DNA of 64,000 nt from Tabrizicola sp. (GTDB lineage Bacteria > Pseudomonadota > Alphaproteobacteria > Rhodobacterales > Rhodobacteraceae): positions 62,001 to 126,000 of the forward strand of contig NZ_JALHQD010000004.1 in the NCBI RefSeq assembly GCF_022842145.1, given 5' to 3'. Positions within the stretch are counted from its first letter, which is position 1, and the number at the start of each line of letters is the position of its first letter. Made by a program: the position numbers and the translations under genes. The notes beneath the pieces were generated by a model. That model saw only the letters and a program-made list of their open reading frames with translations. It had not been told where the DNA came from and made no database searches. Below are positions 1 through 64,000 of the stretch, piece after piece.

Positions 1-284
1 AGGATCGCGCCAACCATCACATAGCCGCCAACGATCAGCTTCGTCGGATCGCCCGCGCTGTCGGCGACGAACTGAGCCAGACCCACCGTGCCGCCCGCGC
101 CCGGGACGTTCACCACTTCGACCGATGGCGCGATGCCCTCGGCCTGCAGCACCTCCTGCATGGCGCGGGCCGTGCCGTCCCAGCCGCCGCCGGGGTTGGC
201 GGGGGCCATGATCGTGTAGTCCTGCGCGAACGCCGGAACTGCCAGCGCAGCCGCGAAGGCCACGCCCAGAATTGCGTGTTTCAT
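1..284 (-). CDS. tctC: Tripartite tricarboxylate transporter substrate-binding protein (TctC/Bug family), 5' part only
   Basis: Only the N-terminal 94 or so residues are inside the window; the gene runs off the left edge. The reverse-strand reading starts at the ATG at 284, preceded by a strong GGGAGGAAA ribosome site. It gives a signal peptide ([20 protein letters not shown]) and then [20 protein letters not shown]. The PANPGGGWD motif is typical of periplasmic Bug/TctC proteins that capture tricarboxylates or related carboxylates for TctAB. It lies downstream of, and on the same strand as, the solute-binding gene ending at 397. A TctD/TctE-like pair is transcribed divergently beyond that, which fits a carboxylate-uptake locus. 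The ligand cannot be read from the fragment. Confidence 0.85.
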
Positions 285-368
285 CTTGTTTCCTCCCTTG
301 GGGCAACCGTGGTTGCCGAATCCGCCGGGGCTCCCTCCCCGGAACGTCATCAGCAGAACACGGCAACC

Positions 369-384
369 TGTCACGAACCTGACA
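369..384. promoter_or_regulatory. Inverted repeat upstream of tctC, possible operator
   Basis: TGTCA-N6-TGACA lies about 85 bases upstream of the tctC start, in the gap between two binding-protein genes. Read the other way it also resembles two direct heptamers (TGTCAGG and TGACAGG), the arrangement OmpR-class regulators prefer. A TctD-type regulator is encoded at 1725, so this is a reasonable but unproven target. Confidence 0.3.
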
Positions 385-396
385 TGTTCCCGAAAG

Positions 397-1443
397 CTAC
401 TCGCCGCCTTCCAGCGCCGCGTTCCATTCCGCCAGCACCCGCGCCCGGCTGGCCGCATCCAGATAGGCCAAAAGCCCCGGCGACACCGCGACGGGCCGCA
501 GCTTGGCCCCCAGCGCCTCCTGCATCGCGGCCGCCGAATCCTTGCCCCTGACCTCCAGACTGACCGCCGGCAGGCGCAACCGCTCGGCCAGCACCGTCTG
601 TCCGTCCCGCGACATCAGGAACTCCAGGAACGCCTCGCCGAGGTCGGGGTTAGCCGCGGCCCTTGGCACCAGCGCCACGCGGCTTATCACCACGACATAG
701 TCCCGCGGCAGCACCAGCCCGATATCCGGCAGCCGCGTCGCCTGATCGGCCGCATAGGACCCAAGCACATTGTAGCCCAGCTTCAGTTGTCCCGAGTTCA
801 CCCCGTCGATGACATCCTGCGAGGTCGGAAAGGTCTGCACCCCGGCCCGCCCCATAGCGCGGACCAGCGGCCAAAGATCGGCGAAATGCTCCTGGTCCCG
901 CATCAGGTACAGATAGCCCACTGCAGACCTTGCAATGTCATAGGTCCCGATACTGCCCTTCGGCGCCGTCTCCAGCCAGTCGATCAGCGCCGCCCGCGTG
1001 TCAGGAGGTCCATCCGGGAACGACGGGCGGTGATAGACGATCACGCCGGGCTCGAAGGTCAGTGCAAAAACCATGCTGCGCCATGCTGCCCAGTCCGGCC
1101 AAGCCGCCGCACCCGGCACATCGGCCTCGCGGGCATAGCCGTCATTGGCCAGCTTCACGGTCACATCCATCGCCGAGGAAAAGACCAGGTCCGCCGAAGC
1201 CTGACCCGCATCCGTCTCCGCCACCACCCGTGCGGCAATCTCTCCCGCTAAAAGGTCCTCGTAGCGGACGCTGACATCGGGCCGGATCACCTGGAACGCT
1301 TCGATCAGCGGCCGGGCCAGCGGAGAGTCCAGCGAGGAATAGACCACCAACTCCCGATCACCGCCCTGGGGCGCGGGATAGACCGCGACCTCGGCATGGG
1401 CGGGCAGGGCAAGGCAGACCACGAAGGCGCGCAGCAATGACAT
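397..1443 (-). CDS. Periplasmic ABC-type solute-binding protein (family 1, iron/anion-like)
   Basis: 348 residues with a short signal peptide ([17 protein letters not shown], cut near 17/18). The mature start [20 protein letters not shown] and the segment [20 protein letters not shown] match the type 2 periplasmic-binding fold of the AfuA/FbpA-like group. No ABC permease or ATPase lies next to it. It sits between tctC, about 110 bases downstream on the same strand, and a divergent two-component system starting 281 bases away. That arrangement suggests it may be a ligand-presenting partner for the sensor kinase rather than part of an importer. This role is inferred from position; the ligand is unknown. 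Confidence 0.75.
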
Positions 1444-1724
1444 CGCCCCAGCCTAGCCGCACCTCCCGCGCCCCGGCAACCATCGCCGCCGGTATGGTCG
1501 CGGAACACCTGTTTCGATTCGCCGGGAATTCCCGAGGCCGGGCCCATCTTGTGGATCGCAGACAGGGGCGGAAGGCACGGGCAATACTGAAGTCCAAGGC
1601 TTCATCCTTAATGTAGTCTATTCTTTACTGCTTTACTCCAATGAGTTGCCGGTCGATCTTCACATAATCTGCCCCAGCGCCTTCGCTCTTCCTCAACCGC
1701 GACCAACTGGCCTAGGCTTCGACC

Positions 1725-2396
1725 ATGAGAATCCTGCTTGTCGAGGACGACCTGCCGCTGGCCGAGGCGCTGACCACGCTCCTCCTCGGTGCCGGTTATG
1801 CCGTGGACGTCATCCATGACGGACTGTCTGCCGAAACCCTGATCGGTGCCGAACGCTTCGACCTTGTGATCCTTGATCTCAACTTGCCCGAAAAGGACGG
1901 CCTTTCCGTACTCCGCTCGCTTCGCACCAGGAAGAATCCCGTTCCAATCCTGATCCTTACCGCCCGCGGTGAACCTGCCGAGCGGATCGCGGGCCTCGAC
2001 CTCGGGGCCGATGACTACATGGTCAAACCGTTCGACGTGGGCGAGTTCGAGGCGCGCGTCCGCTCGATCCTTCGCCGCCAGGCCGGTCATCACGCCTCGG
2101 AACTGCAGATCGGCTGCGTCCGATTCGACATGACCGCGCGCCGCTTTACAGTCGGGGATGAACACCTTGACCTGCCCCCGCGCGAATTGGCGCTGTTGGA
2201 GCTTTTCTTCCTCCGTGCCGGTCGGGTCGTCGGCAAGGACGCCATTGTCCAATCGCTTACCTCGCTCGACGACATCCTGTCCGACAATGCCATCGAACAA
2301 TACGTCAGCCGCCTCCGGCGCCGCCTCGGCCCCCACGGGTTGACGCTCCGCACCGCCCGCGGGCTGGGCTACATGCTGGAGCGCCCCAATGGTTGA
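1725..2396 (+). CDS. tctD: Two-component response regulator, OmpR/TctD type
   Basis: 223 residues. The receiver domain (about 1-115) has the acidic pair D8/D9, the phospho-acceptor D51 in LVILDLNLPEKDG and K101 in YMVKPFD. The C-terminal winged helix (about 125-220) ends in the OmpR-type segment AIEQYVSRLRRRLGPHGLTL. It is followed 33 bases later by its kinase. The TctD name rests on the neighbouring tctC fragment and on the kinase type; OmpR-family regulators of this size are otherwise hard to tell apart. Confidence 0.85.
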   Translation: MRILLVEDDLPLAEALTTLLLGAGYAVDVIHDGLSAETLIGAERFDLVILDLNLPEKDGLSVLRSLRTRKNPVPILILTARGEPAERIAGLDLGADDYMVKPFDVGEFEARVRSILRRQAGHHASELQIGCVRFDMTARRFTVGDEHLDLPPRELALLELFFLRAGRVVGKDAIVQSLTSLDDILSDNAIEQYVSRLRRRLGPHGLTLRTARGLGYMLERPNG

Positions 2397-2429
2397 CCGC
2401 ATGGCTGACGCATCCTGTGGCTTGTTCCG

Positions 2430-3797
2430 GTGACTGACCGGCCCGCCTCGCTTCGTCGGACGATCCTGGTCTGGCTCGTCCTCGCCACCGCCGCCATCGG
2501 TGCCCTGGCGCTTCTCGACACCCGGATCGAAGCCCTGCGTACCGCGCGCGAGGTTTCGGACCGGGTGCTGATCGGATCGGCTATGGCGATCGCCGAAGGG
2601 GTCAGCGTCGACGCAGAAGGCGGCCTTGCCGTCAGCATCCCTTTCTCGGCCCTCGACATGCTGTCGTCGACGGCCCAGGACCAGGTCTTCTACCGCGTCG
2701 ATGGTCCGAACGGTTTTCTGACTGGATATCAGGACCTTGCGCCCGTTTCTTTGATTGCTGGCCAGGAAACTGCCCTTACCGACGCCCGCTACGAAGCCTT
2801 CCCGATCCGCACTGCCACGTTGCTGCGCGAGCTTACCACGGGTGAGGGGACGCTGCCCTTCACCGTCACCGTCGCCGAAACCACCCGCGCGCGCGATGTC
2901 CTTGCCTGGTCGATCCTGTCCCGTTCAGCCCTGCGTATCGCGGGGCTGATTGCAGGCGCGGCGCTGGTCGCCTGGACCGTCGCCACCTATGCGCTGCGAC
3001 CTCTCGACCGGCTGTCCCGCGCCATTTCCGACCGCGAGCCGCATGACCTGACTCCGGTCCGCACCGATGCCCCGGAAGAATTGCGCCCCGTTGTGGACGC
3101 GCTGAACGGTTTTCTCCAGCGCCTGTCCCGCGCGATGGCCGCCTTGCAGAACTTCTCCAGCAACGCCAATCACCAGATCCGCACCCCGCTGACGGTCGCC
3201 AGGACACAGATCGCCGTTTCCGGAAAGACCAACGCCGGCACCGCGTTGGGCAAGGCGGATGCGGCGCTGGTCCGGATCGAGAGGGTGTTGGAGCAGCTTC
3301 TTCTCCTCGCCCGGGTTGAAGCGACCGGAACCAGGCCGTCGCTGCGCCGGGTCGATGCGGCGGCCGTGGCGCGCAGCGTTGCTGCGGATTTCATGCCGCA
3401 GGCGGTCCGATTGGGTCAGGACCTGGGCTATGACGGCCCCGACAGCGCCCATGCCCTGACCGAAGAGGTCCTCCTGGGTGAACTGCTGCGCAACCTTGTC
3501 GGCAACGCCCTTGCCCATTGCCCGCCCGACACCGTGGTCACGCTGCATCTCGCCGATCTGGGCGCCTCCGGGCTGGAGCTTTCGGTCACCGACACCGGCC
3601 CGCCCTTGTCCGACAGCGCCTTCGCCGATCTGCGCAGCCGATTGGCACCAGGACAGGCGATGCGGTCCGGCACCAGGGGTCTGGGTCTGCATATCGTGGC
3701 CGAGATCGCCCAGGCGCTGGACGCCGGCCTGGCCTTGGACCGGGGGCCGGGCGGACGGGGCCTGGCGATCCGCGTCGCTCTGCGGGCGGCGGAATGA
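2430..3797 (+). CDS. tctE: Sensor histidine kinase, TctE type
   Basis: 455 residues from a GTG start; there is no good ATG in frame upstream. An N-terminal membrane helix (about 10-29) and a second (about 168-187) enclose a periplasmic sensor region of the 2CSK_N kind. A short linker leads to the phospho-acceptor H248 in NHQIRTPLTV. The N box is LLRNLVGNALAHCP (about 352-365), then DTGPP (388-392) and GLGLHIV (417-423). The H box reads HQIRTPL, as in TctE-like kinases, rather than HELRTPL. It would phosphorylate the regulator just upstream and probably controls the carboxylate transporter to the left. Confidence 0.85.
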   Translation: MTDRPASLRRTILVWLVLATAAIGALALLDTRIEALRTAREVSDRVLIGSAMAIAEGVSVDAEGGLAVSIPFSALDMLSSTAQDQVFYRVDGPNGFLTGYQDLAPVSLIAGQETALTDARYEAFPIRTATLLRELTTGEGTLPFTVTVAETTRARDVLAWSILSRSALRIAGLIAGAALVAWTVATYALRPLDRLSRAISDREPHDLTPVRTDAPEELRPVVDALNGFLQRLSRAMAALQNFSSNANHQIRTPLTVARTQIAVSGKTNAGTALGKADAALVRIERVLEQLLLLARVEATGTRPSLRRVDAAAVARSVAADFMPQAVRLGQDLGYDGPDSAHALTEEVLLGELLRNLVGNALAHCPPDTVVTLHLADLGASGLELSVTDTGPPLSDSAFADLRSRLAPGQAMRSGTRGLGLHIVAEIAQALDAGLALDRGPGGRGLAIRVALRAAE

Positions 3798-4018
3798 AGA
3801 TTGGCGGGGGCGCAGGCTGATCGAGCGCACCTGGTCGCCTGGAGCGCGTCGGGACCGGCAGGTTGCAATCCCGACGCGCCACGCGCGGTCCGGCAGGACC
3901 TGTCCGTTATCCTCTTGCAATTGTCGCCTGTCCCGACAGGATGCGCGTCGATCCTGACCTGTGCAGTGTCGTCGGCGACGCCAGGAATGGGACGGATTTA
4001 ACGAGCGAGGTCGTGCAC

Positions 4019-4711
4019 GTGAAGCGAGAAACCACCAACCGACTGCGCTTCGTTCTCGAGGATCTCCTTCCGCCGATCGTGCGGGACTCGCAGATCTTCC
4101 ATGCCGTGGCGCGCATGGCCTGGGGCGCCCACGTGACGCGGCTTGCCGAGTTCCGTGAGAATTCGGCTTTCCTGACCCCCGAGGAGTACGGCGCTCTCTA
4201 CCGCGACCATCCCCGGGTGCACGAGGGCACGGACCTGTCGAAGGGGTGCGTGGACGAGATCGTCAAGTCGGTCGTCGGCAACAGCGTCTGCGACATCGGC
4301 TGCGGGACTGGTTTCCTCGTGCGTCAGATCCGCGCCGTCCGTCCCGACCTGGCGCGGGTCGCCGGGTCGGACTTCATCGTGGACGGGATCGTGGCCACGC
4401 CCGGCACCGAGTTCCACGCCGCCAAGGTCGAGGAACTGCCCTTTGCCGACGGCGAATTCGACACCGTGGTGTGCACGCACCTGCTTGAACACCTGCTTGA
4501 GCCCCGAAAGGCCGTGGCCGAGCTGCGGCGGATTGCCCGGCGGCGGCTGATCATCGTCGTGCCCTGTGAACGGGAATACCGCTACACGTTCAACCCGCAT
4601 TTCAACTTTTTCCCCTACCGTGGGTCGTTCCTGCGGCTGATGACCCCGGTGCCCGAGCAGTTCCGCTGCTTCAAGATCGGACGGGATTTTTATTACGAGG
4701 AAACGCGGTAG
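4019..4711 (+). CDS. Class I SAM-dependent methyltransferase
   Basis: 230 residues from a GTG at 4019 with GAGG eight bases upstream. An in-frame ATG at 3863 would add 52 residues that do not look like protein. The SAM-binding motif I is VCDIGCGTGFLV, followed by an acidic loop and the post-motif FDTVVCTHLLEHLLEP, the usual Methyltransf_11 pattern. The C-terminal part (EREYRYTFNPHFNFFPYRGS) is aromatic-rich and may form the substrate site. The substrate is unknown. It stands alone, just outside the tRNA-Gln island, with its stop about 65 bases before the distal repeat. Confidence 0.8.
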   Translation: MKRETTNRLRFVLEDLLPPIVRDSQIFHAVARMAWGAHVTRLAEFRENSAFLTPEEYGALYRDHPRVHEGTDLSKGCVDEIVKSVVGNSVCDIGCGTGFLVRQIRAVRPDLARVAGSDFIVDGIVATPGTEFHAAKVEELPFADGEFDTVVCTHLLEHLLEPRKAVAELRRIARRRLIIVVPCEREYRYTFNPHFNFFPYRGSFLRLMTPVPEQFRCFKIGRDFYYEETR

Positions 4712-4775
4712 CCGGGCCGGACTGCGGCTGCCGCAGCGGCGGCCGTCTCAACTGCGCAGGATGTTGAATGAAGAA

Positions 4776-4801
4776 GGTTGGCTGGGGCGCTAGGATTCGA
4801 A
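4776..4801 (-). repeat. Distal attachment-site copy (3' end of tRNA-Gln)
   Basis: 26 bases identical to 8189-8214. They cover the CCA end, the acceptor 3' strand and the T arm to mid T-loop of tRNA-Gln on the reverse strand. The rest of a tRNA is missing here, so this is the truncated copy left at the far end of an insertion. Confidence 0.85.
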
Positions 4802-4978
4802 GCCCGAGGTAGGACTTGTACCGAAACGATGCCGGGGTCGTTGGCGGTGGGGCAAAGGGTGGGGCGGCCCTCCAACAAAAAGATCTAGTTTCTGGCGGCC
4901 CGAAGCTATGATCTAGTCAGATTTACATAGGACGTACGTTATCACCTTTTCGCCTTACTGCTTCGAGAGGATCGGATT

Positions 4979-6664
4979 ATGCCTTCTAGGCTGACAGTGC
5001 TCGCAGCTCTTGCGTTCGTGATCCTCTCCATGCCGGTGCCCGCCGAAATCGAGTTCATCCGTCCTGGCGATGTTCCCTCAGAAGGCCCCACGGAGCTTGA
5101 TGTTGGCTTGCTTGAGCTTGATGAAGTGTATCGCGGGCTTGACCTCCTGGGCCGCTTATCATCTCGCGCAACAAAGGGTACGGTCATCAGTACTTTAATG
5201 ATCGATTATGCGAAGGACGATATCGACGGCGTGCCAGGCATTACTGATGCTGATCGCGAATTGGCAGCGAGGGTCGTGATTGCACGGCAGCGTTCCAATA
5301 CTTCGCGCTCCTGGGCGGAGAACGACCTCGACGGTAATGGCGTGGTCACTCGCTCCGAACTCATGGTCGTCGGCCGCACGAGGGTGGAAGGAGGTGTCCG
5401 AGGTCAGGGACAGGACGCCTTGATTGAGTTAACTGAGGAGCAACGCGAGACCTTAGTGCTCGACTATGTGGGCACTTTTCTTGGCCAAGATCGCGATAGC
5501 AACGACGCCGTGACGTACGAGGAAGCGATCGCGCCAGTCGATGAAGAAGGCATCCTTACGCGCCTGCGAACGGAAGGCGGGTCGCTGAAACCGGTGTGGG
5601 ACGCAGACGGAAACGGAACAATCACCGAAGTCGAGATTCGGCGATCCGCCGACAGGTTGCTCGGCCTGGTGGACGCCAATGACAACAATGTCGTTGAAGT
5701 TGAAGAGGCACAGGCTGCCTTTCGGGCATTCACCACGTCACGTGCGCGCTCGGAGGATCCTTCGCGTGGCAAACGGATACAGTGCACGCTTCCGGAAGTG
5801 CCCAAGACGGCCGAGATCGTCGTCCTACAAGGGGATTCAGGCTCTGCGGTTACAAACATCGCTCTGAACGTCCCAAATGACCCCGTTATTCGTATGGCTG
5901 AGGTCGAGGTGCCTGAGGGCAAAACAGATGTCTATCTTATCGCATCAATGCGCTCGCCAACTATCTTTCGGATCATGGGAGCAGGTGCGGCGCGAGTGAA
6001 GGCTGTAGTCGGGGTCGCCGCTTTGGTGGCGCTCGAAGGGGGCAAAGCGGATCTCGCCAATACGCCGTGCCACCGGGGGTTTCTCGGGATACGCATCGTA
6101 GAGCCGGGCGGTATCGCTGCGGAATTCGGTCAGGCTCTCGGCCGCGACGATCTTCGCGCCGTCGTCGCCGGACGGTTGGGACACATTAATCTCGGCACGC
6201 TGTCGAACGCGGCAGATACGCTCTTAGTTGGTGATGACCTGCCGGTCATGATGGGTGACGGGCAAATTGTCGTGGATCGATTCTTGTCCTTCGATCCTGG
6301 CGGATTTCAGGTGCTTGATCCGGGAGAAATCCAGTCGACGGTCAAGGTTAGCGCGCGGGAGCTGCCGCCGTTGGAAATTGGACTGATTGTACTTGCTTCA
6401 GAGGGTAAGATCGACTTCGTCTCTCCGCCGCCCGGCTTTTTGACGCGCGACGTGCCCGACGGGATTAAGCGGGTCGTGCCAGACGGCGACGCGACGGCTG
6501 GTATTACCTTGCAAGGCGAGGCCGATGGGGGAAGCAGTGGTCAGTTTCCACTAACTGTAGTGGTGCGGCGCGCTATTGATCTTCCGGCAGGGCTTACGAC
6601 TGAACGCGGCGTCCGACTTATTGTTCCGGATGGCGTGCCCAAGCCACGAGGTTTACGAAACTGA
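4979..6664 (+). CDS. Secreted EF-hand calcium-binding protein of unknown function
   Basis: 561 residues with a signal peptide (about 1-22, ending PVPAEIEF). Four EF-hand-type loops can be read: 116-127 (D-L-D-G-N-G-V-V-T-R-S-E), 171-182 (D-R-D-S-N-D-A-V..E), 208-219 (D-A-D-G-N-G-T-I..E) and 232-243 (D-A-N-D-N-N-V-V..E). The first and third are canonical; the second and fourth lack the central glycine. The remaining 300 residues are rich in Val/Gly and probably beta-sheet, with Cys near 269 and about 363. I do not recognise a family for that part. It is probably periplasmic or extracellular. It is the first gene in the tRNA-Gln island. Confidence 0.7.
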   Translation: MPSRLTVLAALAFVILSMPVPAEIEFIRPGDVPSEGPTELDVGLLELDEVYRGLDLLGRLSSRATKGTVISTLMIDYAKDDIDGVPGITDADRELAARVVIARQRSNTSRSWAENDLDGNGVVTRSELMVVGRTRVEGGVRGQGQDALIELTEEQRETLVLDYVGTFLGQDRDSNDAVTYEEAIAPVDEEGILTRLRTEGGSLKPVWDADGNGTITEVEIRRSADRLLGLVDANDNNVVEVEEAQAAFRAFTTSRARSEDPSRGKRIQCTLPEVPKTAEIVVLQGDSGSAVTNIALNVPNDPVIRMAEVEVPEGKTDVYLIASMRSPTIFRIMGAGAARVKAVVGVAALVALEGGKADLANTPCHRGFLGIRIVEPGGIAAEFGQALGRDDLRAVVAGRLGHINLGTLSNAADTLLVGDDLPVMMGDGQIVVDRFLSFDPGGFQVLDPGEIQSTVKVSARELPPLEIGLIVLASEGKIDFVSPPPGFLTRDVPDGIKRVVPDGDATAGITLQGEADGGSSGQFPLTVVVRRAIDLPAGLTTERGVRLIVPDGVPKPRGLRN

Positions 6665-6710
6665 GTATTCTCCCGTATCTAATTAGGTAGTAGATATAGG
6701 AGCTTATACC

Positions 6711-6878
6711 ATGAAGACGATCTTGGCCCTCGGCTCAGCCGGGGGTCTTTTCATTGCTGCACGGGGGTCCTTCAGCCTCTTCCTTCTTCTGCTCGTGGCC
6801 AAGCAAGTCAGCCAGGACCTTGCGATGGCGCTCTTCAAGGAAGCGCTGAAGGCCGGGTGGTTCAATGGAACCCGGTGA
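6711..6878 (+). CDS. Very small membrane-type hypothetical protein
   Basis: 55 residues starting MKTILALGSAGGLFIAARGS, with one hydrophobic stretch (FSLFLLLLVA, about 21-30) and an amphipathic C-terminus (QVSQDLAMALFKEALKAGWF). The ribosome site AGGAG sits about eight bases before the ATG and is one of the clearest in the island. The end overlaps the next ORF by 14 bases, which suggests coupled translation. No family is recognised. Confidence 0.5.
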   Translation: MKTILALGSAGGLFIAARGSFSLFLLLLVAKQVSQDLAMALFKEALKAGWFNGTR

Positions 6879-7059
6879 CGTCGTGTTGATCAAAGCCTTC
6901 GACGACGTCCCTGAGCATTGGTTCCGCGTGGAGGAGGTCTACGAGGACTGCATCACAGGTCAGGCCCTCAACATGGTCACCAAGCGCTTCAGTGTGCTGA
7001 GGGAGCAGGCGGGGATTTACAGGAAGGGGGTTGCTCATCCGGCTCTTCGGCGAGGCTAA
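6865..7059 (+). CDS. Small hypothetical protein, coupled to the preceding ORF
   Basis: 64 residues: MEPGDVVLIKAFDDVPEHWF opens an acidic, aromatic-rich sequence that continues RVEEVYEDCITGQAL. It looks like a compact beta domain rather than random translation. After about residue 38 the sequence becomes basic and less convincing, so the C-terminus may be altered by a frameshift. The start lies inside the preceding ORF (14-base overlap) in another frame. Function unknown. Confidence 0.45.
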   Translation: MEPGDVVLIKAFDDVPEHWFRVEEVYEDCITGQALNMVTKRFSVLREQAGIYRKGVAHPALRRG

Positions 7060-7143
7060 TGCGGTCACGCAAAACAACATTGACAAGCTGACGGGTCGTT
7101 TCAACATGACGCTTCCGAGGCGTCGATGGGCTTAGTCTATCGC

Positions 7144-7989
7144 TCAATGCAAATTCGAGGAACGGGTTCTAACCCGATATTGTGTCGCGCGCCGGTCCCC
7201 GGGTTGACGGTGCAACTCGAACAGGCCGGACACCTGAAGGACCTGATGCCAGCTACGACATCCATAGTGCTCGGGCAGTTCTTCGGGGTACCGTGCCAAA
7301 ACCCAATCCACTGCTTCAGCAACGGATGCCCAACCGTCACGAGCCAGGTCGTCAGCTGCCTCCTGGAGAGCGATCGCGATTACTGTGTGGCACCAAGGGA
7401 TTCTGTCGTGAATGAGGTCGTCGAGGATCCCCTCAGTATTGAAGGCCTCTGCGGCGAGCTGTTTCAGGCGGGCCAATGCTATCGCTTCCTCGCGGAGGCT
7501 GTCCAAAGAGTGCTTGATCTGATCCGAGGCCGCAATCAAGGCACTCTCAGCCCGTCGGCAACCATCAGCACTCCTGAGGTCGTACTGCTCAACGAAATGG
7601 TGAACCAGATTGTTTCGCAAGAGCACAAGCTCCTTGATGCTGCTCTCGGTTTGAGTGAAGTCATCAGGTGATAGCTCAACTCGTAACCGTATCCTGAACG
7701 ATGCGGAGCCGTCTTCGACGGGGGGCGATGCTGCTTCGGCGTTCCCATCGCTGGTTAGATAGTCTCCGAGAAACTCACCGGCCAAGGTTCCGAGCGTTTT
7801 GCGCCTGACATCAGTTGTCGGGGCAACTCGGGTGTCGTTGTGCGACTGGACGGCTCCCGAAATATCGCGCTCACCTAAAAGGACCTTCATCAAGATCTCA
7901 TACCTCTGCAAATTCAGTAGGCAGGATCCCAGCAACCGCTCAACCTCGTGTCGAAGTGCCTGAAGGTTCTCGTCTGATGGTTCAGTCAT
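7144..7989 (-). CDS. HEPN-like plus OST-HTH/LOTUS domain protein, predicted RNA-binding or RNase
   Basis: 281 residues. The N-terminal two thirds is helical, with an R-x4-H motif (RNNLVH, R125 to H130) in the sequence LVLLRNNLVHHFVEQYDL, the signature of HEPN RNases. The C-terminal segment (about 205-275) has the winged-helix pattern of OST-HTH/LOTUS domains: DGWASVAEAVDWV, then YGCRSWHQVLQVSGLFELH and YRVR at the end. LOTUS domains bind RNA, and bacterial members with this architecture are annotated as LOTUS proteins of unknown role. It lies in the tRNA-Gln island next to the intact tRNA and faces away from it. A defence, toxin or RNA-control role is inference only. Confidence 0.7.
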   Translation of the reverse strand: MTEPSDENLQALRHEVERLLGSCLLNLQRYEILMKVLLGERDISGAVQSHNDTRVAPTTDVRRKTLGTLAGEFLGDYLTSDGNAEAASPPVEDGSASFRIRLRVELSPDDFTQTESSIKELVLLRNNLVHHFVEQYDLRSADGCRRAESALIAASDQIKHSLDSLREEAIALARLKQLAAEAFNTEGILDDLIHDRIPWCHTVIAIALQEAADDLARDGWASVAEAVDWVLARYPEELPEHYGCRSWHQVLQVSGLFELHRQPGDRRATQYRVRTRSSNLH

Positions 7990-8188
7990 GCTGATCTTGG
8001 CCTATGTGCCAGGTTGGACGGCTTGATCGGGCTCGGGATGCCCCAACGACTACTTAGCAGGCCACTATGGCAAGTGTGAGGTCTGAGGCGGCATGGTGTG
8101 TGACAGAATGTGGGGCATCCCGTGGGGCAATTCGCTTACCCTAGCAAAAGGAGCTGCAGGGTAGGTTTATGCCACGAAGGAAGAAATT

Positions 8189-8214
8189 GGTTGGCTGGGG
8201 CGCTAGGATTCGAA
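8189..8214 (-). repeat. Proximal attachment-site copy within tRNA-Gln
   Basis: 26 bases identical to 4776-4801. Positions 8192-8214 form the 3' end of the intact tRNA-Gln; three more bases extend beyond its CCA. Confidence 0.85.
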
Positions 8215-8266
8215 CCTAGGTATGTCGGTACCAAAAACCGATGCCTTACCACTTGGCGACGCCCCA
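8192..8266 (-). tRNA. tRNA-Gln (UUG anticodon)
   Basis: Reverse-strand cloverleaf of 75 bases. The acceptor TGGGGCG pairs with CGCCCCA, the discriminator is G73 and the CCA is encoded. The anticodon stem CGGT/ACCG encloses TTTTGGT, giving anticodon TTG. The T arm contains GGTTCGAATCC. Its 3' end served as the integration site for the island at 4776-8188, and the insertion restored a complete tRNA. Confidence 0.95.
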
Positions 8267-8378
8267 ACCGTGCCGGGGTGTTTAGCGAAGCGGGTGGGGG
8301 CGTGCAAGGGGCGAAAGGGGAAAAATTCGCCTTCCCGCCGCGGCTTGCCGGAATGGACGGGGCGGGCTAGGACGGGGC

Positions 8379-9545
8379 ATGACTTGGGACGTTCTCATCC
8401 TTGGGGCCGGGGCTGCCGGCATGATGGCCGCCGTCGAAGCCGGACGCCGGGGCCGCAAGGTTCTGGTCATCGACCACGCCAAGGCGCCGGGCGAAAAGAT
8501 CCGGATTTCGGGCGGCGGGCGGTGCAATTTCACCAACCTGAACATCGAGCCCGATCGCTTCCTGTCGCGAAACCCGCGCTTTGCGCTCTCGGCGCTGAAG
8601 CGGTTTACCCAGTGGGATTTCATCGCGCGCATGGATGCCGCGGGGATTGCCTGGCACGAGAAGACGCTGGGGCAGCTTTTCTGCGACGGGTCGGCGACGC
8701 AGGTGGTCGAGATGCTGCTCCGCGACATGCAGGCGGCCGGCGTCACGCTTTGGCTGGGCTGCGCCCCGGGCGAGATCCGGCAGACTGCCGCAGGGTTCGA
8801 GGTCGATACCGCGCGGGGTCTGCAGCGGGCTCGGGCCGTCGTGGTGGCGACCGGGGGCAAGTCGATCCCGAAGATGGGGGCCACGGGCTATGGCTACCAG
8901 ATTGCCGAGCGTTTCGGTCTGCCCCTCGTCGAGACGCGCCCCGCTTTGGTGCCGCTGACCTTCGCGGACCACGAACTGGCCTGGATGCGCGAGTTGGCCG
9001 GGGTTTCCTTGGCCGCGCGCGTCTCTTGCGGCCGCCAGGGCTTTGACGAGGCGGTGCTTTTCACGCATCGGGGGCTTTCGGGGCCGGCGGTGCTGCAGAT
9101 CTCGTCCTACTGGCGCGAGGGCGAGGCCCTCTCGGTGAACCTTCTGCCGGGGCGGGATGTCGCGGCCGAGTTGCGGGCGGCGCGGGGGAAGGCTGCGCTG
9201 CGGACAGTGCTGGGCCGCTGGCTGCCCGAACGGCTGGCGCGACACCTGGAGGACGCTGCCGGAGTGTCGGGAACGATGGCCGAGCTTCCCGGCGCGGTGC
9301 TTGACCGGGTGGCCGCAGGCATCGCGGACTGGCGGCTGGTGCCGGTCGGGTCCGAAGGCTACCGGACCGCCGAGGTCACGCTGGGGGGCGTCGACACGGC
9401 GGCGCTGGACGGGCGGACGATGGAAGCGAAGGGCGTGCCGGGGCTCTACTTCATCGGCGAGGTGGTGGACGTGACCGGCTGGCTGGGCGGCTACAATTTC
9501 CAGTGGGCCTGGTCTTCGGGCTGGGCTGCGGGTCAGGCGGTTTAA
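8379..9545 (+). CDS. NAD(P)/FAD-dependent oxidoreductase, HI0933/BaiN family
   Basis: 388 residues. The N-terminal Rossmann FAD motif is ILGAGAAGMMAAVEAGRRG followed by an acidic VLVID. The family-specific ISGGGRCNFTN follows (about 46-56). The middle contains ATGGKSIPKMGATGYGYQIA and the C-terminus has the second FAD contact, YFIGEVVDVTGWLGGYNFQWAW. The length and these motifs match HI0933-like flavoproteins, whose physiological substrate is mostly unknown; some homologues reduce bile-acid intermediates. The gene stands alone, divergent from the tRNA and convergent with kdsA. Confidence 0.9.
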   Translation: MTWDVLILGAGAAGMMAAVEAGRRGRKVLVIDHAKAPGEKIRISGGGRCNFTNLNIEPDRFLSRNPRFALSALKRFTQWDFIARMDAAGIAWHEKTLGQLFCDGSATQVVEMLLRDMQAAGVTLWLGCAPGEIRQTAAGFEVDTARGLQRARAVVVATGGKSIPKMGATGYGYQIAERFGLPLVETRPALVPLTFADHELAWMRELAGVSLAARVSCGRQGFDEAVLFTHRGLSGPAVLQISSYWREGEALSVNLLPGRDVAAELRAARGKAALRTVLGRWLPERLARHLEDAAGVSGTMAELPGAVLDRVAAGIADWRLVPVGSEGYRTAEVTLGGVDTAALDGRTMEAKGVPGLYFIGEVVDVTGWLGGYNFQWAWSSGWAAGQAV

Positions 9546-9551
9546 AGGGAC

Positions 9552-9570
9552 GGTGGGCGGATCGCCCACC
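9552..9570 (+). terminator. Short GC-rich hairpin after the flavoprotein gene
   Basis: GGTGGGCG-GAT-CGCCCACC begins six bases after the stop at 9545. There is no clear T-run, so it may be a 3'-end stabiliser or a repeat rather than a strict intrinsic terminator. Confidence 0.5.
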
Positions 9571-9777
9571 CTACGTCCGCCCTGCGCCCCGCGCGTCCAC
9601 GCTGGAAGAAGCGGTCAAGTGTAGGGAAATCAATGGCCCTTTCCGTAGTTGGTCCCATTTTCGGCTGGCCGTCGATTAGGCCCGCAGGCCCGACCACAAG
9701 CGCACCGAGGTCAGTTTCGGCACGACTGGCGCGGCGAAGGTAAGCGACAATGTGGCCGCAACGTCATGCGGGTCGTG

Positions 9778-10608
9778 TCAGACCCGCAGCGGATCGGCCT
9801 TGGCCAGGCGGTCGAAACCCATGAGGCTTTCCACCAGCGCCGCCATCCGGGAGAGAGGAATCATGTTCGGCCCGTCCGAGGGGGCGCGGTCCGGATCCTC
9901 GTGCGTCTCGATGAAGACACCGGCTATTCCCAACGACACGGCGGCGCGAGCCATCACGGGTGCAAATTCGCGCTGGCCGCCCGAGGAATCCCCCTGGCCG
10001 CCCGGCTGCTGCACCGAATGGGTGGCATCCATGATCACCGGGTAGCCGGTCTTGGCCATGATCGGCAGGCTGCGCATGTCGGTGACCAGGGCGTTGTAGC
10101 CGAAGCTGACACCGCGCTCGGTCAAGAGGATGCGGTCGTTGCCGGTCGAGGCGACCTTTGCCGCCACGTTCGCCATGTCCCAGGGGGCCAGGAACTGACC
10201 CTTCTTGACGTTCACCACGGCCCCGGTTTCACCCGCGGCGAGCAGCAGGTCGGTCTGGCGGCAAAGGAAGGCCGGGATCTGGATCACGTCGACGACCGTC
10301 GCCGCCTCACGCGCCTGACCTGCGTCGTGGACATCGGTCAGGACGGGCAGTCCCATGGCGCGGATCGCCGCCAGCACCTGAAGGCCAGCCTCCATCCCAA
10401 GGCCGCGCTTGCCCGACAGCGAGGTGCGGTTGGCCTTGTCGTAGCTGGCCTTGAAGACATATTGCGCGCCTGCGGCCGCACAGGCCTGCGCCATTTCGCC
10501 CGCGATCATCTGGGCGTGGTCCAGGCTTTCCAGCTGGCAGGGGCCGGCAATGACCAGAAGCGGCAGGTCATTGCCGACGGTCAACCCGCCGATCCTTACA
10601 TCCGTCAT
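9778..10608 (-). CDS. kdsA: 3-deoxy-8-phosphooctulonate synthase
   Basis: 276 residues, the normal KdsA length. It condenses arabinose 5-phosphate with phosphoenolpyruvate to make Kdo-8-phosphate in the cytosol. Diagnostic segments are LLVIAGPCQLESLDHA, YVFKASYDKANRTS, LPVLTDVHDAGQA and a C-terminal VMDATHSVQQPGGQ. It follows kpsE by nine bases on the same strand. Kdo is needed for lipopolysaccharide and for the lipid linker of ABC-exported capsules, so its place at the end of a capsule-export operon is logical. Confidence 0.95.
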   Translation of the reverse strand: MTDVRIGGLTVGNDLPLLVIAGPCQLESLDHAQMIAGEMAQACAAAGAQYVFKASYDKANRTSLSGKRGLGMEAGLQVLAAIRAMGLPVLTDVHDAGQAREAATVVDVIQIPAFLCRQTDLLLAAGETGAVVNVKKGQFLAPWDMANVAAKVASTGNDRILLTERGVSFGYNALVTDMRSLPIMAKTGYPVIMDATHSVQQPGGQGDSSGGQREFAPVMARAAVSLGIAGVFIETHEDPDRAPSDGPNMIPLSRMAALVESLMGFDRLAKADPLRV

Positions 10609-10617
10609 GCGTCTTTC

Positions 10618-12384
10618 CTACGACGAAACCTGTTCCCGCAGGATCGCGGCGGTCATCGAGACCATGAGGTAAATCCCCAGCATGATCAACAGCGTCACCA
10701 GCGTGTTCTCGAATGCGCGGGGGAAGGCGGGCTCGTCCGGCGGGATCGGGCTGACCGACAGCGACAGATAGCGGACCTGACGGTTGGCCTCGACGCGCGA
10801 GGTCTCCATCGACTGGAGCGCCTGGGCAAGCAGCATCTGCCGGGTCTGCAGGTCGGCCTGCGCGACAAGAAGCTGGCCCTGGATTTCCGCAAGACTGGTC
10901 GCACCCGCCGTGGTTTCGGTCATCCGGGCGCGCAGCTCGCCGACCTGGCCTTCCAGGGTTTCGATGCGCTGCTTGATCGGGGCCATCCGCGCCTGGTTCG
11001 GCTCGGCGTTGGATTCCATCTGCGCCAGCGCCAGGCGTTCCTGGGTAAGCTGGTTCTCAAGTCCCGAGATCTGGCCGACGATCAGGCCGACTTCGGTTTC
11101 CGAGGACAGGATCTTGAACTTCTCCTGCAGCTCGATCAGCCGTTTCTGCGACTCGGTCAGCGCGGTCTGCGCGGAATCGTAGCCCGCCTGCGCGTCACGC
11201 ATCTGGTCACCCCGAAGCCGCTGCGTCAGGTGGTCGACCTGTTCCTCGGCATAGCCGATCAGCTGCCGCGACCAGTCCGCGGCGACCTGGGGATCGGCCG
11301 CGATCACGTCCATGCGGATCACGCCCTCGGTGGTGTCGAACGAGATCTTCAGGAACTTCCTGTAAACCTTGTAGGCGGCTTCCATGCCGGCATCTGCGGC
11401 CAGCCTTTGCAACTGGTCGATCTCGCTGCTTTGAAAATGGGTCCGGAAGCCCAGGTCCTCGTCCAGCCGGCCCATCGCCTCGCGCGATTGCAGGTAGCCC
11501 TGCACCGCGATCGAATCCTGCGAGGTGGCGAATGCGGTGCCGGAAAACAGCCCGCCCAACGATCCGCCACCGCCACTGGGGCCAGCCTGCTGGATGACGA
11601 ATTCGGACCGCACCGAATACATCGGCGTCGCCATCATGTAGAAGTACCAGCCCGCAAGGATCGTCGGCAGAAGGACGAAGGCGAACAGCCGCGCGCCCAG
11701 AAGCGCCAGGCGGCGACGGCGGCGGCGGGCGATGTCCTGCTGCATGCGCAGGATTTCCGCCGCCTGGTTGACCTCGGCGCGCTGCTCGGTCGAGGGGACC
11801 GCGATCGGCTTTGCCTTCTTTGGCAGTTGCACGACGTCGCCGGGCAGGCGGGCGATTTCGGTCCCGGTCCCGGTGACGGGCTGCGCGGGTTCCTGGGTGG
11901 TGCGCGCTTGCGCGTCCGCCGAGGGGGTGACCACGCGCAGGATCGAGGCGCGCGAAAACGGATCGACGCCGGATTCGCGCAGAAGACGGACCGCGTCGGC
12001 TTCGGATTTGGGGGCAAGCTGGCTGCGCTGTGCGATCAGGAGGGCGCGGCGCAACTGGCGTTCCGTCAGTCCCTCGGTCAGGATCGCGGCATTGACGCGG
12101 GCAATCTCGTCGGGAGTGACGGCGCGGGGGGGCGGCTCGGCGGTGGCGTCAGGCTCGCGGGGCGAGGGTTCGGGGGTCGCGGGGTCCAGGGTCGCGGGGT
12201 CGGGGATTTGGGCCGGATCGGGACCGCGACTGGCTGCCTGATCCTCGGGGCGGCGAAAGTCCATATTGCCAAAGCCGTCGTCCTGGGTGTCGAAAAGCTG
12301 ACCGCCCTCGCCTCCATCGGGTGCGACGGTCGACCGGTCCACCGGGCGGGTGTTGTAGCGCGGAACCTTAGGCGTCGTAGTCAT
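10618..12384 (-). CDS. kpsE: Capsule polysaccharide export inner-membrane protein, KpsE/CtrB type
   Basis: 588 residues from ATG 12384, which overlaps the end of kpsT by 17 bases. The open frame extends further upstream inside kpsT, but that part is shadow. One membrane helix near 226-249 (LALLGARLFAFVLLPTILAG) is followed by MYSVRSEFVIQQAG, the usual start of the periplasmic domain. A coiled coil then runs to a second helix near the C-terminus (about 562-582). This is the polysaccharide co-polymerase fold of KpsE/Wzz proteins. Oddly, it carries about 225 cytosolic residues rich in Pro/Asp before the first helix, whereas typical KpsE is near 380 residues in total. It acts with KpsT in capsule export. 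Confidence 0.85.
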   Translation of the reverse strand: MTTTPKVPRYNTRPVDRSTVAPDGGEGGQLFDTQDDGFGNMDFRRPEDQAASRGPDPAQIPDPATLDPATPEPSPREPDATAEPPPRAVTPDEIARVNAAILTEGLTERQLRRALLIAQRSQLAPKSEADAVRLLRESGVDPFSRASILRVVTPSADAQARTTQEPAQPVTGTGTEIARLPGDVVQLPKKAKPIAVPSTEQRAEVNQAAEILRMQQDIARRRRRRLALLGARLFAFVLLPTILAGWYFYMMATPMYSVRSEFVIQQAGPSGGGGSLGGLFSGTAFATSQDSIAVQGYLQSREAMGRLDEDLGFRTHFQSSEIDQLQRLAADAGMEAAYKVYRKFLKISFDTTEGVIRMDVIAADPQVAADWSRQLIGYAEEQVDHLTQRLRGDQMRDAQAGYDSAQTALTESQKRLIELQEKFKILSSETEVGLIVGQISGLENQLTQERLALAQMESNAEPNQARMAPIKQRIETLEGQVGELRARMTETTAGATSLAEIQGQLLVAQADLQTRQMLLAQALQSMETSRVEANRQVRYLSLSVSPIPPDEPAFPRAFENTLVTLLIMLGIYLMVSMTAAILREQVSS

Positions 12385-13024
12385 AGAGGCGTTTCGCTTC
12401 TTCCAGGGTCTCGAACTGATAGAGCTTTCCGTTCCGAAGCACGGCGGCCGTGCGGCAGAACTTCTCAAGCGTCTTCGGCGAGTGCGAGACAATGACAACG
12501 GTCGAACTCTTCAGCCGTTCTTTCAGGATGTTGCCCGCCTTGCGGTTGAACTCGACATCGGCGGTTGCGGGCATGCCTTCGTCGATCAGGTATATGTCGA
12601 ACTCGATCGACAGGAGAAGGGCGAACGAGAAGCGGCTTCGCATCCCCGAGGAATAGGTGGCAAGCGGCATCTCGAAATACTCGCCAAGCCCGCAGACCCA
12701 GCGGCAGAAGCTTTCGACGTAGTCGGGATCAAGGCCGTAAAGCCGGGCGATGTAGCGGCAGTTTTCCTTGGCCGAGTGCTTGTTGTTCACCCCGCCCATG
12801 AAGCCCAGCGGGAAAGACACGCGCGAGGTCTTGCGGATCGTGCCTTCGTCCGGTTTTTCCAGACCCGCCATCATGTTGATGATCGTCGTCTTGCCGGTGC
12901 CGTTGCCCGCAAGAATGCCAAGCGAGTTGCCCGGTTCCACCCGAAATGATGCGCGGTCAAGGATCACCTTGCGCTGCGTTCCAGTCCAGAAGGATTTCGA
13001 CACGTCCCGGAACTCGATCATCAT
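12368..13024 (-). CDS. kpsT: Capsule polysaccharide ABC transporter ATP-binding protein
   Basis: 218 residues. Walker A is GNGTGKTT (40-47), the signature loop reads YSSGMRSR (124-131), as is usual for KpsT rather than LSGGQ, and Walker B is IYLIDEG (144-150). It energises export of capsular polysaccharide across the inner membrane. It starts the run kpsT-kpsE-kdsA on the reverse strand, with overlapping kpsE. The expected permease KpsM is absent here; the gene upstream is nhaA. Confidence 0.9.
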   Translation of the reverse strand: MMIEFRDVSKSFWTGTQRKVILDRASFRVEPGNSLGILAGNGTGKTTIINMMAGLEKPDEGTIRKTSRVSFPLGFMGGVNNKHSAKENCRYIARLYGLDPDYVESFCRWVCGLGEYFEMPLATYSSGMRSRFSFALLLSIEFDIYLIDEGMPATADVEFNRKAGNILKERLKSSTVVIVSHSPKTLEKFCRTAAVLRNGKLYQFETLEEAKRLYDYDA

Positions 13025-13136
13025 TGCCTCGGCGCCCGTGCGTCGGGCGTCTCACTCTTGCTACGTCCATATCGTTAACATTGGGTTTGTGGCCTTTAAA
13101 GGGCCGAGGTTGATGCGGGGCGTGCCCTTGACGGCG

Positions 13137-14354
13137 TCAGACCGTCGCCTGTCGCGGGCGGGCCACAAGCATCGCGGCGGGTCCGGCCAGAAGGCTGATG
13201 GCCAGGCCCAGCCGTGCGGCCTCCTGCATCGCGCCGCCGGGAAGGGCCGTGGCCAGGGTAAGGGCCGGAACGGTGAAGCCCATGCCCATGATCAGGCTGA
13301 TCCGCAGGATGTCGCGCAGGGTGATGCCGGGCGGCAGGCGCAGGCCCAGGACGGCGGCAAGGCCAAGACCGAGCAGGATCATTCCCAGCGGCCGACCCAG
13401 CCAGAGCGCGGCCAGAGTGGTCAGCGTGGTGGGGGCGAAGGCCGAAAGGTCGATGCCGCCCCGCGTCAGGCCGAAGAGGAACAGAACCCCGGTCAGCGGC
13501 CAGGCCAGCGCATGGGTCAGCCGGTTCAGGGGGTCGTGCAGAAGCTCCTCGGCTTCGGCGAACAGGCCGAAACTGCGGTCGGCATGGGCGATGGCGGGGA
13601 TCACCGGCAAAAGCCCCAGGACTGGCGGCAATCCCGAAGCGGCGACCCCGATCCAGGACAGAAGCCCGGCAATGACATAGGGGAGCAGCCGCTGGCCGGC
13701 GCGGCGCTGGGTTTCGGGTGCGGCCCGGTCCGGCGTGCGACCGAACAGCGCCCAGGTCGCCAGGCAGACGCCCAACGGCAGAAGCAGCCACGCAAGGCGC
13801 AACGAAAAGGTGGGTTGGGTCAGCCCTGCGATCAGAAGGGCAAGGATGTCGGTGGCGATGGCCAGAAGGAGCAGCAAGTGCAGTGCGGGATGCCGCGGCC
13901 CGAAGACACTGCGCCCGACCAGAAAGCAGAGAAGCACGTCCGTCCCGAGCGGTACCTGCCAGCCGTTGGCGAAAGCCGCTTCCTCGGCCGTCTCGATCAG
14001 GCTGCCGACCCCGATCCATACCAGGGCCGCACCGAGCAGGCCGCCCAGCGTCAGGCCTGCAGGCAGCAGCGCCTCGCGTCCCTTCAGCGACCCGTGTTCC
14101 AGGGTCAGGGCCTCCCACAACTCCTTGGCGATGAAGAAGAGAAACAGCGACATGGCCCCGTCCGCCACCAGGTTCAGCGGGGTGAGGCTGAACGGCAGGG
14201 GCGCGATCCAGGAGGCCAGCGACAGGTCCAGAAGCCGCCATTCGATTGCGTCGTAATAGCTGGCCGGCGAAAGGTTGACCCAGAGCGTCGCCAGCGCAGC
14301 ACCGCCGAGCAGGGCCTTGGCGAAACGGGGCACGAAGGAGGAAACGCGGTACAT
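13137..14354 (-). CDS. nhaA: NhaA-family Na+/H+ antiporter, divergent at key residues
   Basis: 405 residues from ATG 14354; the longer frame adds 36 residues of poor quality. Multiple membrane helices are evident. NhaA features include LVADGAMSLFLFFIAKEL, PLGTDVLLCF (equivalent of the D133 helix), GRPLGM and a C-terminal GMGFTVPALTL. Where E. coli NhaA has the Asp163-Asp164 pair (AIIDDLGA), this protein reads AIATDILA with a single Asp. Lys300 of GKPLG is replaced by Arg (about 321). It probably still exchanges Na+ or Li+ for protons at the inner membrane, but stoichiometry or pH response may differ. Confidence 0.85.
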   Translation of the reverse strand: MYRVSSFVPRFAKALLGGAALATLWVNLSPASYYDAIEWRLLDLSLASWIAPLPFSLTPLNLVADGAMSLFLFFIAKELWEALTLEHGSLKGREALLPAGLTLGGLLGAALVWIGVGSLIETAEEAAFANGWQVPLGTDVLLCFLVGRSVFGPRHPALHLLLLLAIATDILALLIAGLTQPTFSLRLAWLLLPLGVCLATWALFGRTPDRAAPETQRRAGQRLLPYVIAGLLSWIGVAASGLPPVLGLLPVIPAIAHADRSFGLFAEAEELLHDPLNRLTHALAWPLTGVLFLFGLTRGGIDLSAFAPTTLTTLAALWLGRPLGMILLGLGLAAVLGLRLPPGITLRDILRISLIMGMGFTVPALTLATALPGGAMQEAARLGLAISLLAGPAAMLVARPRQATV

Positions 14355-14437
14355 CGGCGCACTCGACAGGGGCTCAGGCCATTTGACCCGGAATCCGGCG
14401 CGCCGCAATGGGCCTGAACCTGAAAAGGGGAGCCGTC

Positions 14438-14460
14438 GCGGGGGGCATCGCCCCCCCCGC
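14438..14460. other. G/C-rich hairpin in the nhaA / glycosylase divergent gap
   Basis: GCGGGGGG-CATCG-CCCCCCCCGC can fold into a strong stem. It lies in a divergent promoter region, so termination of a known gene is not an obvious role. Confidence 0.4.
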
Positions 14461-14515
14461 AACGGCGCTGCCGCGGACCAGGGACCGGTCGTGGTGCTGA
14501 TCGCCGGCTGGAGGA

Positions 14516-14533
14516 GCCTCTGGCGGGGATATT
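14516..14533 (+). repeat. Intergenic motif GCCTCTGGCGGGGATATT, copy 1
   Basis: Differs at one base from 15979-15996. It lies about 75 bases upstream of the glycosylase gene. Confidence 0.5.
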
Positions 14534-14607
14534 ACCGCCGGGAAGATTTCCGCCAGCCCGACCGGCCGGGGTTGCCGCGCGCCCGGTGAGGCATCAGTCT
14601 GCCGGGC

Positions 14608-15192
14608 ATGGGGTTGACCGAGGACATCCGCGCCTGCCGCCTGTGCGCCGACCGGTTCGCCGCCACCGCGACCGGCCACGCGCCGCGGCCGGTGGCCTGG
14701 TTCCGCCCTGGCGCCCGGCTTCTGGTGGCGGGACAGGCCCCCGGACTGCGCGTGCACGAGAGCGGGCGGCCCTTCACCGACCGCTCCGGCGACCGGCTGC
14801 GCGACTGGATGGGGGTGACCGGGGCCGAGTTCTACGACCTTGACCGCGTGGCGGTTGTACCGATGGGGTTCTGCTTTCCGGGCTATGATGCAAAGGGTTC
14901 CGACCTTCCTCCGCCACCGATCTGTGCGGCGACCTGGCGCGCGCGGGTGCTGGAGAGCCTTGCCCCGGTTGACCTGACGCTCCTTGTCGGTGGCGCGGCG
15001 ATCCGCTGGCATCTGGGGCTGCGCGACGTGACCCGGGCCGTGGCCGATTGGCGCGGCCCCGCTGCGCATGGCGTCTTTCCCTTGCCGCATCCCTCATGGC
15101 GGAATACGGGGTGGCTGAAACGCCATCCCTGGTTCGAGGCCGAACTTCTTCCCGCCTTGCGCGCCCGGGTGCGGGAGGTTCTGGATGTCTGA
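14608..15192 (+). CDS. Uracil-DNA glycosylase family protein
   Basis: 194 residues. Motif 1 is LLVAGQAPGLRVHESGRPF (about 39-57) and the C-terminal motif is LPHPSWRNTGW, the GxAPG...HPS layout of family 4/5-like glycosylases. Four cysteines (C10, C13, C89, C106) could hold a 4Fe-4S cluster as in those enzymes. It would remove uracil, or a related damaged base, from DNA, or it may be an orphan relative without proven activity. It overlaps the following gene by eight bases. Confidence 0.8.
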   Translation: MGLTEDIRACRLCADRFAATATGHAPRPVAWFRPGARLLVAGQAPGLRVHESGRPFTDRSGDRLRDWMGVTGAEFYDLDRVAVVPMGFCFPGYDAKGSDLPPPPICAATWRARVLESLAPVDLTLLVGGAAIRWHLGLRDVTRAVADWRGPAAHGVFPLPHPSWRNTGWLKRHPWFEAELLPALRARVREVLDV

Positions 15193-15979
15193 AATCATCT
15201 CTCTGCTGGATGCAGCCCACGCCGCCGTCTCGGCCGACCCCGAGAACGAGGCGCTCCGCCTGCGCTTCTTCGAACGGCTGGCCGATGGCGAACTCGTCCT
15301 GCTTCTGGAACGCGAGGCGGTGGGCGAAAGCCTGGAGCCGCGCATCTTCGACCTCGAAGACGGCCCCGTGGTCCTGGTCTTCGACCGCGAGGAACGGCTG
15401 GCAAGCTTCAGCGGCGGGATCGCGCCCTATGCCGCCCTGCCGGGCCGGGTCATCGCGGGGCTGTTGAAAGGGCAGGGGATCGGCATGGGGGTGAACCTGG
15501 GGGTGGCCCCCTCCTCGATGCTGCTGCCGCCCGAAGCGATGGACTGGCTGGCCGTGACCTTGGAAGAGGCGCCCGAGGAGGTGGAGGCGAAACCGGAAGA
15601 GTTCGTCCCGCCGACCGTGCCGGCGGCGGTGATCGCCGCGCTGGACGGCAAACTGGCCCGTGCCGGGGGGCTTGCTTCGGCGGCGGTGCTGGCGGGCGTG
15701 GTCTATGCGGGCGGACGGCGCGGGCATCTTCTGGCGCTTCTGGATGCGGCGGACGGGGCCGAGGCCCCGCTCGCCCGCGCGATGAACGAGGCGCTGGTCT
15801 TCTCGGGCATCGAGGCGGGCGAGCTGGACGTGGTATTTCTGCGCGCAGGGGATGCGGCGGCCAGGGCGATGGCGAAGGTCGGGCTTCGGTTCGACCTGCC
15901 CGCGCCCGAGACACCTGCATCTCCCGCTGCCCCGGCGGCGCCCGGGATGGACCCGTCACGCCCGCCCAAGCTTCGGTGA
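15185..15979 (+). CDS. SseB-family protein
   Basis: 264 residues from ATG 15185 with GGAGG six bases upstream, inside the end of the glycosylase gene. The N-terminal half (about 1-130) resembles the SseB domain: RLRFFERLADGELVLLLE, VVLVFDREERLASF and APYAALPGRVIAGLLKGQG. The C-terminal part (about 145-250) is Ala/Leu-rich and of unknown role. SseB relatives occur in secretion regulation and in uncharacterised proteins; no secretion genes are nearby. The Pro/Ala-rich tail is probably flexible. Confidence 0.7.
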   Translation: MSEIISLLDAAHAAVSADPENEALRLRFFERLADGELVLLLEREAVGESLEPRIFDLEDGPVVLVFDREERLASFSGGIAPYAALPGRVIAGLLKGQGIGMGVNLGVAPSSMLLPPEAMDWLAVTLEEAPEEVEAKPEEFVPPTVPAAVIAALDGKLARAGGLASAAVLAGVVYAGGRRGHLLALLDAADGAEAPLARAMNEALVFSGIEAGELDVVFLRAGDAAARAMAKVGLRFDLPAPETPASPAAPAAPGMDPSRPPKLR

Positions 15980-15996
15980 AGCCTCCGGCGGGGATA
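15979..15996 (+). repeat. Intergenic motif GCCTCCGGCGGGGATATT, copy 2
   Basis: Begins at the last base of the SseB-like stop codon and matches 14516-14533 at 17 of 18 positions. The following TGGACAAAGATGAAAG is not shared with copy 1. Confidence 0.5.
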
Positions 15997-16134
15997 TTTG
16001 GACAAAGATGAAAGACATCCGTTTGGGGTATCTGGATACCTTAATTGTAAGCTTTTGATTTTGCTATAGTAAATCTTGGTTCTGATGCTTGACGCGCAGC
16101 GGGGCTTCGGCGATAAGCCCGCATCCGAGTTTCC

Positions 16135-16152
16135 GGGGGCGCTTCTGCCCCC
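16135..16152 (+). promoter_or_regulatory. Leader hairpin before rplM
   Basis: GGGGGC-GCTTCT-GCCCCC is followed by a pyrimidine-rich stretch and lies 19 bases before the rplM ATG. A second possible stem (GGGCTTCGGCGATAAGCCC) is just upstream. rplM transcripts are autoregulated in some bacteria, so this may be a control element; a simple stabilising hairpin is equally possible. Confidence 0.35.
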
Positions 16153-16170
16153 TTCTTCTTTGGGAAAACC

Positions 16171-16635
16171 ATGAAAACCTTCACCGCTACTCCGGCGGAC
16201 ATCGAGAAGAAGTGGATCCTGATCGACGCCGAGGGCGTTGTTCTGGGCCGCCTTGCCACGATCGTCGCCTCCATCCTGCGCGGCAAGAACAAGCCGACCT
16301 TCACCCCCCACATGGACATGGGTGACAACGTCATCATCATCAACGCCGACAAGATCCAGATGACGGGCAACAAGCGCAACGACAAGATCTACTACTGGCA
16401 CACCGGCCACCCGGGCGGCATCAAGCAGCGCACCGCGCGGCAGGTGCTGGAAGGCAACCACCCCGAGCGTGTGGTGGAAAAGGCCGTCGAGCGCATGATC
16501 ACCCGCAACCGCCTGGGCCGTCAGCAAATGACGAACCTGCGCGTCTATGCCGGGGCCGCCCATCCGCATGAAGCACAGCAGCCCACCGTTCTGGACGTCA
16601 AGGTCCTGAACCCGAAGAACACCCGGAGCGCGTGA
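16171..16635 (+). CDS. rplM: 50S ribosomal protein L13
   Basis: 154 residues, slightly longer than the E. coli protein (142). It carries the L13 core: [48 protein letters not shown] and [15 protein letters not shown]. It is an early assembly protein of the large subunit. It is the first gene of the rplM-rpsI pair; the rpsI start lies two bases after its stop. Confidence 0.98.
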
Positions 16636-16637
16636 TC

Positions 16638-17120
16638 ATGGCCGATATCAAATCTCTCGACGACCTGAAGTCGGCTGTCGGTTCGGCGCCTGCTGCGGTC
16701 GAAGCTGCCCCCCGCGTTGCGGTCCGTGACAAGCTGGGCCGGTCCTACGCGACCGGCAAGCGCAAGGACGCGGTCGCCCGCGTCTGGATCAAGCCGGGTT
16801 CCGGCAAGGTCGTGGTCAACGGCAAGGAAGTGACGGTCTACTTCGCCCGTCCCGTGCTGCAGATGATCCTGAAGCAGCCCTTCACTGTCGCCAACGTGGA
16901 AGGCCAGTTCGACGTCTTCGCGACCGTCGCCGGTGGTGGCCTCTCGGGCCAGGCTGGCGCTGTGAAGCACGGCATCTCGAAGGCGCTGCAGCTGTACGAG
17001 CCCGCCCTGCGCGGTGCCCTGAAAGCGGCAGGCTTCCTGACCCGCGACAGCCGTGTCGTTGAGCGGAAGAAGTACGGCAAGCCGAAGGCCCGCCGCTCGT
17101 TCCAGTTCTCGAAGCGCTGA
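16638..17120 (+). CDS. rpsI: 30S ribosomal protein S9
   Basis: 160 residues from ATG 16638; an in-frame GTG at 16632 overlapping the rplM stop would add two residues. After an alphaproteobacterial N-terminal extension (about 1-33) comes [20 protein letters not shown], then [20 protein letters not shown] and the basic C-terminus ending in KR. The tail reaches the P-site tRNA. Expressed with rplM and followed by a strong terminator. Confidence 0.98.
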
Positions 17121-17140
17121 TCGGTTCTACTTATTCTGGA

Positions 17141-17169
17141 AAGGCCCGCCCCTCTGGCGGGCCTTTTTC
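17141..17169 (+). terminator. Intrinsic terminator after rplM-rpsI
   Basis: Stem AAGGCCCGCC / GGCGGGCCTT with a five-base loop and a following T-run, 20 bases after the rpsI stop. Confidence 0.9.
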
Positions 17170-17175
17170 TTTGCA

Positions 17176-17421
17176 TCAGCTGCGTGCGGCGAGAAGCTCG
17201 GCTGTGCGCTTGGTGTTGTGGTAGATGCCAAGGAAAAGATACAGCATCCCACCCGTGAGGACGACGTAGAGCGCGCCCCCGACTAGGATCCCCAATCCTT
17301 GCAGCACACCGCCTTGGGCACTGCCCATCGTGGCGACGGCACCGACTACGACCGCGATCATCAGCACGACGATGATGACCGCAATCAGTTTCTCCAAAGC
17401 CAGAATGAAGAGGTCACGCAT
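17176..17421 (-). CDS. Small two-helix membrane protein of unknown function
   Basis: 81 residues with two hydrophobic segments: KLIAVIIVVLMIAVVVGAVA (about 11-30) and LGILVGGALYVVLTGGMLYLFLGIY (about 43-67). They are separated by a Gly/Ser loop and followed by a short charged tail (HNTKRTAELLAARS). The pattern is that of small conserved membrane proteins without assigned role. It is convergent with rpsI and downstream of the DUF1127 gene, from which a terminator separates it. Confidence 0.7.
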   Translation of the reverse strand: MRDLFILALEKLIAVIIVVLMIAVVVGAVATMGSAQGGVLQGLGILVGGALYVVLTGGMLYLFLGIYHNTKRTAELLAARS

Positions 17422-17519
17422 TGTCCCGGTTCCCTTTTTTGGTTCGGCCCGGATCGGACCATTTTAACGGTGCGGCAAGACGCCTTTACCTGCAAGCTCC
17501 GCCGCGGCCAGCCATTTGC

Positions 17520-17551
17520 AAAAAAAAGAAGGGCCGGGGTGAACCCGGCCC
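17520..17551 (-). terminator. Intrinsic terminator for the DUF1127 gene
   Basis: On the reverse strand, GGGCCGGG / CCCGGCCC with a short loop is followed by TTCTTTTTTTT, about 40 bases after the stop at 17592. Confidence 0.85.
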
Positions 17552-17591
17552 AGTCAGGGGTAAGAGCGATGAACGCTCGGGGGAACTGGCG

Positions 17592-17795
17592 TCAGGGTTG
17601 CCAGAAGGGTTTGGCGCATTCGCGGCGCGCTTCCAGCGGATCAAGGCCGATGTCGCGCAACAGGTGCGCGTCCAGCTGGCGCAGGCGGTTGCGGTCGCGG
17701 CGGCGTGCGAGAATTTCGGTCAATGTGGCCAGGGTGCGCGCGATAATGCCCGCGCGGCTGCGCAAGTGGAGTGTCTGGATCTGGGCTTGGGGCAT
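17592..17795 (-). CDS. DUF1127 protein
   Basis: 67 residues starting MPQAQIQTLHLRSR, with GGAGG six bases upstream. The C-terminal DUF1127 core is RLRQLDAHLLRDIGLDPLEA, an Arg-rich helix typical of this alphaproteobacterial family. Some DUF1127 proteins take part in RNA turnover and phosphate or carbon metabolism. The C-terminus (KPFWQP) is also usual for the family. It is divergent from the MocR gene and shares its intergenic region. Confidence 0.9.
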   Translation of the reverse strand: MPQAQIQTLHLRSRAGIIARTLATLTEILARRRDRNRLRQLDAHLLRDIGLDPLEARRECAKPFWQP

Positions 17796-17811
17796 TTATG
17801 CCTCCTTCGAT

Positions 17812-17825
17812 TTGTATTGATACAA
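17812..17825. promoter_or_regulatory. Palindromic candidate operator between DUF1127 and mocR
   Basis: TTGTAT-TG-ATACAA is a perfect inverted repeat. A related half site, with TTGT and ATACAA separated by five bases, overlaps the mocR start at about 17884-17898. GntR-type DNA-binding domains bind such AT-rich palindromes, so autoregulation of mocR and control of the divergent gene are plausible. Confidence 0.45.
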
Positions 17826-17886
17826 TAAGCTTGTTTCGGTAGACACAATGTAACTCCACCCGCAAATGAGTCGCCAGAGGATTATT

Positions 17887-19290
17887 GTGACAGATACAAC
17901 TTGGGCACCCGATCTGACTCAATTCCCCGGTCCGAAGTACCTGGCCCTGTCGCGGGCGCTGCGGGACGCGATCCGTGGTGGGGATTTACCGCCCAATTCT
18001 CAATTGCCTACCGTCCGCGACCTCGCCTGGCGGCTGCATCTGACACCAGGCACGGTGGCGCGGGCCTATCAGTTGGCGACGCAAGAGGGGCTGCTGGCCG
18101 CGACCGTCGGGCGGGGCACCTTTGTAGCTGCACAATCTCCGCGCCTTGGGCCGACGCAGCCGCTGTATGCAGAACGCGTTACCGGTGGCGCGACCGGGCT
18201 TGTCGATTTCCGCGCGCCGCAGGTGCCCGAGATGGGTCAGGCGGACGCCTTCCGCGAGGCGCTTCTGCAGATGGCGGGGACGACGGGGCAGGGCTGGCTC
18301 GACTATACCAGCCAGTCCGGCGAGGCCGCGCTGCGGGCCGAAGTGGTGACCTGGATGGGCGACCGCATCCTGGGGCCGGTCGGACCCGAGGATGTGGCCC
18401 TGACGCATGGCGGTCAGAACGCGATCCATCTGATCTTCGACTGCTGCCTGCGCGGTGAACGCCCGGTCGTGCTGATCGAGGACCTGGCCTATCCCGGTTT
18501 CCGCTATGCCGCCCGCGCCGCGCGCGCCGAAGTGGTGCCGGTCGAGATCGACGAGCACGGCATCGTCCCCGCCGCACTTGAGGCCGCCTGCCGCCGTCAC
18601 GGCGCGCAGGTCCTGTGCCTGACGACCGAGGCGCAGAACCCGACCACCGGACGGATGCCGGTGCGACGCCGACAGGAGATCGCCGAGATCGCCCGCGCCT
18701 ACGACCTGCAGATCCTCGAGGACGACTGCTATTCGATTGCCGTCTCGGACATCCCTTCGCTGCGTGCGCTGGCACCCGAGCGGGTCTGGCTGGTCGGCTC
18801 GGTGTCCAAGACCCTCTCAGCCGCCTTGCGCTTCGGCTACGTGATCTGTCCGGCCGGCATGGGCGAGGCGGGCCGCCTGACCGCCCAGCACGGCTTCTTC
18901 GCGCTGTCGCGTCCGGTGGCCGAGCTGATGCTGCGCCTTTTCCAGTCCGGCGACGCCGCCCTGATCCGTGAGCGGGTCCAGACCGAGTTCGCCGCGCGGC
19001 TGCAGATCCTGGTCAACCACCTTGGTGCCTTCGACCTGGGCTGGCAGCCGGGACTGCCGTTCGTGTGGCTGCGTCTGCCGGTCGGCTGGCGGGCCTCGAC
19101 CTTCCTGCGCACCGCCGAGGCGAAGGGCGTCCTTGTCCGGTCCGCCGACGAATATGCCGTCGTCCACGGCCGCGCCCCGAACGCGGTCCGCATCGCCATC
19201 GCCGGAAACCTGCCGCGCGAGGCGTTCGAGAAGGCCATGCGCACGCTGGCGGACCTTCTGGCCCGGCCGCCCTCGGACCTGCTGGTGTAG
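17887..19290 (+). CDS. MocR/PdxR-type regulator (GntR helix-turn-helix fused to aminotransferase domain)
   Basis: 467 residues from GTG 17887, chosen for AGAGG six bases upstream; an ATG at 17866 has no ribosome site. The N-terminal winged helix (about 10-80) reads LPPNSQLPTVRDLAWRLHLT...GTVARAYQLATQEGLL. The rest is a fold-type I PLP domain with ALTHGGQNAIHLIFDCCLRG and the Schiff-base lysine in GSVSKTLSAALRFG (K308). Such proteins sense PLP or amino-acid adducts and control vitamin B6, taurine or GABA genes. The target here is not obvious; the divergent DUF1127 gene or the downstream potBCA genes are candidates. Confidence 0.9.
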   Translation: MTDTTWAPDLTQFPGPKYLALSRALRDAIRGGDLPPNSQLPTVRDLAWRLHLTPGTVARAYQLATQEGLLAATVGRGTFVAAQSPRLGPTQPLYAERVTGGATGLVDFRAPQVPEMGQADAFREALLQMAGTTGQGWLDYTSQSGEAALRAEVVTWMGDRILGPVGPEDVALTHGGQNAIHLIFDCCLRGERPVVLIEDLAYPGFRYAARAARAEVVPVEIDEHGIVPAALEAACRRHGAQVLCLTTEAQNPTTGRMPVRRRQEIAEIARAYDLQILEDDCYSIAVSDIPSLRALAPERVWLVGSVSKTLSAALRFGYVICPAGMGEAGRLTAQHGFFALSRPVAELMLRLFQSGDAALIRERVQTEFAARLQILVNHLGAFDLGWQPGLPFVWLRLPVGWRASTFLRTAEAKGVLVRSADEYAVVHGRAPNAVRIAIAGNLPREAFEKAMRTLADLLARPPSDLLV

Positions 19291-19415
19291 GGAATTCCCG
19301 ACCTGTGGCATTTGGGACTCGATCACGCGGATTTGGGCAAGCCGTGAGTTGACCGAAGGGCAGGCCCTGCCTCACAGTCGGCCCACGAGCAGTATATAAA
19401 AAGAGAGCCCGAAAA

Positions 19416-19676
19416 ATGGGACTTCAACATGCATTCCACGCGCCGCACGGCGGCGCGGATTTTCTTGGTTGGCGCAAGACCCGTCAGGGCGGCACCGAAA
19501 TCGTCTATGACGACGGCGTCACCCGCCGGATGATCTGGCGCGTTGCCTCCAGCGATCCGTCCGAGGCCCGCATCGCCGAGGCGCTGCGCGTCGCGGTGGG
19601 CTCGATCCGCATCGTCCCCACGCTTTACGACGAGCTGAAGAAACGGGCGATCGCCATCGAACGCGTCGCCGGCTAA
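19416..19676 (+). CDS. Conserved-looking hypothetical protein
   Basis: 86 residues: MGLQHAFHAPHGGADFLGWR, then TEIVYDDGVTRRMIWRVASS and a C-terminal helix LYDELKKRAIAIERVAG. It is soluble and has no signal peptide. Codon use matches the neighbours. No family recognised. It stands alone between mocR and potBCA. Confidence 0.6.
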   Translation: MGLQHAFHAPHGGADFLGWRKTRQGGTEIVYDDGVTRRMIWRVASSDPSEARIAEALRVAVGSIRIVPTLYDELKKRAIAIERVAG

Positions 19677-19820
19677 CCCCGGACCGGGGCGCCCCCGCCC
19701 CGGCTCCACCCATCGCGGCTTGATTTCCCTTTCGTTTGATGGCCCTCTTGCCACCAGCGGGTCCTTCGGTCTAATTTGATCAAATGACAAGGCTGCCGGA
19801 AGTGCGGCCGAACAGGGGGA

Positions 19821-20687
19821 ATGATGGCGCAAACGCCGGGATCCGAGGCCAGGACGGGCCTCAAGCTGATCTCTCCGACAGCAATCTTCGTGATTCTCCT
19901 GCTCGCCGTGCCACTGGCGACAGTGCTGATCTACTCGGTGATGACCGGCGGGCGGGGCAACGTCTCGCTTCCGCTGACCTTCGAGAACTATTCCGAACTC
20001 TGGTCGAAGTCGGTCTACGGCTACATCATGTTCAAGTCGCTGATGGTGGCGCTGGTGGTGACCGCCACCACCGTGCTGCTGGCCTATCCGGTCGCCTATT
20101 TCGTCAGCTTCCACGTCAAGCCGGAACGGAAAAGCCTGTGGCTGTTCCTGATCACCATCCCGTTCTGGACCAGCTACATCATCCGCGTCAGCCTGTGGTT
20201 CGTTATCCTGGGCTACGGCGGCGTGCTGGACTCCACCTTGACCGCCATCGGCCTGCAACCGCTGAACGTCGCCAGCTACTCGATCCTGTCGATCATCATC
20301 GTGCTGGCCCACGCCTACGCCCCCTTCGCTGTGCTGCCCATCTTCGTCAGCCTGGAAAAGGTCGACCGCTCGCTTCTGGAAGCAGGGCAGGACCTCGGCG
20401 AAAGCCGCTGGGTCACCTTCCTGCGCGTGACGCTGCCCTTGTCGATGCCCGGAGTCATCGCCGCCGCCCTGATCGTCTTCATCCCGACCGTCGGCGACTA
20501 TGTCACGCCGGAACTGGTCGGTGATGGCAAGGAACCGATGATCGCCAACCTGATCGAGACGCAGCTTCTGAAGCTGCAGAACTTCCCGCAGGGCTCTGCC
20601 TTCGCGGTGGCCTCGATGCTGATGGTCGGCATCGTCGCGGTTGCCTTCGTCGTATGGAACCGCCGTTTCATCGGAGGCGGCAAATGA
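19821..20687 (+). CDS. potB: ABC transporter permease, spermidine/putrescine type
   Basis: 288 residues with six predicted membrane segments. The EAA loop region is LEAGQDLGESRWVTFLRVTLPLSMPGVIAA (about 190-219), and FIPTVGDYVTPELVGD is highly typical of PotB. The start is ATG 19821 or 19824 after AGGGGGA. It begins an overlapping potB-potC-potA operon for polyamine or a related cationic solute. No periplasmic PotD gene is adjacent. Confidence 0.9.
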   Translation: MMAQTPGSEARTGLKLISPTAIFVILLLAVPLATVLIYSVMTGGRGNVSLPLTFENYSELWSKSVYGYIMFKSLMVALVVTATTVLLAYPVAYFVSFHVKPERKSLWLFLITIPFWTSYIIRVSLWFVILGYGGVLDSTLTAIGLQPLNVASYSILSIIIVLAHAYAPFAVLPIFVSLEKVDRSLLEAGQDLGESRWVTFLRVTLPLSMPGVIAAALIVFIPTVGDYVTPELVGDGKEPMIANLIETQLLKLQNFPQGSAFAVASMLMVGIVAVAFVVWNRRFIGGGK

Positions 20688-21493
20688 AGAAGGCGCCGAT
20701 CCTGCAGAGCTACACGCTGTTCTACCTCCTGTTCCTTTACGGACCCATCCTCCTGCTGCCGATCTTTGCCTTCAACGACAGCCGGGTCGTGGCCTTCCCG
20801 CTGCAAGGCTTCACCGCCGGCTGGTTTGCCGAGATGGCGTCCGACCAGAACCTGCGGAACGCGGCCAAGAACAGCCTGATGATCGCCCTGTCGGTCGCCA
20901 CGATCTCGACGGTGCTCGGCATCTTCGCCGCCCGGGCCAGCGTGCGCTACCGCTTCCCCGGCAAGGCCCCGCTGATGGGAATGATCATGCTGCCGCTGGT
21001 TCTGCCCGAGATGATCGTGGCGATGGCGCTTCTGGTCGTGCTCCTGTCGGCGGGCATTCCCCTGTCGCTTTTCACCGTGATCCTGGGGCAGGTGCTGATC
21101 TGCACCCCCTTCGCTGTGGCCATCCTGACCTCGGCCTTCCAGAGCCTTGACCGTTCGCTGGAAGAGGCTGCGATGGACCTTGGCGAAACCGCCTGGTCAA
21201 CTTTCCGGCTGATCGTGCTGCCCTTGGTCATGCCGGGGATCATGGCCTCGTTCCTGATCTGCTTCACCATCTCGTTCGACGAGTTCATCATCGCGAACTT
21301 CCTGGGGTCCGGCGAACCGATCCTGTCGGTCTATATCTTCGGCCAGTTCCGCTTTCCCAACAAGGTGCCCTCGATGCTGGCCCTGGGGACGGTACTGGTC
21401 TGCATGTCGATCATCCTGCTCGGCTTTGCCGAGTACATGCGCCGCCGTGGCATCGCCAAGGCCGGCGGTAAAGATTCCGGAGGCTTCCTGTGA
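20684..21493 (+). CDS. potC: ABC transporter permease, spermidine/putrescine type
   Basis: 269 residues from ATG 20684, overlapping the potB stop by four bases; the longer frame adds ten residues inside potB. Features are the N-terminal helix LFYLLFLYGPILLLPIFAFN, the EAA loop LEEAAMDLGETAWSTFRLIVLPLVMPGI and SFDEFIIANFLGS, typical of PotC. It pairs with PotB in the inner membrane. Confidence 0.9.
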   Translation: MKKAPILQSYTLFYLLFLYGPILLLPIFAFNDSRVVAFPLQGFTAGWFAEMASDQNLRNAAKNSLMIALSVATISTVLGIFAARASVRYRFPGKAPLMGMIMLPLVLPEMIVAMALLVVLLSAGIPLSLFTVILGQVLICTPFAVAILTSAFQSLDRSLEEAAMDLGETAWSTFRLIVLPLVMPGIMASFLICFTISFDEFIIANFLGSGEPILSVYIFGQFRFPNKVPSMLALGTVLVCMSIILLGFAEYMRRRGIAKAGGKDSGGFL

Positions 21494-22590
21494 CCTTTTC
21501 CGATGACCGTCCAACGATGATCGAGTTCAAGGACGTCCACAAATACTACGGCGACTATCACGCCCTGCGCGGGATCAACGGCACGATCAAGGCGGGGGAG
21601 TTCTTCTCGCTTCTCGGGCCCTCGGGCTGCGGCAAGACCACGCTCCTGCGCACCATCGCGGGGTTCGAGGATATTTCCTCGGGCGTGATCATGATCGACG
21701 GCAAGGACATGGCCGATGTTGCGGCCAACACGCGCCCGACCAACATGGTGTTCCAAAGCTACGCGATCTTTCCGCACATGACCGTGGAAGAGAACGTCGG
21801 CTTCGGCTTGCGCAAGGATCCGCGGTCGAAGGAAGACAAGGCCAAGGCGGTTGCCGAGGCGTTGGATCAGGTGGGCCTCAAGGGCTATGGCAAGCGGGCG
21901 GCGCATGCGCTGTCGGGTGGCCAGCGGCAGCGGGTTGCGCTTGCCCGCGCGCTGATCCTGAAGCCGAAGGTGCTTTTGCTGGACGAACCGCTCAGCGCCC
22001 TCGACAAGAAGATGCGCGAGCACATGCAGGTCGAACTGATCAAGCTGCAACGCCAGGTCGGCATCACCTTCATTCTGGTGACCCATGACCAGGAAGAGGC
22101 GCTGGTCATGTCCGACCGCATTGCCGTGATGTTCGAGGGCGAGATTGCACAACTCGCGGACCCCGAGACGCTGTATCGCCGCCCGGCAACGCGGAAGGTG
22201 GCGGATTTCATCGGCACGATGAACTTCATCCCCGCCGAGATCGTCTCGGAATCGGGTGACAAGGTCGAGGTCGACGCCAAGGGTCTGGGCCGCGCGATGC
22301 TGGACATCTCGCAGGCCCCGGCCAAGACCGGAGAGACGCCCGTGGTGGGCCTCCGCCCCGAAACGCTGACGCTCCTCTACGACGACCAGAAACCGCCCGA
22401 GCGCGAGACGGATGGGGTGATCGACGAGGTGATCTACTTCGGCGACATGACCTATTACGACGTCTATCTGGGTGGCACGGATGTCGAGGTGCGCCTGTCG
22501 ATGCGCAACGTGCCCGGACGCCCGGTCCTTGACGTCGGCACGAAGGTCCGCGTCGCCTGGAGCCCCTCGGCACTGGTGCTGTTCCGCTGA
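21490..22590 (+). CDS. potA: ABC transporter ATP-binding protein, spermidine/putrescine type
   Basis: 366 residues from GTG 21490, overlapping the potC stop by four bases. Walker A is GPSGCGKTT (43-51), the Q loop VFQSYAIFPHMTV, the signature LSGGQRQRVALARAL (141-155), Walker B VLLLDEPLSALD and the switch His in LVTHDQEEAL. A C-terminal TOBE region (about 280-366) is present. It energises PotBC. Confidence 0.92.
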   Translation: MTFSDDRPTMIEFKDVHKYYGDYHALRGINGTIKAGEFFSLLGPSGCGKTTLLRTIAGFEDISSGVIMIDGKDMADVAANTRPTNMVFQSYAIFPHMTVEENVGFGLRKDPRSKEDKAKAVAEALDQVGLKGYGKRAAHALSGGQRQRVALARALILKPKVLLLDEPLSALDKKMREHMQVELIKLQRQVGITFILVTHDQEEALVMSDRIAVMFEGEIAQLADPETLYRRPATRKVADFIGTMNFIPAEIVSESGDKVEVDAKGLGRAMLDISQAPAKTGETPVVGLRPETLTLLYDDQKPPERETDGVIDEVIYFGDMTYYDVYLGGTDVEVRLSMRNVPGRPVLDVGTKVRVAWSPSALVLFR

Positions 22591-22595
22591 AGCCG

Positions 22596-22667
22596 GGCAC
22601 CGATTTCTTCGAAGAAATCGTGCCGGAGCCTTCAAAGGCTCCGATGCGGAGTTTTCGAAAACTCCGC
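22596..22667. terminator. Three tandem hairpins between potA and tetR
   Basis: Three stems lie end to end: a 20-base palindrome at 22601-22620 with GGCA/TGCC extension, a GGAGCCT/AGGCTCC stem at 22625-22642 and a perfect 22-base palindrome at 22646-22667. The genes converge here, so this probably acts as a two-way terminator. Confidence 0.7.
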
Positions 22668-22770
22668 GTCCCTCGTCGGCGGATCAGGTGTTAACAATAC
22701 CTGAACGCTCACAGCCAAGCCCTTGATTTCATTCGTGGCTGAAAAGCGTCCACGCGCGGGCAGCCCACGC

Positions 22771-23382
22771 TCAGCGGTCCGGCGCCAGAAGCCCCAATCC
22801 CCGCAGATAGATCCCGATCCCGGACTCCAGCAGGTCCTCGGCCGGCCAAGGCTGCTGCCCGCCATTTCCCCGCAGAAACAACTCCACCACCCCGTGGGAG
22901 ACCGCCCAGACATGGGCCGACACCATGCTCGCCGGCGGCCGCCGCCCCTCGGGCAGGACCCGGACCAGGGCCTCGGCCGCCCGGTCCATCGTCGCCCGCG
23001 CCTTCGCCGCCACATTGGCAAGGTCGGGGTGCTTGCCCGGCTGCAACCCGCTCTCGAACATCGCCTGGTAATGGCCGGGATACTTCCGCGCGAAGGCCAG
23101 ATAAGCCCGCCCCGTCGCCTCGAAAGCTGCAAGGGGGGAAGGTCGCCCCTCATCATAGGCGTATTCAAGAAGCGCCGCGAAAATGTCGAACCCCTGCCGC
23201 GCGACCTCGGCCAAAAGATCATCCCGCCCGGCGAAGTGCCGGTAGACCGCCGCCGGCGTCACATCCGCCGCCTTCGCCGCCTCGGACAGGGTGAACCCCT
23301 GCGGCCCCTTTTCGGCGATCAGCAACAGCGCCGCCTCGACCAGCGCCTGCCGAAGATTGCCGTGGTGATAGCCTCGCTTCAT
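22771..23382 (-). CDS. TetR-family transcriptional regulator
   Basis: 203 residues from ATG 23382, which overlaps the ppk2 stop by four bases. The longer frame is antisense-like sequence inside ppk2. The N-terminal helix-turn-helix reads [33 protein letters not shown] (about 25-57), with the TetR recognition helix AAVYRHF. The C-terminal domain ([16 protein letters not shown]) is of the WHG/TetR_C_33 type. Coupling to ppk2 suggests joint expression; the ligand and targets are unknown. Confidence 0.88.
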
Positions 23383-24248
23383 TTCGACCGCAGTTTCGGC
23401 CCGCCGCAGATCTTGTCGTCGATCTTGCCGATGACCGCCGCGTCCTTGCCCGCAAAGTCGACGGCCGAAAGAAGCGTCTGGATCGCCGCGATCCGGGCGC
23501 GTTTCTTGTCGTCGGACAGGATCACCGTCCAGGGCGCGTGCTTGAAGTGGGTCTTCTCCATCGTCTCGTCGATGGCCGCGCAGTAGTCGTCCCACTTCGC
23601 CAGCCCGTCGACGTCGATCTGGGACAGCTTCCACTGCTTCAGAAGGTCTCCCTCGCGGTCAAGGAAGCGCTTCAGCTGCTCTGCCCGCCCGACCTCAAGC
23701 CAGATCTTCAGGAAGATGATCCCCTCGTCGACGATCATCTGCTCGAACTCTGGCAGCTGCTTGAAGAACTTCGCCCGCTCCTCGGGTTTGCAGAAGCCGA
23801 AGACATGTTCGATCATCGCGCGGTTGTACCAGCTGCGGTCGAAAAGCGCGATTTCGCCCCTGGCAGGGAACCAGTCGACGTAGCGCTGGAAATACCATTG
23901 CTGGCTTTCCCGCTCGGACGGTTTCGACAGAGCCACGACATAGGCCTGGCGGGGGTTCAGGTTTTCCGTCACCGCCTTGATGGTCCCGCCCTTGCCGGCG
24001 GCGTCGCGGCCCTCGAAGACGACGACCACCCGCTTGCCGGTGGCTTTCAGACCGGCCTGCATCTTCGCAAGCTCGATCTGCAGGGTCTCCATCTGACGCT
24101 CGTAGTCCTTGCCCTTCATCTCCTCGCGGTAGGGGTAGGAGGCGGTCATGATCTCGTCCTTGCCCGCCTTCTCGATCGCCTTGCGCACCTCTTTTGGTGC
24201 GCCTTCACGGAAGTAGCGGCTGATCGCGCCGTCGAATGGCAGGGTCAT
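23379..24248 (-). CDS. ppk2: Polyphosphate kinase 2
   Basis: 289 residues, one PPK2 domain. Walker A is [10 protein letters not shown] (79-88) and the Walker B-like motif FDRSWYNR (136-143). Also [19 protein letters not shown] and [10 protein letters not shown] near the end. The enzyme transfers phosphate between polyphosphate and nucleotides. A single domain with this start ([15 protein letters not shown]) fits class I enzymes that phosphorylate nucleoside diphosphates, though direction is not readable. It is followed by the overlapping TetR gene. Confidence 0.95.
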
Positions 24249-24291
24249 CTGAATCCTCCTTACATCGCCGCCAGTATGGCGATTGGGCGGA

Positions 24292-25215
24292 TCAGCGCAA
24301 TGCGGCGCGGTCGATGGCGGCGATGACCTCGGCGGCGTGGGCGTGGTGCGGCATGTGGCCCGCGCCGGAGATGACGGTCAGTGTCGCATTGGGCAGGAGC
24401 TGCGACAGGGGCTGCGAATGGATGTGCAGCGGCACGATGGTGTCTTCAGTGCCGTGGATCAGTTCGACCGGCAGTCCCAGCGAGGGATAGTGCGGCTCCA
24501 TCTCCACCAGCTCGGCGCGCAGGGCGTTTACCTGGGCGACGTTGGCCGCAAGCGTGGCGCGGCGCAGGGTCAGCTGCGTGCCAAGGAAGTCGTCATATCC
24601 CGCGGGAACCAAGTCGGGGGCGAAAACCGCGTCAATGGCCTTGCGGACATAAGTGTCGGGCACGAAGGCCGAGGCGAGGGGGATGGCCACCGCCCGACCG
24701 ATCGCATTGTCCGTGGCGCGGTACCAGATGTCCAGCTTGCCCGGCCAAGGCATCGACGGACTGCCCACCAGCACCAGAGCCTTCGGCCCGCCATCCAATG
24801 CCCAGGCCAGCGCGACGGACCCGCCGTAGCTTTGGCCGAGCACGACGGGGTCCTTCACGCCAAGCTGTGCGACGCCCGCCTTGATGAATCGGGCCTGCGC
24901 CAGCAGACTGGTCTCGTCCTGCGGGTCGGAATGGCCCAGCCCGGGACGGTCCACCACCGTGACGCGGTAACGGTCGGTCAGCCGGTCGCGCAAGGCGAAG
25001 GTCAGGTCCCGCAGGCTGCCACTGGCGCCGTGGATCATCACAAGGTCCGGCCCCGTGCCCTTCATCTCGTAGTGCAGGCGCTTGCCGTCCACGGTGACGA
25101 ACTGGCCGGAGGGCGGATAGGCTGCCTCTGCCGAGGCTTCCCGCGCCGAGGCCCGCCAGTGGGTCGCACCGACCAGCCCTACGGCGGCGACAAGGAAGCT
25201 AGCGGCCAATCTCAT
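24292..25215 (-). CDS. Alpha/beta hydrolase, membrane-anchored or secreted
   Basis: 307 residues from ATG 25215, which lies inside the end of metA (17-base overlap). An N-terminal hydrophobic segment ([20 protein letters not shown]) may be a signal anchor. Catalytic features are the oxyanion-region [12 protein letters not shown], the nucleophile elbow GQSYGGS (S129), the acid in GTEDTIVP and the base in GAGHMPHHA. Substrate unknown. Although coupled to metA, nothing in the sequence ties it to methionine synthesis. Confidence 0.8.
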
Positions 25216-26116
25216 TGATATCATAGGGCGTGGACTGATAAATCTCGTTGATCCAGTTGCCATATAGCAGGTGGGCGTGGCTTCTCCACCGATTGAGCGG
25301 CGGCTTCGCGGGATTGTCATCCGGGTAGTAGTTCGTCGGCACATTGATCGGGGTGCCGTTGGCGACGTCTCGGTCATATTCCTGCTTCAGCGTGTCGCTG
25401 TCGTATTCGAAGTGGTTGAAGATATAGAGCGCGCGGTGCGCCGCATCCTCGACCAGGCAAGGGCCGACCTCGTCGCTGCCGAGCAGGGTCTTCAGGGCGG
25501 GGGCAGAGTCGATCTCGGCCTGTTTCATCTCGGTCCAGCGCGAAACCGGGATGACGAAATCATCCGAGAAGCCGCGCAGGTAGGGCGAGGTCGGGGCAAG
25601 GTTCTGGTGGCGGAAACAGCCGAAGGCCTTCGCCGGCAACATGTGCTTCTTCACGCCGTGGAAGTGGTTGATCATCGCCATGCCGCCCCAGCAGACGCCG
25701 AAGGTGGACTGCACATGGGTCTGGGTCCAGTCCATCACCTCGCAGAGCTCGTCCCAGTAGGTGACGTCCTCGAAGGCAAGGTGTTCGATGGGGGCGCCGG
25801 TGATGATCAGGCCGTCGAACTTCTCGCCTTTCACGTCCTGGAACGGACGGTAGAAGGTCGCCATGTGTTCGGCGGCGGTGTTCTTCGTCTCGTGGCTGGT
25901 CATGCGGATCAGCTGCAGGTCGATCTGCAGGGGCGTGGCGCCAATCAGCCGGGCGAACTGGTTCTCGGTCTGAATCTTCTTCGGCATCAGATTGAGAAGC
26001 CCGATCCGCAAGGGGCGGATGTCCTGATGCGCGGCGCGGGTCGGCGAGATGACCATGACGCCCTCGGACCGCAGCACGTCAAAGGCGGGCAGGGTTTCAG
26101 GAAGCGTGATCGGCAT
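25199..26116 (-). CDS. metA: Homoserine O-acetyltransferase, MetA type
   Basis: 305 residues. It activates homoserine for methionine synthesis. MetA motifs are [16 protein letters not shown], the nucleophile Cys142 in [10 protein letters not shown] and VSRWTEM. Position 111 is Glu (GAPIEHL). In this family Glu at 111 gives acetyl-CoA specificity and Gly gives succinyl-CoA, so acetylation is predicted although older annotation would say succinyltransferase. I looked for a SAM-II leader upstream and saw none. Confidence 0.93.
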
Positions 26117-26195
26117 CTGGTCTAGGTCCTTAAGTGCGGCAGGGGGTGCGGCGGGAAAGGCTGGAAGCTAGGGAAAGCGACGCGGGGTTGCAAGG

Positions 26196-27053
26196 TCAGC
26201 TGCGGTCGATGGCACGGGCCATGAGCGCGTCGAAGTCCTGCGTGGTCGAAACCTCGCCCACTTCCTCGGCGGTGACGGTGACCCCCCATCGCGCCATCGC
26301 GGCATAGCGCGGCTGGCGGTGGGCCAGGGCGCGGGCATAGGTCCAGCGGACGAAGTGGTCCGGATCGCAGGTTTCTTCGGTCACGGAATGGGTTGCGCGG
26401 TATTCCTCCCACGCCGCATGAAGGAAATCCGGCTGGTAATACATCGGCTTTGGCGCGCGGTCGAAGCGGCGGACCAGCTCGGTCGTATGCGCGTCCGAGC
26501 CCTTGATCCAGACCATCAGCAGCGTTTCCGAAAGCTGCTTCATCACCGGGTCAGCCGGGTCGTCGGCCTCCACCACCTCGCAGATGGAGCCCGAAGTGTC
26601 GCAGACGAAGTTGGGGTAGCCGTAGATTTCCTCGGCCCGGTCCATGAAGCGGGCGGTGTCCAGCGTGGCCGCCACTTCCGCGGCGCGGTGCTGTTCCTGC
26701 CGCTTCATGTATTCGGCAAAGGGGACACCCCCCTTGTCCGGGTCGCCGGGCTTGCCAAGGTAGGTGGAAAGGGGGGCGAGGTTGTCGAAGGTGATGTTCG
26801 ACGCGATGTAGACGCTGTCGGTCATCAGAAGCTCGCGCAGAAGCGGAACCTTCATCGCCTCGCGCTTGAAGTTGTCGGCGATGTATTCGCCCATGTAGCG
26901 GGTGCCGATCCGGTAATCGACCGAGTAGTGGAACCAGTCGCCATGATCGCGCAGAAGGGTCGAGAGGTACGTCTTGCCCAGACCGGACATGCCGAACAGC
27001 ATGACCCGTTTGCGGGGGGCCTTCAGGTAGTCGGAACCAGAGCGGTAGATCAT
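26196..27053 (-). CDS. P-loop ATPase of unknown role
   Basis: 285 residues. The N-terminal P-loop is VMLFGMSGLGKTYLSTLL (GMSGLGKT about 21-28). The middle has MTDSVYIASNITFDNLAPLS and NFVCDTSGSICEVVE, where the latter Asp may serve as Walker B. The C-terminus is rich in aromatic residues. It resembles nucleotide kinase-like ATPases found as single conserved genes in this bacterial group. No function can be assigned. It lies about 80 bases upstream of metA on the same strand. Confidence 0.65.
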   Translation of the reverse strand: MIYRSGSDYLKAPRKRVMLFGMSGLGKTYLSTLLRDHGDWFHYSVDYRIGTRYMGEYIADNFKREAMKVPLLRELLMTDSVYIASNITFDNLAPLSTYLGKPGDPDKGGVPFAEYMKRQEQHRAAEVAATLDTARFMDRAEEIYGYPNFVCDTSGSICEVVEADDPADPVMKQLSETLLMVWIKGSDAHTTELVRRFDRAPKPMYYQPDFLHAAWEEYRATHSVTEETCDPDHFVRWTYARALAHRQPRYAAMARWGVTVTAEEVGEVSTTQDFDALMARAIDRS

Positions 27054-27104
27054 CGCATCACCTCATCGCGCCTCTGTTAGCCGCGGGAAGGGCGTTCCAC
27101 AACG

Positions 27105-27132
27105 AAAAACCCCGCCACGAGGGGCGGGGTTT
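27105..27132 (-). terminator. Intrinsic terminator after the FadL-like gene
   Basis: On the reverse strand, AACCCCGCC / GGCGGGGTT stems are followed by TTTTT, 23 bases after the stop at 27155. Confidence 0.85.
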
Positions 27133-27154
27133 GACGTGGCGAAAGGCCAGATGC

Positions 27155-28222
27155 TTAGAAGGTGTAGCCGATCTTGATCCCGACCCCGACACCGGAGTTG
27201 TCGCTGAAGACACCGCTGACAGGCGGGTTGGTTGTTGCGTCCCCAATGTCGACATAGCGGACGCCGCCGGTGATTTTCACGTTGTCCATCGTGTACGTCG
27301 CGGCAATGCCGATGCTCTTCAGCCCATCCGACGGGCCGAGGTTCCCGGTAGGCGCGCCATCTGACTTTTCGTATCCGATGGTCACGGCACCCGCCCAGTT
27401 CTCGCTGAAGCGACGACCGACGCCAAGATTGTAGGTAATGCGATCGTTGGCATAGTCGACCAGAGGCAGCGGCGAAACGGCGTCATACAGTGGTGGATTG
27501 ATGATGAAAGAGGTCCAGTCGACCCAGCGGATCGAACCGAACAGAAGCGTATCCTTCGCGATACCTGTCTGGAACTCCAGGTTCACGGACTGCGGAACTT
27601 CGGTGTCGAAGCCCGCCGTCGGGCTCCCGATTTCAACCGATTCAAGCGAATGAGTGATGGCCGAATTGTAGGTCAGCGCCACGCGCGCAGCGATTTCAGG
27701 CTTCTCCCAAGCGACGCCGACGACGTAGCCCAACTCCGAATCGTAGTTGGTGTCCAATGTGTAGCCGCCCGTCAGCGCCACTTCCCCGTGGACCGTCTGG
27801 TACCGCAGGCCGCCGTAGACCGAGACATTGTTCTCAAACTGGTAGCGCAGGAGGGCGGTGATCGCGCTTGAGCTCAGTTTCGCAGTCGAGCCGCCTGCAG
27901 GATAGAAGGTGCCAGTTGCGTAGTTCACGTCCGCGCCAATTGGTTCGTCCAGGATCATCGCGAAGGCCATGCGGTCGCCGATGTCCATCTTGTAGCCAAG
28001 GCTCCAGGAGTTGTAGTCCCCCGCCATGTCACCTGAACTTGCTCCGGGCGAAAGCGGCGAAACACCACTGACATCCGGCGCGAACCGTCCGAAGCTCAGC
28101 TCCGCATACCGACCCTTTTCGAACAGAATTCCCACCGACTGCGTGGAGCGTTCCACGCCACCTGCATGTGCACCGCCAGTGGCGGCAAGCATGGCTGCAG
28201 TAACCAATGCAAAATGTTTCAT
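27155..28222 (-). CDS. FadL/OmpP1-type outer-membrane protein
   Basis: 355 residues from ATG 28222, with GAGG just upstream; a GTG three codons earlier is less likely. A signal peptide ends at AAMLAATGGAHA. The mature protein has alternating beta-strand pattern, a final Phe (IKIGYTF) as in barrels, and segments such as SWSLGYKMDIGDRMAFAMIL that match OmpP1/FadL transporters. It would let hydrophobic compounds cross the outer membrane. It stands alone with its own terminator. Confidence 0.8.
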   Translation of the reverse strand: MKHFALVTAAMLAATGGAHAGGVERSTQSVGILFEKGRYAELSFGRFAPDVSGVSPLSPGASSGDMAGDYNSWSLGYKMDIGDRMAFAMILDEPIGADVNYATGTFYPAGGSTAKLSSSAITALLRYQFENNVSVYGGLRYQTVHGEVALTGGYTLDTNYDSELGYVVGVAWEKPEIAARVALTYNSAITHSLESVEIGSPTAGFDTEVPQSVNLEFQTGIAKDTLLFGSIRWVDWTSFIINPPLYDAVSPLPLVDYANDRITYNLGVGRRFSENWAGAVTIGYEKSDGAPTGNLGPSDGLKSIGIAATYTMDNVKITGGVRYVDIGDATTNPPVSGVFSDNSGVGVGIKIGYTF

Positions 28223-28315
28223 GATCCTCACCCCTGAATTGAATTCCCATCCGGGAACTCCCCCTTAAACACAGGCTAGGCCCTGCGACATTTTGCGTCA
28301 ATCAATGACGCCGCG

Positions 28316-29200
28316 TCACGGTCTTGTGACGTGGGGTGCCTGTGGCCGGGATGCACCGCGCAGCGTGATCCAGATGCCCAGAAAGATCAGCGCGGCCCCG
28401 GCGAACAGGGTCGGTGGCACCTGCTCGTCGTAGAACATGGCGCCCACGACGGCGATGATCGGCAGGCGGGCGAAGTCGACCGGGACGACGGTGCTGGCCG
28501 GGGCAAGCGACAAGGCCGTCGTCAGCGAGAAATGCGCGGTGATCCCCGCCACGCCGATCAGGACCAGCCAGGGCAGCGTGGCCAGCGTCGGCAGCGTGAC
28601 CGGACCGAAGACGGTCATCGCCACCGTACCGAAGACCGCCTGCATCAAGGTCAGCCAGAAGAGGATCGACAGGATCGGCTCGCCCTTCGTCAGGGCCTTG
28701 GTCATCAGGTTGGTCGAGGCGAAGAAGAACGCCGCAGCGGCAGCGGCAAGGACACCGGGTTCGATATGGCCGAAATCGGGGCGGGCGACGATCAGGACTC
28801 CGGCAAACCCCAGGGCCGCGGCGATCAGCTTGCGGCGGGTCAGGCTTTCGCCAAGGAAGATCGGCGACAGAAGGATCACCCAGATCGGCGAGGTGAACTC
28901 CAGCGCGAAGACCTGCGCCAGCGGGATCATCGTGATCGCCCAGAACCATAGCGACTGGCCGGTGAAGTGGAAGACGTTGCGGACGACGTGGCTGGGCAGC
29001 CGGTCGGTCCGGACGTCCGAAAGCTTGTGGAACGCGGCAGCCAGTCCCACGACCAGCACCCAGCCGATCATCGAGCGGTAGGCCAGGATCTCGAACGTGT
29101 CGTGCACGCCATTGATCTGGCGGGTCGCGATGGCCATTGCGGTGAAGGCGGCGATGGCTCCGATCATCCACAGAGCGGCGGCGAGGGGGCGGTGCGTCAT
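28316..29200 (-). CDS. EamA/DMT-family membrane transporter
   Basis: 294 residues, ten predicted membrane helices in two EamA repeats. The first ends near FTSPIWVILLSPIFLGESLT and the second near DFARLPIIAVVGAMFYDEQV, both typical of EamA helix ends. Drug/metabolite exporters of this family move amino acids, nucleosides or other small compounds; the substrate cannot be inferred. It lies upstream of the FadL-like gene on the same strand. Confidence 0.88.
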   Translation of the reverse strand: MTHRPLAAALWMIGAIAAFTAMAIATRQINGVHDTFEILAYRSMIGWVLVVGLAAAFHKLSDVRTDRLPSHVVRNVFHFTGQSLWFWAITMIPLAQVFALEFTSPIWVILLSPIFLGESLTRRKLIAAALGFAGVLIVARPDFGHIEPGVLAAAAAAFFFASTNLMTKALTKGEPILSILFWLTLMQAVFGTVAMTVFGPVTLPTLATLPWLVLIGVAGITAHFSLTTALSLAPASTVVPVDFARLPIIAVVGAMFYDEQVPPTLFAGAALIFLGIWITLRGASRPQAPHVTRP

Positions 29201-29306
29201 GAGGCAAGCCTTGCCGGGCGCAAAGGGAATGTCCAGAGCCGTCAGCGCCGGGTCATGGGGTGCCCTTGCGGCGCGCTACCCCCGGGCAGTCGTGGTGCAA
29301 CCGGCC

Positions 29307-30296
29307 TTAGTCCGGGACGACCAGCACCTTGACCTCGCCCGGCGTGGCCGGATTGGCGATGGTGCGGGAGGCTTCGGACAGCGGGATGATGCGCGAGATC
29401 AGCGGGCCCACGCTTACCTTTCCCGACGTCAGCATCGCCACGGCGCGGGTCTGGGTGAAGGGATTGATGAAGCTGTGCAAAAGCTGGATCTCGCGAAAGA
29501 GAAGGTCGAAGGGCTCGATCCTGACCTTCTCGCCCTGCGGCATGACGCCCAGGATGACCACGCGCCCGCCGGACCGGGTCAGGCGAGGGGCCATTTCCAC
29601 CGTTTCGGCCACACCGGCACATTCCAGCACCAGGTCGGCGCCCTGCGGCAGAAGCGCCCGCGCCTCGGCTTCGGTCGCGGCGGTGTGCGTGGCGCCGGTC
29701 TCCAGCGCAAGCGCGCGCTTGGTGGGATGCCGGGTGACGAGGGTGACTTCCGCTCCCGCGTTGCGGGCAAGCTGCACGGCCAAAAGCCCGATGACGCCGC
29801 CGCCAAGCACGATCACCCGCTCGCCGGGCACGGGTGCGCCAAGGTCGACGCCGTGCAGCGTGCAGGCCAGCGGCTCGGCGAAGGCCGCGTGTTGTGGATC
29901 AAGGTCCGGGACCGGGACCGCGCGATGGGCGGGGATCGCGGCAAGGTCTGCAAACCCGCCGTCGCGGTGGATGCCGATGGCGACGTTGCGGATACAGAGG
30001 TTTGTGCGGCCCCGCAGACATTGGTCGCAGGCCCCGCAGGCGATGTTCGGGTCGCAGGCGATGCGGGTGCCAAGGGGCAGGGCGACGCCGTCCCCCACAG
30101 CCACCACCTCGCCCGAGAACTCATGGCCCAGGGTGACGGGCGGGGCACAGGGAAACTCGCCCTTCAGAAGATGCCGGTCGGTGCCGCAGATGCCTGCTGC
30201 AAGGACGCGGACCAGAACCTCGCCGGGTCCGGGAACGGGGTCCGGGACCTCTGCCAACTCGATCCTGCCGACCGCCTGCAACCGGACTGCGCGCAT
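29307..30296 (-). CDS. Zinc-dependent alcohol/polyol dehydrogenase
   Basis: 329 residues of the medium-chain family. The catalytic zinc site is AGICGTDRHLLKG and TLGHEFSGEV; the structural zinc site is CDPNIACGACDQCLRGRTNLC. NAD(P) is bound by VIVLGGGVIGLLAVQLARN. The sequence is nearest to sorbitol/threonine-type dehydrogenases. The substrate is unknown and no sugar transporter is adjacent. Confidence 0.88.
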   Translation of the reverse strand: MRAVRLQAVGRIELAEVPDPVPGPGEVLVRVLAAGICGTDRHLLKGEFPCAPPVTLGHEFSGEVVAVGDGVALPLGTRIACDPNIACGACDQCLRGRTNLCIRNVAIGIHRDGGFADLAAIPAHRAVPVPDLDPQHAAFAEPLACTLHGVDLGAPVPGERVIVLGGGVIGLLAVQLARNAGAEVTLVTRHPTKRALALETGATHTAATEAEARALLPQGADLVLECAGVAETVEMAPRLTRSGGRVVILGVMPQGEKVRIEPFDLLFREIQLLHSFINPFTQTRAVAMLTSGKVSVGPLISRIIPLSEASRTIANPATPGEVKVLVVPD

Positions 30297-30451
30297 TCCT
30301 TGCTCTCCTCTTTGGTGCGGTGATCATGGCATGGCGAGCCCCACCTGTCGCGGGGCCTGTGCAGGAGCGAACAGAAGGTTGCGGGGCAGGGCGGTTGTCG
30401 GCCCGCGCTTCCCGGCCTATGTCGATGTCCAGAGAAAAAGGAAATCGCGCC

Positions 30452-31045
30452 ATGAGCCTTGATCAACCCGCCGGTCGCCAGCCTGCCCACCCGGTCGCTC
30501 CGCAGTTTCCTGCCCGCTGGTCGCCCCGGTCCTTCACCGACCGCGCGGTGCCCGAGGCTGACGTGATGTCGCTTCTAGAAGCCGTCCGCTGGGCGCCCTC
30601 GGCCTCGAACCACCAACCCTGGCGGCTGGTCTGGGCACGACGGGGAGAGGACGGCTTTGCCGCGATCCATTTGGCGCTGGCTGCGGGCAACCAGGTCTGG
30701 GCCGGAGAGGCCGCAGTGCTGCTTGCCGTGGCGTCGAAGGATACCGTGACGAACCGCGAGGGGATCGAGGCCCCGAACCGCACCGCCGGGTTCGACACCG
30801 GAGCCGCCTGGATGAGCCTTGCCTTGCAGGCGCAGTCGATGGGCTTGGCCGCGCACGCGATGGGCGGGTTCGACAAGGACAAGCTGGCGGCAGCGGTGGG
30901 TCTGCCGGATGGCCACACGCTGCACTGTGTCGTGGCGGTGGGCGAACAGGGGCCGGCCGAGGCACTGCCGGAGGATCTGCGTGCACGGGAAAAACCCAGT
31001 GGGCGGAAAACCTTGGCCGAGATTGCGGTGCACGGGCGGTTCTAA
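30452..31045 (+). CDS. Nitroreductase family protein
   Basis: 197 residues from ATG 30452 with AAGGAAA upstream; the longer frame adds 44 poor residues. FMN-binding features are PARWSPRSFTDRAV, LLEAVRWAPSASNHQPWRLV and a C-terminal ALQAQSMGLAAHAMGGFD. Such flavoenzymes reduce nitro compounds, quinones or other acceptors using NAD(P)H. It is divergent from the dehydrogenase. Confidence 0.87.
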   Translation: MSLDQPAGRQPAHPVAPQFPARWSPRSFTDRAVPEADVMSLLEAVRWAPSASNHQPWRLVWARRGEDGFAAIHLALAAGNQVWAGEAAVLLAVASKDTVTNREGIEAPNRTAGFDTGAAWMSLALQAQSMGLAAHAMGGFDKDKLAAAVGLPDGHTLHCVVAVGEQGPAEALPEDLRAREKPSGRKTLAEIAVHGRF

Positions 31046-31122
31046 GAACTGCTCCTCGTTCGACTTCGTCTCCTCGTCGCGGGGCCTGCACCAGGGGACG
31101 ACGTCACCCGCGCCCCCCTCTG

Positions 31123-31863
31123 TCAGTCGGCGCTGGACCCCGCCGCCGCGCCCGGAGGCGGATAGCGGGTGCCGTCCACCACCGAGTCCGCCGCGAGCGT
31201 CCGCCAGTCAAAGCCGGTGACCTCTTCGCGTTTGCGACAAAGGATCTCGCTGTGACAGTAAAGCTCGGTGATCGGGCGATAGCGCAGGTAGCGGTCGGCC
31301 TGTTCGGTGAAGAACCCTGCCATCGGGTTGCTGAGGCCCGAATCGATCAGGTCGTAGCCAAGACCAGTGTTGAACAACGCCCGCAGGCCCATGTCCGAGA
31401 ACTGGTAGAAGTTCCAGGGCCGCTCATGCGCGATATAGGAAAAGTGTGTCTCGACAAAGACATGGCCGCCCACCTTAAGAAGCTTGGTGATCTCTTCGGC
31501 CACGACCCAGGGCATGTGCAGATGCTCGAACACGGCGGAGGCGAAGATCAGGTCGAACTTCTCGCCCGTGGGGAAGTACTCGGTCAGCCGGTGCGCGTCG
31601 CCGACGACATCGACGTTTTCTCCGGGGTAGAAGTCGAAGCCCACATAGTCGGCCTGCGCAAAGCGGCTGCGGTGGTTGGCACCGGTCACGACGCGGGACC
31701 CGATTTCAAGGACCCGCATCCCGGGTTTGTTGAACTCCCGCTCCAGGAAATCCGCCCATTGGGAATGACCCACAAGCTTTGGCGGGGCTATACGGTGGCG
31801 CTTCCGCATGAAGGGCAAGGTATCGACGAAAGCCTTGATCTTGCGCCGGTTTTCGCCCTTCAT
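31123..31863 (-). CDS. Class I SAM-dependent methyltransferase
   Basis: 246 residues. Motif I is RVLEIGSRVVTGANHRSRFA, followed by YVGFDFYPGENVDVVGDAH and FDLIFASAVFEHLHMPW, the usual Methyltransf_11 order. A basic N-terminus (MKGENRRKIKAFVDTLPFMR) precedes it. It starts 22 bases after guaA on the same strand, so co-transcription is likely. The target is unknown; similar proteins occur in polysaccharide clusters. Confidence 0.75.
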   Translation of the reverse strand: MKGENRRKIKAFVDTLPFMRKRHRIAPPKLVGHSQWADFLEREFNKPGMRVLEIGSRVVTGANHRSRFAQADYVGFDFYPGENVDVVGDAHRLTEYFPTGEKFDLIFASAVFEHLHMPWVVAEEITKLLKVGGHVFVETHFSYIAHERPWNFYQFSDMGLRALFNTGLGYDLIDSGLSNPMAGFFTEQADRYLRYRPITELYCHSEILCRKREEVTGFDWRTLAADSVVDGTRYPPPGAAAGSSAD

Positions 31864-31885
31864 CTGCGGCTTCCTTCCCCGAGGC

Positions 31886-33463
31886 CTATTCCAGCTCGAT
31901 CGTCCCAGGCGGCTTTGAGGTGCAGTCGTAGAAGACGCGGTTCACGCCCTTGACCTCGTTGATGATCCGGGTGGCGGTCTCGCCCAGGAAGTCGTGGGTG
32001 AAGGGGTAGTAGTCGGCGGTCATGCCGTCCACGCTCGTCACCGCCCGCAGCGCCAGGGCGTAGTCGTAGGTCCGCCCGTCGCCCATCACGCCCACGGTCT
32101 TCATCGGCAGGATCGCCGCGAAAGCCTGCCAGATCTCGTCGTAAAGCCCATGCTTCCTGATCTGGTCGATGTAGACCGCATCGGCCCGCCGCAGGATTTC
32201 CAGCTTCTCGGTCGTGATCTCTCCCGGGCAGCGGATCGCCAGGCCCGGTCCGGGGAAGGGGTGCCGGCCGATGAAGCTGGCCGGAAGGCCAAGCTCGCGC
32301 CCCAGGGCGCGGACCTCGTCCTTGAAGAGTTCGCGCAGCGGTTCGACGAGTTTCAGCCCCATCTTCTCCGGCAAACCGCCGACATTGTGGTGCGACTTGA
32401 TCGTGACCGAAGGCCCACCAGAGAAGCTGACCGATTCAATCACATCCGGGTAAAGCGTCCCCTGAGCGAGGAACTTCGCGCCGCCCACGGCCGTCGCGTG
32501 CTTCTGGAAAACGTCGATGAAGAGCTTGCCGATGGTCTTGCGCTTGACCTCGGGGTCGGAAACCCCCTCCAGCGCGCCAAGGAACAGCTCGCTTTCGTCC
32601 GCGTGGATCAACGGCATGTTGTAGTGGTCGCGGAACATGGTCACGACCTGCTCCGCCTCGCCCAGCCGCAGGAGGCCGTGGTCGACGAAGACGCAAGTCA
32701 GCTGGTCGCCGATGGCCTCGTGGATCAGGACGGCGGCCACGGAAGAATCCACTCCGCCCGACAGCCCGCAGATGACCTTGGCATCGCCGACCTGGTCGCG
32801 GATCTTGCGGATCGCCTCTTCACGGTAGGCGCCCATCGTCCAGTCGCCCTTGAACCCCGCCAGCTTGACGAAATTCTCGTACAACTGCGCGCCCTTCGGG
32901 GTGTGGTGCACCTCGGGGTGGAACTGGACGGCGTAGAAATGGCGTGCAGGGTCGGCGGTGATGGCGAAGGGCGCGTTGGGCGAAGTGCCATAGACCTGGA
33001 ACCCGGGCGCGATCTTCGACACGTGGTCGCCGTGCGACATCCAGACCTGTTCCTGCGCCAAAGGACCGGCTTCGGGCGGGAACCATCCTGCCAGGAAGGG
33101 GTGGGTCAGGTCCGTCGGTGTGACGAAGGCCTTGCCGAACTCGGCCGTGCCATGCCCGCCTTCCACATGGCCACCCAGGCAATGCATCATCACCTGCTGG
33201 CCATAGCAGATCCCCAGGATCGGCACCCCCAGATCGAAGACCCCCGCCGGCGGCATCGGGGCGTTCTCCCAATACACGCTGGCAGGCCCACCCGAGAAGA
33301 TCACCGCCTTCGGCGCGAAGTCCTGCAGGAAGGCTGCGTCCACGCGGTTGTAGGGATGGATTTCGCAGTAGACGTTCAGCTCCCGCAGGCGGCGCGCGAT
33401 GAGCTGCGTCACCTGGGAACCGAAGTCGATGATGAGAAGGCGGTCATGGGCGATCTGGGTCAT
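31886..33463 (-). CDS. guaA: GMP synthase (glutamine-hydrolysing)
   Basis: 525 residues from ATG 33463 ([20 protein letters not shown]), the E. coli length. The glutaminase domain has the nucleophile Cys in [12 protein letters not shown] and [10 protein letters not shown]. The synthetase P-loop is [15 protein letters not shown]. The C-terminal dimer region has [15 protein letters not shown] and ends in KPPGTIELE. It aminates XMP to GMP in the cytosol. Confidence 0.97.
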
Positions 33464-33627
33464 GCGCCCGATTAGGCTGGGACGCGTCCAAGTGCAAGAT
33501 ATCCCGCGCGCGCCGATGTCGTTTGCGACGAAGGCACATGTCGGTTTTGGCAGACATGCGGCGGTTTCAGGGGGCGATGCCGGACGGATTGGCGGCATAA
33601 GGGCGCAAACATCTCCCGGAGGCTGAC

Positions 33628-35169
33628 ATGAACGAAGTTGCAGGGCGCAGGTCGCGCAGTGGTGGCGGCGCGAGCCGTCGGGCAGAGCGGACTGCGGTCA
33701 GCTTCGAGACCGCCCGCTTCATCCAGCGCAACATCCCCAACTTCGAGATCCTGAACGAGGAAGCCCTCCAGATCATCGAGTACAACGCCGAGACGGTGTT
33801 GGAAGAGATTGGCGTCAACTTCGTCGAGAACCCCGCCGCCTTGGTCCGCTGGCGCGATGCCGGTGCCGATGTGCAGGGCGAACGCGTGCACATTCCCCGT
33901 GGCCTTGCGCGCAAGCTGATCTCGACCGCGCCGAAGACCTACACCCAGCACGCCCGCAACCCCGAACGCAACGTCGAGGTCGGCGGCCGCAACCTGGTGC
34001 TAGCCCCGGTCTACGGTCCGCCCTTCGTGCGCGACATGGAAGGTGGTCGCCGCTATGCGACGCTGGAGGATTTCCAGAACTTCGTGAAGCTGGGCTACAT
34101 GTCCAAGTGGCTGCACCACTCCGGCGGCACGGTCTGCGAGCCGACGGACGTGCCCGTGAACAAGCGCCACCTCGACATGCTCTTTGCGCACATGACCCTG
34201 TCGGACAAGCCGTTCATGGGCTCGGTCACCGAGCCCAGCCGGGCCCAGGATTCGGTCGACATGGCCAAGATCCTGTTTGGATCGGACTTCGTCGACCAGA
34301 ACACGGTGATGACCAGCCTGATCAACATCAACTCGCCGATGGTCTTCGACGGGATCATGATGGGCGCTCTGGAAGTTTTTGCCGCCAACAATCAGGCAAG
34401 CATCGTCTCGCCCTTCATCGTCGGTGGTGCAATGGCACCGGTGACGGTGGCCGGAACGTTGACCCAGGTCCTGGCCGAAATCCTGGCGGGCGTGAGCTAC
34501 TCGCAGTTGATCCGGCCCGGCTCTCCGGTCATTGCGGGGGCCTTCGTGACCTCCATCGACATGAACTCGGGCGCGCCGACCTTCGGAACGCCGGAAGCGG
34601 CCCATATCACCTATGGCGCAGGCCAATTGGTGCGGCGGCTTGGACTGCCCTACCGCTCCGGCGGGTCGTTCTGCGGCTCGAAGCTGCCGGATGCGCAGGC
34701 GGCTTATGAAACCGCCAACAGCCTGAACATGGCACTGCTTGCCGGCGTGAACTTCATGCTGCACGCCTGCGGCTGGCTTGAGGGCGGTCTGGTCTCCAGC
34801 TACGAAAAGTTCGTGATGGACGCCGACCAGTTGGGAACCCTTCACCACTTGGCGCAGGGCATCCAGGTCGACACCAACGGTCAGGCGATGGATGCGATCC
34901 GCGAAGTGGGTCCCGGCGGCCACTACCTTGGCTGCAGCCACACCCAGGCGAACTTCAAGTCCGCGTTCTGGCGCTCGGACCTTTTCGACTACAAGCCGTT
35001 CGAGACCTGGGCCGAGGAAGGCGCGCGCGACACGCAAAGCCTAGCGAACGAGAAGGTGAAGAAGCAACTCGCCGATTACGTGGCCCCCGACATGGACCCC
35101 GGCACCCGCGAGGCGCTGGAGGCTTTCGTGGCCACGCGGAAAGCCGCGATGCCGGACGCTTTCATCTAG
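33628..35169 (+). CDS. MttB-family trimethylamine/betaine methyltransferase, non-pyrrolysine
   Basis: 513 residues. Family sequences include [39 protein letters not shown] and [16 protein letters not shown]. Methanogen MttB carries pyrrolysine read from an in-frame TAG; this frame has none, so it belongs to the larger group whose known members demethylate glycine betaine, proline betaine or carnitine onto a corrinoid protein. No corrinoid protein or methyltransferase II gene lies nearby. Substrate and partner are therefore unknown. Confidence 0.85.
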
Positions 35170-35192
35170 GCAAGCCACTGGCAACTGCAAAA

Positions 35193-35216
35193 AAGGGGCG
35201 GTGAAAACCGCCCCTT
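35193..35216 (+). terminator. Intrinsic terminator after the MttB-like gene
   Basis: AAGGGGCGGT-GAAA-ACCGCCCCTT followed by CTTCATT on the plus strand and by a short T-run on the reverse strand. It serves both converging genes. Confidence 0.85.
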
Positions 35217-35231
35217 CTTCATTTCCGGACG

Positions 35232-35516
35232 TCAGGCCATCCCGCCGCGCCGCAGGAACTGCGCTTCGGCCAAAAGCGCGATCAGCACCTCGATGTGCTT
35301 TGCCACCGAGTACCCCGCATCCCCGGTGACACGGGTCGCCTCCAGCCGGGCTTCGACCGACATCAGCGAAAAGACGGTGTCCTCGGGCGAGGCGAACCCT
35401 GCCACATGACGCCGCAAATCCCGGTCGCGCCGGTATTCGCCAAGGCCGAAACGGGCCGCGCGCATCAGAAGGCGGGGGCGGCGCAGAGAGGCAAGCATGG
35501 TGCGGCAGTCGGTCAT
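35232..35516 (-). CDS. DUF6477-like small protein
   Basis: 94 residues from ATG 35516 with GGAGG upstream. MTDCRTMLASLRRPRLLMRAARFGLGEY opens it, and YSVAKHIEVLIALLAEAQFL closes it. This layout matches a small conserved family of the Rhodobacter group (DUF6477, from memory). Helical, soluble, of unknown function. Confidence 0.65.
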   Translation of the reverse strand: MTDCRTMLASLRRPRLLMRAARFGLGEYRRDRDLRRHVAGFASPEDTVFSLMSVEARLEATRVTGDAGYSVAKHIEVLIALLAEAQFLRRGGMA

Positions 35517-35647
35517 GGGGTCCTCCATTCTTGGATGACTGCATCCTTACCCGACACAACCTGGCGTTGCGCATCCGTGGCTTGGAGCGCGCGCTGGTTA
35601 CCAAAGAGTTTAAGATTTCCGTCGAATTGTTAAGGTCGGACGAAAGC

Positions 35648-35662
35648 TTAACGAACGCGTAA
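35648..35662. promoter_or_regulatory. CtrA-like box upstream of the DUF6456-like gene
   Basis: TTAA-N7-GTAA differs at one base from the CtrA consensus TTAA-N7-TTAA and lies about 55 bases before the GTG start. Other TTAA half sites occur just upstream. Chance matches are possible. Confidence 0.3.
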
Positions 35663-35716
35663 CCAATTCCACCCAAGGTTGCAGGTGTCCAAGGCTGGAC
35701 TTATTGCAGCCCGGGT

Positions 35717-36868
35717 GTGGACAATGACGGGACGACTGAATTGCCAGAATTGACTGCTGCCAACCTGCCAGACTGGCTTCCTGCTGCCGTGCGTCACTAC
35801 CTCGACCATACCGAAGACGGCACGTCACTCAGAGAGCTGGCCCGGCGCGAGGGTCTTCATGCCTCGACCATCCTGCGGCAAGTCCGACGGTTCGAAAACC
35901 GTCGGGAAGACCCCCTGATGGACGAGGCGCTGTCGGCAATCTCTCGTCTCGTTCCCCGTCACACCGATGACCCAGCCCGAAAGGATGATCAGTCCATGTC
36001 AGTCCACCCGCGCCTTCCCGCCGCCGGCGACCAGCCCGACATCTGCGACGAACAGGCGCTGACGCGCGAGGGGATGCGCGTGTTGCGCCGCCTGGCGGAA
36101 CCCAGCGCCGTGATGGCCATCGCGCCCGATCTGGAAAAGGCCGTGGTGATCCGCGAACTGCCCGATGGCAAAAGCCTGCGGACGGCGGTGCTGGAACGGT
36201 CGGTGGCCCATGCCTTCGCGCTGAAGGACTGGGTGACTTGCCGCAAGCCGGGCCGCGTCTCGACCTACGAGATCACTTCTGCCGGACGCGCCGCGCTGAA
36301 GCGGATGGTGGACGAGGAGGATCGCCGTCGTCAGGGCATGGCCGAGGCCGCAACGCCGTTCGGCGACCAGCACCGCACCTGGGACGAGCGTGAGGTGCTG
36401 GACGACGGCAGCCCGCGCCGGGTGCGCTACAACCTGGCGGAAAGCCCGGTGGCGTTGCTGGGCCGCCGTCGCGACCGCGACGGCAAGCCCTTCCTGGAGC
36501 CCGAACTTGGCGCCGCCGCCGAACGTCTGCGCGAGGATTTCGAACTCGCCCAGATGGGCCCCCGCGTGGCGCAGAACTGGGACAGGTTTCTCACCGGCGG
36601 TGACCGGGGGGCGTTTCAGGCGGATAGCGGGCTGGCGGAAGGCCCGTCCTCGGCCCGGTCCCGCGTGGCGGCGGCGCTGCGCGACCTTGGACCAGGGCTT
36701 GGCGACGTGGCGCTGCGCTGCTGCTGCTTTCTGGAAGGGTTGGAGGTCGCAGAAAAGCGGATGGGCTGGGCGGCGCGGTCAGGCAAGATCGTGCTGCGCA
36801 TCGCGCTGATGCGGCTCAAGCGGCACTACGAGGAGACCTACGGCAAGTCCGGCCTGCTGATCGGCTAG
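35717..36868 (+). CDS. Helix-turn-helix protein with DUF6456-type C-terminus
   Basis: 383 residues from GTG 35717. The N-terminal part (about 20-65) has GTSLRELARREGLHASTILRQV, a helix-turn-helix. The C-terminal part (about 300-380) has RVAAALRDLGPGLGDVALRC and KIVLRIALMRLKRHYEETYG, the DUF6456 pattern. The middle has ELPDGKSLRTAVLERSVAHA, possibly a second winged helix. It is probably a DNA-binding regulator of this bacterial group; its targets are unknown. Confidence 0.7.
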   Translation: MDNDGTTELPELTAANLPDWLPAAVRHYLDHTEDGTSLRELARREGLHASTILRQVRRFENRREDPLMDEALSAISRLVPRHTDDPARKDDQSMSVHPRLPAAGDQPDICDEQALTREGMRVLRRLAEPSAVMAIAPDLEKAVVIRELPDGKSLRTAVLERSVAHAFALKDWVTCRKPGRVSTYEITSAGRAALKRMVDEEDRRRQGMAEAATPFGDQHRTWDEREVLDDGSPRRVRYNLAESPVALLGRRRDRDGKPFLEPELGAAAERLREDFELAQMGPRVAQNWDRFLTGGDRGAFQADSGLAEGPSSARSRVAAALRDLGPGLGDVALRCCCFLEGLEVAEKRMGWAARSGKIVLRIALMRLKRHYEETYGKSGLLIG

Positions 36869-36871
36869 GGT

Positions 36872-37444
36872 TCAGGCCCCCATGCCCCGGGCAACCAGCA
36901 TCACCGAGATCGCCGCGAGCCAGACCGAGGCCAGCCGCCGCAGCACGAACAGCGCGCGCGGCTGGCCGACCCCACCGCTGCGCAAGACCGCGCCGCCAGC
37001 GGCCCAAAGCGCGGCAACCAGCACGACCAGCCCCGCGAAGAGCGCAAGGTTCAGCCCCAGCCGGTCAGGAGAGGGCAACAGCACCAGACCGAAGATCAGC
37101 GCCTTGGGGTTCAGCGCCGTCGTCACGAACAGCGTCCGCGCCCCAACCGTCCCGCCCGCAACCGACGCAAGCGGCTGCCACAACCTTACCGCCAGCACGG
37201 CCACCCACAGCGCCGCAGCCAGCGTCACCCCGCGCTGCACCCCTGCGTGATCGGCCAACAGCGTCGCCCCGATCAGGGTCAGCGGCAGGACCGACAGAAA
37301 ATACCCCGCAAGCTCGGCCGGAACCAGGCGCATCGCCCCCACCCAGCCCCGCTCGGCCGCGGCCACCAGAACCAAAGAGTTCGTCGGCCCCGGTGTCAGA
37401 AGCAGCAGCAGAATGGCCAGGGAAAGTTCGGGCAGGGACATCAT
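36872..37444 (-). CDS. LysE/RhtB-family exporter
   Basis: 190 residues, five or six predicted membrane helices. The family start LAILLLLLTPGPTNSLVLVA carries the TPGP motif of LysE/RhtB carriers, and ALNPKALIFGLVLLPS is the second signature. It probably exports an amino acid or analogue; the substrate is unknown. Convergent with the DUF6456-like gene, with three bases between stop codons. Confidence 0.88.
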   Translation of the reverse strand: MMSLPELSLAILLLLLTPGPTNSLVLVAAAERGWVGAMRLVPAELAGYFLSVLPLTLIGATLLADHAGVQRGVTLAAALWVAVLAVRLWQPLASVAGGTVGARTLFVTTALNPKALIFGLVLLPSPDRLGLNLALFAGLVVLVAALWAAGGAVLRSGGVGQPRALFVLRRLASVWLAAISVMLVARGMGA

Positions 37445-37597
37445 GGGCTCCAGTCTTAGGCTGCAGATGCCCGGTCTGGAAGGGGGATGCCTTGATCCGT
37501 GTCAATCGCATCAGGTGCAATGGGGGGAAAGCGGTCGCCCGCACTCCCCCCACCTCCGGGGCTTCCCCGTCCCCGGATCACGCGCCGGCGTCTGAGT

Positions 37598-38278
37598 TCA
37601 GGCGGCGCGCGTAACTCCGGTCCGGTGCAGGATGCCGGCCAGCGCGCCACCCGCCAGCGGTGCCGCGATGAAGACCCATAGGTCCGCCATCGCCTGGCCG
37701 CCGACGAACAGCGCAGGGCCAAAGGACCGCGCCGGGTTCACCGACACGCCAGTCACGGTGATGCCGACAAGGTGGATCGCGGCCAGCGTCAGGCCGATCG
37801 CCAGTCCCGCCATCGCCGTCGGCGCGCCGTCCTGCGTGGCCCCCAGGATCACGGTGACGAAGAGAAAGGTCATCACGCCTTCGAACAACAGCGCCGACGT
37901 CAGCGAGTATTCCCCCAGATAGCCCGCGCCATAGCCGTTCTGGCCCAGCCCGTTCACCCCGATGTCATAGCCCGCCTTGCCCGAGGCGATCATATACAGC
38001 ACGCCCGCGCCGATCACCGCACCGACCAGTTGCGCGACGACATAACTCGCCAGAGCCGAAGCGGGCATCCGTCCGGCAAGGTATGCCCCAAGGCTGACCG
38101 CGGGGTTCAGATGCGCGCCCGAGATCGGCCCGATCCCGTAGGCCGCCGCGACGATGGCCAGTCCGAAGGCCAGCGAAATCCCGGTCATCCCGATCTCGGC
38201 CCCCATCAAGACTGCCGCACCGCAGCCGAACAGGACCAGGATCGCCGTGCCGATCACCTCGGCGATAAACTGCTTCAT
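37598..38278 (-). CDS. aqpZ: Aquaporin Z
   Basis: 226 residues from ATG 38278 with GGAG upstream. Both NPA boxes are present ([12 protein letters not shown] and [11 protein letters not shown]) along with the AqpZ start [20 protein letters not shown]. The Arg after the second NPA and the sequence near it fit a water-selective channel rather than a glycerol facilitator. It is divergent from lipA. Confidence 0.93.
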
Positions 38279-38406
38279 CACATACTCCACACCAGATGTG
38301 CGCCGGTTGCATGGGCCACCGGCGTCCCTGTGGGGGCTTGCCGCGTTGCCTTGGACGCGAAACGGGCTTATCTGAGGAGGAGCCAGCCGGTCAGGGGGAA
38401 ATTTCC

Positions 38407-39351
38407 GTGCGCGACCTCAAGCTTCCCGAAGAGCGTCACCCCGAAAAGGCGCACCGCCCGGACAACGAACAGCCGAAGAAGCCGGCGTGGATCAGGGTCA
38501 AGGCCCCCACGTCCGAAGGCTACAAGCGTACCCGCGACATCCTGCGCGAAAAGAAACTGGTCACGGTCTGCGAGGAAGCCGGCTGCCCCAACGTCGGCGA
38601 ATGCTGGAGCCAGGGCCACGCCACCATGATGATCATGGGCGAGATCTGCACCCGGGGTTGCACTTTCTGCAACGTGGCGACGGGGAAGCCGCAGACGCTG
38701 GACGCCTTCGAGCCGGGCCGGGTGGCGCATGCCGTGGCCGAACTTGGGCTTGCCCATGTCGTCGTCACCTCGGTCGACCGCGATGACCTTGACGACGGCG
38801 GGGCCGAGCATTTCGCCCAGACGATCCGCGCGATCCGTCACCGCTCGCCCGCCACCACGATCGAGGTCCTGACGCCCGACTTCCTGAAGTGCCCGCCGTC
38901 GGCGCTGGAAAAGGTGGTCGAGGCGCGCCCCGACGTCTTCAACCACAACCTTGAAACCGTCCCCGGCCTGTACCACGAGGTCCGCCCCGGCGCGCGCTAC
39001 TTCCACTCCCTGCGCCTTCTGCAGCGGGTGAAGGAACTGGACCCGATGATGTTCACCAAGTCGGGCATCATGGTTGGCCTCGGCGAGGAGCGTCAGGCCG
39101 TCCTGCAGGTGATGGACGACATGCGCAGCGCGGACGTCGATTTCCTGACCGTCGGTCAGTACCTGCAACCGACGCCGAAGCACCACCGCGTAGCGCGCTT
39201 CATCACGCCGGACGAGTTCAAGTCCTATGAGACCGCGGCCTGGGGCAAGGGCTTCCTGATGGTCTCGGCCACGCCGCTGACCCGGTCCAGCTACCACGCC
39301 GGCGACGACTTCGCCCGGATGCGGGATGCCCGACAGACGGGCAGGGGCTGA
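38407..39351 (+). CDS. lipA: Lipoyl synthase
   Basis: 314 residues from GTG 38407 with AGGGGGA upstream. The auxiliary cluster cysteines are C55, C60 and C66 ([12 protein letters not shown]); the radical-SAM cysteines are C81, C85 and C88 (CTRGCTFC). The terminal [10 protein letters not shown] carries the serine that ligates the auxiliary cluster. The enzyme inserts two sulphurs into octanoyl-E2 and GcvH proteins. A nearby lipB is not seen. Confidence 0.97.
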
Positions 39352-39362
39352 CCCGAATGACA

Positions 39363-39386
39363 AAGGGCCGCACGCTGGCGGCCCTT
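39363..39386 (+). terminator. Hairpin between convergent lipA and porin-like gene
   Basis: AAGGGCCGC-ACGCTG-GCGGCCCTT starts 12 bases after the lipA stop. The T-run is weak on both strands. Confidence 0.65.
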
Positions 39387-39409
39387 CCTCAAACGTCCGG
39401 ATTGCGACG

Positions 39410-40291
39410 TCAGAACTTGTAGCCGACTCCGATGTCGAACATCTCGTCCGATCCCACGGCCTTGGTCCCGCCGCCTTCCACGTAGATCCCGCTGTCGAGA
39501 TTGTAGGTGGCCGAGATCGAGTAGACATCGCTGGCATCCTGCACCAGCAGCATGTCGCCCCGCAGCGTCAGCGCAGACATCACATCCACACTGCCGTGCA
39601 GCCGAACGGTATGGATGGTGTCGCCCGCATCGAACTGGGACAGCGCGGCCCCGATGGCGAAGCGGTCCGCGTCGTGGAATGCGCCGATCTGCATCAGGGA
39701 AAGGTCCGACCCCGGGGCCGTGGCGAATTCTCCGCTGATGAAGAAGCTCGTCGCCCCGGTCTGGTAGCGCATCATGGCCTCGGCGACGTCGACGTTCGCA
39801 TCGTTCATGTGGTGATATCCGGCCCCGAAGGTCAGGCTGCCCGCTTCCTGCTTCCAGGTGATGCCCGGCGTCATGCCGCGATCCTGGCTGCTGATCAGGC
39901 TGGTCACCGGCCCGGTCAGAACGCTGGCTCCAAGGTCAAACAGGCGCGACGATGAAAAGCGAGGCATCACACGCTCGGTATCCGACAGGGGCCGGGGGGC
40001 GCCCACGGCAAACTCGCCCGCGCCCGTCGACAGCACAAGCGCGGCCCAGATATTGGTGAAGTCCGTTCCGTCGTCCAGCCGCGTGGTGTCCAGTGCGGCA
40101 TCGAAGCCCAGAAGACCGCCCGACCGCCAGTTCATGCCGATATCGCCGTCCAGAGCGAAGTCATCGTCCGATCCGCTATTCAGGTATTCCAGCTTGACGT
40201 CCCCGCCGAATGTCAGGCCGTTGCCTGCATCCTGGGCGGTGGCGGGAAGTGCGAAAGCCGCGACAAGCGCGGGAAGAAGAAGCCTGCTCAT
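39410..40291 (-). CDS. Porin-like outer-membrane beta-barrel protein
   Basis: 293 residues from ATG 40291. A signal peptide ends at LVAAFALPATAQ. The mature sequence alternates hydrophobic and polar residues, opens with GLTFGGDVKLEYLNSGSDDD and ends with a terminal Phe (IGVGYKF), as barrels do. It resembles the porins of the Rhodobacter group at both ends but is shorter and lacks a clear constriction loop. Transport role inferred. Confidence 0.75.
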   Translation of the reverse strand: MSRLLLPALVAAFALPATAQDAGNGLTFGGDVKLEYLNSGSDDDFALDGDIGMNWRSGGLLGFDAALDTTRLDDGTDFTNIWAALVLSTGAGEFAVGAPRPLSDTERVMPRFSSSRLFDLGASVLTGPVTSLISSQDRGMTPGITWKQEAGSLTFGAGYHHMNDANVDVAEAMMRYQTGATSFFISGEFATAPGSDLSLMQIGAFHDADRFAIGAALSQFDAGDTIHTVRLHGSVDVMSALTLRGDMLLVQDASDVYSISATYNLDSGIYVEGGGTKAVGSDEMFDIGVGYKF

Positions 40292-40410
40292 ATTGTTTTT
40301 CCGTTCTGCTCGGGTTTTTTGCCAGTATGGCGCAAAATCCCGCTCAGGGAAAGCCCTTGTGATCAATATGTTGTGGCTCGTCCCACTGCTAGCGGAAGGC
40401 GGGCACGCGA

Positions 40411-41298
40411 TTACTCGAGGTTGGGGACGGCCAGCAGGTACTCGGCCACCGCCTGCCGGTCGCTTTCCGGCAGCCGGGCCATGTTCTCGACCACATGCAC
40501 CATATGCCCGCCGACACTGTCATAGTCGGGGGTAAAGCCCGTGGTGAGGTATTGCACGATGTCCGGCGCGGTCCAGCCAAGCTTTCCGGGCGTGATGTTC
40601 GGGATGCGCCCGTCGCCCGAGGGGTTCGGCGCGCCCCCCAGCCAGCGGGCCGTGTCCATCCCGCCCAGCATGTTGCGCGGCGTGTGGCATTCGCCGCAAT
40701 GCGCCAGCGCCTCGGTGATATAGCGTCCGCGGGCTGCGGTGGGCGTCAGGTTCCCGGCCAGAGTCCAGTCATCCGACAGGAACATCAGCTTCCACAGCCC
40801 GACGGCCTCGCGCCGGGAAAATGGAAAGCCCAACTCGTGCGGCTGGCTTGGGGTCGCGTCGGCGGGCAGCGTCTTCATGAAGGCGTATAGGTCGGCCACG
40901 TCCTGCATTTCCATCTTCGCATAGGATGCATAGGGCAGGGCGGGATAGTAGTGCTCGCCTTCCGGACTGACGCCGCGCGTGATCGCGTTGGCCAGATCCA
41001 GTTGCGACCAGGCCCCTATGCCGTGTTCCGGGTCCTGACTGATGTTGGGCGCGATGAAGGTGCCGAAGTCCGAGGGGAACTTCTGCCCGCCGGACAGCAC
41101 CAGTTGCGCCGCATCTTTCGCACCGTCGGCCATGTGGCATGACGCGCAGCCCGAGGCCCAGAACACCTGCTCGCCCCGTGTCGCGTCCCCGGTCAGGTCC
41201 GCAACTGCCGCCGCCGCAAGCGGATTGGGACGGGCCAGCACGTAAAGCCCCCCCGCGCCAACCAGACCCAATACGACCAGCCAGCGCATGAGACGCAT
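40411..41298 (-). CDS. Membrane-anchored dihaem cytochrome c
   Basis: 295 residues from ATG 41298 with GGAGG upstream. An N-terminal helix (LMRWLVVLGLVGAGGLYVLA) anchors it. Two haem sites are read: CASCH (C51, C54, H55) and CGECH (C201, C204, H205). Periplasmic dihaem proteins of this kind accept electrons from alcohol, aldehyde or gluconate-type dehydrogenases. No partner dehydrogenase is adjacent. Confidence 0.85.
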   Translation of the reverse strand: MRLMRWLVVLGLVGAGGLYVLARPNPLAAAAVADLTGDATRGEQVFWASGCASCHMADGAKDAAQLVLSGGQKFPSDFGTFIAPNISQDPEHGIGAWSQLDLANAITRGVSPEGEHYYPALPYASYAKMEMQDVADLYAFMKTLPADATPSQPHELGFPFSRREAVGLWKLMFLSDDWTLAGNLTPTAARGRYITEALAHCGECHTPRNMLGGMDTARWLGGAPNPSGDGRIPNITPGKLGWTAPDIVQYLTTGFTPDYDSVGGHMVHVVENMARLPESDRQAVAEYLLAVPNLE

Positions 41299-41358
41299 CA
41301 CTGTACCCTCCGACCACAACCTCGCGGCGACCCTAACCGACCCGCCGCTCGCGTCCAA

Positions 41359-41535
41359 TCACGGTTTCTGGCGTAGGCTGTCGACCGTCATCCAGTCCGG
41401 CCAGCCGACGAAATACTCGATCCCGACCAGCACAAGGCACAGGGCCACCACCCCGAACACCAGCTTCACCCGGCCCTCCGATGGCGGGTTCTGCGCCCAT
41501 CGCTTGGCGCGCAAAAGCCAGTTCAGGGTGTTCAT
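41359..41535 (-). CDS. Small membrane protein coupled to hpt
   Basis: 58 residues: [20 protein letters not shown], then a hydrophobic helix [20 protein letters not shown] (about 25-44) and the tail [14 protein letters not shown]. The ATG overlaps the hpt stop (ATGA), so it is co-translated. It fits the small conserved membrane protein type seen in this group; function unknown. Confidence 0.7.
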
Positions 41536-42077
41536 GTCGCTTCCGTGAACCGCACCTTGCCGATGTAGGGCAGGTTGCGGTTCCGCTGGGCGAAGTCGAT
41601 GCCGTAGCCCACGACGAATTCGTCGGGGATCTCGAAACCCGTCCAGTCGGCCTTGACCGGCACCTCCCGGCGCGAGGGCTTGTCCAGAAGCGCGCAGGTC
41701 CGCAGCCGCGCCGGTTGCCGCGCCTTCAGGAGGTGCAGCACGTGGCTCAGCGTGAAGCCGGTGTCGATGATGTCCTCGACCACCAGCACGTCGCGGCCCG
41801 CGATCTCGCCCCGCAGATCCTTCAGGATGCGGACCTCGCGGCTGGAATGCATCGCGTCGCCATAGCTGGAGGCTTCCAGGAAATCGACCTCCACCGGCAG
41901 CTCGATCTCGCGGACAAGGTCGGCGATGAAGACGAAGGACCCGCGCAGAAGGCCCACCACCACCAGCTTGTCTGTGCCGTGGAAATGCGTGGTAATCTCG
42001 CGGGCCAGGGCTTCGACCCGCGCCGCGATGGCCTTGGCGCTGATCAGCTGGTCGATCACATAGGGGCGGTCGGGCAT
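41532..42077 (-). CDS. hpt: Hypoxanthine phosphoribosyltransferase
   Basis: 181 residues. The PRPP-binding loop is [38 protein letters not shown] and [20 protein letters not shown] are the other family segments. It salvages hypoxanthine, and perhaps guanine, to the nucleotide. The downstream small membrane gene overlaps it by four bases. Confidence 0.95.
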
Positions 42078-42202
42078 GGGTCGGTTCCGTCTGTTGCGAC
42101 CCCTTCCTAGCCGTCAAAGCCACAGTTGCATAGGCCGTGACATGTCGCCCGCTTGATCTTGGCGCCATGTCGGGCCACATCTCGGGGCCAAGAGAGACAC
42201 CG

Positions 42203-42661
42203 ATGCCCAGCCATTCCGAAACCAAGCGCCTGCCCTACACCGCCCAGCAGATGTACGATCTGGTGGCCGATGTCGCATCCTACCCGAAGTTTCTGCCCTG
42301 GAATTCCGCGGCCCGCATCCGCTCGCGCACGCCGATCTCAGGCGGGGGCGAGGTGATGGAGGCCGACCTTGTGATCAGCTTCAAGGTCTTCCGCGAACGC
42401 TTCGGCAGCCGGGTCACGCTTTGGCCCGAGGCGATGAAGATCGACACCGAATACCTCGACGGCCCCTTCCGCCACATGCGGTCGAACTGGGCCTTCCGCG
42501 ACATCCCCGGCGGCTGCGAGGTCGATTTCCACGTCGATTTCGAGTTCAGGAACGCGATTCTCCAAGGCATCATCGGCGTCGTCTTCAATGACGCCATGCT
42601 GCGCGTGGTCCGCGCCTTCGAGCGCCGCGCGGCGGAACTGTACGGACCGGGCCCGTTCTGA
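42203..42661 (+). CDS. ratA: RatA/COQ10 START-domain protein
   Basis: 152 residues from ATG 42203; the longer frame adds 22 residues. The polyketide-cyclase/START fold is shown by YTAQQMYDLVADVASYPKFLPWN, LVISFKVFRERFGSRV and a C-terminal VFNDAMLRVVRAFERRA. Homologues assist ubiquinone function (Coq10) or inhibit 70S assembly (E. coli RatA). The yfjF/ratB partner is not present, so the ubiquinone role is more likely. Confidence 0.85.
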   Translation: MPSHSETKRLPYTAQQMYDLVADVASYPKFLPWNSAARIRSRTPISGGGEVMEADLVISFKVFRERFGSRVTLWPEAMKIDTEYLDGPFRHMRSNWAFRDIPGGCEVDFHVDFEFRNAILQGIIGVVFNDAMLRVVRAFERRAAELYGPGPF

Positions 42662-42718
42662 CGCGACGGAAACTTCTGGCGACAGCGTGACAGCCTCACG
42701 CCCATGCCGGAGTTCTTC

Positions 42719-43573
42719 ATGCGTGCCTTTGCCCTGCTCCTTGCCATTCTTGCCGCGCAGCCTTTGCTCGCCCAGACCGTCCGTCTTGGCGACCGCTATT
42801 ACGAAATCGCGCTTCCCGCCGACCCGCAGAACGCTCCCCTGATCCTTGTCCTGCATGGCGGAGGTGGCAATCCCGACCGCACGGCCCGGGTGACAGGCTT
42901 GACCGGCGTTGCGCTGCGCAAGGGTTACGCAGTGGTCTATCCGGCAGGAACGGGGCGCAGACTTCTGTCCTGGAATGCAGGTTACTGTTGCGCCAGCGCG
43001 TCCCGGAACCGCGTGGACGACGAAGCTTTCCTGACCGCTGTCATCCAGGACGCACAAGCCCGTTTCGGCCTTGGCAAAAGCGTCTACCTGACGGGCATGT
43101 CGAACGGCTCGATGCTGGCCGAAACCTTCGCCGCGCGAAATCCCGCCCTCGTGCGGGCGGTCGCCGGGGTGTCCGGCACGATGGACACGCGGAAGGTCCG
43201 CGTCGCCGCTCCCGTCCCGGCCCTGATCATCCACGGCACCGCCGATACGATGGTCCCCTACGGCGGTGGCCGGGGTGACGCCAGCCTGACGCGCACCGAC
43301 TTTGCCTCGGTCGCGTCGGTGGTTCAGGCGTTCCTTGCGCCCTGGGGCAAGGGCCTGACGCAAACCTCGCGCCGGATCGACCGCAAGGATGACGGAACGT
43401 CGGTCAGCATCACCGACTATGCCAAGGGCCGGAACGTGGTGCTGCGCCTGATGAAGATCGAGGGGGGCGGCCACAACTGGCCCGGCGGCGTGAAACCCCG
43501 GTCCGACATGGACATGACGCAGGAGATCGACGCCAATGCCGAGATCCTGCGCTTTTTCGCACTGCATCCGTAA
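42719..43573 (+). CDS. Secreted esterase, polyhydroxybutyrate-depolymerase/feruloyl-esterase family
   Basis: 284 residues from ATG 42719 with GGAG upstream. A signal peptide ends at LLAQ. The hydrolase features are LILVLHGGGGNPDRTARVTG, the nucleophile in VYLTGMSNGSMLAETF, the acid in IHGTADTMVPYGGG and the base in GGGHNWPGG. LpqC-type enzymes act on short polyesters or ester-linked phenolics. Substrate unknown. Confidence 0.83.
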   Translation: MRAFALLLAILAAQPLLAQTVRLGDRYYEIALPADPQNAPLILVLHGGGGNPDRTARVTGLTGVALRKGYAVVYPAGTGRRLLSWNAGYCCASASRNRVDDEAFLTAVIQDAQARFGLGKSVYLTGMSNGSMLAETFAARNPALVRAVAGVSGTMDTRKVRVAAPVPALIIHGTADTMVPYGGGRGDASLTRTDFASVASVVQAFLAPWGKGLTQTSRRIDRKDDGTSVSITDYAKGRNVVLRLMKIEGGGHNWPGGVKPRSDMDMTQEIDANAEILRFFALHP

Positions 43574-43582
43574 GGCCGGGGC

Positions 43583-43631
43583 CAAATTCCTTAAGCAAGG
43601 AATTTGACAAATCCTTTGCTTGGAGGATTTG
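43583..43631. terminator. Two tandem hairpins between the esterase and pncC
   Basis: CAAATTCCTT-AAGC-AAGGAATTTG is followed by a CAAATCCT/AGGATTTG stem. The converging genes end on either side. The layout resembles the hairpin groups at 22596 and 63816. Confidence 0.65.
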
Positions 43632-43634
43632 GAC

Positions 43635-44111
43635 CTACTCCAGCGCCGCGACCAGCAGCCCCAGTGCATGCGCGGTCGCGGCCCTGCGGACCTTGTCGCG
43701 CCCAAGCGCCCCGAATTCCACCGTTTCGACGCGGGTCTCATGGTCCCGGCGCGCAAGGCCGAAGCAGACGCGGCCCTCGGGCTTGAACTCTGATCGTCCC
43801 GGCCCCGCGATCCCGGTGATCGATACCGCGAGGTCGGCGGCCGACCTGATCAGCGCGCCCTCGGCCATCTCACGCGCCACGTTTTCGGACACCGCCCCCT
43901 GCGCGGCCAGGGTGTCCGCCGACACACCAAGCATCTCCACCTTCGCGGCGTTGGAATAGGTGACGAAACCGCGCTCGAACACGTCCGACGACCCCGCCAC
44001 ATCGGTCAGCGCCGCCGCGACCAGTCCACCCGTACAGCTTTCCGCCGTGGCGATCCTGATCCCCCAGTAGCGCGCCCGCTGCAGCAGGTCTGCGACATTC
44101 ACCCCAGCCAT
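43635..44111 (-). CDS. pncC: CinA-family nicotinamide-nucleotide amidase
   Basis: 158 residues from ATG 44111, overlapping pgpA by 13 bases. The CinA C-terminal domain stands alone: [36 protein letters not shown] and [21 protein letters not shown]. Such enzymes deamidate NMN to nicotinate mononucleotide. The N-terminal MoCF-like part of full CinA is absent, as is usual in Gram-negative PncC. Confidence 0.9.
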
Positions 44112-44605
44112 GGCTCCACGACCCCATGATAGACGCCCGCAAATCCCATCGAGACGACCCCGGCGAACAGCCCGGCCCAAAGGTCGTCCAGCATCACACC
44201 CTTCGCGCCTTCCATCCGGTCGGCCCGGCCCACGAGCCATGGCTTCCAGATGTCGAAAAGCCGGAACAGAAGGAACGGTGCCACCCATGCCGGCCAGGCC
44301 CCGAACAGAATATCAGGCACCCCATGCCGCCAAAGCGGGATCACCGTGAACGACAGCGCCAGAAGCTGCCCCGCCACCTCGTCGATCACCACTTCCGAGG
44401 GGTCCTCGCCCCCCGTCGCCCGCAAGTAGCGTGGCACCGCCCAGAAACCCAGGATCGTGGCCAGGACAAACCCAACCGGAACCGCCAGCGCCCAGCCCGC
44501 CTGATAGGCCGCCACGGCCAGAGCCACGGTGATTGCCGACGCCCAGGTCCCCGAAGCGGGCTTCAGATGCCCCGCCCCGAAGAAGGTGGCGATAAGCGTG
44601 CTCAT
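44099..44605 (-). CDS. pgpA: Phosphatidylglycerophosphatase A
   Basis: 168 residues from ATG 44605, overlapping the ispDF stop (ATGA). The signature segments are [28 protein letters not shown] and [19 protein letters not shown], ending [14 protein letters not shown]. Membrane enzyme that dephosphorylates phosphatidylglycerophosphate to phosphatidylglycerol. Confidence 0.92.
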
Positions 44606-45720
44606 GCCTTCACCAGAACGGCTGTCGCCAGCGAGGCGATGCCCTCCTCGCGCCCGGTGAAGCCCAGGCGTTCCGAGGTGGTGGCCTTGACCGATACCCG
44701 CCCCGCATCCACGCCCATGATCCGCGCCAGTTCCGCTTGCATGGCAAGGGCATGCGGACCGATCTTCGGGCGCTCGCAGACCAGCGTCACGTCGCAATTG
44801 CCCAGATCATAGCCCCGGCACCGCGCCAGCCCGATGGCGTGGCTCAGGAAGATGTGGCTGGCAGCGCCCTTCCACTGCGGGTCACTGGGGGGGAAGTGCC
44901 GCCCGATGTCACCTTCCGCCAACGCGCCGTAGATCGCATCGGTCAAGGCGTGCATCCCAACGTCCGCGTCCGAGTGCCCCAGAAGGCCCTTGCCATGCGG
45001 CACCTTCACCCCGCAGAGCCAGACATGGTCGCCCTCGCAGAAGGCGTGCACGTCGTAGCCGTTGCCCAACCGCACATCCATGTCACGCCCCTTCAGGATC
45101 GCCTCGGCCCGGGCGAAATCGCCGGGGTAGGTCAGCTTCAGATTGGTTTCCTCGCCCTCGACGATCACCACGTCAAGACCCGCCGCCCGTGCAACCTCGA
45201 CATCGTCCAGCGCGCCGCCGGGATGGGCGCTGTGCGCGGCAAGGATGGGCGCAAAGCGAAAGGCCTGAGGTGTCTGCGCCCGCCAGAGGTTCGCCCTGTC
45301 CACCGTGCCCGACACCTTGCCCGCATCGCCGCGCCACAGCGCATCCGTCACCGGAAGGGCCGGGGCCGCGCCGTCATGTGTCGCCAGCGCGTCCACCAGA
45401 CGCCCGACCAGCGCGCGCGACACCAAAGGCCGCGCGCCGTCGTGGATCAGCACCGCCTCGACCCCCGACCCCTCCAGCGCCCGCAGCCCTGCAAGAACCG
45501 AGGCATCCCGCGTCGCACCACCCTCGACCAGTTCCACGCCAAGCCCCGTCGCCCGGTCGCGGTCGTCGGGATGGATCACCAGCACCACCCGCATCCCTGC
45601 GAAGGCGCGCAGCGTATGCGCCAGCACCGGCTTGCCCGCCAGCATCTGCCACTGTTTCGGCACCTCTCCGCCCATGCGGCTGCCGCGACCAGCGGCGACG
45701 ATGATGACAGCTGACTGCAT
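44602..45720 (-). CDS. ispDF: Bifunctional IspD/IspF isoprenoid synthesis enzyme
   Basis: 372 residues from ATG 45720. The IspD half (about 1-210) has [17 protein letters not shown] and [12 protein letters not shown]. The IspF half (about 213-372) has [25 protein letters not shown] and [19 protein letters not shown]. It adds CMP to methylerythritol phosphate and cyclises the later intermediate; IspE is made elsewhere. The fusion is common in alphaproteobacteria. ispDF, pgpA and pncC form an overlapping operon. Confidence 0.96.
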
Positions 45721-45800
45721 GGCACCTTCCTTTCGCTCCTGCCTAATCCAGCCCGACCTGCATGACAATCTGGCGCTTTGCACCCCTTACTGCCCAAAAA

Positions 45801-45829
45801 TTGTGCATCGCATGTTTTTCAGTCATTAT
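45801..45829 (+). promoter_or_regulatory. Candidate promoter for the dusB-ntr operon
   Basis: TTGTGC and CATTAT are separated by 17 bases, about 70 bases before the chosen dusB start. If used, transcription would begin downstream of the alternative ATG at 45812. Matches to consensus are partial. Confidence 0.25.
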
Positions 45830-45898
45830 GCGCGCGCGCTGCCTTGGTCCCGTCCATCGGGAAGGCTAGCTAAGTTGCAACTGCACAAGGATAAGGCT

Positions 45899-46876
45899 TT
45901 GTCGTTTCCCCTCGGCCCCCTGACGCTGAACCCGCCGGTCTTTCTTGCCCCATTGGCAGGGATCACCGACCTGCCGTTTCGCCGGCTGGTCGCGCGCTTT
46001 GGTGCGGGACTTGTGGTCAGCGAGATGGTCGCCAGCGCCGAGATCGTGCGCGCCCAGCCCGAAGCCCGCGCCCGCGCCGAGCTTGGCCTGGGTGAACAGG
46101 CAACCAGCGTGCAACTTGCCGGCCGCGAACCCTACTGGATGGCTGAAGGCGCGAAGTTCGTCGAAGGGCAGGGCGCCAAGGTCATCGACATCAACATGGG
46201 CTGCCCCTCCAAGCGGGTGACGACCGGCCTCTGCGGCTCGGCCCTGCTGCGCGACCTTGATCTTGCGCTCACGCTGATCGAGGCGGTGGTGAAGGCGGTG
46301 AAGGTCCCCGTCACGCTGAAAACCCGCCTCGGCTGGGACGACACCCTCCACAATGCGCCCGAGCTGGCAAAACGGGCTGAAGGCGCGGGCGTCCGGATGA
46401 TCACCATCCACGGCCGCACCCGCTGCCAGTTCTACAAGGGCCACGCCGATTGGGCTGCGATCCGCGCAGTGAAAGAGGCCGTGACGATCCCCGTCATAGC
46501 CAATGGCGACATCATCGACAGTGCCACCGCCCGCGAGGCGCTCCGCCTGTCCGGAGCCGACGGTGTGATGATCGGCCGTGGCGCACAGGGCGCGCCCTGG
46601 AAGCTGGCGCAAGTGGCCCACGATCTGTACGGCACCCCCGCCCCGAAGGTCCCCGACGGCGGCGCGCTGGGTCGGATGATCCTGGATCATTATGAGGACA
46701 TGCTCACCTTCTATGGCCGCGAGCTTGGCCTGCGGATGGCCCGCAAGCACCTTGGCTGGTATCTCGACGAGGCGGGCCTGCCGCACGCGCGTGAGGCGAT
46801 CCTGACCTCCACCGACCCGGCCGCGGTGATCCAGCTGATCGAACAGGCCTTCGCTGAACTGGAGCTTGCGGCATGA
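45899..46876 (+). CDS. dusB: tRNA-dihydrouridine synthase B (NifR3)
   Basis: 325 residues from TTG 45899, chosen for AGGA seven bases upstream; an in-frame ATG at 45812 would add 29 residues. The TIM-barrel FMN enzyme has PPVFLAPLAGITDLPFRRL, IDINMGCPSKRVTTGLCGSA (with the catalytic Cys) and GADGVMIGRGAQGAPW. It reduces uridine in the D loop of tRNA. The link to ntrB, whose ATG overlaps its stop, is the classical nifR3-ntrB-ntrC operon of Rhodobacter. Confidence 0.93.
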   Translation: MSFPLGPLTLNPPVFLAPLAGITDLPFRRLVARFGAGLVVSEMVASAEIVRAQPEARARAELGLGEQATSVQLAGREPYWMAEGAKFVEGQGAKVIDINMGCPSKRVTTGLCGSALLRDLDLALTLIEAVVKAVKVPVTLKTRLGWDDTLHNAPELAKRAEGAGVRMITIHGRTRCQFYKGHADWAAIRAVKEAVTIPVIANGDIIDSATAREALRLSGADGVMIGRGAQGAPWKLAQVAHDLYGTPAPKVPDGGALGRMILDHYEDMLTFYGRELGLRMARKHLGWYLDEAGLPHAREAILTSTDPAAVIQLIEQAFAELELAA

Positions 46877-47970
46877 CGCCCTACCGGATGCCTTATCCGG
46901 TGCCGGGGGTGATCTGGGCCTCCTTGCCGTTGCCCACGCTGCTGATTGACGCACAGGCCCGCATCCTTGAAGCAAATCCAGCGGCCGAGACCTTCCTGAA
47001 CGCTTCGGCCAAAGCCCTGAAGGACCAGCCCGTCTTCGACCGCCTCGCCATCGACGCCCCGATGGACGAGGCGCTGGCAAGGGTCCGCGCCAACCAGTCG
47101 CCGCTGAACATCAACGATGTCGACGTCACCAGCGGCGAACGCCCGCCCCTGCAATGCACGATCCACCTCGCCCCCATGCACGACAATCCGGGCATCGTGA
47201 TGCTGATGCTGTCCCCGCGCGAACTGGCCGACCGCCTTGGCCGGTCGATGGGTGCCAAGACCGCCGCCCGCTCCGCCATCGGCATGGCCGAGATGCTGGC
47301 GCACGAGATCAAGAACCCGCTCGCCGGGATATCCGGCGCGGCGCAGCTTCTGTCGATGAACCTCACGCCCGAAGATCAGGAGATGACCGACCTCATCGTC
47401 GAGGAAACCCGCCGCATCGTGAAGCTTTTGGAACAGGTGGAGCAGTTCGGAAACATCCGTCCCCCGGACCGCAAGCCGGTGAACATCCACGATGCCCTCG
47501 ACCGCGCCCGGAAGTCCGCGCTGGTCGGTTTCGCCGCCCACATGACCATCGTCGAGGATTACGACCCCTCGTTGCCCTCCACCTTCGCTGACAGCGACCA
47601 GTTGATGCAGGTCTTCCTGAACCTGATCAAGAATGCCGCCGAAGCCTGCCGCAACGGCGGCACCATCCGCCTGCACACCTTCTACGACCTCAGCTTGCGC
47701 CTGCGCCGCAAGGACGGTGCCTCGGGCGCGCTACCGCTGAATGTCGAGATCATCGACGACGGCCCCGGCATCAAGCCCGAGATCGCCGCCAATATCTTCG
47801 AGCCCTTCGTCTCGGGCCGCGAGAACGGCACGGGCCTTGGCCTCGCGCTCGTCTCCAAGATCATCACCGACCATGAAGGCTGGATCACCGTCGATTCCGC
47901 GCCCGGTCGCACCGCATTCCGCGTCTCGCTGCCAATGGCGCCGCGCGAGAAGAAGAAGGAGTCCCGCTGA
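46873..47970 (+). CDS. ntrB: Nitrogen regulation sensor kinase NtrB
   Basis: 365 residues, soluble. A PAS domain (about 12-115) with [20 protein letters not shown] is followed by the phospho-acceptor H144 in [20 protein letters not shown]. The N box is [16 protein letters not shown] and the G boxes include [18 protein letters not shown] and [12 protein letters not shown]. It phosphorylates NtrC in nitrogen limitation, under PII control. ATG 46873 overlaps the dusB stop and ntrC follows at once. Confidence 0.96.
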
Positions 47971-47971
47971 A

Positions 47972-49336
47972 ATGGATGGCACCATTCTTGTCGCCGATGA
48001 CGACCGCACGATCCGAACGGTCCTGACCCAGGCCCTGACCCGGGCGGGTTGCAAGGTCCATGCGACCTCCAGCCTCATGACGCTGATGCGCTGGGTCGAG
48101 GAAGGCAAGGGCGACCTTGTCATCTCGGACGTGATCATGCCCGACGGCAACGGGCTGGATGCCCTGCCGCGCATTTCCAAGATGCGTCCTGGTCTGCCGG
48201 TGATCGTCATCTCGGCGCAAAACACCATCATGACCGCGATCCAGGCCGCCGAGGCCGAGGCTTTCGACTACCTGCCCAAGCCCTTCGATCTGCCCGACCT
48301 GATGAAGCGGTCCGCCAAGGCGCTGGACCAGAAGCGCCACGCCCCCAAGGTCGTCGTCGCCGCGCGAGACCCTGGCGACGATCTGCCCCTGGTCGGTCGC
48401 ACTCCCGCGATGCAGGCGCTTTACCGCCTTGTGGCCCGCGTGATGAACACCGAGCTTGCCGTCCTTGTCACCGGGGAAAGCGGCACCGGCAAGTCGCTGA
48501 TTGCCCGCGCGATCCATGACTTCTCCGACCGCCGCACGTTGCCCTTTATCGTGGCCCAGGCCGCTGACCTGCAAGGAGTGGACGGCCCGGCCACGCTGCT
48601 GTCGCGGGCGCGCGGCGGTTCCGTCGTCTTTGACGAGGTCGCCGATTATGACGCCGACACCCAGGCCCGCGTGGTGCGGATGCTGGACATGCTGGGCGAC
48701 AATGCCCCCCGCGTCATGGCCACCAGCCAGACCGACCTGTCGTCGCGCATGGAGGCGGGCCAGTTCCGTCAGGACCTTTACTACCGCCTTGGCGGGGTCA
48801 CCCTGCACGTCCCCTCCTTGCGCGAACGGGTCGAGGACATCCCGCTTCTGGCCGAACACTTCCTGACCAAGGGCGAACGCGACCTCGGCACGATCCGCCG
48901 GCTGTCGCAAGGGGCGACCGACCTGATCCGCGCCTACTCCTGGCCGGGCAACGTGCGGCAGCTTGAAAACACGATTCGCCGGCTTCTCGTGACCGCGTCG
49001 GAAACCGACATCGCCCGGACCGAGGTTGAACTCGTTCTGGGCCAGCAGCCCAGCCCCGAACCCCTTGCGGGATCGGGGGCGGGCGACAAGCTTTCCGCCT
49101 CGGTCGCGCGCCACCTGAAACGCTATTTCGACCTGCACGGCGGCCAGCTTCCCCCCCCCGGTGTCTATCAGCGGATCCTGCGCGAGGTGGAGCTTCCGCT
49201 GATCGAGATCGCGCTGGACGCAACCGCTGGAAACCAGGCGAAATGTGCCGATCTTCTGGGGATCAACCGCAATACGCTGCGCAAGAAGATCACCGATCTT
49301 GATATCCGGGTGACGCGTCGGCGAAAGCTGATGTAG
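47972..49336 (+). CDS. ntrC: Nitrogen regulator NtrC lacking the GAFTGA loop
   Basis: 454 residues, one base after ntrB. Receiver D53 in [16 protein letters not shown]+ domain with Walker A GESGTGKS (168-175) and Walker B VVFDEV (218-223). Between them canonical activators carry GAFTGA; here the stretch is [14 protein letters not shown] and the loop is absent. The C-terminal Fis-type helix-turn-helix ends in [20 protein letters not shown]. Rhodobacter capsulatus NtrC lacks the same loop and activates sigma70 promoters, so the same is expected here. Confidence 0.96.
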
Positions 49337-49404
49337 ATCAGCCACATTGAATGTGTCTTTTCGGTTTCACCCGGCGGCGCATCAAGATATAGTGGTCGGG
49401 GGTA

Positions 49405-51720
49405 TTGAAACCCCCGGCTAACGTGCGGATTCGGGTGGATCGGGCAGTTCATAGGGATGTCTGGCTACGTTTTTCCCGGCTGCGACGGCAGCGTCGGGTG
49501 CAAACCGCCGTCACGCTAAGCCTGGTGTTCCTCGGGCCGGTCCTGGCCGTTGCCACCTTCCTTGCGCTCGGGCCGTTCAACCGCGATGCGGCCTCACCCG
49601 TCCTGCGGCTGATCCTCCTGGCCGACCTGATCTATGTCCTGGTCATCGCCGCCCTCGTCCTTGCCCGTGTCGCCCGGCTGATCACCGACCGCAGATCGAA
49701 GTCCGCCGGTTCGCGTCTGCACATGCGCCTTTCGGGCGTCTTCATGCTGATCGCGCTGATCCCGACGGTGCTGGTCGCGGTGTTCGCGGTCCTTTCGATC
49801 AATATCGGCCTCGAAGGCTGGTTCTCCGACCGTGTGCGCTCGGTCGTCGGCTCGTCCCTCTCGGCCGCCCAGGCCTACGAGGCGGTGCAGCGTGATGACC
49901 TCGCCGCCGACGTGGTGACCCTTGCGGGCTATCTGAACGACGCCAAGCGCCGCACCGCCTTTCTGCGCGACGACCAGTTGCGCCCGCTGCTGTCCCAGGC
50001 CCAGCAGGTCATCCAGCGCGGGCTGAAGGAAGCCTACCTTGTCGACGGCACCGGCGCGCTGATGACCCGTGGCGAACGCTCCTACCTCTTCGACTTCGAG
50101 GCGCTGACCGAGGAACACCTCAAACTCGCGCGCGAAGGCAACACCGTCCTCATCCCCGACTGGTCGAACAACGAGTTTCGCGCCCTGATCCAGCTTGAAT
50201 CCTATACCGACCGCTACCTCTACGTGACCCGCACGGTCGACGGTTCGATCCTGACGCTGCTGGACGAGACCCAGGAAACCGTCCAGCTCTACAACCAGCT
50301 GGAATCCGAACGCGGGCGCCTTCTGTTCAACTTCGGCCTGATCTATCTTGGCTTCGCGCTGATCCTGATCCTTGCCGCGATCTGGCTGGGACTGTGGTTC
50401 GCAGAACGCCTCTCGCGTCCCGTGGGCCGTCTGGCGGGGGCCGCCGAACGGGTAGGGGGCGGCGATCTGGACGTGCAGGTCACCGAAGAGGATGGCGACG
50501 ACGAAATCGCCTCTTTGGGCCGTCTCTTCAACCAGATGACCCGCCAGCTGAAAGGCCAGCGCGAGGCCCTTGTGGAAAGCCACGCCCAGACCGAAACCCG
50601 GCGCCGGCTTTTCGATTCCGTCCTGTCGAACGTGACTGCGGGGGTGATCGGCCTCGACAGCGACGGTGACATCGACTTCGTGAACCGCGCCGCCGAAAAG
50701 CTTCTCGACTTCGCCGATGGCCAGTCCGACGTGCCCCTTGCCGCCGCCGTGCCGGAATTCGCGCCGCTCTTTGACCGCCTCCGCGACGGCGCCGGCAACG
50801 CGGTACAGGAAGAGGTGCGCCTGAACCGGAAGGGCAAGCTGGAAAGCCTTCTCGTCCGGATGTCGACCCGCCTCGGCGAAGACGGCACCCCGGAAGGCTA
50901 TGTGGTCGCCTTCGACGACGTGACCGATCTTGTCAGCGCCCAGCGAATGGCCGCCTGGGGCGACGTCGCCCGCCGCATCGCGCACGAGATCAAGAACCCG
51001 CTCACCCCGATCCAGCTCTCGGCCGAACGTATCAAGCGCAAGTTCCGCACCCAGGTCCGCGACCATGAGGATTTGGAGCAGTTGACTGACGTGATCGTCC
51101 GCCAGACCAATGACCTGCGCCGGATCGTCGACGAGTTCTCCAAGTTCGCCCGGATGCCCGAACCCGACCGCCGCGACTGCGACCTTGCCGCACTTCTGAA
51201 GGGCGCGGTCCTCTTGCAGGAAAACGGCCAGCCCGGCGTCCATTTCGTCAAGGACATCCCCCCGGATGAGCTGCACCTGGAAATCGACGCCACGATGATT
51301 GGCCAAGCCTTCACCAACCTCATCAAGAACGCCGGAGAAGCGATTGAATCGCATCAGGAAAAGACAAATCCCCAGGGCTTCGTCCCCGAAATTCGCATCA
51401 GCCTGACCGCCGACGACACCGAAGCCGTGGTCCGCATCATGGACAACGGCACCGGCCTGCCACCCGACCGCGCCCGCCTCTTCGAACCTTATGTCACGAC
51501 CCGCGAAAAGGGCACCGGCCTTGGCCTGCCCATCGTCAAGAAGATCATCGAAGAGCATGGCGGAACACTTGCTCTGGCCGATGCGCCCCGGTTTGACGGC
51601 AACGACCACGCCGGCGCGATGGCCGTGATCCACCTGCCACGCACGCTGCGCAAGCGGTCGCGCACCCACATTCCGTTGAAAGCCGCCGAGACGCCCCCCG
51701 AAAAAGAGGCCCAAGCATGA
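49405..51720 (+). CDS. ntrY: Membrane sensor kinase NtrY
   Basis: 771 residues from TTG 49405 after GGGGG; GTG 49423 is an alternative. Membrane helices at about 37-58, 66-90, 107-131 and 308-331 enclose a periplasmic region. HAMP (about 332-385), PAS (about 400-510), then the kinase with H527 in [20 protein letters not shown] and GTGLGLPIVKKI. NtrYX responds to nitrogen, redox or envelope signals in alphaproteobacteria. ntrX overlaps its stop by four bases. Confidence 0.95.
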   Translation: MKPPANVRIRVDRAVHRDVWLRFSRLRRQRRVQTAVTLSLVFLGPVLAVATFLALGPFNRDAASPVLRLILLADLIYVLVIAALVLARVARLITDRRSKSAGSRLHMRLSGVFMLIALIPTVLVAVFAVLSINIGLEGWFSDRVRSVVGSSLSAAQAYEAVQRDDLAADVVTLAGYLNDAKRRTAFLRDDQLRPLLSQAQQVIQRGLKEAYLVDGTGALMTRGERSYLFDFEALTEEHLKLAREGNTVLIPDWSNNEFRALIQLESYTDRYLYVTRTVDGSILTLLDETQETVQLYNQLESERGRLLFNFGLIYLGFALILILAAIWLGLWFAERLSRPVGRLAGAAERVGGGDLDVQVTEEDGDDEIASLGRLFNQMTRQLKGQREALVESHAQTETRRRLFDSVLSNVTAGVIGLDSDGDIDFVNRAAEKLLDFADGQSDVPLAAAVPEFAPLFDRLRDGAGNAVQEEVRLNRKGKLESLLVRMSTRLGEDGTPEGYVVAFDDVTDLVSAQRMAAWGDVARRIAHEIKNPLTPIQLSAERIKRKFRTQVRDHEDLEQLTDVIVRQTNDLRRIVDEFSKFARMPEPDRRDCDLAALLKGAVLLQENGQPGVHFVKDIPPDELHLEIDATMIGQAFTNLIKNAGEAIESHQEKTNPQGFVPEIRISLTADDTEAVVRIMDNGTGLPPDRARLFEPYVTTREKGTGLGLPIVKKIIEEHGGTLALADAPRFDGNDHAGAMAVIHLPRTLRKRSRTHIPLKAAETPPEKEAQA

Positions 51721-53108
51721 GCATTCTCATCGTCGACGACGAACAGGACATCCGCGAACTGATCGGCGACATCCTGCGGGACGAGGGCTATACCACCCGC
51801 CTCGCCGCCAACTCCGATGACTGCATGGCCGAGATCAACGTCGATCCGCCCGCGCTGATGATCCTGGACATCTGGCTCAAGGACAGCCGGATGGACGGCA
51901 TCGACATCCTGAAGACGGTAAAGCGCGACAATCCCGACATTCCGGTGGTGATTATCTCGGGTCACGGAAACATTGAAATCGCCGTGGCCGCCATCAAGCA
52001 GGGCGCCTACGACTTCATCGAAAAGCCCTTCAACATCGACCAATTGATGGTCGTCGTCGCCCGCGCGATGGAGACCAGCCGCCTGCGCCGCGAGAACCAG
52101 GAGCTTCGCCGCCGCGACGTCACCTCGGCCGAGATGGTCGGCTCCTCGCTCGCCTTCAAGACGCTGAAGGGCAACCTCGACAAGGTCACCAAATCCAACG
52201 CCCGCGTCATGCTGTCGGGCGAGCCGGGCACCGGCAAGGAAATGGCCGCCCGCTACATCCACATGCAGTCCAGCCGTGCAGCGGCCCCCTTCATCACCGT
52301 CTCTTCCGCTTCGATCGAACCCGAGCGGATGGAAGAGGTCCTGTTCGGTCGTGAAACCCCGGAACGGGGCGTCGAGCCGGGTCTTCTGGAACAGGCCCAC
52401 GGCGGCATCGTCTACTTCGACGAGGTCGCGGACATGCCGGTGGGCACCCAGTCCAAGATCCTCCGGGTCCTGACCGAACAGCAGTTCACCCGCGTGGGCG
52501 GTGCCGACAAGGTCCGTGTTGACCTGCGCGTCATCTCCTCGACCTGCCGCGACCTGCGCACCGAAATCGGCGCGGGCCGCTTCCGGCAAGAGCTCTACGA
52601 CCGGCTGAACGTCGTCCCGATCACGGTCCCCTCACTGTCCGCGCGGCGCGAGGACGTGCCAGAGCTGACCCGCCATTTCATCGACTGGTTCCACAAGACC
52701 CAGGGCTTGCCGAACCGCGGCCTGTCGGAAGAAGCAAACACGGTCCTCCAGACCCTGCCCTGGCCGGGCAACATCCGTCAGCTGAGGAACGTGATCGAGC
52801 GCGTCCTGATCCTTGGCGACGGCACCGGCCCGATCGAGCCATCCGAAATCCCCGGCAACGAACCCAAGGCCGAGACGGAAAGCGCGCTGTCGCTGTCAGG
52901 CACCGTTGCCACGTTGCCGCTGCGCGAAGCGCGCGAGCTCTTCGAACGGGAGTACCTGCTGACCCAGATCAACCGTTTCGGGGGCAACATCAGCCGGACG
53001 GCCAGCTTCGTCGGCATGGAACGCTCGGCACTGCACCGCAAGCTGAAGTCGCTGGGCGTGGTCGGATCGACGCGCGGGGGCAGGGGGTTTTCGGACTTCG
53101 AGCAATAG
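51717..53108 (+). CDS. ntrX: Response regulator NtrX
   Basis: 463 residues. Receiver D51 (LMILDIWLKDSRMDGI), Walker A GEPGTGKE (168-175) and Walker B IVYFDEV. The position of GAFTGA reads FGRETPERGVEPGLLEQA (210-227), without the loop, so sigma54 contact is unlikely. C-terminal Fis-type helix-turn-helix: NISRTASFVGMERSALHRKL. It partners NtrY. Confidence 0.95.
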   Translation: MSILIVDDEQDIRELIGDILRDEGYTTRLAANSDDCMAEINVDPPALMILDIWLKDSRMDGIDILKTVKRDNPDIPVVIISGHGNIEIAVAAIKQGAYDFIEKPFNIDQLMVVVARAMETSRLRRENQELRRRDVTSAEMVGSSLAFKTLKGNLDKVTKSNARVMLSGEPGTGKEMAARYIHMQSSRAAAPFITVSSASIEPERMEEVLFGRETPERGVEPGLLEQAHGGIVYFDEVADMPVGTQSKILRVLTEQQFTRVGGADKVRVDLRVISSTCRDLRTEIGAGRFRQELYDRLNVVPITVPSLSARREDVPELTRHFIDWFHKTQGLPNRGLSEEANTVLQTLPWPGNIRQLRNVIERVLILGDGTGPIEPSEIPGNEPKAETESALSLSGTVATLPLREARELFEREYLLTQINRFGGNISRTASFVGMERSALHRKLKSLGVVGSTRGGRGFSDFEQ

Positions 53109-53206
53109 ATCCCGCTCCAGCCCCCGATGCGGCGCAAGTCCCTGAACATTGACCCCTCCGCCCCGATCTGACATTCAGGCGCAGACGACGGATCGCGGGG
53201 AATCTG

Positions 53207-54583
53207 ATGAAGGTGATCATCTGCGGCGCGGGTCAGGTCGGCTGGCAGATTGCCCGCCATCTCTCGGGCGAGAAGAACGACGTCACGCTTGTCGACATGA
53301 ACGCCGATCTTGTGCGCCGCGCCACCGACACGCTGGACGTCCAGGGCGTCGTCGGTTTCGCCAGCCACCCGGACACGCTGGCCAAGGCCGGTGCGCGGGA
53401 CGCCGACATGCTGATCGCCGCCACCCATTCCGATGAAGTGAACATGGTCACCTGCCAGGTGGCCCACACCTTGTTCAATGTCACCCGCAAGATCGCTCGC
53501 ATCCGGGCGCAGAACTACCTTGATCCGCTCTACGGCAGCCTGACGAACCAGGAAGGCTTTGCCATCGACGTGGTGATCTCTCCCGAACGCGAGGTGGCCG
53601 AGGCCGCGCTGCAACGCCTTGCTGCACCCGCGACTTTCGACACCGAAAGCTTCATGAACGGCCGCGCCCAGCTTCTGGGCATCCAGCTGACCCAGGATTG
53701 CCCGGTCCTGAACACCCCCCTGCGCCAATTGAACGAGCTTTTCTCCACCCTCCGCGCCATCGTCGTCGGCATAAGGCGCGAGGACCGGCTCTTTGCCCCG
53801 GACCCCGGCGACCAGCTTTATCCCGATGACCAGATCTACGTCTTCACCCATTTCGAGGACGTGAACCGTGCTCTGGAAATCTTTGGCAAGAAAACGAAAA
53901 AGCAGGAACGCGTGGTGATCGTCGGCGGCGGAAACGTCGGCCTCGCGGTGGCCCGCGCGCTGGAAACCCGGACCGACCGGGTCCGCGCCAAGATCATCGA
54001 GAAGAACCGCCAGACTGCCGAACATGCTGCCGACGCGCTGGAACGGACCATCGTGCTGAACGGCGACGGGATGGACATCGACCTCCTGATGGAAGCCTCG
54101 ATCGACCGCGCCGATGCGATTCTTGCGGTGACGGATGACGACAAGACCAACCTCCTTGTCGCCGTCCGCGCCAAGCAGGCCGGCTGTCCGATGACCATCG
54201 CCCTGGTCAACGACCCGACCTTGGCCCCGCTGATGGCGCCGCTCGACATCGACGCCTACATCAACCCGCGCGCCACCACCGTCTCGTCCATCCTGCGCCA
54301 CATCCGCCACGGCCGGGTCCGTGCGGTCTACTCCATCGGCGATGCCGAGGCCGAGATGATCGAGGCGCAGGTCCTGTCCACCTCGCCGCTGGCCGGGCGC
54401 CTCATCCGCGACATCGAGTTCCCTGAAGGCGTCCTCGTCGGCGCGGTCATGAAGGGCGACAAGGTCCTCAAGCCGACCGGAGACCTGCGGATCGAAGCCG
54501 GCGACGTCATCGCGCTGTTCGCGATGGCCAAGGACGTCCCCGAGGTCGAGCGGCTTCTGCAAGTCTCGATCGACTTTTTCTGA
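53207..54583 (+). CDS. trkA: Trk potassium uptake regulatory protein TrkA
   Basis: 458 residues with two repeated NAD-binding units. The first is MKVIICGAGQVGWQIARHLS and the second VVIVGGGNVGLAVARALE, each followed by a TrkA-C domain. It binds TrkH from the cytosol and gates K+ entry. The gene sits 98 bases after ntrX and overlaps trkH by one base; the ntr-trk order is conserved in this group. Confidence 0.96.
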   Translation: MKVIICGAGQVGWQIARHLSGEKNDVTLVDMNADLVRRATDTLDVQGVVGFASHPDTLAKAGARDADMLIAATHSDEVNMVTCQVAHTLFNVTRKIARIRAQNYLDPLYGSLTNQEGFAIDVVISPEREVAEAALQRLAAPATFDTESFMNGRAQLLGIQLTQDCPVLNTPLRQLNELFSTLRAIVVGIRREDRLFAPDPGDQLYPDDQIYVFTHFEDVNRALEIFGKKTKKQERVVIVGGGNVGLAVARALETRTDRVRAKIIEKNRQTAEHAADALERTIVLNGDGMDIDLLMEASIDRADAILAVTDDDKTNLLVAVRAKQAGCPMTIALVNDPTLAPLMAPLDIDAYINPRATTVSSILRHIRHGRVRAVYSIGDAEAEMIEAQVLSTSPLAGRLIRDIEFPEGVLVGAVMKGDKVLKPTGDLRIEAGDVIALFAMAKDVPEVERLLQVSIDFF

Positions 54584-56094
54584 TGCTGGCGCGGCTGGCC
54601 GAACTGCCGCTTCTGGTCGTCCTCCTCGGGCTTTCCGGGGCGATGGCGCTGGTACCGGCCATCTACGCCTTCGGGGTGAACGACCATGAACATGCCCGCG
54701 ACTTCCTTTATTCCGCACTGATCCTGCTGGTCCTCACGGTGATGCTGGGCATCGCCACCGCCGCCTATCTGCCCCGCGACCCCTCGCGCAGTCACCTGGC
54801 CGCGCTGGTCCTGGCCTATGCCATCCTGCCCTTTGCCCTGGCGTTGCCTCTAAGTGAGGCGCTGCCCGATACCTCGATGGTCAACGCCTGGTTCGAGATG
54901 ATCTCGGCCTTCACCACCACCGGCGCCTCGGTCTACGGCGCGGACCGGTTGGCCGAAGCGGTGCATCTCTGGCGCGCCACGGTGGGCTGGTTCGGCGGCT
55001 TCCTGATCCTGCTCGCAGCCTACGCGATCCTGGCTCCGCTGAACCTTGGCGGTACCGAAGTCTCCTCCGGCCGCGTGCCGGGCAGGGGCGCGGTCGGCAC
55101 CGCCCAGGTCACCCGCACCGCCGATCCCGCCGTCCGCCTGACCCGCTTTGCGCTCCTCCTGTTCCCGGTCTACGGCTCACTCACCTTTCTCCTCTGGTGC
55201 GGCCTTCTCGTCCTGGGCGAAAGCGGGATCTCTGCCCTGATCCACGCGATGGGCACGCTGTCGACCTCCGGCATCACCGGCAGCACCGCCTTTCAGGAGG
55301 CAGGGTCGGGGATGCCCGGTGAGCTTCTGATCTTCCTCTGTTTCGCCTTCGCGATCACCCGCCGCGCGCTGCCCGGCGTCCGTCTGGCCGAAAACCGCCG
55401 CCCCCTGCTGCAGGACCCCGAATTGCGACTGGCGGCACTTCTCGTCCTGACCGTGACCGCCATCCTGTTCCTGCGCCACTGGTTTGTCGCCACCGAAACC
55501 GAAGGCGACGCCGCCGAGATGCTGCCCTCGTTCTGGGGCATCATCTTCACCGCGACCTCATTCCTCACCACCACCGGCTATATCTCCGCCGACTGGCAGA
55601 CCGCGACCGAGTGGTCCGGCATCGGCACCCCGGGCCTCGTCCTTCTTGGCCTTGCGATCATCGGCGGTGGAACAGCCACGGCGGCGGGCGGCGTCAAGCT
55701 TCTTCGCGTCTATGCGCTTCTGCGCCACGGAGAGCGCGAGCTTGAAAAGATCATCCACCCCAACTCCATCGGCCGCGGCGGCACCGAGGCCCGCCGCCTC
55801 CGCCGCGAAGGCGCGCAGTTCGCCTGGGTCTTCTTCATGCTCTTTGCCACCTCGATCGCGGTCGTCTCCGCACTCCTCCTCCTGGCCGGGGTCGATTTCG
55901 AACAGACGATGGTCCTGGCCATCGCCGCCCTGACCACCACCGGTCAACTGGCCGAGCTCGGCGCGGCCCAGCCCATCGCCTACCAGGACCTCTCCGATCC
56001 GGTGAAGATCATCCTGGGGCTGGCGATGGTCGTCGGCCGGCTGGAGACGCTGGCCCTTCTCGCCCTCGTTCTGCAAGGCCGCGGCCGCAGCTGA
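54583..56094 (+). CDS. trkH: Trk potassium uptake channel TrkH
   Basis: 503 residues, about ten membrane helices. The selectivity-filter repeats can be read as AFTTTGASVYGA, GTLSTSGITGS, TATSFLTTTGYIS and AALTTTGQLAE. It imports K+ through the inner membrane with TrkA. The A of its ATG is the last base of the trkA stop. Confidence 0.95.
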   Translation: MLARLAELPLLVVLLGLSGAMALVPAIYAFGVNDHEHARDFLYSALILLVLTVMLGIATAAYLPRDPSRSHLAALVLAYAILPFALALPLSEALPDTSMVNAWFEMISAFTTTGASVYGADRLAEAVHLWRATVGWFGGFLILLAAYAILAPLNLGGTEVSSGRVPGRGAVGTAQVTRTADPAVRLTRFALLLFPVYGSLTFLLWCGLLVLGESGISALIHAMGTLSTSGITGSTAFQEAGSGMPGELLIFLCFAFAITRRALPGVRLAENRRPLLQDPELRLAALLVLTVTAILFLRHWFVATETEGDAAEMLPSFWGIIFTATSFLTTTGYISADWQTATEWSGIGTPGLVLLGLAIIGGGTATAAGGVKLLRVYALLRHGERELEKIIHPNSIGRGGTEARRLRREGAQFAWVFFMLFATSIAVVSALLLLAGVDFEQTMVLAIAALTTTGQLAELGAAQPIAYQDLSDPVKIILGLAMVVGRLETLALLALVLQGRGRS

Positions 56095-56244
56095 ACCCGC
56101 CTGCCTAACAGCCTGATTTTTGCGCTGGAAACTCCCGCCCGCCCGCTTCATACTTGGCCCAGCCGTGCCAAGCGGCAAGAACAGGGCAACGAAGAACGAC
56201 CACGACGCGACAGTGAAGCGATAGAAAAACAAGGCACAAAAACG

Positions 56245-56478
56245 ATGGCCGCTGACAAGCAAAACCTGCAAGACGCCTTTCTCAATCATGTCCGCAAAGC
56301 CAAGGTCCCGGTGACGATCTTCCTGATCAACGGCGTCAAGCTGCAGGGCGTGATCACCTGGTTCGACAATTTCTGCGTGCTGCTGCGCCGCGATGGCCAG
56401 TCGCAGCTTGTCTACAAGCATGCGATCTCCACCATCATGCCGGGTGCGCCGATCAGCCTCTATGAAGGGGAAGACTGA
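56245..56478 (+). CDS. hfq: RNA chaperone Hfq
   Basis: 77 residues. Sm1 motif [20 protein letters not shown] with [21 protein letters not shown], and Sm2 motif [11 protein letters not shown]. The protein forms a hexameric ring for small-RNA pairing. The tail is very short ([11 protein letters not shown]), as in other alphaproteobacteria. It is followed by hflX, as in many proteobacteria. Confidence 0.97.
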
Positions 56479-57809
56479 TCTCCAGACCGCCCCAGGATGA
56501 CGACGACCTGCTCGCCAAGCGCGAGGGGCAGCGCCTGCGCGACACCGCCGCAGCCGCAACGCGCACCTTTGTCCTGCATCCCGCGCTGAAGTCGTCCAAC
56601 GCCCGCCGCCTGCCCGAACACGGGCTGGCCGAGGCCGTCTCGCTTGCCGCCGCTCTGCCAGAGCTTGAGGTGCGGGGCGCCGAAGTCGTCCGCTTGGCCC
56701 GCGTCGCCCCCGGCACGCTCCTCGGCTCCGGCAAGGTGGCCGAGCTGAAGGACCGCTTCCACGACGACCACATCGAGCTTGTCATCGTCGATGGCACCGT
56801 GTCGCCGGTCCAGCAGCGCAACCTGGAAAAGGAATGGGGGGTCAAGCTTCTCGACCGGACCTCGCTGATCCTGGAGATCTTCGCCGACCGCGCCCGGACC
56901 CGCGAAGGCGTCCTGCAGGTCGAACTTGCCGCGCTGTCCTACCAGCGCACCCGCCTCGTCCGCGCCTGGACCCACCTCGAACGCCAACGCGGCGGCTTCG
57001 GCTTCGTCGGCGGCCCCGGTGAAACCCAGATCGAAAGCGACCGCCGCGCCATCGACGACCAGGTGATCCGCCTCAAGCGCCAGCTGGAACAGGTGGTCAA
57101 GACGCGCGAACTGCACCGCGCCGCCCGTGCCAAGGTGCCATTCCCGATCGTGGCCCTGGTGGGCTACACCAACGCCGGCAAGTCCACGCTCTTCAACCGG
57201 ATCACCGGGGCCGAGGTGCTGGCCAAGGACATGCTCTTCGCCACCCTCGACCCCACCATGCGCGGTGTGGCGCTGCCCTCGGGCGCAAAGATCATCCTGT
57301 CGGACACCGTGGGCTTCATCTCGGACCTGCCGACCCAGCTTGTCGCCGCCTTCCGCGCGACGCTGGAAGAAGTCCTCTCCGCCGACCTCATCCTCCACGT
57401 CCGCGACATTTCGCACCCCGAAACGGTGGAACAGGCCGCCGACGTGGCCGATATCATGAACAGCCTCGGTGTGGGCGAGGATACCCCGCAGATCGAGGTC
57501 TGGAACAAGCTCGACCTTGTCGACGCCTCCCAGCGCGAGGCGCTCAGCGCGCAGGCCGCACAGCGTCCCCGCGTGCTGCCGGTCTCGGCCCTGACCGGCG
57601 AGGGCGTGGACAAGCTTCTGACCTTGATCACCGCCACCCTCGACGCCGACCGGACCGAGGCGCAAGTGACGGTCGCGTTCTCTGACGGTCGCAAGCGCGC
57701 CTGGCTCCACGACCAGAACATCGTCCAGCACGAAACCGAGGCCGAGGACGGCTGGCACCTCACCGTCCGCTGGACCGCCCGCCAGCAGAACCGTTTCCGC
57801 ACGCTCTGA
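56475..57809 (+). CDS. hflX: Ribosome-associated GTPase HflX, probable non-canonical start
   Basis: 444 residues if read from CTG 56475. The first ATG, GTG or TTG in frame is GTG 56670, which would remove about 65 residues including [12 protein letters not shown] and the helix [20 protein letters not shown] of the conserved N-terminal domain. The frame is open back to 56466. CTG 56475 overlaps the hfq stop as CTGA and has GGGGAAG just upstream. GTPase motifs are [32 protein letters not shown] and NKLDLVD. HflX splits or rescues stalled ribosomes. The reading frame is certain, the start is not. Confidence 0.9.
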
Positions 57810-57846
57810 CGCGGTGCCGGCAACGGCTCGCGCCCGCCGCCCTGCC

Positions 57847-58338
57847 TCACCCGCCGTGCGGCCGCGCCAGATAGACGCTGTCGCACCACTCGTCGCGCCA
57901 CAACAGCGTCCGTTCCGCCCGGTGCGTCTCCCGGAAGCCCAACCGGTCCAGAAGCCGCAGCGAGGCCGCATTGCGCGGGTCCACCTCTGCCGTCAGCACG
58001 ATTCCGGCAAACTCCGCCTCCAGTGCTGCGATCACCGCCACCATCGCCTCAAAGGCCAGACCCTGGCCCCAGTGATCGGGATGCAGAAGAAAGCCGACCT
58101 CCGGCAGTTGCCAGGCCCCCGCTTTCCCGATCACCGCGCCGTCCTTCACGATCAGCCAGTCCCGACTGTCCGCTGACTGTTCCACCAGGAACCCCAGCCA
58201 GTGGCGCGTCTCCTCCAGCGTCTCATGCTCTGGCCGGGACCAGTAGCGCATGACGCGGGGGTCGGACATCAGCCGGTGGACTGCCTCCAGATCCTCCCAG
58301 ACCGCCTGACGCAAAACCAGCCGGTCTGTCCGGATCAT
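57847..58338 (-). CDS. GNAT acetyltransferase, RimJ/RimL type
   Basis: 163 residues from ATG 58338, overlapping the upstream penicillin acylase stop (ATGA). Typical start MIRTDRLVLRQAVWEDLEAV, core VGFLLHPDHWGQGLAFEAMVAV and end NAASLRLLDRLGFRET. Acetyl-CoA-dependent; the acceptor may be a protein N-terminus or a small amine, not determinable here. Confidence 0.87.
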   Translation of the reverse strand: MIRTDRLVLRQAVWEDLEAVHRLMSDPRVMRYWSRPEHETLEETRHWLGFLVEQSADSRDWLIVKDGAVIGKAGAWQLPEVGFLLHPDHWGQGLAFEAMVAVIAALEAEFAGIVLTAEVDPRNAASLRLLDRLGFRETHRAERTLLWRDEWCDSVYLARPHGG

Positions 58339-60800
58339 GGACCCTCCGGCGTCAGCATCATCACCCCCGCCGCCGCCGCCCGCGCCAACTCCGGATCCAG
58401 CGACATCGGGATGTATTCCCCCCGCCGCCACAGCTCGCCCAGATCGTCGTAGTGCCGCGACAAGGGATGCCCCGACTGGCCCGTCGCGCTGATGAAGACC
58501 GACGAATCCGGGTCGGCAAAGTCATAGACCCCCCGAAACCCCGCCGAGTGCACGTTCTGGAACGGCTCCGGACCCTCGCCCCGGGAGACGCCCCGCATCA
58601 GGGTATCGTCGCCGCCGCTGGTCGACTGCCGGATGTTCACGAAGTAGCGCACGAAGGGCACTTCGCCCAGGACCGGGTGGTCATGCGTCGCCAGATGCGC
58701 ATCGCCCCAGCGCCAGCTTTCGATGTTGTCGCCATAGCGTTCCGTCAGCTGCAGAAGTGCCTCGTCCAGCGCGATCCGCGCGACGTCAGTGCAGCTTTCC
58801 ACCGCCGCCGACTGGATCACGTCGCACCACACGCTCGCGCCGCCGACGTTCCGGTACACCCGCTCGATGAAGACGGGGGAGATATGGGTGAAGCTTTCCG
58901 CCATCGCCCCCAGGTCATCCTGGATCAGCCGCTTCATCAGCGCCCGCATCCAGGCCTCGGCGATCAGCGGCTCCGGCAGATGCTCGTTCATCTCGCCGTT
59001 CCATTCGGCCAAAAGCACCAGCGCCCGCTGCCGCAGACGTTCCGGTGTCCCCTCCGGCGCCGCTTCCCCGGTGAACCAAAGGTCCGCTCCGATCAGGGGA
59101 AGCAGCGACCGTGCGGTGGGGTTCACCGTATCCAGCTGCGCTTCGATGAAGCTTTCCCGTGTATGCACCTCGCGCGCCTTCATCAGCGTCAGCCAGCGCT
59201 GGATGCGCTGCGTATCGCCCCAGTCAAAGCTCACATGGTTCGGGAAGGGCCGGTCCACCGTCTTGTTGTTGGTATTGCCCAGAAGGCCCGAGGCGGGGCT
59301 GACCACCCGCGGATTGTCCTCGTAGGGCATGAGCCCCTTGAAGCCGACCCGCGCGTCCGCCCCCAGCGCCGGAAGGCGGCCCTGCGACGGATGCCCCGCA
59401 TCCCGCGCCGGCAGCGCCCCCATCACCTGCAGCGCGATCCCCGTCCCGTCGGCCAGCATCACGTTCTGCGCCGGGGCCACCACCATGCGGCCCGCCTCCA
59501 GCGCCTGCGGGATCCCTTGCGCCCGCATCAGCGCCATCGCGCCGCTGATCGACCGGTCCTCGCCCGACAGCGCCGTCCAGCTGATCGCCGCCACATGGCC
59601 GCCCGGAGTGATCGAGCCCAGCTCGTAATGCCCCCCCGGCAGGATCGGCCCGTTGCGGGACCAGCGTAGCGTCAGCGTCACGGGCGGCGCATCCTTGACC
59701 GTGATGATCGACTGCCGGCTCTCGAATTTCGCCCAGCCATCCGGAGTCTGGTATTCCTCCGTGTTCTCCGGGTTCAGCGCCTCGATCACCACGTCCTGAT
59801 CGTCGACATAGGCCGTCGTCAGCCCCCAGCCCAGCTTGTCCGACCGCCCGACCAGCACCAGCGGCACGCCGGGGATCGTCCCGCCGATCACCCCGCCGGT
59901 CGACAGCTCCAGCCGCGCCAGATACCAGATCGTCGGCGCGGTCAGGCCCAGGTGCGGGTCGTTGGCCAGCAGGCTGCCTCCCGCCGCCGACCGCTCGGGC
60001 ATCGCCGCCCAGGAGTTCGAGGCCCCCGCCATCCCCGGCCCCGCCACGGGCGTGAACGGCCCCCCGGCGAACCTGACCGGCGTCCTCAAGGGCGCGACCC
60101 CCGGCACCAGGCTGGCATAGTCCGGCAGCGCGGCCACGCCCTGGCTCGGGTCGTCCGGCAACAGATCGGCCAGCCGGTCGTTCGGCAACAGCAGCGACAC
60201 CCGCGCCCGCAGCACTTCGGTCTGAAGAGCACTGGACAGCTGCAAGGCCATCAGCTTCAGGATCGCGATCGAATCCGCCGGCGCCCAGGCCGAAATCTCC
60301 GGCTGAAACAGGAAGAACTCCGGCGCGCCCCGGCCCCGCGCGCCATTGTTGACCTCTTCGATCCAGGCATTCACCCCGGCCGCATAGGCCTCCAGCGCCC
60401 GCGTGGTCGCCTCGTCCTGCACCTGGGCCGACTGCAGCGCGAGGCCGTAGAGGTCAAAGCGCCGCATCAGCTCGTCGACCTTGACCGTCGCCGGGCCGAA
60501 GATTTCTGACAGCCGCCCCTGCGCCGTGCGCCGCAGCATCATCATCTGCCACAGCCGATCCTGCGCATGGGCGAAGCCCAGGGCGTAGTACACATCCTCG
60601 TCGGTCTGCCCGAAGATATGCGGCACGTTGTCGTTGTTGCGGACGATCTCCACCGGGGCGGTGATGCCCCGGACGGTGAAATCCTCGTCGTAATCCACCA
60701 GCGATCGCGACAGGATGTAATAGGCCAGCAGCGCCGCGACGACTCCCAGGGCGATCAACCCCGAGACGATCCGGATCAGCCAGCGAAAGGCGGTCAGCAT
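58335..60800 (-). CDS. Penicillin acylase family N-terminal-serine hydrolase
   Basis: 821 residues from ATG 60800; the longer frame adds 54 residues. An N-terminal helix (LIRIVSGLIALGVVAALLAY) anchors or exports it. The alpha-chain has VPHIFGQTDEDVYYALGFAHAQDRLWQM. The beta chain should begin at S261 (in AGASNSWAAMP), the autocatalytic cleavage site and nucleophile. Relatives hydrolyse penicillins, acyl-homoserine lactones or other amides. Substrate unknown; a role in quorum-signal turnover is only a possibility. Confidence 0.88.
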   Translation of the reverse strand: MLTAFRWLIRIVSGLIALGVVAALLAYYILSRSLVDYDEDFTVRGITAPVEIVRNNDNVPHIFGQTDEDVYYALGFAHAQDRLWQMMMLRRTAQGRLSEIFGPATVKVDELMRRFDLYGLALQSAQVQDEATTRALEAYAAGVNAWIEEVNNGARGRGAPEFFLFQPEISAWAPADSIAILKLMALQLSSALQTEVLRARVSLLLPNDRLADLLPDDPSQGVAALPDYASLVPGVAPLRTPVRFAGGPFTPVAGPGMAGASNSWAAMPERSAAGGSLLANDPHLGLTAPTIWYLARLELSTGGVIGGTIPGVPLVLVGRSDKLGWGLTTAYVDDQDVVIEALNPENTEEYQTPDGWAKFESRQSIITVKDAPPVTLTLRWSRNGPILPGGHYELGSITPGGHVAAISWTALSGEDRSISGAMALMRAQGIPQALEAGRMVVAPAQNVMLADGTGIALQVMGALPARDAGHPSQGRLPALGADARVGFKGLMPYEDNPRVVSPASGLLGNTNNKTVDRPFPNHVSFDWGDTQRIQRWLTLMKAREVHTRESFIEAQLDTVNPTARSLLPLIGADLWFTGEAAPEGTPERLRQRALVLLAEWNGEMNEHLPEPLIAEAWMRALMKRLIQDDLGAMAESFTHISPVFIERVYRNVGGASVWCDVIQSAAVESCTDVARIALDEALLQLTERYGDNIESWRWGDAHLATHDHPVLGEVPFVRYFVNIRQSTSGGDDTLMRGVSRGEGPEPFQNVHSAGFRGVYDFADPDSSVFISATGQSGHPLSRHYDDLGELWRRGEYIPMSLDPELARAAAAGVMMLTPEGP

Positions 60801-60894
60801 TGGGGGCCAGTTCCTTTGGGCCTGTCCTTGACGGCAGGAGGCGGATCGGTTCCTAGTCGATGCGCCGATGAAGGGCAACAAGCAGGGGGCGCAG

Positions 60895-61758
60895 ATGGCG
60901 AAAGTGGCATTTCTTGGCTTGGGAGTCATGGGGTTCCCGATGGCGGGACATTTGGCCGCCAAGGGGCACGAGGTGACGGTCTACAACCGCACGGCCGCCA
61001 AGGCCGAGGCCTGGGTCGCCCGCCACAAGGGCCGCGCCGCCGCGACCCCGCGCGACGCCGCGACGGGGGCCGAGTTCGTGATGGCCTGCGTCGGCAACGA
61101 CGACGACCTTGCACAGGTAGCCAGCGGCCCCGACGGCGCGTTCTCCGGCATGGCGAAAGGGGCCGTTTTCGTCGATCACACCACCGTTTCCGCGCAGATC
61201 ACCCGCAAGCTTGCCACCGAAGCGGCAGCTCTCGACCTCCACTTCGTCGACGCGCCCGTGTCCGGTGGGCAGGCGGGGGCCGAGAACGGCCAGCTCTCCA
61301 TCATGTGCGGCGGCACGCCCGAGGACTACGCCCGGGCCGAGCCGGTGATGGCCGCCTACGCTCGCATCTGCCGCCTGATCGGGGACAGCGGGGCAGGGCA
61401 GCTGGCCAAGATGATGAACCAGATCTGCATCGCCGGCCTGATGCAGGGCCTGTCCGAGGCGCTGGCCTTCGGTCAGAAAGCGGGCCTCGACGGCGAGAAG
61501 GTGGTCGAGGTGATCAGCCAAGGGGCCGCAGGTTCCTGGCAGATGGTCAACCGCCACAAGACAATGCTGCAGGACAAGTTCGACTACGGCTTTGCCGTGG
61601 ACTGGATGCGCAAGGACCTTGGCATCTGCCTCGACACCGCCGACGAGATCGGCGCGCGCCTGCCTGTCACCGCCCTGGTGGACCAGTTCTACAAGGACGT
61701 GCAGCTGATGGGCGGGGGCAGGGGCGACACCTCCAGCCTGATCCGGCGGCTGAAGTAG
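60895..61758 (+). CDS. NAD(P)-dependent beta-hydroxyacid dehydrogenase
   Basis: 287 residues from ATG 60895; nine extra codons precede it in frame. The dinucleotide motif is VAFLGLGVMGFPMAGHLA, the substrate motif FVDAPVSGGQAGAENGQLSI and the catalytic lysine in AGQLAKMMNQ. It belongs to the 3-hydroxyisobutyrate / tartronate semialdehyde / glyoxylate reductase group. No pathway context is visible. Confidence 0.88.
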   Translation: MAKVAFLGLGVMGFPMAGHLAAKGHEVTVYNRTAAKAEAWVARHKGRAAATPRDAATGAEFVMACVGNDDDLAQVASGPDGAFSGMAKGAVFVDHTTVSAQITRKLATEAAALDLHFVDAPVSGGQAGAENGQLSIMCGGTPEDYARAEPVMAAYARICRLIGDSGAGQLAKMMNQICIAGLMQGLSEALAFGQKAGLDGEKVVEVISQGAAGSWQMVNRHKTMLQDKFDYGFAVDWMRKDLGICLDTADEIGARLPVTALVDQFYKDVQLMGGGRGDTSSLIRRLK

Positions 61759-61775
61759 GGCATCCCCGGCAAAGG

Positions 61776-62399
61776 TCACTCTGGCCGCGCCGCCTGCGGG
61801 CCGATCCGCCGCTTGATCCGGCTGAACGCCACCGGCGTCACCCCGATGAAGCGCGCCATGTCGCCTTGCGGCAGCCGCGACGCAACCTCCGGCGCGGCAG
61901 CCAGAACGGCGCGCAACCGCGCCTCTGCCGTCATCGTCAAAAGTGCGGCCTCCCGCGCCTGCTTGCGGGCCAGCACCCAGGTCGAGAACGCCGCATAGGC
62001 GGCGCGCACCCCCGCATCCGAAGCCACCAGATCCGACACGAACACGCGCGGCAGGCGCACGAAGCGGCAGCGCTCCACCGCCTCCGCACCGTAACTCTCC
62101 CCTGCACCCGCATCGTCCGCCCCGCGCCCGGAAAACACCCCGCAATCGATGATGAAGCTCTTGATCCAGGCCTCGCCCGTCTCGGTCGCATAGACCAGCC
62201 GCACCAGACCCGACAGCAGGAGATAGACGTCCCCGCTTTCGTCGCCCGGCGCAAAGGCCGTGCCGCCCTTGGCAAGGTCACGCACCGCCCAAAGCCGCGC
62301 CGCCTCGGCCGGGCCGCGCAGTGCTGCGATAAGCGTCGGGGCGGCGGTGCCGGTTTCTAAACCCAGGTTCACGACAGCCCTCCGCCTCCGATCTATCAC
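61776..62399 (-). CDS. Crp/Fnr-family transcriptional regulator
   Basis: 207 residues from ATG 62399; GTG 62372 is an alternative. The cyclic-nucleotide-binding fold is seen in GTAFAPGDESGDVYLLLSGLVRLVY. The C-terminal helix-turn-helix is short: LPQGDMARFIGVTPVAFSRIKRRI. The cysteines (two) do not fit an Fnr iron-sulphur cluster. It converges with the dehydrogenase and is divergent from the short-chain dehydrogenase. Confidence 0.8.
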   Translation of the reverse strand: MIDRRRRAVVNLGLETGTAAPTLIAALRGPAEAARLWAVRDLAKGGTAFAPGDESGDVYLLLSGLVRLVYATETGEAWIKSFIIDCGVFSGRGADDAGAGESYGAEAVERCRFVRLPRVFVSDLVASDAGVRAAYAAFSTWVLARKQAREAALLTMTAEARLRAVLAAAPEVASRLPQGDMARFIGVTPVAFSRIKRRIGPQAARPE

Positions 62400-62426
62400 G
62401 GCCCGAAATCTGGACCGGAGCCCCTC

Positions 62427-63158
62427 ATGTCAAGCCCGCTTGCCCGCCCCACGACCGTCCTTCTGACCGGAGCGTCGTCCGGCATCGGGGCCGCCCTCTT
62501 GCCGCGCCTCCTTGATCGCGGTCACACCGTCGTCGCCCTCGCACGCCGCGCGGCCCATCTTCCAGCACGGGCGGGGCTCGTGCCGGTGACCTGTGACCTC
62601 TCCGACCTGCCCGGTCTTCCCGCGCTTGCTGCCCGCCTCGCCGCCGACCATCCGGGCCTTTCCGTCCTGATCAACGCCGCCGCCGTCCAGCACGCCCGGC
62701 CCCTGACCGATCCCGCCTCCAGCCCCGCGCATCTGATCGAGGAGGCATCCCTCAACCTTGCGGCCCCTGCTTTGCTGATACAGGCCCTTCTTCCCACGCT
62801 CTTGGCCCAGCCGGATGGCGCAATCGTCAACCTCTCCTCCGGCCTCGCAACCTTCCCGAAAGCTGCAGGCGGGCTCTATTCGGCCAGCAAGGCGGGTCTC
62901 TCCAGCTTCACGACCAGCCTGCGCTGGCAACTCTCGACAACACCGCTTCTGGTGTCCGAGGTTGTCCTCCCCCTCGTCGACACCCCGATGACGGCAGGGC
63001 GGGGCAGGGGAAAGATCAGCGCCGAAGTGGCGGCAGTGGCCATTCTCTCAGGCATCGACGCCCGCCGCACGATGATCCGCGTCGGCGCGGCGCGCGCCCT
63101 GCCGCTGATCGCGGCCCTCGCCCCGTGGCTGGGCCGCCGCATCCTGCGGGGGACCTGA
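62427..63158 (+). CDS. Short-chain dehydrogenase/reductase
   Basis: 243 residues. Cofactor motif TGASSGIGAALLPRLLDRG, NAA in LINAAAVQHA, catalytic Ser in IVNLSSGLATF and YSASK. The substrate is unknown. Three bases separate its stop from the following TVP38-type gene, so they are probably co-transcribed. Confidence 0.88.
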   Translation: MSSPLARPTTVLLTGASSGIGAALLPRLLDRGHTVVALARRAAHLPARAGLVPVTCDLSDLPGLPALAARLAADHPGLSVLINAAAVQHARPLTDPASSPAHLIEEASLNLAAPALLIQALLPTLLAQPDGAIVNLSSGLATFPKAAGGLYSASKAGLSSFTTSLRWQLSTTPLLVSEVVLPLVDTPMTAGRGRGKISAEVAAVAILSGIDARRTMIRVGAARALPLIAALAPWLGRRILRGT

Positions 63159-63161
63159 GCC

Positions 63162-63824
63162 ATGCGCGACCTCATCCGCATCGCCGTCATCCTGGCGCTT
63201 GCCTTCGCCAGCACCTTCGTCATCGCGCAAGCAACCGGAGTCCTCCCCGAAGGCGACCTTGTGGCTTGGCTGGAAACCCTGCGCGAAGTTGATCCGCTCT
63301 GGCTGGCGCTCGCCGTGATCGGGATGCTGGTCCTCGACCTCTTCATCGCCGTCCCGACCATGACGACGATCCTCTTGGCGGGCTGGATTCTCGGGCCATG
63401 GCTCGGCGGCTTCGTCGCTTCGCTCGGGCTTCTGCTGATGGGCGGTACGGCCTACACCATCGGACGCACCTTCGGGCGAGGCGCGCTTCTGCGGCTCTTC
63501 AAGGACGATGCCCGCCTTGCCGGGATCGAGGCCGCCTTCGCCCGCAACGACCTTCTCACATTGGCGGTCGCCCAAGCGCTGCCGATCCTGCCGGAGCTTT
63601 CCGCCAGCCTCGCCGGCATCGCAAGGATGCGCCCGCTGCGCTTCGTCGCAGGCTACGCGCTTGGCGTCGTGCCCTTCGCTTTCATCGTGGCGTCAGGCGG
63701 TGCCGCCAGCTCACCGGGCGACCTGCGCCCGGCGATCCTCACGGCCATCGGCACTTCGGCCACGCTCCTGATCTTCTGGCGCCTCGTCTTGCGCCGGCAG
63801 TCCAGGGCCGGACGAAAGACTTGA
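63162..63824 (+). CDS. TVP38/TMEM64 (VTT-domain) membrane protein
   Basis: 220 residues with five or so membrane segments. The VTT/DedA-like core is FIAVPTMTTILLAGWILGPWLGG, LLLMGGTAYTIGRTFGRGAL and LPILPELSASLAGIARMRPLRFVAGYALG. Relatives act in membrane lipid handling and envelope stability. Exact role unknown. Confidence 0.82.
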   Translation: MRDLIRIAVILALAFASTFVIAQATGVLPEGDLVAWLETLREVDPLWLALAVIGMLVLDLFIAVPTMTTILLAGWILGPWLGGFVASLGLLLMGGTAYTIGRTFGRGALLRLFKDDARLAGIEAAFARNDLLTLAVAQALPILPELSASLAGIARMRPLRFVAGYALGVVPFAFIVASGGAASSPGDLRPAILTAIGTSATLLIFWRLVLRRQSRAGRKT

Positions 63825-63868
63825 TAAAGTCTTAACGTCCACACTCAAGTCCTTGAAATCAAAGGACT
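63816..63868. terminator. Two tandem hairpins between the TVP38 gene and the SYLF gene
   Basis: AAGACTT-GATA-AAGTCTT covers the TVP38 stop, followed by AGTCCTT-GAAATCA-AAGGACT. The genes converge here. Third example of tandem 3'-end hairpins in the window. Confidence 0.6.
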
Positions 63869-63895
63869 GGAGAAAGCGCCCGCGCGCGGCGCGCC

Positions 63896-64000
63896 TCAGG
63901 GAATGATCCGGGTATACTTGATCCCCGCCAGCGAGGCCCCCGCGATCAGCCCCTGCTGCCCGAAGACTATCGCGATCACCTCGTCCAGCTCGGTCGTCTG
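63896..64000 (-). CDS. C-terminal end of a SYLF/YSC84-domain lipid-binding protein, partial
   Basis: 34 residues plus stop are inside the window; the rest lies to the right. The reading is TTELDEVIAIVFGQQGLIAG followed by ASLAGIKYTRIIP. The end GLxAGxSLxGxKYTRI is characteristic of SYLF-domain proteins. In bacteria these are usually exported lipid-binding proteins. Too short for more. Confidence 0.7.
   Translation of the reverse strand, partial: QTTELDEVIAIVFGQQGLIAGASLAGIKYTRIIP

Follow-up and report, generated by a model that had tools for sequence, protein, structure and literature searches.

An integrase-less 3.4-kb island at tRNA-Gln of Tabrizicola sp. as a probable decayed member of a small integrative island family of Rhodobacterales

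The 3.4-kb island at the tRNA-Gln gene in the window, i.e. the whole stretch of 64,000 nucleotides of Tabrizicola sp. analysed here, very likely (probability roughly 0.88) belongs, in a decayed state, to a Rhodobacterales family of small integrative islands that reside at tRNA-Gln. Two origins had been offered for it by a first-pass annotation, a stripped remnant and a cargo-only element mobilised from elsewhere. Due to the scars of an integrase and a primase gene and the family repeat pairs at both ends, the stripped remnant is best supported, and a cargo-only element, though conceivable, is not needed to explain the findings. The island would have arrived complete and been inserted by its own integrase, after which integrase and primase would have been lost in successive deletions. 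The perfect 26-nt core would also fit a later arrival, with insertion and deletion in another order. Scars and end signatures can trace an apparently integrase-less island to its parent. The following features were identified:

4776..4801, plus strand: attL core, the displaced tRNA-Gln 3′ end (perfect 26-nt repeat)
4802..4833, plus strand: element side of attL, degenerate and tRNA-Gln-like (gapped alignment; 81% self match)
4847..4865, plus strand: arm-type repeat pair of the left end, GTGGGGC-N5-GTGGGGC (67 nt to the core start)
4979..6664, plus strand: intact cargo gene for a 561-aa EF-hand protein (EF-hand_1, EF-hand_6; 64% homologue in G213)
6671..6970, plus strand: integrase-upstream DNA of intact relatives (93.3% identity to L041 1808-2107, G008)
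6968..7031, plus strand: scar of the integrase gene (roughly codons 319-339 of 405; 93.75% DNA identity to L041 619-682, G008)
7034..7115, plus strand: scar of a P4-like primase gene (82.9% DNA identity to L050 11063-11144, inside ORF 10409-11875)
7144..7989, minus strand: intact cargo gene for a 281-aa predicted HEPN/OST-HTH protein (RNxLVHH motif; weak C-terminal OST-HTH/LOTUS match)
8110..8128, plus strand: arm-type repeat pair of the right end, GTGGGGC-N5-GTGGGGC (83 nt to the core start)
8189..8214, plus strand: attR core, within and just past the tRNA-Gln 3′ end (perfect 26-nt repeat)
8192..8266, minus strand: intact tRNA-Gln (TTG) (ARAGORN; Rfam RF00005, 62.5 bits)

The window corresponds to C4:62001-126000 of the genome G000 (4.33 Mb, 18 contigs). 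The tRNA-Gln(TTG) at 8192-8266 (minus strand) is the sole tRNA that ARAGORN detected in the 64-kb window. Its 3′ end is repeated perfectly over 26 nt (4776-4801 and 8189-8214), and this core pair is the only 26-mer present twice in the 64 kb. The first observation of a low-GC segment of 3.4 kb between perfect tRNA-Gln 3′-end repeats was confirmed, as the GC content is 57.2% in 4802-8188 compared to 65.9% in the rest of the window; the lowest value among 524 overlapping segments of equal size to the right of tRNA-Gln was 61.8%. A gapped alignment of tRNA-Gln with 4776-4833 reached a score of 37 (maximum 13 in 2196 overlapping 103-nt segments right of position 9000), so the likeness to the tRNA extends past the left core. 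This extended resemblance, together with the neighbouring tRNA-Gln gene pairs existing in L059 and L061, would suit a partial tRNA duplication unrelated to insertion. Such a duplication is, however, highly improbable since the same tRNA fragment with the same +67 spacing occurs in other, integrase-bearing islands, tRNA-Gln sites without an island exist in G009 and G011, and the 3.4 kb contain the integrase and primase scars. The proposed tyrosine-recombinase insertion at the T arm of tRNA-Gln is supported by integrase-bearing relatives, which share the site and the kind of ends. When the left cores of L052, L054 and L055 were compared with the tRNA of the respective host, agreement ended after GGAT or GGATTC; this is compatible with a T-loop crossover.

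The view that the island encodes no recombinase holds for function, as an intact gene was not detected in it, but not for the sequence: a 64-bp scar of the gene for a 405-aa integrase (6968-7031) is the only recombinase sequence found there. The complete integrase has four motifs (250-256, 342-346, 368-371 and 378-381), which presumably hold the catalytic Arg, His and Tyr residues and all lie outside the scar. The adjacent upstream DNA (6671-6970) contains, according to protein matches, a 55-aa ORF (6711-6878) and a truncated ORF of the 68-aa type starting at 6865. Scar and upstream DNA are 93-94% identical to G008 and 85-91% identical to G030. At the deletion junction, where the two halves (6671-6970 and 6968-7031) share the three bases TCA, the upstream DNA is fused to integrase codon ~319, with ~1.1 kb gone relative to G008. 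After codon ~339, the window continues with the primase fragment, which is 85.7% identical over 28 residues (E 2.4e-10) to the primase protein of L054. The source gene of this scar is present in L049, L050 and L054, and the L049 relative matches DUF5906 and a PHROG DNA primase. The two scars indicate that integrase and primase were lost in no fewer than two deletions. Where some members of the family have the primase, others, such as L047 (10550-12118), harbor a gene for a 522-aa protein of phrog_4756 (unknown function), parts of which we take to recall the palm of family-A DNA polymerases.

Apart from the scar, no complete integrase of the family was detected in this genome; the best hit, G000:C4:736-1116, has 31% identity over 122 residues. 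It had been proposed to look for a matching tyrosine recombinase elsewhere in the genome; four Pfam recombinases are encoded, none of which is a close match to the family integrase. Those on C6 and C9 matched it partially with 23-26% identity and two did not match, and the four were rejected as a source, as was a fifth recombinase, the 31% match on C4. On G000:C9, two unrelated tyrosine recombinases are followed, close to a contig end, by ORFs that, in our opinion, look like a type III restriction-modification pair (L038:8962-18391).

Both island ends retain the pair TGGGGC-N6-TGGGGC that is typical of the island family. It lies at +67 in all eight left ends that were printed (window, L040, L041, L043, L044, L052, L054 and L055); L050 and L051 also possess the left pair, without a core recognised by the script. 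Right ends are not uniform: in six of 12 printed, the pair is located 83-85 nt from the core (window, L045, L049, L050, L057 and L061), in the other six at 117-563 nt (L040, L052, L053, L054, L060 and L111). By their position, the pairs look like arm sites of an integrase. In this genome, GTGGGGC-N4to8-GTGGGGC occurs three times (two times in the backwards control), and two of these are the island ends. The third (C2:98407) was dismissed as an island end since there is no core nearby and no family recombinase on C2. Searching 32 genomes of the genus with the left-pair pattern revealed five places without mismatch, all of them at tRNA-Gln fragments. With one mismatch, eight further places were hit, no better than the ten hits of the control. 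The right-end pattern was detected in G000 and G008 only (control: no hits), and the right repeat pair is present in four of the 27 genus loci in which the tRNA core was visible (L001, L002, L007 and L012; L009 is without left flank). Among 394 genomes of the taxonomic family, this genome alone possesses the strict left-end signature, a pattern that would miss variants such as L052. With these patterns, further tRNA-Gln-specific islands of this family can be searched for in Rhodobacterales.

A complete 405-aa integrase gene next to a tRNA-Gln fragment was identified in three of the 32 genus genomes (G008, G018 and G030; 94-100% mutual identity), and the G030 copy matches Pfam DUF6538 and Phage_integrase. 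In GTDB, the integrase is encoded at 16 loci, 11 of which include tRNA-Gln in the stretch fetched and two more a fragment of it (L046 and L048); L058, with a 53% integrase, revealed neither tRNA nor core in 17 kb. At E <= 1e-60, the family integrase was found in 18 of the 394 taxonomic-family genomes (21 places, all with 45-64% identity); 50,697 phage records yielded three matches of 25-28% identity. Integrase and both ends were seen in G030, L050, L052, L054 and L055. The related islands occupy the T-arm end of tRNA-Gln, have the left pair at a fixed distance and carry the integrase followed by further genes, some with a P4-like primase. As in the family, the cores of the window island both consist of the tRNA-Gln 3′ end, and there is a repeat pair inside the left core at 67 nt and another one beside the right core; the right-end distance varies within the family, and the right pair of L055 was found in relaxed form only. 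Since the complete integrase gene is replaced by a 64-bp scar, the island is a decayed descendant and not an intact member. An intact relative uniting this integrase type, this primase type and the EF-hand gene was not found.

Some further peculiarities were observed at related sites. Four related islands show, to the right beside the tRNA, a second copy of chromosomal sequence from beyond the left core, with the core counted in (L040:15479-15689 of G030, 211 columns at 99% identity; L054:12430-12980, 555 at 86%; L055:12537-13105, 575 at 78%; L105:3-509 of G024, 510 at 82%), so that the flanking repeat greatly exceeds the tRNA end in length. The duplicated copy of G030 starts ~85 nt past the repeat pair, at the expected core position. 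G024, an incomplete assembly, has a left end without an integrase match. In G023 (L111:14612-14889), the right repeat pair and an 87-nt stretch adjoin tRNA-Gln. This stretch shares 84% identity with the terminal part of L111:6420-7250, a gene that by its name we take to be kdsA. Neither a left core nor an integrase match was detected in the 14 kb left of the right pair of L111, and the G023 site is perhaps another remnant. In two Gemmobacter records (L059:5486-5776 and L061:1101-1391), a pair of tRNA-Gln genes with a start-to-start distance of 216 nt lies beside the island.

Phage satellites with an integrase and a P4-like primase are a known class. Some relatives of the window island resemble them in combining a tyrosine integrase, a P4-like primase and an HNH endonuclease. 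No packaging or capsid gene was detected among the proteins scanned, no structural gene among the eight scanned with PHROGs and no relative of the integrase in IMG/VR. The window island resembles a CIME (cis-mobilizable element) as outlined in PMC5704250: attL and attR are kept, the integration genes are lost, and it appears to be part of an array of decayed elements accumulated at a single target gene. On the other hand, no transfer gene (relaxase, conjugation) was found among the proteins of the relatives scanned (ten with Pfam, eight with PHROGs, nine with NCBIfam), so a descent from an ICE or IME with transfer genes, as implied by the CIME concept, would be hypothetical. That islands decay into remnants with retained att sites is already well known from the same account (PMC5704250). 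In kind, the window island is ordinary: a CIME-like leftover, stripped of its integrase, from a small family of tRNA-Gln islands. A published description of this family was not met in the literature search; the pertinent passages of PMC8224337 merely name tRNA-Gln among the prophage sites of Rhodobacteraceae.

By itself, the island most likely no longer works as an element. It would now be fixed unless a related integrase came from outside; its ends could possibly serve such an enzyme, giving a residual mobility in trans. A precedent for an island moved without a recombinase of its own is the microcin H47 island of E. coli, which, as described in PMC3191183, is likewise small, situated between repeats and devoid of an own integrase gene. 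By contrast, mobility by outside functions was shown there (PMC3191183), whereas it would be a possibility in the window island, which contains an integrase scar. A non-autonomous but still mobile derivative, moved by integrases of intact relatives via its cores and repeat pairs, would agree with the two perfect cores, with repeat pairs that both fit the family and with the existence of integrase-bearing relatives in the genus. Moreover, ends without integrase may not be unique to this genome (left end in G024, right end only in G023). Nevertheless, this alternative is quite unlikely: the genome lacks a family integrase beyond the scar and the distant match on C4, the EF-hand gene is virtually confined to this genome within the genus, and the strict left-end signature did not recur in the other taxonomic-family genomes. 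It is similarly doubtful that the island represents a tyrosine-recombinase counterpart of a miniature transposon, in which selection would keep cores and pairs and visiting integrases would move island and cargo between strains. Decay of a once complete island is the preferred reading, although the non-uniform right ends, the poor outcome of the left-pair pattern with one mismatch, the bare L058 locus, the missing intact relative with this gene combination and the varying neighbours of tRNA-Gln count against it.

To the left of the island, three features are relevant for the history of the site:

2430..3797, plus strand: histidine kinase gene, chromosomal landmark outside the island (orthologues with 77-83% identity)
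3800..3824, plus strand: degenerate copy of the tRNA-Gln 3′ end (local alignment score 13)
4016..4711, plus strand: methyltransferase gene (Pfam Methyltransf_11, 1.5e-14; partial genus matches, 28-40%)

The first-pass annotation had predicted an empty site joining the methyltransferase gene to the tRNA. Such a site was not seen; in G009 and G011, which have no island, the histidine kinase gene directly adjoins tRNA-Gln. The orthologue of the kinase ends by the core or tRNA in six of 12 genus loci (L040, L041, L042, L044, L112 and L113), two of which are the island-free sites of G009 and G011, while a kinase remnant (L114) was found in one and other neighbours in five. The neighbour of tRNA-Gln thus varies, and the kinase is probably the original one in this lineage. 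In the window, the order is kinase, degenerate core, methyltransferase and good core. In two relatives, the tRNA itself occupies the place after the kinase stop codon that the degenerate core has in the window, which suggests a tandem of two decayed islands. The copy at 3800-3824 is probably the scar of an older insertion, and the methyltransferase gene, probably not native, is probably the cargo of an older decayed island (~3825-4775), a tandem inferred from one degenerate 25-nt match. The 3.4-kb island would then have landed beside this older and more decayed one. The array fits the accretion of decayed elements in the description given by PMC5704250. The methyltransferase might instead be native and 3800-3824 a chance match, which would leave a single island. 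The host-like GC content of the methyltransferase segment (64.9%) and the lack of a GTGGGGC pair near 3800-3824 are in line with this assumption. It is unlikely, though, because none of 10618 overlapping 48-nt window segments (5288 on the plus and 5330 on the minus strand; best 12) attained a score of 13, the match lies at the site predicted from the relatives, and methyltransferase matches in the genus are only partial. Tandem islands call for some caution, as flank genes taken as native may belong to older islands of the same array.

Two cargo genes are intact. The 561-aa protein matches EF-hand_1 with E 1.1e-5 and 25.0 bits, compared to a Pfam cut-off of 25.4, and EF-hand_6 at the cut-off; its hydrophobic N terminus suggests a predicted export. 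The 3.4 kb are not conserved in most relatives, as, of the 31 other genus genomes, 30 lack a match to the EF-hand gene and G007 has a weak partial one (30%). Eight of the 394 taxonomic-family genomes, own included, have matches, besides the 64% homologue of G213, found on a 4.9-kb contig devoid of tRNA and core. No plasmid match and no confirmed relative in IMG/VR were obtained, and PDB gave nothing better than E 0.16 (calmodulins). The structure model (mean pLDDT 45.7) was discarded.

The OST-HTH match of the 281-aa protein (8.7e-4, 19.5 bits) is below the Pfam cut-off of 23.8. Matches to this protein occur in nine of the 394 taxonomic-family genomes, own included, and RNxLVHH is invariant in all five aligned sequences, from the window and four of the eight other genomes. 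The HEPN RNase motif is given in PMC3710099, in its motif description, as Rx4-6H with a polar residue after R. A role of the 281-aa protein as an RNase or in defence would be compatible with the motif; PADLOC gave no defence match for four island ORFs at E up to 1, and the best PHROG values for the same ORFs were 0.073 and 0.24. In the neighbourhoods fetched for five of the eight other homologues, neither a tRNA-Gln core nor the repeat pair was present. The structure model (mean pLDDT 70.7) had no PDB match at E <= 0.001; weak matches were small winged-helix domains including 2kpm (E 0.072) and a TDRD5 motif, 3s93 (E 0.69), both presumably LOTUS domains. In G008 (L045:65-1957), the right half of the island comprises a transposase pair, which we take to be IS3-like, and a gene for a 253-aa protein with RDKLLH and without a PHROG match, which might be a further HEPN-like cargo protein in this position.
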